Below, one piece after another: positions 1 to 32,872 of a DNA stretch of 32,872 nucleotides (position 1 is its first letter; each line of letters opens with the position of its first letter). The stretch comes from Phycisphaerales bacterium (GTDB taxonomy: Bacteria > Planctomycetota > Phycisphaerae > Phycisphaerales > UBA1924). A program made the translations under genes and the position numbers. The stretch covers positions 1 to 32,872 of the forward strand of contig JAFIFZ010000014.1 in assembly GCA_020831775.1 (NCBI GenBank). The letters run 5' to 3'. The notes under the pieces were generated by a model. That model was not told where the DNA came from and ran no database searches. It was given only the letters and a program-made list of their open reading frames with translations.

Positions 1-110
1 CCCGTAGCGGATTGCGGTTGAACGGTCATGACAAAGTCATTTCCGAACGCGGAAGAAATGAAACCTGAGCCGGGGATGGGCCCGACGCCGGTCAATTTAC
101 CGGAGTTGGA

Positions 111-147
111 GGGGTGTGGGGTGTGGGGTGTGGGGCGTGGGGGGCGG
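111..147. repeat. Heptad G-tract repeat GGGG(T/C)GT
   Basis: G-tracts recur exactly every 7 nt (starting at 111, 118, 125, 132 and 139). The unit is GGGGTGT three times, then GGGGCGT, then a longer G run. The array abuts the stop codon of the minus-strand gene ending at 148, so that gene's transcript would carry the C-rich strand. Five closely spaced G-tracts with 3-nt loops fit a G-quadruplex. The same 7-nt unit recurs at 4544-4575, and a 7-nt phasing of G/C tracts recurs near 15.4-15.56 kb. Nothing else is recognisable in positions 1-110. Confidence 0.7.
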
Positions 148-1197
148 TCAGCGGCGGTCGTCGTCTGTCAGGACTTCGTCTTCGGCGCCTTCAAGGATCG
201 GCTGCAGGAGCATGCGCGCGTCGGCGGCGCTCTCGACCTGGCCGACGAGTCGGCCCTCGGCATCGAGCACGAAGACCAGGTGCGGCGGCTGGATCAGCGA
301 GACTTCGAGCCAGTCGCGGGGCGATGTGATCGAGTATGCGTGCACCTGCGGCCACTCGATGCGTGCGCGGCGGAGGGACCGCTGCATCTGGGCGCGGTCG
401 GCGTCGAGGTTGATGCCGAGGAACGAGACGGAATCGCCGACCTCCCGCCGCAGGCGGTCCAGGCGGCTCATCTGCACGAGGCAGGCGGGGCTCGACGAGC
501 ACCAGGCGTAGACGATGGCGGGCTTGCCGAGCATTCGGTCGGTGGTGGCCCGCGCGCGGCCGGTTGTGAGGGGGAGGTCGAAGAGCCAGACCTGTCCTGC
601 GATCGGCAGGGGTGGGAGGATGGCTTCCGAGCCGGTTTCGGCGAGTGTTTCGCGTGCGGCGGCGGCGCGTTCTTTCCTGCCGTCGGCATCGAGGAGGGTG
701 ACGCCGAACCATGCGACGCGGTCGGGGAGGTCTGCGCCCGCGAAGTTGACGGTCAGGTGCATCGCGGCGGATGAGGCGACGGGGACGGGGCGGTGCTGGG
801 GGATGCGCTCGCCCTCGATGTCGTAGAGCACCACTTCGTAGTGGGGGATGTCGATGCGGGCGGGGCCGGGCTCGCCGGCGTGGAAGACCTCGGCCTGGAG
901 GCTTTGCTGGGGCGTGACGCGGAGGGTCGCGAAGCCGTGGGGGAGGACGAGGTTCGTCGTGCCCGTCATGAGGCGGGCGTCGGTGATGGGGCTGAGCGGT
1001 GCTGCCCAGCGGACGCCGGGGGTGAGCTCGTGCTCGGGGGGCGGGCCTTCGGCGCGGGGGAGGAGCGCGGGGTCGATGTCCTCGGGTTCTTCCTCTGCCG
1101 CCTCTTGTTGGAGGCGGGGCGTTTCGTCGTCGGCGTGCTGGGCGAGGGCGGGGAAGGGCAGGACAAACAGCAGCGAGAAGCAGAGCAGGGGTTTCAA
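148..1197 (-). CDS. Secreted TlpA/thioredoxin-fold protein with altered active site
   Basis: 349 aa. The start is TTG at 1197, supported by GGAGG 8 nt upstream; an ATG just upstream is out of frame and stops at once. Residues 1-20 form a signal peptide (hydrophobic core ending in ALA), so an extracytoplasmic location is expected. An unassigned N-terminal region (about 25-190) precedes a thioredoxin-like domain (about 195-340). That domain keeps the cis-Pro region (QPPHLVFVLD). It is a paralogue of the next gene (1285-2304): both share the AWFGV segment, the FDLP segment and the domain order. Where the paralogue has ASWCGPC, this protein reads CSSSPAC: the nucleophilic Cys is Ser236, the resolving Cys239 remains, and a new Cys233 appears three residues earlier. 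Ordinary CxxC dithiol chemistry is therefore unlikely. It lies 87 nt downstream of its paralogue on the same strand and may be co-transcribed. The substrate is unknown. Confidence 0.85.
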   Translation of the reverse strand: MKPLLCFSLLFVLPFPALAQHADDETPRLQQEAAEEEPEDIDPALLPRAEGPPPEHELTPGVRWAAPLSPITDARLMTGTTNLVLPHGFATLRVTPQQSLQAEVFHAGEPGPARIDIPHYEVVLYDIEGERIPQHRPVPVASSAAMHLTVNFAGADLPDRVAWFGVTLLDADGRKERAAAARETLAETGSEAILPPLPIAGQVWLFDLPLTTGRARATTDRMLGKPAIVYAWCSSSPACLVQMSRLDRLRREVGDSVSFLGINLDADRAQMQRSLRRARIEWPQVHAYSITSPRDWLEVSLIQPPHLVFVLDAEGRLVGQVESAADARMLLQPILEGAEDEVLTDDDRR

Positions 1198-1284
1198 GGC
1201 GTCATCCTCCAGAGTCGTCGGTGAACGCCTTGATTATTCGCAGGGGGAGCCGGCCCCGTCTGTCTGCTTGGCGATGTCTGGCGG

Positions 1285-2304
1285 TCAGTCGCCCGCGGCG
1301 GCGTGGGGCGGTTGCTGTTCGAGGAGGTCGTGGATCGCGTCGGCGAGGCGTCCGGTCGTGGGGGGCTCGGCGCGGAGGATGCCGGAGCGATCGACGACGA
1401 AGAGCCTGGGGATGCCCTCGATGCCGGTGACATTGAACCAGAGGCGGTTGGCCTCGCGCGAAGGGAAGCCGTGCAGGTGGGGCCAGTCGAGCTCCAGCGA
1501 CTCGATCTTCTCCGTCGCCCGCGCCATGGCGTTGCTGCTTGGTTGTTCGAGGCTGATGCCGACAAACTCGACACCCTGCGCGGCGAAACGCTCGCGCAGC
1601 TTGTGCATCTCGGGCATTTTAGTCAGGCAGGGGCCGCACCACGAGGCCCAGGCGTCGTAGACGACAATCTTTCCGAGCATGTCTTGGTGGGTCATGCGCT
1701 CGCCGTCGAGCGTGGGCAGGTCGAACTCGAACGGTTGGCCGACGACTGGCAGGAAGGGCACGCGGTAGTTTTCGGTTTCAGGCGCGTCGGCGTAGGCCTT
1801 GGCTCGCTCCACGCGGCCTTCGTAGTCGAGCACCGCAACACCGAACCAGGCCGCCCGCGAGAGCACTTCGTCGCTATTGATGTGGTACACCGACTGGACG
1901 GCGGCTCCATGGATCCGTATCCCGATCGGCCCGTTGCGGATCGCTTCGCCCGAAGCGTCGGCAAACCGCACCATAAAGGTCGGAGTCTTCATGCGCGACT
2001 CTGTCCGGCCCCTTTCGTACCCGAGGCGCACCTCGTTGATCATCCCTTTCTCGATGATGGGCTCGACGACAACCTCGCCGACGCCTTCAAGCGTGATCGA
2101 GATCTCCTCCATCGTGTCGAGGTCGAACGGTTGCGGCGGCACAACCCAGCGGTACCCGGCGGGGAGCTGGACCACCGACTCGCCCGTTTTCTGCTCGGCC
2201 GCGTCGTGCGGCGCGGGCGCTGCGTCCGGGGCGGCCGCGGCGTGCGTGTGCAGCATGGCCGCGGCGAGGCAAGGGAACAGCAGCCGGGATGCGATCGTAG
2301 TCAT
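1285..2304 (-). CDS. Secreted TlpA-like thiol-disulfide oxidoreductase
   Basis: 339 aa. The reading frame stays open further upstream, but the ATG at 2304 is preferred: an AGGA lies just upstream, and it directly begins a signal peptide (about residues 1-24, Ala-rich). Residues 25-180 are an unassigned N-terminal region. Residues 185-335 form a TlpA/AhpC-TSA-type thioredoxin fold with the active site WCGPC (Cys223 and Cys226) and a cis-Pro loop in GIPRLFVVD. TlpA-like proteins reduce or exchange disulfides of exported proteins, and the intact CGPC suggests real redox activity. The protein is followed on the same strand by a paralogue lacking this motif, so the pair may work together outside the cytoplasm. 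The partner protein cannot be told from the sequence. Confidence 0.88.
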   Translation of the reverse strand: MTTIASRLLFPCLAAAMLHTHAAAAPDAAPAPHDAAEQKTGESVVQLPAGYRWVVPPQPFDLDTMEEISITLEGVGEVVVEPIIEKGMINEVRLGYERGRTESRMKTPTFMVRFADASGEAIRNGPIGIRIHGAAVQSVYHINSDEVLSRAAWFGVAVLDYEGRVERAKAYADAPETENYRVPFLPVVGQPFEFDLPTLDGERMTHQDMLGKIVVYDAWASWCGPCLTKMPEMHKLRERFAAQGVEFVGISLEQPSSNAMARATEKIESLELDWPHLHGFPSREANRLWFNVTGIEGIPRLFVVDRSGILRAEPPTTGRLADAIHDLLEQQPPHAAAGD

Positions 2305-2466
2305 GGCTCGTCCTTTCCCTGATTGGTTCCTCGGTCGGGCTCTGCGCGTGGGCCGGTCGCCCGGGCTTGGGGGTCGTCCTTCGTCGTCCGCATGTGAGCG
2401 TACCGAAAGCCGCGGCGTGGGCCAAGGGGAATTTTCGGACTTCGGTGCATGCCGCCTCGGATTCGG

Positions 2467-2495
2467 TTGCGGCGGCACACCCGTTTCGTTAGGCT
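2467..2495 (+). promoter_or_regulatory. Possible sigma70-type promoter for the 2550 gene
   Basis: TTGCGG (2467-2472), a 17-nt spacer and TAGGCT (2490-2495) lie in the 245-nt gap between the divergent genes starting at 2304 and 2550. Transcription would begin near 2502. Both hexamers are imperfect, and the call rests on spacing and position only. Nothing else is recognised in 2305-2549. Confidence 0.3.
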
Positions 2496-2549
2496 TGGAG
2501 GTGTCGCCCGCGAGGGCGTGCGCTGTTTGTCTGTTTCGGAGTGACCGGC

Positions 2550-2807
2550 TTGAGCGAGAACGCGCCAACTCGGTATTGCAAGCACTGCAAGGCCGTGCGG
2601 CCCGTCGTTCCCGACCGGCCGGATTGGCTTCTGCACATACTTGTCGTCCTCCTGATCCCGCTCTGGCTGATCGGGTTGCTGATTCTGGCCGTGCTGGCAG
2701 TGATCTGGCCGAACCGTTGCGAGGGATGCGGGCGGATGGCGGGGCGGGCGAGGCGCGGGCGGGAACTGATCGGAAACGCGGGCGCCCTCTGCTCAGAGGG
2801 TTTTTGA
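2550..2807 (+). CDS. Small CxxC-TM-CxxC (zinc-ribbon-like) membrane protein
   Basis: 85 aa from TTG at 2550. That start has GGAG (2538-2541) 8 nt upstream; the in-frame GTG at 2541 overlaps the same GGAG and is less likely. Layout: YCKHCKAVRP (first CxxC) near residue 9, a strongly hydrophobic helix of about 28 residues (WLLHILVVLLIPLWLIGLL and on), then RCEGCGR (second CxxC), then a basic tail. The two CxxC pairs could form one zinc ribbon only if the helix folds as a hairpin; otherwise they lie on opposite sides of the membrane. A clear paralogue with the same plan is at 4283-4534. The stop codon overlaps the next gene's ATG (TGATG), suggesting translational coupling. I do not recognise a named family. 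Confidence 0.7.
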   Translation: MSENAPTRYCKHCKAVRPVVPDRPDWLLHILVVLLIPLWLIGLLILAVLAVIWPNRCEGCGRMAGRARRGRELIGNAGALCSEGF

Positions 2808-3292
2808 TGTCAGGGCGTCGTACAAGCTGGCCTTCCAGCATCGAACCAGACATCAACCGCCTCGTAGAGGTCGGCGACCGCTGGCTCGCGGACCACAGCA
2901 ACCCCAAGATTGACCATGACATTTTGTACGAAATGGATGGGAAGACATGGATATTGTCGGATAGAGAGTGGGGATATCTGCTGGAGCTGTTTATGCGATT
3001 CGTGCCCGCGATGGATCCTCTTGCGCTGCAGCGTCTTTCGATTATTGCTCACTATTCAGATTGGACGAAGGATCAGCTTGCTTCGTTGTGCAATCGTGTC
3101 GTAGAATGCGCAGATGTCGAGGGTGCGATTGAATTGGTTGACCTCGTGCTCCACCGTTTGCAAAACGACGATTGTTCTATCCGCGAATGTTGGCAGTTTG
3201 TAGGCGGTATCATCCGGAGCCAAAAATTTAGGTCTAAGGATGATGAGAATCTGTTTTTGAGCAGGATGAGTACAAGACTCAGCGGCAAGTGA
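2807..3292 (+). CDS. Hypothetical protein, AT-richer accessory gene
   Basis: 161 aa. The ATG at 2807 shares its first base with the upstream stop codon (TGATG) and has AGAGG at 2796-2800 as a plausible ribosome site. The frame is open far upstream, but that part overlaps the divergent TlpA gene and looks like GC-rich shadow. There is no signal peptide or membrane segment. It looks like an acidic, helical, soluble protein with several Trp and Cys residues; I do not recognise the family. Base composition is visibly lower in G+C than the surroundings, and codons such as ATT, TTT and AAA are common, suggesting horizontal origin. With the similar gene at 3421 and a possible RHS remnant at 3981, an orphan immunity protein is one possible reading, but this is inference only. 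Confidence 0.65.
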   Translation: MSGRRTSWPSSIEPDINRLVEVGDRWLADHSNPKIDHDILYEMDGKTWILSDREWGYLLELFMRFVPAMDPLALQRLSIIAHYSDWTKDQLASLCNRVVECADVEGAIELVDLVLHRLQNDDCSIRECWQFVGGIIRSQKFRSKDDENLFLSRMSTRLSGK

Positions 3293-3420
3293 AAGTTGAT
3301 GCGTACGACGGCGTATAAACCTATGCACTTGGGGCGCCCCGGAGGCGCAAGGTTCGTTCTGCTTCCATCGGAGTTAGGTCTTGCCCGAACGCGATCACCC
3401 CTCCAGCAAGGAGCCGAGGC

Positions 3421-3936
3421 ATGCGAGAACCAGAGTCATCCGGCAACTGCATGAACGCCCTCGGCATGATAGTGGGGCTATCTGTGCCTATCAGTGAAGA
3501 TGATATCAGCGTGCTCATTGAGGCCATCAACATTTTGGATGAAGAGTCCGTGGCGTACGAGACGCCCGGATGGGAGTTCTTGTTCCACTTTGTCGTTCAG
3601 AACATCGATCGCTTCGATTGCACCGCGGCAACGATTCATTTCGGCCGTTTCATTGCGCTAAGCAAATGGACAGCAATGCAGAAGGCGAGCATCGTACGCG
3701 CATTGGTGCTTTCGGCTTCCGACATCGATACGCCCGAAGCGTGCCTCCGGACCATTTTATATGGCAGCGGCGTTGAAGACAATCGACTGCTCATCGACGA
3801 GGCGCTGTCCGCCGCCAAGCAGAGATCAGACGGCGATTATGGCGTGCTCTTGAGCGTTGTAGAGAGAGCCACGGACCTGGAGCGAATGGAAGACGAGGCA
3901 GACGGAGGCGACCCAAGTCCCGCCGGCGACCCGTAG
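3421..3936 (+). CDS. Hypothetical protein, AT-richer accessory gene
   Basis: 171 aa. The ATG at 3421 has an excellent AAGGAG site 7 nt upstream. A second Met (residue 11) could also start it. The protein is acidic and soluble, with helical segments resembling a small alpha-solenoid (about residues 25-150) and a low-complexity Asp/Gly/Pro tail. No family is recognised. As in the 2807 gene, G+C is lower than in the flanking housekeeping genes. The 128-nt gap before it (3293-3420) has no clear promoter or terminator beyond a GGGGCGCCCC palindrome near 3333. The two genes have similar size and character but no alignment I would defend by eye. Immunity-type or other accessory functions are possible. 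Confidence 0.65.
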   Translation: MREPESSGNCMNALGMIVGLSVPISEDDISVLIEAINILDEESVAYETPGWEFLFHFVVQNIDRFDCTAATIHFGRFIALSKWTAMQKASIVRALVLSASDIDTPEACLRTILYGSGVEDNRLLIDEALSAAKQRSDGDYGVLLSVVERATDLERMEDEADGGDPSPAGDP

Positions 3937-4282
3937 CGAGTTGGGCGATTGCCGGATCAAAGTGAACGGCACACAGGATCAGCGATGATCAGAGGGGCAA
4001 CTTGACCAAGGTCGAGTTTCGCTACAACGCCGCGCACTGGCGGGTCGAGATGACCGCGATGTGTGGGGGGGCTGGGCTCCGTCGAGGAGGTCCTGGGAGG
4101 TCCCGGGCCCGGGCGTGACCGTGGGCCGGTTCGGGGCTACAAATTGTCTGGTCCGCCCCGTGTCCGGCCTGAGCCGTCCGCCTTGGTGGGTGAGCTCGCA
4201 TATTCCGGCGGGGCGGGCCGTTGTTTTTGATGCCGGCGCGTGGGGTGGAACGCGGGCTCGCCAATCCCGCAACAATCTCTGC
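3937..4282. other. 346-nt spacer after the accessory genes
   Basis: No intact gene is supported here. It contains the possible RHS-type fragment at 3981-4061, then GC-rich sequence with a GGTCCCGGGCCC stretch near 4105 and no clear terminator or promoter. It looks like decayed sequence joining the accessory patch to the second zinc-ribbon-like gene. Confidence 0.5.
3981..4061 (+). pseudogene. Possible RHS/YD-repeat gene fragment
   Basis: One frame reads SDDQRGNLTKVEF and then RYNAAHWRVEM before dissolving into Gly-rich nonsense; an in-frame stop lies shortly upstream. GNLTKV followed by a (F/Y)RYNA-x-x-(W/Q)R-(V/I) segment is the cadence of RHS/YD repeats, which in planctomycetes are long surface or toxin-delivery proteins. 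Only about 25 residues remain, so this is recognition by eye and may be chance. If real, it would explain neighbouring immunity-like accessory genes. Confidence 0.3.
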
Positions 4283-4534
4283 ATGCTGACCCGCGAGCAG
4301 GTGCTCAGAGATCTTCCCGAGAGGGTTGAGCGGCGGCCTGCTGCGGTGGCGGCGGAGTCGGAGCTGTTGTACTGCCGTCGCTGCCGGGGTGTGCGGCTGT
4401 TTCGCAGGCGGGATCCGAGCGTCTTTACGAAGGTCTTCCTGTTTGTCTTGCTTCCGATCTGGTTGTTCTTTCTCGTCCGCGCCCGGATGCGGTGCACCGA
4501 CTGCGGGCGCTCGGGCGGGCGGGGGTTCGGCTGA
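4283..4534 (+). CDS. Small CxxC-TM-CxxC (zinc-ribbon-like) membrane protein, second copy
   Basis: 83 aa from ATG at 4283; the frame is open further upstream but without homology or a ribosome site. Layout: a charged N-terminus (about 30 residues), LYCRRCRGVRLF (first CxxC), a hydrophobic segment VFLFVLLPIWLFFLV (about 54-68), then MRCTDCGRSGGRG (second CxxC). It matches the 2550-2807 product in order and motifs (YC-x2-C-x-x-VR, helix containing LLP(I/L)WL, RC-x2-CGR), so the two are paralogues flanking the accessory genes. The ribosome site is weak. The function is unknown; a membrane-associated metal-binding protein is the most that can be said. Heptad C-tracts begin 10 nt after the stop codon. 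Confidence 0.6.
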   Translation: MLTREQVLRDLPERVERRPAAVAAESELLYCRRCRGVRLFRRRDPSVFTKVFLFVLLPIWLFFLVRARMRCTDCGRSGGRGFG

Positions 4535-4543
4535 TCGCCGGCG

Positions 4544-4575
4544 CCCCACGCCCCACGCCCCACGCCCCCCCCTCC
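4544..4575. repeat. Heptad C-tract repeat CCCCACG
   Basis: CCCCACG is repeated three times at 4544, 4551 and 4558, followed by a run of C. This is the reverse complement of the GGGGCGT unit at 111-147, again just after a stop codon (4534) and again C-rich on the transcript strand. The rest of the gap to dnaE (4576-4742) is GC-rich without a recognisable promoter. Confidence 0.65.
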
Positions 4576-4742
4576 AGCCGACAGCTACCGACAGCGGCGG
4601 CGTCGGACCAGCCCGCCCCGTGCGCCCGATTGCGGCGATCTTCGCCCGTCGGCTTGCCGTGCGGGGCTGATGGCGGGAGACTGGTCGGTCCCTGGGGGCG
4701 GTCGTTGGAGATTCGCCGGGCCGGGCACGCACGGAGGCGCCG

Positions 4743-7700
4743 ATGTCGAGCACGCTGGTTTATCCCGAGGGGGCGCCGCCGCCGGAGCGGCAGTTCGTCC
4801 ACCTGCACCTGCACACCGAGTACTCCCTCCTGGACGGGGGCAACCGGGTCGACCGGCTGGTCGCCCGGGTGAAGGAGCTCGGGATGCCGGCGGTGGCCGT
4901 CACCGACCACGGGAACATCCACGGGGCCGTGTCGTTCTACGAGATCGCGCGGCGTGAGGGGATCAAGCCGATCCTCGGGGTCGAGGCGTATGTGGCGCCC
5001 GGCGACCGGCGCGACCGGACCTACACCGGCGTGCAGGACGGCGGATACCACCTCGTGCTGCTCGCTGAGAACGAGACGGGGTGGAACAACCTGCTGTATC
5101 TCTGCTCGGAGGCGTACCTCTCGGGGTTCTACTTCAAGCCGCGGATGGACCGGGAGATCCTCAAGACCCACGGCAGCGGCCTGATCGCGATCAACGGGCA
5201 CCTCGGCAGCGAGATCGGCGAGCACCTGCTCGACTATGTCCGCTCGGGCGAGGACAAGAAGCATTGGGAGAAGGCGGTCGAGAGCGCGAGGTGGCACGCG
5301 GAGTGCTTCGCTGACGAGGGGACGGGCCCGCGGTTCTTTGTTGAGCTGCAGAAGCATGTGCCCGAGCAGAACGCCATCAACCCGCACCTGATCCGCTTGG
5401 CGCAGGAGCTGGATCTGCCGTTGGTGTGCGACAACGACTCGCACTTTCTCAGGGCCGAGGACCATGATGCGCACGATTCGCTCATCTGCATCTCGATGGG
5501 GAAGGTGAAGAACGATCCGGGGCGGATGCGGTACACGCCGGAGCTGTATGTCAAAAGCCCCGAGCAGATGCGGGATCTCTTCGAGGGTGAGTTCGGCGAG
5601 GTGGGCAAGGAGGCGTGCGAGAACACGCTGCGGATCGCCGAGCGGTGCAATGTCGAGCTGCCGATCGGGGCGAACCATGCGCCGGTGGTGCGGATCGAGA
5701 TGCCGCCGGAGCGGGAGCTGCCGAGGCATGACGACGCGGCGTACGCCGGTGACCTGACGGCGTGGTACACGGAGTTCAGCTCGCGATTTAGTTTGGAGCC
5801 CTTTGCTGAGGGCGAGAGCGGGCTGACAACCGAGGAGCTGAAGGCGCAGTGCGATGGGGCGTTGCGTTTGCTCGCCGAGGCGGGGATGGTCTGGCGGTAC
5901 GGGCCGGAGATCCTCGAAGAGCGCCACGAGCTGATCGAGGGCGAGGTTGTCGCGGAGGGGAAGTCCGAGGGCTGGCTGAAGTGGGCGAGGCTGAACCGCG
6001 AGCTGAAGATCCTCGCGGACAAGCTGATTTCGGCGTACTTCCTGATCGTCTGGGACTTTGTCAACTGGGGTCGCCAGCGCGGGATCCCCGCCAACGCCAG
6101 AGGTTCGGGCGTGGGCACGATGGTCGGATTCGTGCTCGGCCTGTCCAACGCGTGTCCGGTGCATTACGGACTGCTGTTCGAACGCTTCACCGATCCTGAC
6201 CGGGCGGAGTATCCCGATATCGATATCGACCTCTGCCAGGACGGGCGGGGGGATGTGATCCGGTATGTGCGCGAGAAGTACGGGGCGCAGAGCGTCGCGC
6301 AGATCGTGACCTTCGGGACGCTGAAGGCGAAGGCCGCGATCCGCGATGTGGCGCGCGTGCACGAATTCCCGCTCAGCGAGACCGACAAGCTCGCGAAGAT
6401 GATCCCCGATCAGCTCGGCATCACGCTCGACAAGGCGCTCGAGCAGGAGCCGGACCTCAAAGCGCGGTACGAGGCCGAGCCGGAGGTGAAGCGGATCATC
6501 GATACGGCTCGGACGATCGAGGGGCAGGCGCGGCATTGCGGGGTGCACGCCGCGGGTGTGGTGCTGGCGAACCGTGCGCTGCACGAGATCGTGCCGCTCT
6601 TCCGCCAGGCGCAGGCGGGCGACGACGAGGTGGTGACGCAGTGGGACGGGCCGACCTGCGAGAAGATGGGCCTGCTCAAGATGGACTTTTTGGGCCTGCG
6701 CACGCTCTCGGTGATCGAGCGGTGCAAGCGGCTCATCCGCGACACGCTGCCGGAGAAGGCGCAGTGGGAAGCGGTGGGGCGCGAGAAGGGTGACGGCGGG
6801 CCGCACCCGTTGGATCTGGAGCGCCTCACCTATGACGATCCGCGGATTTTCGAGTTGTTTACGCGGGGCGATACGACGGGCGTGTTCCAGTTTGAATCCG
6901 GCGGCATGCGTCGCTTGCTGGTGGACATGAAGCCCGACCGGCTGGAGGACCTGATCGCCGCGAACGCGCTGTTCCGGCCGGGGCCGATGGACCTCATCCC
7001 CGACTACAACCGTCGCAAGCACGGGCAGGACACCGTGCCGAAGGTGCACGAGATCGTCGACCGCTTCACGGCCGAGACCTACGGCGTCATGGTCTACCAG
7101 GAGCAGGTGATGCAGATCGTCCACGAGCTGGGCGGCATCCCCCTGCGGGCGGCGTACGCGCTGATCAAGGCGATCAGCAAGAAGAAGGAAAAGGTCATAG
7201 CGGGCGAGCGCCCGAAGTTCATCGAGGGCGCCGGCAAGAAGGGCCTGAGCAAGGACAAGGCCGACGAACTCTTCGAGCTGATCCTCAAGTTCGCGGGCTA
7301 CGGCTTCAACAAGAGCCACTCGACAGGCTACGCCATCGTCGCGTACCAGACCGCGTACCTGAAGACCTACTTCCCTCGCCATTACATGGCGGCGTTCCTC
7401 ACTTTCGAGAGCCAGGCGCAGAAGGCCAGCGACTGGATCCCCTACCTCGAAGACACCAAGAAGACGCGGACGATCGACCCGAAGACCGGGCGCATCATCG
7501 GCGACCGCATCGAGGTGAAGGCGCCGGATGTGAACCTGTCGCAGGCGGACTTCGCGGTGGTGTACGCGCCCGACGAGCCGAAGGACGCGGCGCACGGGCA
7601 CATCCGGTTCGGGCTGCGGGCAATCAAGGGCGCGGGCTCCAAGGCGATCGAGACGATTATCCGCGAACGCGACGGGGGCGAGGACGCCGAGCCGGTGGCG

Positions 7701-8729
7701 TTCCGGTCGATCTTCGATTTCTGCGAGCGTGTCGGCACGGGGGCGGTGAACAAAGCGACGATCGAGTCGCTGATCAAGTGCGGGGCGTTCGATTCGGTGC
7801 ACGGGAGGGACTGCCGTGCGGCGATGGTCGCGACGATCGAGCAGGCCGTCAGCGCCGGGCAGAAGGTGGCGCAGGACAAGGCGGCGGGTCAGGCGCAGCT
7901 GTTCGGTTTCGGCGGGGGCGAGGCGGACGCGCCGGCGGTGGAAGCCTCAGAGCCGCCGCTCGCGAAGGTCGATCCGTGGTCGGAGGCGGAGATCCTGCGC
8001 CAGGAGTTCGACATCCTGGGCTTTTACATCTCCAGCCACCCGCTCAAGCAGTGGGAGGCGTGGACGGGCGCGTTCGTCAACGCGACGGCACGATCGCTCG
8101 CGGACATGCCCGACGGGCGGCGCGTCATCATGGCGGTGCTGGTCACCTCGACCCGCTCGCTGGTCGCCAAGACCGGCAAGAGCGCCGGGCGGCGCATGGC
8201 GGCTTTGGGCGTGGAGGACATGACCGGCCCGACGCAGGCGATCATGTTCCCCGACGCCTTCGAGAAGTACGGGCACTTGCTCGAGAGCGACGGGCCGAAG
8301 TTCATGCTCGGGCGCGTGGATCTGTCGCGGGCGGAGCCGCAGATCATCATCGATCAGCTCGCCCCGATCGAGTCCGTGCCTTTGGAGCAGGGTCGGCTGT
8401 GCGTGTTCCTGAGCGAGCCGCGGCTGAACGGGGGGAGCGATTCGGCGCTCGATGCGCTGCACGAATTGATCCGGGGGTCGGCGCTGCGCAACGGGGCGGC
8501 GGCCCTCGTCCCTTCCGCTCCGGTGGACATCGCCGTCGAGACCGAGAGCGACATTGTGTATCTGCGCCCGTCGAGCGAGATCCGCGTCCCGCTCGAGCCC
8601 GCGTTCCTTGGCGAGACCGTCAGGCTGCTGGGCGAGGGGACCGTCAAGCTTGTCGGTGGTGTGGCGCTGGAGGTGCAGGAGCGCAAGCAGTGGGGCAAGC
8701 GCCCGCGCCGGACCGACGACGACGAGTGA
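4743..8729 (+). CDS. dnaE: DNA polymerase III subunit alpha (DnaE)
   Basis: 1328 aa, longer than the E. coli protein (1160 aa). GGAGG lies 5 nt before the ATG. It is the replicative polymerase, polymerising DNA at the fork with the beta clamp. An N-terminal PHP domain (about 18-290) retains likely metal ligands: HLHTEYS (21-27), TDHGN (54-58), and DNDSH (230-234). These are often lost in E. coli-like DnaE, so PHP exonuclease activity is possible. The palm catalytic acids are seen in PDIDIDLCQDGR (from 491) and in KMDFLGLRTL (Asp648). The fingers region includes FRPGPMDLIPDY and GYGFNKSHSTGYA. An OB-fold lies near residues 1120-1200 (MAALGVEDMTGPTQAIMF). It ends 9 nt before the convergent Nudix gene with no terminator between. 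Very high confidence. Confidence 0.98.
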   Translation: MSSTLVYPEGAPPPERQFVHLHLHTEYSLLDGGNRVDRLVARVKELGMPAVAVTDHGNIHGAVSFYEIARREGIKPILGVEAYVAPGDRRDRTYTGVQDGGYHLVLLAENETGWNNLLYLCSEAYLSGFYFKPRMDREILKTHGSGLIAINGHLGSEIGEHLLDYVRSGEDKKHWEKAVESARWHAECFADEGTGPRFFVELQKHVPEQNAINPHLIRLAQELDLPLVCDNDSHFLRAEDHDAHDSLICISMGKVKNDPGRMRYTPELYVKSPEQMRDLFEGEFGEVGKEACENTLRIAERCNVELPIGANHAPVVRIEMPPERELPRHDDAAYAGDLTAWYTEFSSRFSLEPFAEGESGLTTEELKAQCDGALRLLAEAGMVWRYGPEILEERHELIEGEVVAEGKSEGWLKWARLNRELKILADKLISAYFLIVWDFVNWGRQRGIPANARGSGVGTMVGFVLGLSNACPVHYGLLFERFTDPDRAEYPDIDIDLCQDGRGDVIRYVREKYGAQSVAQIVTFGTLKAKAAIRDVARVHEFPLSETDKLAKMIPDQLGITLDKALEQEPDLKARYEAEPEVKRIIDTARTIEGQARHCGVHAAGVVLANRALHEIVPLFRQAQAGDDEVVTQWDGPTCEKMGLLKMDFLGLRTLSVIERCKRLIRDTLPEKAQWEAVGREKGDGGPHPLDLERLTYDDPRIFELFTRGDTTGVFQFESGGMRRLLVDMKPDRLEDLIAANALFRPGPMDLIPDYNRRKHGQDTVPKVHEIVDRFTAETYGVMVYQEQVMQIVHELGGIPLRAAYALIKAISKKKEKVIAGERPKFIEGAGKKGLSKDKADELFELILKFAGYGFNKSHSTGYAIVAYQTAYLKTYFPRHYMAAFLTFESQAQKASDWIPYLEDTKKTRTIDPKTGRIIGDRIEVKAPDVNLSQADFAVVYAPDEPKDAAHGHIRFGLRAIKGAGSKAIETIIRERDGGEDAEPVAFRSIFDFCERVGTGAVNKATIESLIKCGAFDSVHGRDCRAAMVATIEQAVSAGQKVAQDKAAGQAQLFGFGGGEADAPAVEASEPPLAKVDPWSEAEILRQEFDILGFYISSHPLKQWEAWTGAFVNATARSLADMPDGRRVIMAVLVTSTRSLVAKTGKSAGRRMAALGVEDMTGPTQAIMFPDAFEKYGHLLESDGPKFMLGRVDLSRAEPQIIIDQLAPIESVPLEQGRLCVFLSEPRLNGGSDSALDALHELIRGSALRNGAAALVPSAPVDIAVETESDIVYLRPSSEIRVPLEPAFLGETVRLLGEGTVKLVGGVALEVQERKQWGKRPRRTDDDE

Positions 8730-8738
8730 TCTGCCGCC

Positions 8739-9224
8739 TTACCGGCCTGCCGAGCCCGGATCGATCCGCAGCGATCTCGCGTAAGCGGAGTCCGGCTCGG
8801 CCGCGAGGCGCAGCACCTCGGCGACGGCGTCCCGCTGCCCTGGCCACATGAACGCGGAGAGGGCCGCGGCCCAGCGGTGGTCGGTGTGCTCGCTGTTGAG
8901 CTTCGGCTTCCACTTGCGTTCGACCTCGACGCAGAACCTCGGGCTCATCACCACGCAGTCGAGCGACGCGATGAAGTAGGGGTGCACCTGTTCGAGTTGC
9001 CAGAAGCCCAGCAGCGCCGGGTCGCCGCCGTCGAGCCCGACTTCTTCGTGCAGTTCCCGCAGGGCGCAGGCCACAGCGGTCTCGCCCGGTTCGGTGTGGC
9101 CCATCAGCGGGTGCCATGTTTCTCGCATGGGCTCTTCAGCGCGCAGGAGCTGGAGCAGCTCTGGCGTGCCGCCGATGCGCCGGAAGATGTAGACATCGAC
9201 AATGTCTGTGCGGATCTCGGTCAT
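8739..9224 (-). CDS. Nudix hydrolase, candidate dihydroneopterin triphosphate pyrophosphatase
   Basis: 161 aa. The ATG at 9224 overlaps the pabB stop by 4 nt (ATGA), so translation is coupled to pabB. The protein holds a perfect Nudix box: G-x5-E-x7-REL-x2-EE-x-GL, from GHTEPGE to RELHEEVGL. Such enzymes cleave nucleoside diphosphates linked to another moiety, using Mg bound by the RExxEE glutamates. The C-terminal part (EHTDHRWAAALSAFMWPGQRDAV) resembles the E. coli NudB segment after the box. NudB removes pyrophosphate from dihydroneopterin triphosphate in folate synthesis. Coupling to pabB supports that role, but the exact substrate is inferred. Other Nudix substrates remain possible. Confidence 0.9.
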   Translation of the reverse strand: MTEIRTDIVDVYIFRRIGGTPELLQLLRAEEPMRETWHPLMGHTEPGETAVACALRELHEEVGLDGGDPALLGFWQLEQVHPYFIASLDCVVMSPRFCVEVERKWKPKLNSEHTDHRWAAALSAFMWPGQRDAVAEVLRLAAEPDSAYARSLRIDPGSAGR

Positions 9225-10642
9225 GGCTGGTCGGTGATCTCGGTGAGTCGTGCGAAGACGCCGGCCTTGGCGAGGGTTTCGGCCCATTCGGCGTGTGGGT
9301 CGGAGTCTGCGACGATGCCGGCGCCGACGGGGTACTCGAGCTCGGCGTTCTTGAACGATCCCTGTTCCTGGCCGGACTTTCCGACAATGGTCGCGGTGCG
9401 GATCGCGACGCTGAACTCGGCGTGACCGGAGCGGGAGACGAAGCCGAGCACGCCGCAATAGGCACCGCGGGGGAATGGTTCGAGCTCGTCGATGATCTGC
9501 ATCGCGCGGACCTTCGGCGCGCCGGTGATCGAGCCCGCGGGGAGGGTTGCTCTGAGCAGGTCGGCGAGGCCGAGCCCGGGTCGGAGCGTCGCGGCGATCT
9601 CCGACGAGGCCTGGATGACCCCCGAGCTCCCGGCGTGACGCTCGATGCGGCGGGGATCGGCGACGCGCACCGACCCGAACTGCGCAACGCGCCCGAGGTC
9701 GTTGCGCATGAGGTCGGTGATCATGTTCAGCTCGGCCCGGTCCTTGGGCGCAAGGCGGAGCTCTTCGGGGTCGGCCGAAGCGGGGCGGGTGCCCTTCATC
9801 GGGCTGGTCAGCAGGCTCCGGTCGGCGGGGTTGTAGCGGAGGAAGAGCTCGGGGCTGACCGAGAGGACGCAGCGTCGCTGGTAGGCGTGCTGGGCGTCGG
9901 GACTGGGGTGGGCATCGAGTTCGATCATGCCGCCGAACCAGGCGCCGGTTTGGGCGAAAAGCGTCGAGGCGAGGGCGCGGGCGGAGCCCTCGAAGCGGGC
10001 GCGCAGCGGGTGGGCGAGGTTCACCTGGAAGACATCGCCCGCGCGGATGTACTCGACGGCACGCCTGACCGCCTCGGCGTACGCCCTTTTCCCGACGGCG
10101 CTGGAGAGGGCACCGAGCGAGAAGCCGCGGGCTCCGTTTCCTTCGGCGATCGATCGGATCACCGGCGCGAGGCGGGCCGGGTCGCCCACGACGCTCCATC
10201 GCCCGGTCGCGGCGTCGTGGATCAGCGCGTCGGGACAGGCGGCAAGGACGGCGAGGGGTTCGGGCTGGGGCGACAGCCCGGCGCGGGGTTCGAGGTGTGC
10301 GCCGATCCCGTAGCCGATCCAGCCGATGAGGCCGCCTTGGAAGGGCGGGGCGTCGGGGTCGGCATGCGCGTTTGGGCGGGGGGGCTGCTGCTGGAGGAGG
10401 GCCCAGAGCTCGGCATCGTCTGTCAGGTCGATGGTTTTGACGGGTGGGGCGAAGACCGACCATCTGGCAAAGCGCCCGGGGCCTCCGGAAACCAGGCAGG
10501 CGAGCGGTGTGTCGGCGGGCCAGCGGGCGGGGATCTCGGCGGGCGTGAGGCCTTCGAGGGCGGGAAGGTTCGGTGTGTGTGGGCGTCCTGACGAGGGTTT
10601 CATGGTCGCGCCGGGCGTTGGTTGTTCGATCTTGCGTGCCAT
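9221..10642 (-). CDS. pabB: Aminodeoxychorismate synthase component I (PabB)
   Basis: 473 aa from ATG at 10642, with GGGAG about 10 nt upstream; a later Met (residue 14) lacks a ribosome site. It belongs to the chorismate-binding family: GDVFQVNLAHPL (202-213), SPMKGTRPAS (280-289), ELNMITDLMRNDLGRV (304-319), GSITGAPKVRAM (370-381), and the C-terminal GAGIVADSDPHAEW. Lys283 in PMKGT is the residue that marks PabB; anthranilate synthase TrpE has Ala there. The reaction joins chorismate and amide nitrogen to give 4-amino-4-deoxychorismate for folate. No pabA glutaminase lies nearby. It is the first gene of a coupled pair with the Nudix hydrolase and is divergent from ppdK across a 132-nt gap. 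A class IV aminotransferase that could be PabC lies at 18338. Confidence 0.93.
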   Translation of the reverse strand: MARKIEQPTPGATMKPSSGRPHTPNLPALEGLTPAEIPARWPADTPLACLVSGGPGRFARWSVFAPPVKTIDLTDDAELWALLQQQPPRPNAHADPDAPPFQGGLIGWIGYGIGAHLEPRAGLSPQPEPLAVLAACPDALIHDAATGRWSVVGDPARLAPVIRSIAEGNGARGFSLGALSSAVGKRAYAEAVRRAVEYIRAGDVFQVNLAHPLRARFEGSARALASTLFAQTGAWFGGMIELDAHPSPDAQHAYQRRCVLSVSPELFLRYNPADRSLLTSPMKGTRPASADPEELRLAPKDRAELNMITDLMRNDLGRVAQFGSVRVADPRRIERHAGSSGVIQASSEIAATLRPGLGLADLLRATLPAGSITGAPKVRAMQIIDELEPFPRGAYCGVLGFVSRSGHAEFSVAIRTATIVGKSGQEQGSFKNAELEYPVGAGIVADSDPHAEWAETLAKAGVFARLTEITDQP

Positions 10643-10774
10643 GCTCTCTAGACTCCCGCCCGCACCAGAGAGTTGGTCCCGCGCGTGGCCGGTGCGACCG
10701 GGTCGTCGGCATGCACCGCCGGCCCGCCGAAGGATGCCGGTCCGCGCCTTACAAATAGCAAGCGAGGACGCCAG

Positions 10775-13582
<2,808 letters not shown>

Positions 13583-13617
13583 GTGGGGTGCGGTCCGAGA
13601 TCGACCGATAGCTATTG

Positions 13618-13650
13618 AAGGCCCGCCGGGAGTTCCCGGCGGGCCTTGTT
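13618..13650 (+). terminator. Intrinsic terminator after ppdK
   Basis: A perfect 13-bp stem (13618-13630 with 13635-13647) with a 4-nt AGTT loop is followed by a T-rich tail (TTGTTTGTG). It lies 36 nt after the ppdK stop. Almost the same hairpin recurs after the next gene at 14133. Confidence 0.85.
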
Positions 13651-13674
13651 TGTGATTTCGGTGTTCGTTACAAT
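13646..13674 (+). promoter_or_regulatory. Candidate promoter of the vapD-like gene
   Basis: TTGTTT (13646-13651), a 17-nt spacer and TACAAT (13669-13674). The -35 box overlaps the tail of the ppdK terminator. Transcription would start near 13681, giving a leader of about 17 nt that contains the AAAGGA ribosome site. It is the best sigma70-like match seen in the window. Confidence 0.5.
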
Positions 13675-13697
13675 CGGGTCAGGAAAGGACCATTGAG

Positions 13698-14093
13698 ATG
13701 TCGACGCAAACCCAGCACATTCCGACCGGGACGGGGCTTGCCGAGGCTTTGGCGAAGGGCGCCGGCGGGCGTCCGGCAGACGGGGAGGGACGGGTGTACG
13801 CGATCGCTTTCGACATGGACACCGAGTCGCTGCAGCAGCACTACGGCGTGCCTTCGTACAACAACGCTTATGCCGACATCCGAAAGGTCCTTTCTCGCCA
13901 CGGATTCACCTGGCAGCAGGGCAGCGTCTACTTCGGCGATGAGACCGTAAACGCCGTGACCTGCGTGCTCGCGGTCATCGATCTCTCGCAGACCTACGCG
14001 TGGTTCCCGATCTCCGTCCGCGACATCCGCATGCTTCGGATCGAAGAGTTCAACGACCTGATGCCCGCGGTGCAGAAGGGCCTCGGGGGCTGA
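13698..14093 (+). CDS. VapD-like protein (Cas2-fold endoribonuclease family)
   Basis: 131 aa. The ATG at 13698 follows AAAGGA with 8-nt spacing. Residues 33-128 match the VapD family: RVYAIAFDMDTESLQQHYG, SYNNAYADIRKVLSRHGF, WQQGSVYFGD, WFPISVRDIRMLRIEEFNDL. VapD proteins share the ferredoxin-like fold of Cas2 and act as ribonucleases. The N-terminal Asp-bearing strand (FDMD, about residues 39-42) corresponds to the Cas2/VapD catalytic aspartate. Residues 1-32 are an extra, disordered-looking N-terminus not found in the roughly 95-aa VapD of Helicobacter. No antitoxin such as VapX and no CRISPR array is adjacent. The gene has its own promoter-like sequence and sits alone between two near-identical terminators. 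Family confidence is high; toxin activity is unproven. Confidence 0.88.
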   Translation: MSTQTQHIPTGTGLAEALAKGAGGRPADGEGRVYAIAFDMDTESLQQHYGVPSYNNAYADIRKVLSRHGFTWQQGSVYFGDETVNAVTCVLAVIDLSQTYAWFPISVRDIRMLRIEEFNDLMPAVQKGLGG

Positions 14094-14132
14094 GCGGTTT
14101 CGCCGGCCCTTGGGTGTGACAAACGAGCAAAG

Positions 14133-14164
14133 GCCCGCCGGGGATCTCCCGGCGGGCATTGTTC
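14133..14164 (+). terminator. Intrinsic terminator after the vapD-like gene
   Basis: A 10-bp stem (14133-14142 with 14148-14157), a 5-nt loop, then ATTGTTC. It begins 39 nt after the vapD-like stop. The arms are the same as those of the 13618 terminator and the tails are similar, so the vapD-like gene is bounded by direct copies of one hairpin. Confidence 0.8.
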
Positions 14165-14209
14165 TTGTATGGGGGCGGCGGTCTCGGGCCGATAGACTCG
14201 CCACCGACC

Positions 14210-15394
14210 ATGGAAGGCGCCCAGACAGAACCCGAGACCATCCGCGTCGTCGTCGCCCAGCCGGCGCTGCCGAAGTACCGCATCCCCGTCTTCAGGGAGC
14301 TCGCCTCGCGCCCTGGGATCGAGCTGACGGTGACCTACGGCTCCGACAAGCACCTGGAGAACACGCAGGCGGAGGGGTTCACCGCGACGCCCGTCCGCCA
14401 GCGGGTAATCGGACGGGGGCGGCTGCACTTCCTTTGGGACGGCTCGGCGATCAGGCACGCCGACCCAGAACGCGCCGATGTGCTGGTGCTCGGGTGGAAC
14501 ACGCGGAGCCTCAGCCTCCCGATCGCGGCGAAGAAGGCGCGTAAAAGGGGGCTCGGCGTCGTGCTCTGGGGGCACGGGTTCAGCAAGTCCGAGGCGGGGT
14601 GGCGCAGGCGACTGCGCGACAAGGTGGGGGTGCTCGCCGATTCGGTGATGTTCTACAACCGGGCCGCCGCGGCGAGGTTCGGCGAGGTCAGCGGGCGGAG
14701 CGACGATGTCTTTGTCGCGCTGAACACGCTCGACATGCGTCCGATCCGCGAAGCCGCGGCGTGGTGGCGCGAGCGGCCCGAAGAGCTCGAAGCGTTCAAG
14801 GCCGAGCACGGGATCAGGGGGCCGATGGTCCTGTTTGTCTCGCGGCTCTTGGAAGACAACAAGATCGACATGCTGTTTGAAGCCGCGGCGAGGCTCGGGG
14901 GCGAGCTGCCGGATCTGAAAATCGCGGTGGTGGGGGGCGGGCCGGACCGGGAGCGGCTGGAGCGACGGGCGCAGGAACTCGGCGTCGCAGAGCGCGTGCT
15001 GATGCCCGGCCCGGTCTACGAGGAGCGCGAGCTCGCGGCGTGGTTCCTCGCTTCGAGCGTCTTCTGCTACCCCGTCAACATCGGCCTGAGCATCCTGCAC
15101 GCGATGGCCTACGCGCTGTCGGTGGTCACCAGCGACGACATCCCGAGCCACAACCCCGAGATCGAAGCGCTCAAGGACGGGGAGAACGGCCTGCTCTACG
15201 CCGATGGGTCAGTCGACGACATGGCGGCCAAGCTGAAGGCCGTCATCGCCGACTCCGAACTGCGGGCAAGGCTCGGGCGCGAGGCGGAGCGGACGGCGCT
15301 GGAGGAATTCACGCTCAAGCGAATGGTCGACGGGATGGAATCGGCGATCCGGCTGGCGTGGGCGAAGGCGAGGGGTCGCCGTAAAGGGGCCTGA
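14210..15394 (+). CDS. GT4-type glycosyltransferase
   Basis: 394 aa from ATG at 14210. The frame is open to 14159, but that stretch overlaps the preceding terminator. It has a GT-B fold. The N-terminal domain has [19 protein letters not shown] (11-29), typical of GT4 enzymes, and a GHGFSKS loop. The C-terminal Rossmann domain has [19 protein letters not shown] and [12 protein letters not shown]. It probably transfers a sugar from a nucleotide-sugar to an envelope glycan or lipid precursor in the cytoplasm. The usual EX7E motif is changed: the segment reads [13 protein letters not shown], with Asn and His where the two Glu residues normally stand. A GT4 subgroup with GLS-x-x-H-A is known to me, so this may be a natural variant. 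No ribosome site is obvious; a GATAGACT sequence lies 12-19 nt upstream. Donor and acceptor are unknown. Confidence 0.85.
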
Positions 15395-15398
15395 GTCT

Positions 15399-15441
15399 TG
15401 GGGGGATGGGCGCGGGGCGCAGGGAGCTGGGCGCAGGGGAG
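15399..15441. repeat. Heptad-phased G-tracts after the glycosyltransferase
   Basis: GGG triplets begin at 15408, 15415, 15422, 15429 and 15436, a strict 7-nt period with varying spacers (CGCG, CGCA, AGCT). It starts right after the stop at 15394. It is the same architecture as the repeat at 111-147, though with a degenerate unit. Confidence 0.6.
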
Positions 15442-15513
15442 GCGTCGGCCTGCGGCCGAGGCTGTGATCCAGAATCCCCGAATGCAAGGACAAGCCACGA
15501 CCGAAGGCCCCTT

Positions 15514-15560
15514 CCTCCCCCACGCGCCCCACACCCAGCGCCCCCTCCCACCCCCCACCC
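15514..15560. repeat. Heptad-phased C-tracts before guaB
   Basis: C-tracts recur at roughly 7-nt steps (around 15520, 15527, 15534, 15541, 15548 and 15555) and include CCCCACG and CCCCACA. With the G-rich arm at 15399-15441 they form an imperfect inverted pair separated by about 70 nt, so the region could fold as a long hairpin or as G-quadruplexes on either strand. Confidence 0.5.
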
Positions 15561-15608
15561 TTTGCCGCTCCCGTCTTGACTCTTGCGGGCGGGGTGCGAC
15601 CCTTGCCT

Positions 15609-17180
15609 ATGGCGACCCTGACCAATTCGAAAACCGCTCCGTCCGTCGGTTCCGAGCCCGCCGGCGGGGGCGGGCCCAAGATCGTCCTCGACGGGATCAC
15701 CTTCGACGATGTGCTGCTGGTGCCGCGTCGGAGCGGGGTCATGCCCGCCTCGGCCGACACCTCGACGAGGCTGACGGCCAGCCTCCGCCTGAACATCCCG
15801 ATCCTGTCGGCCCCCATGGACACGGTTACCGAGTCCGCCGTGGCGATCGCCCTCGCCCTGGAGGGGGGCGCGGGCGTCCTGCACAAGAATCTTTCGATCG
15901 AGAGCCAGGCCCGCGAGGTCGCGAAGGTCAAGCGGTCGGCCAACGGCGTCATCGCCGACCCGATCACCCTCGGCCCGGGCGACACCGTCCGCAGGGCCCG
16001 CGAGCTGATGCGACAGCACCATGTCTCGGGCTTCCCCGTCACCGACACCGGGGCGGGCGAGCTGCGGACCAAGGGCAAGGTTTTGGGCATCCTGACCCGG
16101 CGCGACCTGAAGTTCGTCGTCGATGTGTCCACGCCCGTCAGCTCGGTGATGACCAAGGGCAAGCTGATCACCGCCCCCCCCGGCACCACCCTCCGCGAGG
16201 CCGAGGACATCCTCAACCGAAACAAGGTCGAGAAGCTCCTGCTCGTCGAGCCCGACGGCACCCTCGCCGGCCTGATCTCGATGCGGGACATCGAGCGGCT
16301 GAGCCGCTTCCCCCAGGCCAACACCGACGAGCGGGGGCGCCTGCTCTGCGGGGCGGCGGTGGGGGTTCGCCAGCTCGAACGCGTCGAGGCCCTGATCGCC
16401 GCCGACGCGGACTTCGTCGTGGTCGACACGGCCCACGGGCACTCCGAGCCGGTGCTCGAAACCGTCCGCGAGATCAAGCGACGCTGGGACATCCAGGTGA
16501 TCGCCGGCAACATCGCCACCACCGAGGCCGCGATCGACCTGATCGAGGCGGGGGCGGACGCGGTGAAGGTCGGCATCGGCCCCGGCTCGATCTGCACGAC
16601 GCGGGTGGTGACGGGGGTGGGCGTGCCGCAGATCACGGCGGTGATGAACGCCGTCGAGGGCGTCCGCCGCACCGGGCGGGATGTGCCGGTGATCGCCGAC
16701 GGGGGGATCCGCCAGTCGGGCGACATCGCCAAGGCCCTCGCGGCGGGGGCGAACTGCGTCATGCTCGGTGGCCTGCTCGCCGGGCTCGACGAGTCCCCGG
16801 GCGAGATGGTGATCTCCCAGGGCCGCCGCTACAAGTCTTATCGGGGCATGGGCTCAGAGGGCGCCATGAACGACGGCAGCGCCGACCGATACCGCCAGGA
16901 CGACAAGGTCGACGCCGACGGCAAGGCGACCATGAAGTTCGTGCCCGAGGGCGTCGAGGGCCTGGTCCCCTACCGCGGGCCGCTGGCGGACTTTGTCTAC
17001 CAGCTTGTGGGGGGGCTAAAGTCGTCGATGGGGTACCTCGGGTGCGCGACGATCGACGAGTTCCGACGCGACGCGAGGTTCTGCCGCGTCTCGGCGGCGA
17101 CCGTGATCGAGAACCACCCCCACGACATCCACATCACCAAAGAATCCCCGAACTACACCATGGAGGGCGCGGGCGGCTGA
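15609..17180 (+). CDS. guaB: Inosine-5'-monophosphate dehydrogenase (IMPDH)
   Basis: 523 aa from ATG at 15609; a TTG 33 nt upstream is also in frame. It oxidises IMP to XMP with NAD, the committed step of GMP synthesis, in the cytoplasm. The barrel starts at [15 protein letters not shown]. Tandem CBS domains follow at about 115-235 ([39 protein letters not shown]). The catalytic loop is [15 protein letters not shown] with Cys329. The phosphate and flap regions are [19 protein letters not shown] and DRYRQDD. Length and order are canonical. No good ribosome site precedes the ATG. TTGACT stands 28-33 nt upstream without a convincing -10, so the start signal is unclear. The product feeds GMP synthesis; guanylate kinase lies at 30700. 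Confidence 0.96.
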
Positions 17181-17311
17181 GCCGGACCGGGCATTCCCCC
17201 TTCCCCCCAGGCTTATCCCCCGTTGGGGCGGCGAACCCGGACGCCTGTTGGCCTGTATGCACTTCCGCCCGGCCGCGTGCCGATCTACACTGTCGGGAGT
17301 GGGCTTAAAGT

Positions 17312-17323
17312 CTGTTTGAACAG
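17312..17323. promoter_or_regulatory. Short dyad CTGTTTGAACAG upstream of the Bax1-like gene
   Basis: A 5-bp inverted repeat around a TG centre, 30 nt before the 17353 start. A possible -10 (TACACT, 17286-17291) lies just upstream. It could be an operator, but no regulator is evident. This is a weak call. Confidence 0.2.
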
Positions 17324-17352
17324 TTTCTTGTCGGGAATCGAGGAGCCGATCC

Positions 17353-18225
17353 ATGTTGAAGTCGAGTAATCCTGCGCTCAAGCCTTTCGAGCAGCCGCAG
17401 CGTTGGGACGATGTGCAAACCGCACCCGGCGGCAAGGCGAAGGCCGAGCCGGGTGTGATGACCCTCGGCGGGACGATCCAGGCCAGCGCGATCCAGATGG
17501 GGTGCGCCCTTGGCGGCGCCTTCCTCACCTGGATCGGCATGAACCAAGGCTGGATCCCGCTGGAGGCCGGCTCGGTGGGCATCGTGCTGGGCCTGTTCGC
17601 GGTGCTGTTCATCGGCGGCATCTTCATGAGGAAGTCGCCGCAGCTTTCGATCGTGCTCGGCCCGATCCTTTCGGCGCTCTACGGCGGGTTCGCGGGGATG
17701 GCGTCGTTCTTTGTCGCGTGGGCGCTGGGGTCGCAGCTTGCGGCCAATCCTGGCCTCATCAACGCCGCCGATGATCTCACACGCGATCAGGTGATCGCAC
17801 GCGGCGCGGGCGTGGTGCTCAACGCGATCCTGCTGACCTTCGGCGTCGTGCTCTCGCTGCTGGCTCTGTTCACCTTCGGCAAGTTCCGCCTCTCGGGCAC
17901 GGCGATGAAGATCGTCGCGACCCTGACCATGGCCATCATGTTCACCTATGTCGCGGGCATGGTGATGCGGTTGCTCGGCTTCGGCGGCATGCCGCTGATC
18001 CACGAGGCGGGCCCGGTCGGCATCGCCTTCAGCGGGTTCGTCGTGATCGTCGCCTCGTTCAATGTGCTCATGTCGTTCCAGACGATCGAGATGGGCGTGC
18101 AGAACCGTTTCCCCAAGCACTTCGAGTGGTACGCGGGGTACGCGCTGGTGACGGCGGTCATCTGGCTGTACATCGAAATCCTGTACCTGCTCTACAAGCT
18201 CTACCTGATGTTCGGCCGCGAATGA
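17353..18225 (+). CDS. Bax inhibitor-1/YccA-family membrane protein
   Basis: 290 aa. The ATG at 17353 has GAGGAG 7 nt upstream. A cytoplasmic N-terminus (MLKSSNPAL, 1-35) is followed by seven hydrophobic segments (about 42-62, 72-90, 98-128, 150-178, 196-214, 222-240 and 257-285). The Bax1-I hallmarks are present: the late segment ASFNVLMSFQTIE, then PKHFEWYAGYALVTAVIWLYIEILYLLYKL. The family forms calcium or proton leak channels, or modulates membrane proteases (YccA with FtsH). The acidic residues usual in the segment before IE (FDxIE) are replaced by Ser and Gln here, so pH-gated behaviour may differ. It stands alone and ends in a strong terminator. Confidence 0.88.
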   Translation: MLKSSNPALKPFEQPQRWDDVQTAPGGKAKAEPGVMTLGGTIQASAIQMGCALGGAFLTWIGMNQGWIPLEAGSVGIVLGLFAVLFIGGIFMRKSPQLSIVLGPILSALYGGFAGMASFFVAWALGSQLAANPGLINAADDLTRDQVIARGAGVVLNAILLTFGVVLSLLALFTFGKFRLSGTAMKIVATLTMAIMFTYVAGMVMRLLGFGGMPLIHEAGPVGIAFSGFVVIVASFNVLMSFQTIEMGVQNRFPKHFEWYAGYALVTAVIWLYIEILYLLYKLYLMFGRE

Positions 18226-18248
18226 TCCGGCCCGATCGATGAACACAC

Positions 18249-18283
18249 AAACGCCCGGCCCCAACAAGGCCGGGCGTTTTTTT
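18249..18283 (+). terminator. Intrinsic terminator after the Bax1-like gene
   Basis: A perfect 12-bp stem (18249-18260 with 18268-18279), a 7-nt loop, then seven T (18277-18283, partly in the stem). It starts 23 nt after the stop codon. A textbook rho-independent terminator. Confidence 0.92.
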
Positions 18284-18324
18284 GCGCCCACCGCTGGCTT
18301 GCGTCTGCGTGCAGAGCGGGGCGG

Positions 18325-18337
18325 TTACCATCCGCCG
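18325..18337 (+). promoter_or_regulatory. Possible -10 box for a leaderless mRNA
   Basis: TTACCAT (18325-18331) ends 6 nt before the ATG at 18338. There is no Shine-Dalgarno sequence between them, so transcription may begin at the A of the start codon. No clear -35 box is present. A comparable arrangement precedes the gene at 23287. Confidence 0.3.
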
Positions 18338-19252
18338 ATGACCCTGATCTACCTCAACGGCAAGTACCTCGCTCCCGACGACGCCTTTGTTTCCGCCTTC
18401 GACGCGGGGCTGCAGCACGGGGTCGGTGTGTTCGAGACGATGCTGGGCGTCGGGCCGGCGGAGGCGGGCGGGGCGCCGCGGGTTCACCGGCCTGTCGAGC
18501 ATCTGGAGCGGCTGGCCGAGAGCGTGACCTCGCTGGGGCTTGCCGAGTCGTTCGACGCCGCGCCTCTGGGCGAGCTCCTGCTCGAAACGCTGCGCCGGAG
18601 CGGGCTGTGCGAAACACCCGGTTCGCGGGCGCGGATCCGGCTGACGGTGACCGGTGGCGACCTGAACATGCTCGACCGGAGCGGCACCAACGCCCAGAGG
18701 CCCACGCTCATGATCGTCGTCCAGCCCTCGCCCACGCCCCCCGAGGAGATGTTCCAGCGCGGCGTGACGGTGACGGTCGCCGACCTGAAGCTCAACCCCC
18801 TCGACCCCTTCCAGAGCCACAAGACGCTGAACTACTGGCCACGGCTGCACGCGCTGAACCAGGCGTCGGCCAAGGGGGCGGCCGAGGCGTTGCTCTTTCA
18901 GGTCTCCAACCACCTCGCCGGCGGGTGCGTCTCGTCGGTGTTTCTCGTCAAGGACGCCGAGCTCTTCGCCCCGATCGTGCGCGGGGAGGAGTCGCCGGGC
19001 GGGCTGCCGAGCCCGGTGCTGCCGGGGGTCACGCGTCTGGCGTGCATCCAGAACGCCGAGGCCGCGGGGATGAAGGTGCACAGGCGGATGCTGACGATCG
19101 ACGACCTGCTCGCGGCGGACGAGGTGCTGCTGACGAGTTCGACAATCGGCGTGCTGCCGGTGGTGCGGATCGAGGGCCACCAGGTCGGCGACGCCAAGCC
19201 GGGCCCGGTGACGCGGACGCTGCGCGAGGCGTGGCTGGGGGAGATGGGTTGA
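18338..19252 (+). CDS. Class IV PLP aminotransferase (PabC/IlvE/Dat-like)
   Basis: 304 aa from ATG at 18338; the frame is open to 18239, but that part overlaps a terminator. Fold-type IV features: IYLNGKYLAPDDAFVSAFD at the N-terminus, GLQHGVGVFETM, the PLP lysine in SHKTLNYWPRL (Lys162), and LLTSSTIGVLPV near the C-terminus. The family includes aminodeoxychorismate lyase (4-amino-4-deoxychorismate to p-aminobenzoate), branched-chain and D-amino acid transaminases. With pabB in the window, PabC is attractive but not proven. Oddity: the segment usually read as (V/L)xEGxxSNxF, whose Glu contacts the PLP ring nitrogen, is LAGGCVSSVF here, so that Glu appears to be Gly and the Asn is Ser. Activity may be altered. 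A start without a leader is possible. Confidence 0.85.
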   Translation: MTLIYLNGKYLAPDDAFVSAFDAGLQHGVGVFETMLGVGPAEAGGAPRVHRPVEHLERLAESVTSLGLAESFDAAPLGELLLETLRRSGLCETPGSRARIRLTVTGGDLNMLDRSGTNAQRPTLMIVVQPSPTPPEEMFQRGVTVTVADLKLNPLDPFQSHKTLNYWPRLHALNQASAKGAAEALLFQVSNHLAGGCVSSVFLVKDAELFAPIVRGEESPGGLPSPVLPGVTRLACIQNAEAAGMKVHRRMLTIDDLLAADEVLLTSSTIGVLPVVRIEGHQVGDAKPGPVTRTLREAWLGEMG

Positions 19253-19377
19253 CGATTCTGTTCAGATTGGACCCGGACAAATGGCTCGATCTGAGGACAC
19301 GCTTAAATAGATAGACCGCGTTCTCGGGGTCGCCAGCGGGGTTTGGCGGCCCATCCGGAGTGATGCGCTTAAATGGG

Positions 19378-19412
19378 CTGACAGAACAACACTGGCGGGC
19401 GAGCCGCCAGTG
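19378..19412 (-). terminator. Terminator of the nucleotidase operon
   Basis: A 9-bp perfect stem (19390-19398 with 19404-19412) with a 5-nt loop. On the minus strand it is followed by TTGTTCTGT, the same kind of tail as the other terminators here. It lies 34 nt beyond the stop of the minus-strand gene ending at 19446. The rest of 19253-19377 holds two CGCTTAAAT words (near 19301 and 19370) of unknown meaning. Confidence 0.6.
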
Positions 19413-19445
19413 CCACAGGTCTATTGCGAGTCGTTGCGTCTTGCT

Positions 19446-20462
19446 TTAGACCCCGATCTTCAGCGTCTTGATCGCGCCGACGAGCATCGCGTGGCAGTGG
19501 GGGGCGGCGCAGAGGATGCCTTTGTTCTCGCTCAGGCCGACGCCGTGGGAGAAGTCGAGCCCGTGCCCGCGGATGTCGCTGACGATGCAGCCCGCTTCGA
19601 CGGCGACGAGGGCGCCCGCCGCGTGATCCCAGATCTTCTCGACATAGCTCTTCTTCGTCGGCAGGCGCATGTACGCGTCGGCCTGGCCTCTGGCGACCAC
19701 GGCGTACTTCGCCTGGCTGTCGAGCCTTGCCGGCGGCGCGATCTCGATGTTCTTCTGTGAGACCAGGTCGAGCACGCGGTCCATGTCGTCGGTGCTGGAG
19801 TGCGCTCGTTCGACCGACGCGCAGACGCTCATCGTGTCTTTGTCGGAGGGCAGGCGGGTCAGCTTGACGGGGCGTTCGTTCGAGTCGTCGCAGGGTGTCT
19901 CGTACACGCCCTCGCCGAGCACGGCGTAGTAGAGGCTGCCTCGCGGGTCGGGCTCGTCGAGGGGGTCGGAGAAGTCGCGGGGCAGGTTCGGGCAGCCCAT
20001 CGCGCCGGCGACGGGCACGCCGCTCTCGATGAAGGCGAGGCTGACTGCGTACTGCTGGCCCCGCAGAAAGCCCTTGGTGCCGTCGATCGGGTCGAGCGTC
20101 CAGAAGCCCGAGTCGTCGGCGCGGCCGTTGCCGATGTCGATCGTTTCGAGCAGCTCGTCCTCGGTGCAGTCTTCCCAGACGGTGCGGACCGCTTCGAGCA
20201 CGGCTTGCAGGTGCGCCTTGTGCTCGTCCTGGCGGAGGAAGTCGGTGTCCTCCTCGGCGACGAGCGCGACATCGCCGAAGCGTTCGCGGAGCTCGCGCGC
20301 GACGATCGCCTGGCTGGCGTAGTCGGCCACGGTGACCGGGCTCTTGTCGTCCTTGGTCACCTGTCGGACGGCGCCCTGGGCGAGCTGGATTTCGCGGCAA
20401 ACGCCGGACGCGAGCAGCACCGCTCGGCGTGCGGCCTCGGCAAGAACCGCCGTGTCGTGCAT
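19446..20462 (-). CDS. 3'(2'),5'-bisphosphate nucleotidase, HAL2-type
   Basis: 338 aa. The ATG at 20462 is preceded by AGAGGA with good spacing. It belongs to the inositol monophosphatase superfamily, Li-sensitive and metal-dependent. Metal-binding motifs: EED (70-72) and WTLDPIDGTKGFLRG (121-135, with Asp124 and Asp127), and later KIWDHAAGALVAVEAGC. The FWTLDPIDGTKGFLRGQQ form and the following GAMGCPNLP match the eukaryotic/plant HAL2 (SAL1) group rather than short bacterial CysQ. Such enzymes remove the 3'-phosphate from pAp or PAPS, relieving inhibition of RNA exonucleases and sulfotransferases. It lies 32 nt downstream of the RNA helicase gene on the same strand, so one operon is likely, which fits a role in RNA metabolism. 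Confidence 0.9.
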   Translation of the reverse strand: MHDTAVLAEAARRAVLLASGVCREIQLAQGAVRQVTKDDKSPVTVADYASQAIVARELRERFGDVALVAEEDTDFLRQDEHKAHLQAVLEAVRTVWEDCTEDELLETIDIGNGRADDSGFWTLDPIDGTKGFLRGQQYAVSLAFIESGVPVAGAMGCPNLPRDFSDPLDEPDPRGSLYYAVLGEGVYETPCDDSNERPVKLTRLPSDKDTMSVCASVERAHSSTDDMDRVLDLVSQKNIEIAPPARLDSQAKYAVVARGQADAYMRLPTKKSYVEKIWDHAAGALVAVEAGCIVSDIRGHGLDFSHGVGLSENKGILCAAPHCHAMLVGAIKTLKIGV

Positions 20463-20494
20463 CGGGATGTCCTCTCAGCGGAAAAGAGCGGTGC

Positions 20495-22159
20495 TTACAG
20501 GTCCAACTTGTTGCTGCGCGCCGTGCGGACCTTCCCGCCCATGCGCTTGCCCGGGAGCTTGGTGGGCACGATCCCGCCGGGGAACTTGGCGGCGAGCTTC
20601 TTCTCGTCGATCTTGTTCGCCGGCGGGGGCGCCGCGGCTTCGAGCCGGTTGCGTGCGGTCTTGTTGACGCCGCGGACCTCGACGGGCGGGCGTCCGCCCG
20701 TCGGCTCGTCGCGCCAGTTCTTGGGGCGTTCAGACGATTCGAAGTCGGGGTACTCGAGCCTGGGGATCTCGGCGTTGGTGAGGTTCTCGATCTCTGTCAG
20801 CAGCTTGCCCTGCTCTGGCGTGACGAAGGTCCAGGCGACGCCCTCGCGCCCGGCTCGCGCCGTGCGCCCGATGCGGTGGACATAGACCTCGGGGTCGTCG
20901 GGCAGGTCGTAGTTGATCACATGCGTGATGCCTTCGATGTCCAGCCCGCGCGAGGCGAGGTCGGAGGCGACGAGCACGCCGAGCCCGCCCCGCTTGATCT
21001 TGCTGAGGACCGACTCGCGCTTGGCCTGGCGCATGTCGCCGTGCATCGCGTACGCCTCGATCCCCTTGTCGACCAGCTTCTCGGTCACCTGGTCGACGGT
21101 GCGCTTCAGGCGGCAGAAGACCACGGTCAGCGCGGGCTCCTCGTGCGTGAGCAGGTGGATCAGCAGGCGGCGCTTGTCCCACGGGTTGGCCGGCAGGTAG
21201 TACTGCTTGACCATCCGCACTGTCAGCGAGTCCTTGGCGGTGACGATCTTCTCCGGCTCGTTCATGTAGCGACGGGCCAGGTCTTCGATCTCCGGCGAGA
21301 TCGTCGCCGAGACGACCATCGTCTGGCGGTCCTTGGGGCACATGCCCAGGATCCGACGGATGTCGTCGCGGAAGCCGATGTCCAGCATCCGGTCGACCTC
21401 GTCGAGCACCGCGAACTTCACATGCTTCAGCGAGAGGTGTCGGCGCTCGACCATGTCCATGATGCGACCGGGCGTGCCGACGATGATCTCCGGCTTCTTG
21501 TTCAGCTTCTCGACCTGGATGCGGATCGACTGGCCGCCGTAGACGGGGACGACCGAGAGGTCGGTGAACTTGCCGAGGTTGCGGATCTCATCGCCGATCT
21601 GGGTCGCCAGCTCGCGCGTCGGGGCGAGGATCAGCGCCTGGAAGGGGTCGCCGGGGGTGACCATCTGGATCATGGGCAGGCCGAAGGCGGCGGTCTTGCC
21701 CGTTCCGGTCTTGGCCTGGCCGAGCACATCGCGCCCGGTGAGCGCGCGAGGGATCAGCATCGATTGGATGAAGGTCGGCTTCTTGAAGCCCGCGGCCTTG
21801 AGGCCCTCCAGCGCTGCGCCCTTCAGGCCCATCTCCTCCCACCCGATCTCTTGGTCGAAGAGGTCCGGGTCGGTGGCGTCGACGGGCTTGAGCTCGCGCC
21901 GACGCTTGGCCGGCTTGGGGGATTCCCGCTTTTCTTCGACGGCTTCGTCGGCGTCCCCGGTCGGGGTCTCGTCTGCGGCGTCGGTGGTGGCGGGCGCCCC
22001 GTTTTCGGAGGCACCGGCCTTCCGCCTGCGTCCGCGGCGGCGGCGCTTTTTCTTCTTCGTCGGCTCGCCGCCATCTGTCGGAGATGTGGCTTCCGGGTTG
22101 TCTGCGTTGTCGTTCTCGGCGAGATGTTCTTCTGACGTTCTTGAGGTGTCGTCGCTCAT
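20495..22159 (-). CDS. DEAD-box-family RNA helicase (DEVD variant)
   Basis: 554 aa from ATG at 22159 (MSDDTS); an in-frame ATG at 22183 would add eight residues, and neither has a strong ribosome site. Residues 1-95 are an acidic, disordered tail interrupted by a basic block (KKKKRRRRGRRRK, 35-47), likely to bind RNA. Helicase core: Q motif GFKKPTFIQ (124-132), motif I AKTGTGKT (149-156), Ia PTRELA (180-185), motif II DEVD (253-256, instead of DEAD), motif III SAT (284-286), and motif VI HRIGRTARAG (428-437). The C-terminal part ends in a basic stretch (KLPGKRMGGKVRTARSNK). It unwinds or remodels RNA with ATP, probably in ribosome assembly, RNA decay or cold response. It is followed by the pAp nucleotidase. 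Confidence 0.94.
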   Translation of the reverse strand: MSDDTSRTSEEHLAENDNADNPEATSPTDGGEPTKKKKRRRRGRRRKAGASENGAPATTDAADETPTGDADEAVEEKRESPKPAKRRRELKPVDATDPDLFDQEIGWEEMGLKGAALEGLKAAGFKKPTFIQSMLIPRALTGRDVLGQAKTGTGKTAAFGLPMIQMVTPGDPFQALILAPTRELATQIGDEIRNLGKFTDLSVVPVYGGQSIRIQVEKLNKKPEIIVGTPGRIMDMVERRHLSLKHVKFAVLDEVDRMLDIGFRDDIRRILGMCPKDRQTMVVSATISPEIEDLARRYMNEPEKIVTAKDSLTVRMVKQYYLPANPWDKRRLLIHLLTHEEPALTVVFCRLKRTVDQVTEKLVDKGIEAYAMHGDMRQAKRESVLSKIKRGGLGVLVASDLASRGLDIEGITHVINYDLPDDPEVYVHRIGRTARAGREGVAWTFVTPEQGKLLTEIENLTNAEIPRLEYPDFESSERPKNWRDEPTGGRPPVEVRGVNKTARNRLEAAAPPPANKIDEKKLAAKFPGGIVPTKLPGKRMGGKVRTARSNKLDL

Positions 22160-22299
22160 AATTCCGTTTGCCCGTGGGTGCATCGATCCGCCCCACTGCG
22201 GACGCTCACACGGGCGCGAGGGGGCGAGTCACCGTCATGCCTCCGGGCGCGATCCGCGCGCATGGACTGCGCCGGGCGCCTCCGGAGGGCTGTGGGATG

Positions 22300-23229
22300 T
22301 TAGGCCGACCGTGCTGGCGAGCCCGAACCGCCCTTGCCGGGGCCGGGAACGGTGTCGCCGGGTTCCGAATCGGGCCTGGCGCCCCCGTCCGTAGGGAATC
22401 GGGGGGGCTCGCCGCGTCCGTCGCCCTCCCGCCCCTCCGAACGGCGGCCCTGCAGGTCGAGCAGGATGATCTGCTTCATGAGCGTGGCGGCCGCCGCCGA
22501 CCCCGCCGCGCACCACCCCCGCCACCCGTCGCGCCAGGCGCTCTTGAGGACCATCTGCTTGAGGAACGCGCCGGGGGGCGAGGTCATCAGCTTCCACGCA
22601 CTCGAACCACGCCCCGCCTCGCGGAGGCTGGAGGCCGAGACGCGCGAGAGCCGTACCTGGGCCTCCAGAAACGAGGCGAAGTCGGCTATGGTGTCGTGGC
22701 GGAGGGCGCCTTCGAGGTCGAGCACGCGTCCGGCGCCGGGGTCGACCATCAGCTTGTCGTGGGGGTCGACGCCCCCCCAGCGGACCTTTCCCGGGGTCAG
22801 CTCGCGCCGGACGAGCCGCGTCCGCCATTCGGGCTGCCACGCGTGGTTGAGGAAGCGGCCGAGGTACCAGACCTTGCGGTTCACGCGGCAGGCGACGACG
22901 CCCGGGTCGTTCTCGGTGAGAGCCTTCCTGATCGACGCGGCGAGTTCGGGCTCGACGGACTCGTCGCTGTCGATGCTCAGCGCCCAGGGCTGCGTGCAGA
23001 GTTCAAGGGCTTTTTGCTTGGTCTTGATGTGCCCGAGCCACTCGGAGCGGACGATCCTCGCCCCGGCCTCTTCGAGCATGGGGATGGTCGAATCGGTCGA
23101 GCCGGAGTCGACCGCGACGATCTCCGCGGCGAGCCCTTTCACCGAATCGAGCGTCCGGCCGATCGTCTGCTCGTTGTTCTTGCAGACGATCGCGACCGAG
23201 AGCGGCAGCGGTGATTCGGGCTGGGGCAT
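22300..23229 (-). CDS. GT2 glycosyltransferase (WaaE/KdtX-like)
   Basis: 309 aa from ATG at 23229; the ribosome site is weak and an upstream in-frame Met (23280) is possible. GT-A fold: LSVAIVCKNNEQTIGRTLDS (10-29), VAVDSGSTDST (39-49), then WALSIDSDESVEPEL holding the DxD-type metal site (DSDE). The later WYLGRFLNHAWQPEWRTRLVRR and VDPHDKLMV segments match WaaE/KdtX-like enzymes that add a sugar to lipopolysaccharide core. The last 40 residues are low-complexity Gly/Pro/Arg. It probably works on the cytoplasmic face during envelope glycan synthesis; donor and acceptor are unknown. It lies 140 nt upstream of the helicase on the same strand, and its start diverges from the YggU-like gene. Confidence 0.88.
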   Translation of the reverse strand: MPQPESPLPLSVAIVCKNNEQTIGRTLDSVKGLAAEIVAVDSGSTDSTIPMLEEAGARIVRSEWLGHIKTKQKALELCTQPWALSIDSDESVEPELAASIRKALTENDPGVVACRVNRKVWYLGRFLNHAWQPEWRTRLVRRELTPGKVRWGGVDPHDKLMVDPGAGRVLDLEGALRHDTIADFASFLEAQVRLSRVSASSLREAGRGSSAWKLMTSPPGAFLKQMVLKSAWRDGWRGWCAAGSAAAATLMKQIILLDLQGRRSEGREGDGRGEPPRFPTDGGARPDSEPGDTVPGPGKGGSGSPARSA

Positions 23230-23274
23230 CGGGCCATCGTCGGGGGCGGGGGCCGGTGTGTCAATGCGGGCTGA

Positions 23275-23286
23275 TAGCATCCGGGC
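23275..23286 (+). promoter_or_regulatory. Possible -10 box immediately before a GTG start
   Basis: TAGCAT (23275-23280, within GATAGCAT) ends 6 nt before the GTG at 23287, without room for a Shine-Dalgarno site. This implies a leaderless transcript. No convincing -35 is seen. Confidence 0.25.
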
Positions 23287-23598
23287 GTGCCGGAGCTTGT
23301 GCCGTACATCCAAGAGGAGGAGGGCGGGGGTGTGCTGGTGCGCGTCAAGGCGGTGCCGGGGTCGAGCCGTGACCGGATCGCGGTGGTGCTGGGCGACCGG
23401 CTGAAGGTCGCGGTGAGCGCCCCGCCCGAGGGCGGGAAAGCCAACAAGGCGATCGCCGGGCTGCTGGCTTCGGCGTTGGGCGTGCGCACAAACCGGGTCG
23501 AGCTCGTCTCGGGGCCGACGCACCCGGAGAAGGTCTTCCGGGTCGGCGGGATCGGTGCGGAGCGGGCGGCTTCGGCGCTGTCGGGCGGCGGCTCGTGA
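23287..23598 (+). CDS. DUF167/YggU-family protein
   Basis: 103 aa from GTG at 23287. It contains the compact YggU fold: GVLVRVKAVPGSSRDRIAVVLGD, then LKVAVSAPPEGGKANKAIAGLLASALGV (the most conserved part of the family, PPxxGKAN) and VELVSGPTHPEKVFRV. The biochemical role of this widespread family is unknown. The last four bases (GTGA) overlap the next gene's start, so the two are translationally coupled. Confidence 0.9.
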   Translation: MPELVPYIQEEEGGGVLVRVKAVPGSSRDRIAVVLGDRLKVAVSAPPEGGKANKAIAGLLASALGVRTNRVELVSGPTHPEKVFRVGGIGAERAASALSGGGS

Positions 23599-24623
23599 GC
23601 CGCAGAAGGGACAGAGCCTCGGGCGGGCGGCCGGGCGTGCTGGCGACGCTGGCGCGTGGGATCTCGGCGCTGATCGCGTGGGCGGCGGTGCTGGTGGTGC
23701 TGGCGTGGGTTGCGGCGCGGGCGGTCGGCGATCGGGTCGAGCTCCTGCAGCACCCGTCGTGGGTGCCCGCCCACTTCATGCTCGTCGGGGCGCTCTTTGC
23801 GGCGTTTTCGGCCACGATGCTGATCGCGGGCGTGCGCCGCAAAGAACGGAAGCGGCCGCCGATCGGGCTTGTGCTGCTCTGGCTCTGTGTGCTGGGGCTC
23901 GGCGGCTCTGTGGCGCTCGTCGAGCACCGGGTGCAGGGGCTGTTGCGCGAGCCCGGCGAGGGGGGGATCGAGTTGTTGTTCTGGAACCAGGCGGGCGGGA
24001 GCATTCAGCCCGAGGCGGTCGAGCGCCTGATCGGCCGCTCGGATCCGGCGATCATCACAGACTTTCGGACCAGGGGCGGGCCCGGGCGGATCCCGAGGCG
24101 GTCGGTCCGGGCGGGGACCTTCACGATCTTCACCGAGCGCGAGGTGATCGAGAGCCGTGCGCAGACGCTGGGGTTCAGGGCGACGAGGTTCGGGGCGGAC
24201 CCGAGCCCGGCGGCGATCGATCCGGGGTGGTTTGTGCGCGTGGTGCTCGGGCCTTCGCCCGAAGACCCCGAGGCGATCGAGCTCTGGCTGATCGATCTGC
24301 CCAGCGACATCCGGTTGCACCGGATGGAGGTGCTGGAGCGTGCTGCTGAGGCGGCGGCGGGGCTGCCCGAGCCGGACTTCATCATCGGCGACTTCAACAC
24401 GCCTCGGGGAGCGCCCTCGCTGAGGCGGCTGGTGGGCGGGCGGACTGAGGCCTCCGCGTCGGGCGGTCCCTACCTCTTGCGAGGGACCTGGCCTCGGCGG
24501 ACGCCGCTGTGGCATCTGGACATGCTGTTCCCGTCGGAAGGGTGGCGGGCGACCGACTACCGGATCGTGGATCCGGAGACGGGGACGCACATGGCGATCA
24601 GGGCTCGGCTCGAACGGCGCTGA
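23595..24623 (+). CDS. Membrane-anchored EEP-fold (DNase I-like) protein
   Basis: 342 aa from GTG at 23595, overlapping the YggU-like stop by 4 nt. Three N-terminal membrane helices (about 14-43, 58-80 and 89-109) precede a domain of the endonuclease/exonuclease/phosphatase superfamily. Visible motifs: ELLFWNQAGG (126-135, the N-terminal Asn strand), DFIIGDFNTPRGAPSL (261-276, the GDFN motif), WHLDMLF (306-312) and a terminal THM with His332. The Glu usually following the first strand is not evident (IITDFRTRG), and the final SDHRP-type motif reads GTHMA, so catalysis is doubtful. Relatives cleave phosphodiesters of nucleic acids or lipids; the substrate here is unknown. Its 3' end overlaps the convergent gene by 26 nt. 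Confidence 0.78.
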   Translation: MSRRRDRASGGRPGVLATLARGISALIAWAAVLVVLAWVAARAVGDRVELLQHPSWVPAHFMLVGALFAAFSATMLIAGVRRKERKRPPIGLVLLWLCVLGLGGSVALVEHRVQGLLREPGEGGIELLFWNQAGGSIQPEAVERLIGRSDPAIITDFRTRGGPGRIPRRSVRAGTFTIFTEREVIESRAQTLGFRATRFGADPSPAAIDPGWFVRVVLGPSPEDPEAIELWLIDLPSDIRLHRMEVLERAAEAAAGLPEPDFIIGDFNTPRGAPSLRRLVGGRTEASASGGPYLLRGTWPRRTPLWHLDMLFPSEGWRATDYRIVDPETGTHMAIRARLERR

Positions 24624-26031
24624 GGTCGATTGCCGAGCTCATCGACACCTGTGTCGCGCAGAGCAGCGCGAACAGAACTCCGAGCATGGCGGGGCCGATG
24701 ATGCGGGCCCGCAGCGCCAGCGGATGCTCGGGCTGGCGATCCGCCAGTCTTGTGGCGAAGATCGCGAGCATGAGCAGGACCATCGGCTCGGAGTAACGCT
24801 GCCAGATCTGGAAACTGGCGGTCTGTGCGGCGAAGAACGCCGCCCATGCTGCGATGAAGACCCAGCGATCTCTTGTGTCGAGGCTCCACGCCCAGACAGC
24901 GAAGAGCGCGGCTCCGAGGGCAGCGCCGCAGATGATCAGGGGTGAGCGGTCGGCGATGGTCGGGAGCTTGTTGGCGATGTTCCACAGCCCGGTCCAGCGC
25001 CCCGCTTCCTGGCTGTACGAGGTCTCGGGGAGGAGGGCGAGCAGAGCGCCGACGCCCGCGGCGACCAGGATCACCCAAGGGCGCGTCTTGCACATGTGCA
25101 GGAACGGGGCGGCGAGGTAGCCGGCGAAGAAGAGGCTGATGAAGCCGATCAGGGCGAGGATGAAGGCGGGAGCGGCGGGGTTGCCCCCGGTGTGGACCGC
25201 CTCGCTCTGGAACTCGCCCTGGAAGAGCGGGGGCGTCAGCCCGCCCCAGGTCCGGGCGAAGTGGGCGACGATCAGGAAGGCTGGGAGCGTGGCGGCGACC
25301 ATCAGCCCTGTGCGCACGATCCGGTCGCGCGAGGGGGTGAGCAGCCAGCCGAGCTCGCCTTTGAAGGAGCCGTCGATGGGGCCGGGGTCGTCGGTGTCGG
25401 GGTTGTGGCCGGCCCCGAGCCATGCGCCGATCCAGAGGGCCGCCGCCGCCCAGAGGTGGATCTGCCTGACGAGCACGAGCGCCGCGAGCACCACGCCGGC
25501 CGCGATGAGGTGGCCGAGGCCGAACTTGGTGCGCAGGGCCAAGAGCACGACACCGAGGACGAGGAGCCAGCCCGCGTTATCGGGCAGGAGCCAGACCCCC
25601 GCGGGCCAGATATAGAGGGAAAAGACGAGGGGCAGGCCGAGCGCGATGGCGGTCAGGGGTGGGGCGCGCGAGCCCAGGGCCCAGCCGAGCACGCCGAGCA
25701 GGGCCACGGTGAAGAGGCTGGCGATGAGCTGGAGCATCGTCCGGCTGTCGCCGACGAGCTTGGCGGCGCCGGCGATGGCGAGGTGGTAGCCCGGGGTGGT
25801 GGCGGACCAGTAGTCGGTCAGGTCGGGGGCGGGCCAGGCGTCGATAAAGGCGCAGACGGTCCTCTCGTGGTAGTTGAGCTGGTCGAGGGCCATGCGTCCG
25901 CGCTGGACCTGGGCGAAGATGACGGGCCAGGCGGTGGCGACCATGAGCGCAACGAGGACCGCCGCGACGAGCGCGGGGCGGCAACGATGCGGGGCAGGGG
26001 ACGCCCCGGCGGGTTGGCCGCTGGCTGGCAT
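24598..26031 (-). CDS. Polytopic membrane protein, GT-C glycosyltransferase-like
   Basis: 477 aa from ATG at 26031, with GAGGA about 12 nt upstream. About eleven hydrophobic helices are spread over the whole length. After the first helix (about 20-40) the loop reads ALDQLNYHERTVCAFIDAWPAPDLTDYWSA and then TTPGYHLAIAG. An acidic residue in the first outer loop and a TxPGY/H segment before helix 2 are typical of GT-C enzymes (ALG10/GT39-like), which use polyprenyl-phosphate sugars outside the membrane. This is a fold-level inference; no specific family is claimed. It is divergent (104 nt apart) from a UbiA-type enzyme that makes such donors, which supports the reading. Other polytopic functions remain possible. 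Confidence 0.65.
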   Translation of the reverse strand: MPASGQPAGASPAPHRCRPALVAAVLVALMVATAWPVIFAQVQRGRMALDQLNYHERTVCAFIDAWPAPDLTDYWSATTPGYHLAIAGAAKLVGDSRTMLQLIASLFTVALLGVLGWALGSRAPPLTAIALGLPLVFSLYIWPAGVWLLPDNAGWLLVLGVVLLALRTKFGLGHLIAAGVVLAALVLVRQIHLWAAAALWIGAWLGAGHNPDTDDPGPIDGSFKGELGWLLTPSRDRIVRTGLMVAATLPAFLIVAHFARTWGGLTPPLFQGEFQSEAVHTGGNPAAPAFILALIGFISLFFAGYLAAPFLHMCKTRPWVILVAAGVGALLALLPETSYSQEAGRWTGLWNIANKLPTIADRSPLIICGAALGAALFAVWAWSLDTRDRWVFIAAWAAFFAAQTASFQIWQRYSEPMVLLMLAIFATRLADRQPEHPLALRARIIGPAMLGVLFALLCATQVSMSSAIDLSAVRAEP

Positions 26032-26135
26032 GGGTCGAATGTTCCTCCGGTGGGCTGCAGTCGCGCCCCATTCCGGGTCGATGGTGAACCCGGTGATCGG
26101 ACCAGACCGTACATCGGTCAGGAGCTAGCGGTTCT

Positions 26136-27098
26136 GTGGAGCCCGGGGCCAAACAAGTATCAGAGAGCGTCGCAGCCTCCGGGTCGGGGGTGGGTCGCTT
26201 TGTGCGTCTGGCGAGGCCGACGCAGTGGTCCAAAGGTGTGTTCGTGTTCATCGGCCCCCTGTACGGGTGGGCGGACGGGCAGGAGATCGCCTGGCTGAGC
26301 GTGGTGCTGGCGTTCGTGGCCTTCGGGCTGGTGTCGAGCGCCGGGTATGTGATCAACGACCTGCGGGACCGGGAGCAGGACCGGCTGCACCCGCGCAAGA
26401 AGCGCCGGCCGATCGCCTCTGGCGAGGTGAGCCCGGGCGAGGCGAAGGCGTTCGCGGCGCTGCTGTACGGGGCGGCCCTGGTGTGCACGGGGGGTGTGCT
26501 GGCGCTGGCGCCGGGGTGGGCGGGGGCGTGGATGGCCTGCGCGGTGGTGCTCTACGCCCTGAATGTGGCGGCGTACACGGCCAAGCTGAAGCACATCGTG
26601 CTGATGGATGTGATGTCGCTCTCGTCTGGGTTTGTGCTGCGGGTGCTGGGGGGGTGTGCCGCGGCTGCGGTGGCGCCCTCGACGTGGCTGCTGACGAGCA
26701 CGCTGTTCATCTCCATGTTCCTGGCGTTTGGTAAAAGATTGGGTGAGCGTCGGACGATGGGCGACGGCGCGGGATCGGCCCGGGGCGTCCTGGACGGGTA
26801 TACCGACGACATGCTCCGGATGGTGGTTGTGGCGACGGCGGTCGGGACGCTGCTGACTTACGCGGGGTATGTGCAGGACCGGGCGGAGGACTACACGCTG
26901 GGGTTCAACCTGCTCTGGCTGACGATTCTGCCCGCAACATTCGGGCTGTTCCGTTGTATGGTGCTTGTGGAACGCGGCGATTACGACGACCCGACGGAGT
27001 TGGCGACCGGGGACGGGCCGTTCCAGGCGTCGGTGGTCTTGTTCGGGTTGATGACGGGCGTGCTCTGGCTCTTACAGGGGGCCGGGTATGTGGGCTAG
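26136..27098 (+). CDS. UbiA-family polyprenyl-phosphate phosphoribosyltransferase-like protein
   Basis: 320 aa from GTG at 26136; AGGAG lies about 11 nt upstream. It is a polytopic UbiA prenyltransferase fold with about eight to nine helices. The first Asp motif is NDLRDREQDRLHP (74-86), followed by KKRRPIASGEVS. The second is YTAKLKHIVLMDVMSLSSGFVLR (from 147), of the YxxxLKxxxxxD type. These signatures are those of decaprenyl-phosphate phosphoribose synthases (Rv3806c type), which attach phosphoribose from PRPP to a polyprenyl phosphate. Ubiquinone- or haem-type UbiA proteins differ at the HPxKxxRPIASG segment. The product would be a membrane-bound pentose donor for an envelope glycan. No epimerase (DprE-like) is in the window. 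Confidence 0.85.
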   Translation: MEPGAKQVSESVAASGSGVGRFVRLARPTQWSKGVFVFIGPLYGWADGQEIAWLSVVLAFVAFGLVSSAGYVINDLRDREQDRLHPRKKRRPIASGEVSPGEAKAFAALLYGAALVCTGGVLALAPGWAGAWMACAVVLYALNVAAYTAKLKHIVLMDVMSLSSGFVLRVLGGCAAAAVAPSTWLLTSTLFISMFLAFGKRLGERRTMGDGAGSARGVLDGYTDDMLRMVVVATAVGTLLTYAGYVQDRAEDYTLGFNLLWLTILPATFGLFRCMVLVERGDYDDPTELATGDGPFQASVVLFGLMTGVLWLLQGAGYVG

Positions 27099-27210
27099 CC
27101 GGTGTGTGCCGGCCCGGGACAGGGGAATCCGGGAGGTGAGATTCCGGCCGCAGGGCAGGGAAAGGCGCGGCCGAGAGCAACCTGCGCACGATGCGGATGG
27201 TGGGGAAGCG

Positions 27211-27244
27211 CCCCGCGGGTCGAGCCTTCGGGGTTGAGTTTTTT
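27211..27244 (+). terminator. Probable terminator after the UbiA-like gene
   Basis: CCCCG (27211-27215) pairs with CGGGG (27229-27233). Inside, a shorter GGGT/GCCT stem (with G-T pairs) surrounds a CGA loop. A TTGAG and six T (27239-27244) follow. It is 112 nt past the UbiA-like stop, so it could instead be an attenuator for the protease gene. Confidence 0.45.
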
Positions 27245-27332
27245 GTTCCGGGGAGGATCGCAGGCCCCGGACCGGCCGAATCGGCGCAGAGTGTGCCCGC
27301 CGGGGGCACAGCGCGAGCGGCAGTTGAAAGGT

Positions 27333-27342
27333 CAATCGATTG
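27333..27342. promoter_or_regulatory. Palindrome CAATCGATTG
   Basis: A perfect 10-bp palindrome, 120 nt before the protease start and just after a TTGAAA (27324-27329). It could be an operator at a promoter whose -10 I cannot identify. Weak. Confidence 0.2.
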
Positions 27343-27462
27343 CAAGAGAAGGGTCGAGAAGCCCATCAATCCCCCGCGGGACCGGCGCGTGCCGGGCGGG
27401 GACGGTGTGGTCGCCCGGCGCGGCCTGTCTGAGTGTGTACACCCGTGAAGGAGCACAGCATC

Positions 27463-30400
27463 ATGGGAAACAAGTCATGGATGCGCCGGCTGATGATCGC
27501 CGGGTTGATCGCGAGCGTGGGACAGGCGGCGGCGTCGCAGTCCCAGGGGAACCAAAATGACCAGCAAAACCGGGGGGGCGAGCAGCGAGCGCCGGACATC
27601 GATCCTGAAGCGCAGCTGAGCCCGGCGGACCTTGCGCGGATGATGGCCCAGCGCGGGGCCGGGGCCGCCCGCCAGGGCAACGACTTCCCGCCCTTCAGCC
27701 AGGTGTCCGAGGGGTTCGAGAAGGTGATCTCGACAGCGGACGGGCGCAGCTTTTACGATGTGTATGTCCGTGAGCGCGACGCGAAGATGATCGCCGAGCT
27801 GCCGCGGGGGTACGAGAACAAGCGTCAGATGATCGCGATGACGGTCGCTGGCGGCGACATCTTCGCGGGCCTGCAGCAGGGCGACATCTACTGCTACTGG
27901 AAGCGGTACGACAACCAGCTTGCGCTGGTGGTTCCGAACCTTTCGGTGCGTTCATCGGGCGACCCCGAGAGCCGCGGGAGCGTGGACAGGATCTTTACGG
28001 ATCGGGTGCTGCTGTCGGTGCCGATCCTCACGATGGGTCCGAACGGGCAGCCGGTGATCGATCTGAACAGCCTGCTGCTGGGGCGTGCGACGACCTTCTT
28101 TGGTTGGCAGGCCGCGGGTCTGAACCCTTCTTTGAGCAAGATCAAGACGGCCAAGGCGTTCCCGAACAACATCGAGATCGCTTTCGAGGCGCCTGTGGGC
28201 AACGGGACGCTGCGGACCTTCCACTATTCGATCAGCGAGATCCCGCGTCACACGGGGTACCGCCCCCGCAGGGCGGACCCGCGTGTGGGCTACTTCACGA
28301 CGAGCTACCGGGACCTTGGCAAGTTCGACGACCAGGAAGTGCCGGTGCGGTACATCAACCGCTGGCACCTTGAGAAGCGCGATCCCTCGCTGGCGATGAG
28401 CCCGCCCAAGGAGCCGATCGTCTTCTATGTCGATCACGCGACGCCGGTGCGTTACCGGCGCTGGGTCCGTCGGGGCGTTGAGTACTGGAACGAGGCGTTC
28501 CGTGAGATCGGTTTGGAGGACGCGATCGAGGTCCGCTTCCAGGACGCGCAGACGGGCGCGCACATGGAGAAGGACCCCGAGGATGTGCGTTACAACTTCA
28601 TCCGGTGGCTGTCGAACGATGTTGGGGTGGCGATCGGCCCGAGCCGCGTGCACCCCGAGACGGGCCAGATCCTCGACGCGGATGTGGTGCTGACCGACGG
28701 GTTCCTCCGCAGCTGGGTGATGTACCACCAGGACATCATCCCGGACATGGCGATCGAGGGCTTCGGGCCCGACGCGTTGGCGTGGCTTGAGCGCAACCCG
28801 CGCTGGGACCCGCGCCTGCGACTGTTGCCCGAGTCCAAGCGAGGCGAGGAGAAGCAGCGTCGAGCCGAGGCTCGCGCCCGCGGGGTGCACCGCTTCGCCG
28901 GCCATCCCGCCGGGAATGTCGACACGACGCTGATCGGCGACGACAAGTACGACGGGCTGTACGGGCGCGTGAGCCAGACGGGCGGGTACTGCTCGATGGC
29001 GGCGGTTCGTTCCGTGCATGTGCAGATGCTGCGGGCGCACTGGGACATCGCCCAGAGCCTGTTGCGTGAGACGCTGGAGGCCGAGCAGCCGGAGATCCCC
29101 GACGATGTGCCGCCGGAGGTGCTGGAGATGATCCGGCGCCAGCTGGAGAACAATCCGGAGTTGCTCGCGCAGACGCCGGACCACATCAAGGAGCGTCTTG
29201 GCCTGCTCGAGCCCGAGGCCAAGGAGGGGGAGAAGGCGGCCGAGGCGAGGCCGAGCCCGCGCCGTCCGAGCGAGCGTCAGCAGATGCTCGACGGCATCCC
29301 CGAGGAGTTTGTGGGCCCGCTGCTGGCGGACCTGGTGGCGCACGAGGTCGGGCACACGCTCGGCCTGCGTCACAACTTCAAGGCTTCGAGCATCTTCACG
29401 ATGGACGAGATCAACTCGCCGGAGATGGCGGGGCAGAAGCCGATCTCGGCTTCGGTGATGGACTACAACGGGCTGAACATCCGGATGGCGACCGGCGAGA
29501 AGCAGGGCGACTTCGGGATGATCCACATCGGCCCTTACGACAAGTGGGCGATCGAGTACGGGTACACCTTCGGTGATCCGAAGGAGGTGCTCAAGCGAGT
29601 CGCCGACCACGATGTGCCCTACGCGACGGACGAAGACACCTGGGGCCCCGACCCCCTCGCCGCCCGTTGGGACATGGGCGCCGACCCGATCGAGTACTCG
29701 CGAGAGCTGATCCGCCTGGCCAACTGGCAGCGTTCGCGGATCCTGACCGACTTCGTGAAGGACGGCGAGAGCTGGTCTCGCGCCCGGCGCGGGTACAACC
29801 TGAGCCTCTGGTCGCACATGCGGGCCATGTCGATCATGTCGCGCTGGATCGGCGGGTCGTATGTGCTCCGCGACTTCAAGGGCGACCCCGGCGACCGCGA
29901 GCCGATCACGCCCGTCGAGGTCGAGAAGCAGCGCGAGGCGCTGGAATTCATCATCAAGAACGCGTTCTACGACGACGCCTTCGGCCTGACGCCCGAGCTC
30001 TTGCGCCACATGACCACCGACCGTTGGTGGGATGAGATGGGCTTCAGGGCGATCTTCGACGACCCGGCGTTCCCGGTGCACGAGCGGATCATGGGCGTGC
30101 AGTCGTCGGTGCTGACGATGCTGATGAACCCGCAGACGCTCGGGCGCGTGTTCGACAACGAGATGCGCATCGACCCCGAGGAGGACGCGCTGACGCTGCC
30201 GGAGATCATCTCGGCGGTTTCTGACGCGGTCTGGGAGGAGCTGGGGTCTGACGCCTCGGGCGAGTTTACGCCCCGGAGGCCGATGATCTCGTCGCTGCGT
30301 CGCAACCTGCAGGCCGAGCACGCCGAGCGTCTGATCGACCTGATGTTCGTCGAGACGGGCGGGTCGGCGGGCTCTGCGATCCGCACGCTGGCGCGGGCGG

Positions 30401-30621
30401 AGCTGGAGCGGATCCTGGAGAAGATGGACGCGACGGTCGGCCCGCGCTCGCGGGTGCGTCCGGATGCGTACAGCCGCGCCCACCTCAACGAGCTGCGCAA
30501 GCGCGTGAGTGAGTCGCTTGAGGCGTCGTTCAGCTACAACGCCGGCGGCGGCGGGCAGACGACGATCCTGCTGTTCGGCAAGGACGACGACACGCCCGAG
30601 TCGATCCGGAAGATCCGCTGA
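27463..30621 (+). CDS. Secreted zinc metalloprotease, DUF5117/DUF4953-like (metzincin motif)
   Basis: 1052 aa. The ATG at 27463 has AAGGAG 9 nt upstream. A signal peptide covers about residues 1-25 (MGNKSWMRRLMIAGL, then Ala-rich). The large N-terminal region (about 60-320) has the DUF5117-type features GRSFYDVYVRERDAKMIAEL and RWHLEKRDPSLAMSPPKEPI. The region after it (VDHATPVRYRRWVRRGVEYWNEAF) leads to the catalytic domain. The zinc site is HEVGHTLGLRH (627-637: His627, Glu628, His631, His637), the metzincin HEXXHXXGXXH motif, with a Met-turn in SVMDY (Met666). A C-terminal helical domain (about 780-1020) follows. The substrate is unknown; exported relatives occur in Bacteroidetes and planctomycetes. 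A bidirectional terminator lies 31 nt downstream. Confidence 0.92.
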   Translation: MGNKSWMRRLMIAGLIASVGQAAASQSQGNQNDQQNRGGEQRAPDIDPEAQLSPADLARMMAQRGAGAARQGNDFPPFSQVSEGFEKVISTADGRSFYDVYVRERDAKMIAELPRGYENKRQMIAMTVAGGDIFAGLQQGDIYCYWKRYDNQLALVVPNLSVRSSGDPESRGSVDRIFTDRVLLSVPILTMGPNGQPVIDLNSLLLGRATTFFGWQAAGLNPSLSKIKTAKAFPNNIEIAFEAPVGNGTLRTFHYSISEIPRHTGYRPRRADPRVGYFTTSYRDLGKFDDQEVPVRYINRWHLEKRDPSLAMSPPKEPIVFYVDHATPVRYRRWVRRGVEYWNEAFREIGLEDAIEVRFQDAQTGAHMEKDPEDVRYNFIRWLSNDVGVAIGPSRVHPETGQILDADVVLTDGFLRSWVMYHQDIIPDMAIEGFGPDALAWLERNPRWDPRLRLLPESKRGEEKQRRAEARARGVHRFAGHPAGNVDTTLIGDDKYDGLYGRVSQTGGYCSMAAVRSVHVQMLRAHWDIAQSLLRETLEAEQPEIPDDVPPEVLEMIRRQLENNPELLAQTPDHIKERLGLLEPEAKEGEKAAEARPSPRRPSERQQMLDGIPEEFVGPLLADLVAHEVGHTLGLRHNFKASSIFTMDEINSPEMAGQKPISASVMDYNGLNIRMATGEKQGDFGMIHIGPYDKWAIEYGYTFGDPKEVLKRVADHDVPYATDEDTWGPDPLAARWDMGADPIEYSRELIRLANWQRSRILTDFVKDGESWSRARRGYNLSLWSHMRAMSIMSRWIGGSYVLRDFKGDPGDREPITPVEVEKQREALEFIIKNAFYDDAFGLTPELLRHMTTDRWWDEMGFRAIFDDPAFPVHERIMGVQSSVLTMLMNPQTLGRVFDNEMRIDPEEDALTLPEIISAVSDAVWEELGSDASGEFTPRRPMISSLRRNLQAEHAERLIDLMFVETGGSAGSAIRTLARAELERILEKMDATVGPRSRVRPDAYSRAHLNELRKRVSESLEASFSYNAGGGGQTTILLFGKDDDTPESIRKIR

Positions 30622-30651
30622 CCCGGCGCGGGTGAACCGTTGAAAACACAA

Positions 30652-30679
30652 GGGGCCGTCCTTCGGGGCGGCCCCTTTT
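30652..30679. terminator. Bidirectional terminator between convergent genes
   Basis: A 10-bp stem with one G-T pair (30652-30661 with 30666-30675) closed by a 4-nt loop. TTTT follows on the plus strand, and TTGTGTTTT follows on the minus strand. It sits between the protease stop (30621) and the gmk stop (30700) and can serve both. Confidence 0.85.
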
Positions 30680-30699
30680 CGTTGCGCTTGTTCGCCGCC

Positions 30700-31323
30700 T
30701 CAGGCCCGGCGGGAGCGTCGGCGTTCGCGTTCCTGCTTGACGGCGTCGACGGCTTCGTGGATGGCGCGGTCGAGCTCGTCGTTGACGATGAAGCGGTCGT
30801 AAGCGCCGCTGTCTCTGGCCTCGGCGATCTCGCGGCGGGCCTCGGCGAAGCGTCTGTTGATGATCTCTTCGGGCTCGCGCTTGCGGGCCCGGAGGCGTTC
30901 GAGCAGGGCTTCCTCGCTGGGGGGGAGGATGAAGACGCCGAACATGTCGGGCATGGACTGTTTGACCTGCTTGGCGCCGGCGACATCGATTTCGAGGATG
31001 ACGAGGCGTCCGCGGCCGAGCTGTTCCTCGACCCAGGCTCGGGGGGTGGCGTAGCCGTTGCCGAAGACCATGGCGGATTCGAGCAGTTCGCCCGCGGCCC
31101 GGAGCTTTTCGAACTCATCGTGCGAGACGAAGTGGTAGTCGACGCCCTCGACATCGGCGTCGGTCTTTGGTCGTGTGGTGACGCTGACGGAGAAGACGGA
31201 GTCGGCGATGGATCGTTCGACGCCGCGGGTGATGGTGGTTTTTCCGACGCCGCTGGGGCCGGAGATGACCAGGAGCATGCCGTCGTCGGTGTCGGTGGCG
31301 AGTCTTTCGCGGTGGTCTGTCAC
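30700..31323 (-). CDS. gmk: Guanylate kinase
   Basis: 207 aa from GTG at 31323. The frame is open to 31434, but that part lies in a dispersed repeat; an ATG at 31278 is a later option. It phosphorylates GMP to GDP with ATP in the cytoplasm. P-loop: ISGPSGVGKTT (20-30). The GMP-binding region carries VSVTTRPKTDADVEGVDY and HFVSHDEFEKL (DYHFVS). Then come YATPRAWVEEQL, VILEIDVAGAKQV and FILPPSEEALLERLRAR. The length is normal (E. coli 207 aa). Together with guaB it belongs to guanine nucleotide synthesis. It lies downstream of pyrB on the same strand, separated by 205 nt containing a hairpin repeat. The ribosome site is weak. Confidence 0.95.
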   Translation of the reverse strand: MTDHRERLATDTDDGMLLVISGPSGVGKTTITRGVERSIADSVFSVSVTTRPKTDADVEGVDYHFVSHDEFEKLRAAGELLESAMVFGNGYATPRAWVEEQLGRGRLVILEIDVAGAKQVKQSMPDMFGVFILPPSEEALLERLRARKREPEEIINRRFAEARREIAEARDSGAYDRFIVNDELDRAIHEAVDAVKQERERRRSRRA

Positions 31324-31392
31324 TGGGCGTGCTCTTGTGTTGTGTGTCGGTGTGGATGCGGGTGTGTTGCGGAGGGGGCGCGGCGATTTCCT

Positions 31393-31508
31393 CCGCCCCT
31401 TCAGGGCGGGGGAAGTTTTCTTATCGTTTTCCACGGGTTGCGCGTTGTCCGACGCGTTGCGTCGGTCATCGCTCCACCCGTGGCTACAGCCTTGCGCCCC
31501 TTCGGGGC
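31393..31508. repeat. Compound-hairpin dispersed repeat, copy A
   Basis: Three hairpins in order. First, CCGCCC/GGGCGG (31393-31398 with 31404-31409). Second, a long stem CCACGGGT/ACCCGTGG (31431-31438 with 31476-31483) that encloses CCGACGC/GCGTCGG (31449-31455 with 31459-31465). Third, GCCCC/GGGGC (31496-31500 with 31504-31508). It lies between pyrB and gmk. The plan is shared with copies B and C, and it resembles the intergenic repeats I know from planctomycete genomes. Confidence 0.75.
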
Positions 31509-31528
31509 TTGCGATGCGTCGGCGCCGG

Positions 31529-32536
31529 TCACACCGTTCTCGCGAGGACGGCCATTCTCACGGCGACGCCGGCGGCGACTTGTTTGAGGATGAGGGATCG
31601 TGGGCCGTCGGCGACTTCCTGGTCGATCTCGACGCCGCGGTTCATGGGGCCGGGGTGCATGACCCATGCGCCGGGCTTCATCGACTCGGCCCGTTCGCGG
31701 GTCATGGCGTAGAGCTCGCGGTACTGGCGGAGGCTGCCGAGCTTTGCTCGTTTGCGGATCGCGTCTGCGCCCGCGGCGACGGCCTCGGAGTGGCGCTCCC
31801 ACTGGATGCGGAGCATCATGATCGCGTCGGCCTCGGGGGCGATGCTGTCGAGATCGTGCAGGACCTCGCAGCCCAGGGCCCGCAGCGAGGCGGGGGCCAT
31901 GCCGGGCGGGCCGACGCAGACGACGCGTGCGCCGAGCGAGCTCATTGCGGCGATGTTCGAGCGGGCGACGCGTGAAGAGGCGCAGTCGCCGACGATGGCG
32001 ACGGTCATGCCGCTGAGGTCGAACGAATCGAGGCTGCCGGTCGCCTCGCAGAGGGTGTAGATGTCGATGAGGGCCTGGGTGGGGTGCTCGTGTGTGCCGT
32101 CGCCGGCGTTGATGACGGGGCACTTGACGACGCGTGCGATGAGCTCTGCAGAGCCGGAGCCCTTGGCGCGGACAATCATCGCGTGCACGCCCATCGCCTC
32201 GACGGTCAGGGCGGTGTCGGTCAGGCTCTCGCCCTTGCTGAAGCTCGAACCCTGGCCGGCGAGGTCGATGACATGGGCGCCGAGGCGCTGGGCGGCGAGT
32301 GTGAAGCTCAGGCGAGTGCGCGTCGAGTCTTCAAAGAAGAGGTTCGCGACGGCGAGGCCCTTGAGCAGGGGCTCGTCGGCCTGGCGTTCGTTGGCGATGT
32401 CGGAGTAGTGGCGGGTGAGGCTGAGGATCGAGCGGAGGTCGGAGGCGGGCATGCCGCGGAGACCGAGCAGGCCTCGCCCGGAGGGGGGCGGGGGGATTTT
32501 GACTTCTGAAGCGGTCTGCGGCGCGGCGGTGGTCAT
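31529..32536 (-). CDS. pyrB: Aspartate carbamoyltransferase, catalytic chain
   Basis: 335 aa. The ATG at 32536 has GGAGG 8 nt upstream. It joins carbamoyl phosphate to aspartate, the first committed step of pyrimidine synthesis. The carbamoyl-phosphate loop is FFEDSTRTRLSF (Ser71 to Arg75); SSFSKGESLTDT contains the conserved lysine loop. HPTQ lies within GDGTHEHPTQALIDIYT; then come LSGMTVAIVGDCASSRVARSN and MHPGPMNRGVEI. The N-terminus (about 20 residues) is a Pro-rich extension. No pyrI or pyrC is adjacent; gmk follows on the same strand after repeat A. Upstream, two more repeat copies occupy the probable promoter region, so the leader may be highly structured. No known pyrimidine attenuator or PyrR site was recognised. 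Confidence 0.96.
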   Translation of the reverse strand: MTTAAPQTASEVKIPPPPSGRGLLGLRGMPASDLRSILSLTRHYSDIANERQADEPLLKGLAVANLFFEDSTRTRLSFTLAAQRLGAHVIDLAGQGSSFSKGESLTDTALTVEAMGVHAMIVRAKGSGSAELIARVVKCPVINAGDGTHEHPTQALIDIYTLCEATGSLDSFDLSGMTVAIVGDCASSRVARSNIAAMSSLGARVVCVGPPGMAPASLRALGCEVLHDLDSIAPEADAIMMLRIQWERHSEAVAAGADAIRKRAKLGSLRQYRELYAMTRERAESMKPGAWVMHPGPMNRGVEIDQEVADGPRSLILKQVAAGVAVRMAVLARTV

Positions 32537-32582
32537 GGGCTTGTCCTCCGCGCGTTGTGTTTGTGCACGACAGCAGTGTTGC

Positions 32583-32712
32583 AGGTCCTTCGGACCTGTC
32601 CCGAAGGGACAGTGGGTTGTAGCCACGGGTGGAGGGAAGGCCGACGCAACGCGTCGGTTGGAGCGCAACCCGTGGAAAGGGATTGCAAATCGAACATCGC
32701 CCTGAAGGGGCG
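32583..32712. repeat. Compound-hairpin dispersed repeat, copy B (inverted)
   Basis: Same elements as copy A but in reverse order: AGGTCC/GGACCT (32583-32588 with 32592-32597) and TGTCCC/GGGACA (32597-32602 with 32606-32611), then CCACGGGT/ACCCGTGG (32623-32630 with 32668-32675) enclosing CCGACGC/GCGTCGG (32641-32647 with 32651-32657), and finally CGCCC/GGGCG near 32698-32712. The main and inner stems are identical to those of copy A. Confidence 0.78.
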
Positions 32713-32742
32713 AAGGAATCGAGTCAGACGCACCGGTGTCCT

Positions 32743-32845
32743 CCGCCCCGTCAGGGGGGGGGAACTTTCTTGTCGACTTTCTACGGGTTCCAGTGTGGTG
32801 CGGACACCGCCACCCGTAGCTAAAACCCTTCGCCCCGTGGGGGGG
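32743..32845. repeat. Compound-hairpin dispersed repeat, copy C (diverged)
   Basis: Same orientation as copy A: CCGCCCC start, a GGGGGGAAC-TTTCTT spacer like that of A, then the main stem CTACGGGT/ACCCGTAG (32781-32788 with 32812-32819) enclosing GGTG/CACC, then a CGCCCCGTGGGG-type end. Relative to A and B the second base pair of the main stem changed from C-G to T-A on both arms, so the pairing is preserved. Nothing is recognised in the last 27 nt of the window. Confidence 0.65.
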
Positions 32846-32872
32846 GGGCTGCGGGTGTTCGCGATGGGGGCG

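Follow-up and report, generated by a model that had tools for sequence, protein, structure and literature searches.

The LITAF domain is mutated in an inherited human neuropathy. Present in human LITAF/SIMPLE and CDIP1 and modelled in Pfam as zf-LITAF-like (PF10601), it consists of two CxxC knuckles flanking one hydrophobic helix within about 60-70 residues. According to a published study, the domain binds zinc and is held by a monotopic in-plane anchor, and LITAF domains are described there as occurring throughout eukaryotes (PMC5142333). We found no paper on a bacterial or phage LITAF-like domain in the open-licence literature, which does not prove that none exists.

Here we describe a locus of a Phycisphaerales bacterium (contig JAFIFZ010000014.1 of assembly GCA_020831775.1) in which two microproteins, P1 and P4, share this plan and size with the LITAF domain. 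The proline-rich N-terminal arm of the eukaryotic LITAF proteins is absent from both. Their genes enclose two AT-richer genes, P2 and P3. We consider it likely that P1 and P4 are native members of a scattered bacterial and phage zinc-ribbon family, and that P2 and P3 are lineage-specific, probably acquired genes for helical proteins that came to lie between them. In the mechanism that we propose, the two CxxC knuckles of each microprotein would meet at the cytoplasmic face of the membrane and share a single zinc ion, while the hydrophobic stretch, in-plane or re-entrant, would anchor the protein by dipping into the inner leaflet; the microprotein would thus form a small adaptor at the membrane surface, as the eukaryotic LITAF domain is reported to do. 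The genes P2 and P3, of a TPR/HEAT-like kind, would have landed or stayed between those of the microproteins, at the variable site that precedes dnaE, with no fixed functional link to the microproteins.

The two microproteins and their genes

The window, by which we mean the whole analysed stretch of 32,872 nucleotides, carries P1 to P4 on the plus strand between minus-strand TlpA-like paralogues and dnaE (Table 1). We take the polymerase gene to be dnaE from sequence hallmarks, and the name TlpA/thioredoxin-like is likewise presumed, from the WCGPC motif. P1 may start at the TTG given in the table, which has GGAG 8 nt upstream, or at a GTG at 2541. The start of P4 is uncertain, as its frame is open upstream from 4061, and no Shine-Dalgarno-like stretch was seen directly upstream of its ATG. 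Such stretches precede both inner genes: GAGGG lies 6 nt before the start of P2, inside a terminator-like hairpin, and AAGGAG 7 nt before that of P3.

Table 1. Genes of the locus and its flanks, with positions in the window
Feature	Position	Strand	Description
Two tandem paralogous TlpA/thioredoxin-like genes (presumed)	148-1197, about 1285-2304 (148..2304)	-	Other flank
P1 (P0001)	2550..2807	+	CxxC-hydrophobic helix-CxxC; putative small membrane zinc-ribbon-like protein
P2 (P0002)	2807..3292	+	161 aa; predicted soluble helical-repeat protein; AT-rich
P3 (P0003)	3421..3936	+	171 aa; all-helical by low-confidence prediction; AT-richer
P4 (P0004)	4283..4534	+	Second CxxC-helix-CxxC microprotein, P1 paralogue
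dnaE-type DNA polymerase III alpha subunit (presumed)	4743..8729	+	Conserved flank of variable site

A six-frame scan for two CxxC pairs flanking a stretch of mean hydropathy above 1.6 returned P1 and P4 alone in the window. The two proteins are identical in 19 of 58 aligned columns, and their local alignment score of 84 was reached by none of 2000 shuffles (mean 24.7, sd 4.5); BLAST gave an E-value of 1e-9 in a single comparison of the two, and a search of the organism's whole genome related them at E 6e-4. P1 and P4 are paralogous, alike beyond chance, and the original prediction that paralogous CxxC-helix-CxxC microproteins bracket two genes was borne out.

The gap between the CxxC pairs is 43 residues in P1 and 36 in P4, compared with 42-44 in the four other family members measured, and 12 and 30 residues, respectively, lie ahead of the first cysteine. 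Between the pairs, the longest run free of D, E, K, R, H, N and Q spans 15 residues in P4, which is short for a bilayer span and therefore fits a non-crossing anchor. In P1 this run comprises 25 residues, and judging from its length a membrane crossing could also be conceived.

Neither protein matched a family in Pfam, NCBIfam, PHROGs or PADLOC above the curated cut-off or, where there is no cut-off, below an E-value of 0.01. Searches of PDB sequences gave no meaningful match to P1, nor to a 12-row profile of the family described below. When P1 and P4 were searched singly in close relatives, matches were found in 2 of 40 genomes, and in 6 of 60 at E<=0.1; they were weak and lay inside other frames.

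A scattered family in bacteria and phages

With a profile whose two rows were P1 and P4, matches were obtained in four of 399 other genomes of the order. Two of these matches (L069 and L070) place the CxxC-helix-CxxC plan at the C-terminus of proteins of 345 and 306 residues. The other two were set aside: one (L071, genome G288) covered only part of the profile in a frame that runs across another gene, and one (L072, genome G059) was a frame without cysteines. With a four-row profile, relatives were found in 11 of 391 other planctomycete genomes, and both CxxC pairs could be read in ten; the eleventh (G702), in which both pairs were not seen, was set aside. The family frames are 66-77 residues long in five genomes (G437, G557, G604, G634 and G667) and 122-196 residues in two (G520 and G554), or 64-74 if a later start is taken. 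Longer ones comprise 124 (G688), 218 (G476) and 237 residues (G689), the last being fused to an Rce1-like CAAX-protease-type domain. A 12-row profile matched in five of 118 relatives, a set overlapping the earlier ones; two matches were clear (G056 and G091), and those in G099, G026 and G027 were set aside as partial and weak. A search of the species collection with the four-row alignment yielded a single locus, L088, which encodes the same protein as L069.

A pattern search of viral contigs with the P1/P4 alignment found no relative. Using one family member as tblastn query, we obtained 23 phage records at E<=1e-3 and no match among plasmids, and a second member gave two phage records. Five phage proteins or frames were read. 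Both CxxC pairs are kept in Vibrio phage Ceto, the second only in a Rhizobium phage, the first only in Pseudanabaena phage Pam3 and neither in two Streptomyces phage sequences. Two scans of viral contigs revealed 20 loci, 11 of them with both CxxC pairs, one being Ceto. Four PHROGs families (phrog_2697, phrog_17545, phrog_34413 and phrog_36892), which carry no function, were matched at E<=0.1 by 9, 9, 8 and 8 of 12 family members, respectively, and the best PHROGs match among the 12 aligned members had an E-value of 2.9e-11. P1 alone matched phrog_2697 only at E 0.11, and P4 matched none of the four at E<=1.

P1 and P4 both follow the family plan of a CxxC pair, about 36-44 residues with one hydrophobic stretch, and a second CxxC pair. 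A profile built from ten viral and phage members only, gathered with two seeds (Ceto and a planctomycete member from the same P1/P4-based search), recognized P1 at E 2.5e-9 (34.6 bits) and P4 at E 5.2e-4 (17.5 bits), with Z set to 4000. Ten planctomycete members without P1 and P4 formed a second profile, and the top of 2276 frames was taken by P1, P4 and the P4 copy at locus L039, at E about 2e-7 for P1 (28.9 bits) and P4 (29.4 bits) and 0.39 for the next frame; this test is partly circular, because profiles containing P1 and P4 had been used to collect the members. A motif before the helix, NHxLHL, whose two histidines are invariant in the ten viral members, is replaced by DWLLHI in P1 and SVFTKV in P4. 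Some planctomycete members also do without it, so the motif does not define the family. From these profile comparisons we regard the family relation of P1 as established and that of P4 as very likely. The original prediction that no family fits the proteins of this locus thus failed for P1 and P4 and stood for P2 and P3. What is new here is membership in a scattered family that has no named function in the searched libraries; the data do not demonstrate a new system.

The likeness to the LITAF domain is one of plan. Against PF10601 itself, P1 and P4 gave no match at E<=10 and did not reach the gathering score. Other family members came closer: the model was matched by 6 of 12 aligned members at E<=1 (best 6.8e-5), by half of the 10 viral members at E<=0.1 (the best at 3.6e-4) and by one of five further members at E<=0.01. 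Proteins this short also gave weak matches to many other models of zinc ribbons and membrane domains (DUF4234 in 8 of 10 viral members). As a cut-out domain, the best bacterial relative scored 23.4 bits, just below the cut-off of 23.8, covering positions 7-66 of 70; as whole proteins, the two best relatives scored 19.1 and 16.9 bits. By this analogy, the family of P1 and P4 probably works like the LITAF domain. Our findings point to putative membrane zinc ribbons of 60-90 residues with the LITAF plan, which form a family scattered over bacteria and phages. If the likeness reflected common descent, the origin of LITAF could be sought in bacteria or phages, and such small proteins would offer a simple test system for how an anchor of this kind sits in the membrane.

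P2, P3 and the site upstream of dnaE

Relatives of P2 and P3 were not found at E<=0.001 in any of 399 other genomes of the order, and the collections of phages and plasmids yielded none at E<=1. By pattern search, P2 had no relative in the species collection or the viral contigs, and P3 had none in the viral contigs. Searched as families, both proteins had nothing meaningful in Pfam, NCBIfam, PHROGs, PADLOC or PDB sequences, in agreement with the initial view of two genes that fit no known family. Weak matches at E<=0.1, seen in 17 of 60 relatives for P2 and in 5 of 60 for P3, were rejected as partial and mostly short pieces of long frames.

A single-sequence model of P2 shows a helical repeat (pLDDT 67, pTM 0.58), with blocks at pLDDT 83-90 in residues 111-160. 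Compared with the PDB, this stack of helices most resembled helical repeats of designed proteins, and the remaining matches included TPR domains; the best match had a Z score of 9.2 and an rmsd of 3.7 over 140 residues, in a class of folds in which Z below about 13 means little. No structural match at E<=0.001 was found in the PDB or among viral models, and TPR- and HEAT-like repeats bear no sequence relation to P2. The model of P3 is all-helical and of low confidence (pLDDT 48). Modelled helices at residues 52-65, 71-83, 88-101, 104-120, 125-138 and 144-159 of P2 and at 50-64, 67-80, 85-99, 105-115, 118-134 and 141-161 of P3 are roughly in register with the sequence alignment of the two proteins. 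This alignment is weak (BLAST E 0.18); shuffles scored as well in 114 of 2000 cases when aligned locally and in 64 of 2000 when aligned globally. As a hint, P2 and P3 may be diverged duplicates.

The inner genes differ from their surroundings in base composition, and the AT-richness ascribed to them at the outset was confirmed. GC3 is 0.59 in P2 and 0.67 in P3, compared with 0.81 in P1, 0.83 in P4 and 0.91 in dnaE. The other long frames of the window, a set pre-filtered for GC3 above 0.75, range from 0.79 to 0.93; for tlpA2 the value is 0.76, taken over a frame that extends too far upstream. In both P2 and P3, GC3 exceeds GC1 and GC1 exceeds GC2, which is a coding pattern.

As a landmark we used dnaE, which had a match in 58 of 61 genomes, the organism's own among them. 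At the loci around its start in 29 of the 57 other matched genomes (L040-L068), at least four of which end at contig ends, there was no relative of P1 to P4 and no CxxC-helix-CxxC frame, and a TlpA2 relative occurred at one only, as a partial match (L062). The interval upstream of dnaE is thus a variable site, in line with the accessory patch that had been proposed. In two genomes of the same genus, both incomplete, dnaE was not matched, and an empty site was therefore not seen within the genus. P2 and P3 are probably lineage-specific and acquired; absence of relatives cannot by itself show transfer.

Alternative explanations of the locus

We asked how far other readings account for the same data. 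In the first, P1 and P2, and perhaps P3 and P4, are a working pair: one transcript would encode the membrane zinc ribbon and a soluble helical-repeat protein that it anchors. P2 and P3 would be old duplicates, and the locus a pair of membrane anchor and partner that has been duplicated. This reading draws on the overlap of the P1 stop with the P2 start as TGATG, which had been pointed out previously and was confirmed. The overlap, which is the sole basis for coupled expression of P1 and P2, makes such coupling and a P1-P2 unit possible, though without support from co-occurrence. The Shine-Dalgarno-like stretch before P2, the weak resemblance of two predicted helical proteins with helices in register, and the longer proteins of L069 and L070 with the same membrane domain at the C-terminus are also consistent with a pair, as is a microprotein gene in G091, a genome of the same taxonomic family, that is followed after 10 nt by a DUF5677 gene, a similar arrangement with an unrelated partner. 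However, co-occurrence of the microprotein and the soluble gene was not seen elsewhere: phmmer at E<=1 detected no frame like P2 or P3 at 56 other loci, which are mainly those of microproteins and mostly extend only some 1.5 to 5 kb to each side, and the 399 genomes of the order gave none either. The 56 loci comprise a set of 18, in which L069 and L088 are the same gene, and a set of 38, some of which overlap with the 18 and three of which hold matches that were set aside. Neighbours of the microprotein genes vary among the loci read, the one-strand order of microprotein, helical, helical and microprotein differs from a simple tandem copy, and the junction of P1 and P2 holds a terminator-like hairpin (2784-2801), though its energy is ordinary and no stronger than in shuffles. 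The number of terminator-like sites does not exceed expectation (2 against 2.3). Taken together, we regard a working pair as rather unlikely. Two findings had been named as telling against the predicted system, namely microproteins occurring widely apart from these neighbours and cargo genes in unrelated contexts; half of this was seen, as we found microproteins elsewhere without P2 or P3, and P2 and P3 in no other context.

The whole stretch, microproteins included, might instead be a decayed remnant of a phage or mobile element, with P1 and P4 as phage accessory genes. The family is present in phages and viral contigs, P1 scores higher with the viral profile than it does with the planctomycete one, and one planctomycete member (in G437) lies in a low-GC stretch with frames that we take to be HTH- and integrase-like. 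In contrast, P4 scores lower with the viral profile, the GC3 of P1 and P4 is near that of the host, the window holds no tRNA, and P1 to P4 lack a match to a defence family or a named phage family. No Rfam match was found either. A direct repeat of 19 nt, GTTTTTGATG, at 2800 and 4223 (16 of 19 alike) was rejected as a mark of a mobile element, since 4 of 20 shuffles contain one or more pairs that are as good, and a supposed shared element near 4192 occurs once only in the own genome. We judge a phage remnant to be very unlikely and favour native microprotein genes.

Just as improbable, in our estimate, is that P2 and P3 are not genes and merely reflect chance open frames in an AT-richer intergenic stretch. 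Open runs of equal length were reached in 54 (P2) and 60 (P3) of 1000 shuffles of the region, so that frames of this size are only moderately unlikely by chance and P2 and P3 are probable, not proven, genes. The lack of relatives in the searched sets, the poor model of P3 and three promoter-like sites on the opposite strand of this stretch, where 0.4 are expected in shuffles, also suit chance frames. The order of GC content over the codon positions in both, the Shine-Dalgarno-like stretches before both starts, and the folding of P2 from sequence alone, with its well-modelled block, argue for genes.

With as little probability, the locus could be a duplicated two-part membrane system of a new kind, in which a LITAF-like monotopic zinc ribbon is translationally coupled to a soluble helical-repeat partner that varies among loci. 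Bacterial and phage microproteins of this sort would then serve generally as membrane platforms on which effectors can be exchanged, and might be prokaryotic relatives of the LITAF domain; the arrangement with DUF5677 keeps exchangeable partners open at low probability, and we found no paper in the open-licence literature that links DUF5677 with defense. Partners in the sense of such a platform would be P2 and P3 here, the DUF5677 protein in G091, and elsewhere the fused longer domain or the CAAX-protease-like domain.

Cysteine-free phage and viral proteins

In the phage and viral proteins listed below, none of the four family cysteines is present (0/4), yet the hydrophobic stretch that surrounds H-x-x-HLIL and GLW is retained. 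They are a cysteine-free branch that shares its membrane segment with the family.

Coordinates of the features discussed (L, loci from other genomes, phages or viral contigs)
Feature	Location	Strand
Tandem heptamer array, GGGGTGT x4.6	window 111-142	
Tandem heptamer array, CGCCCCA x3.9	window 4542-4568	
TlpA-like paralogues, tandem	window 148-1197 and 1285-2304	-
Imperfect direct repeat, 19 nt, begins GTTTTTGATG	window 2800-2818 and 4223-4241	
Sigma-70-like promoter matches (n=3), antisense to P3	window 3466-3863	-
Phage/viral proteins without cysteines	L110:1432-1707, L111:1348-1668, L121-L125, L128-L130	

Relatives in other planctomycetes

In a genome from the same family, a CxxC-helix-CxxC microprotein is followed after 10 nt by a DUF5677 gene (L099:4726-5712; E 5.6e-13 for the DUF5677 match). 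In another planctomycete (L107:3919-4632), an Rce1-like membrane domain of the CAAX-protease type is fused with a LITAF-like domain; the adjoining gene is presumably UvrA-like.

Repeats and promoter-like sites around the patch

The TlpA-like pair and the patch lie in a 4.4 kb segment that is flanked by the two heptamer arrays, ending just before dnaE. The arrays are short and opposite in orientation, and their heptamers are related; they hold 5 overlapping pattern matches against 0.01 expected from shuffles. Among 131 loci searched, their exact 14-mer was found only at loci of the own genome. The TlpA-like paralogues share 31% identity over 272 columns; one keeps WCGPC and the other has CSSSPAC at the same place.

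Copies of the 19-nt repeat lie near either edge of the AT-richer stretch; as a signal the repeat was rejected, being within chance. Antisense to P3, three sigma-70-like matches were found against 0.4 expected from shuffles of the region, an excess that may merely reflect local AT-richness.
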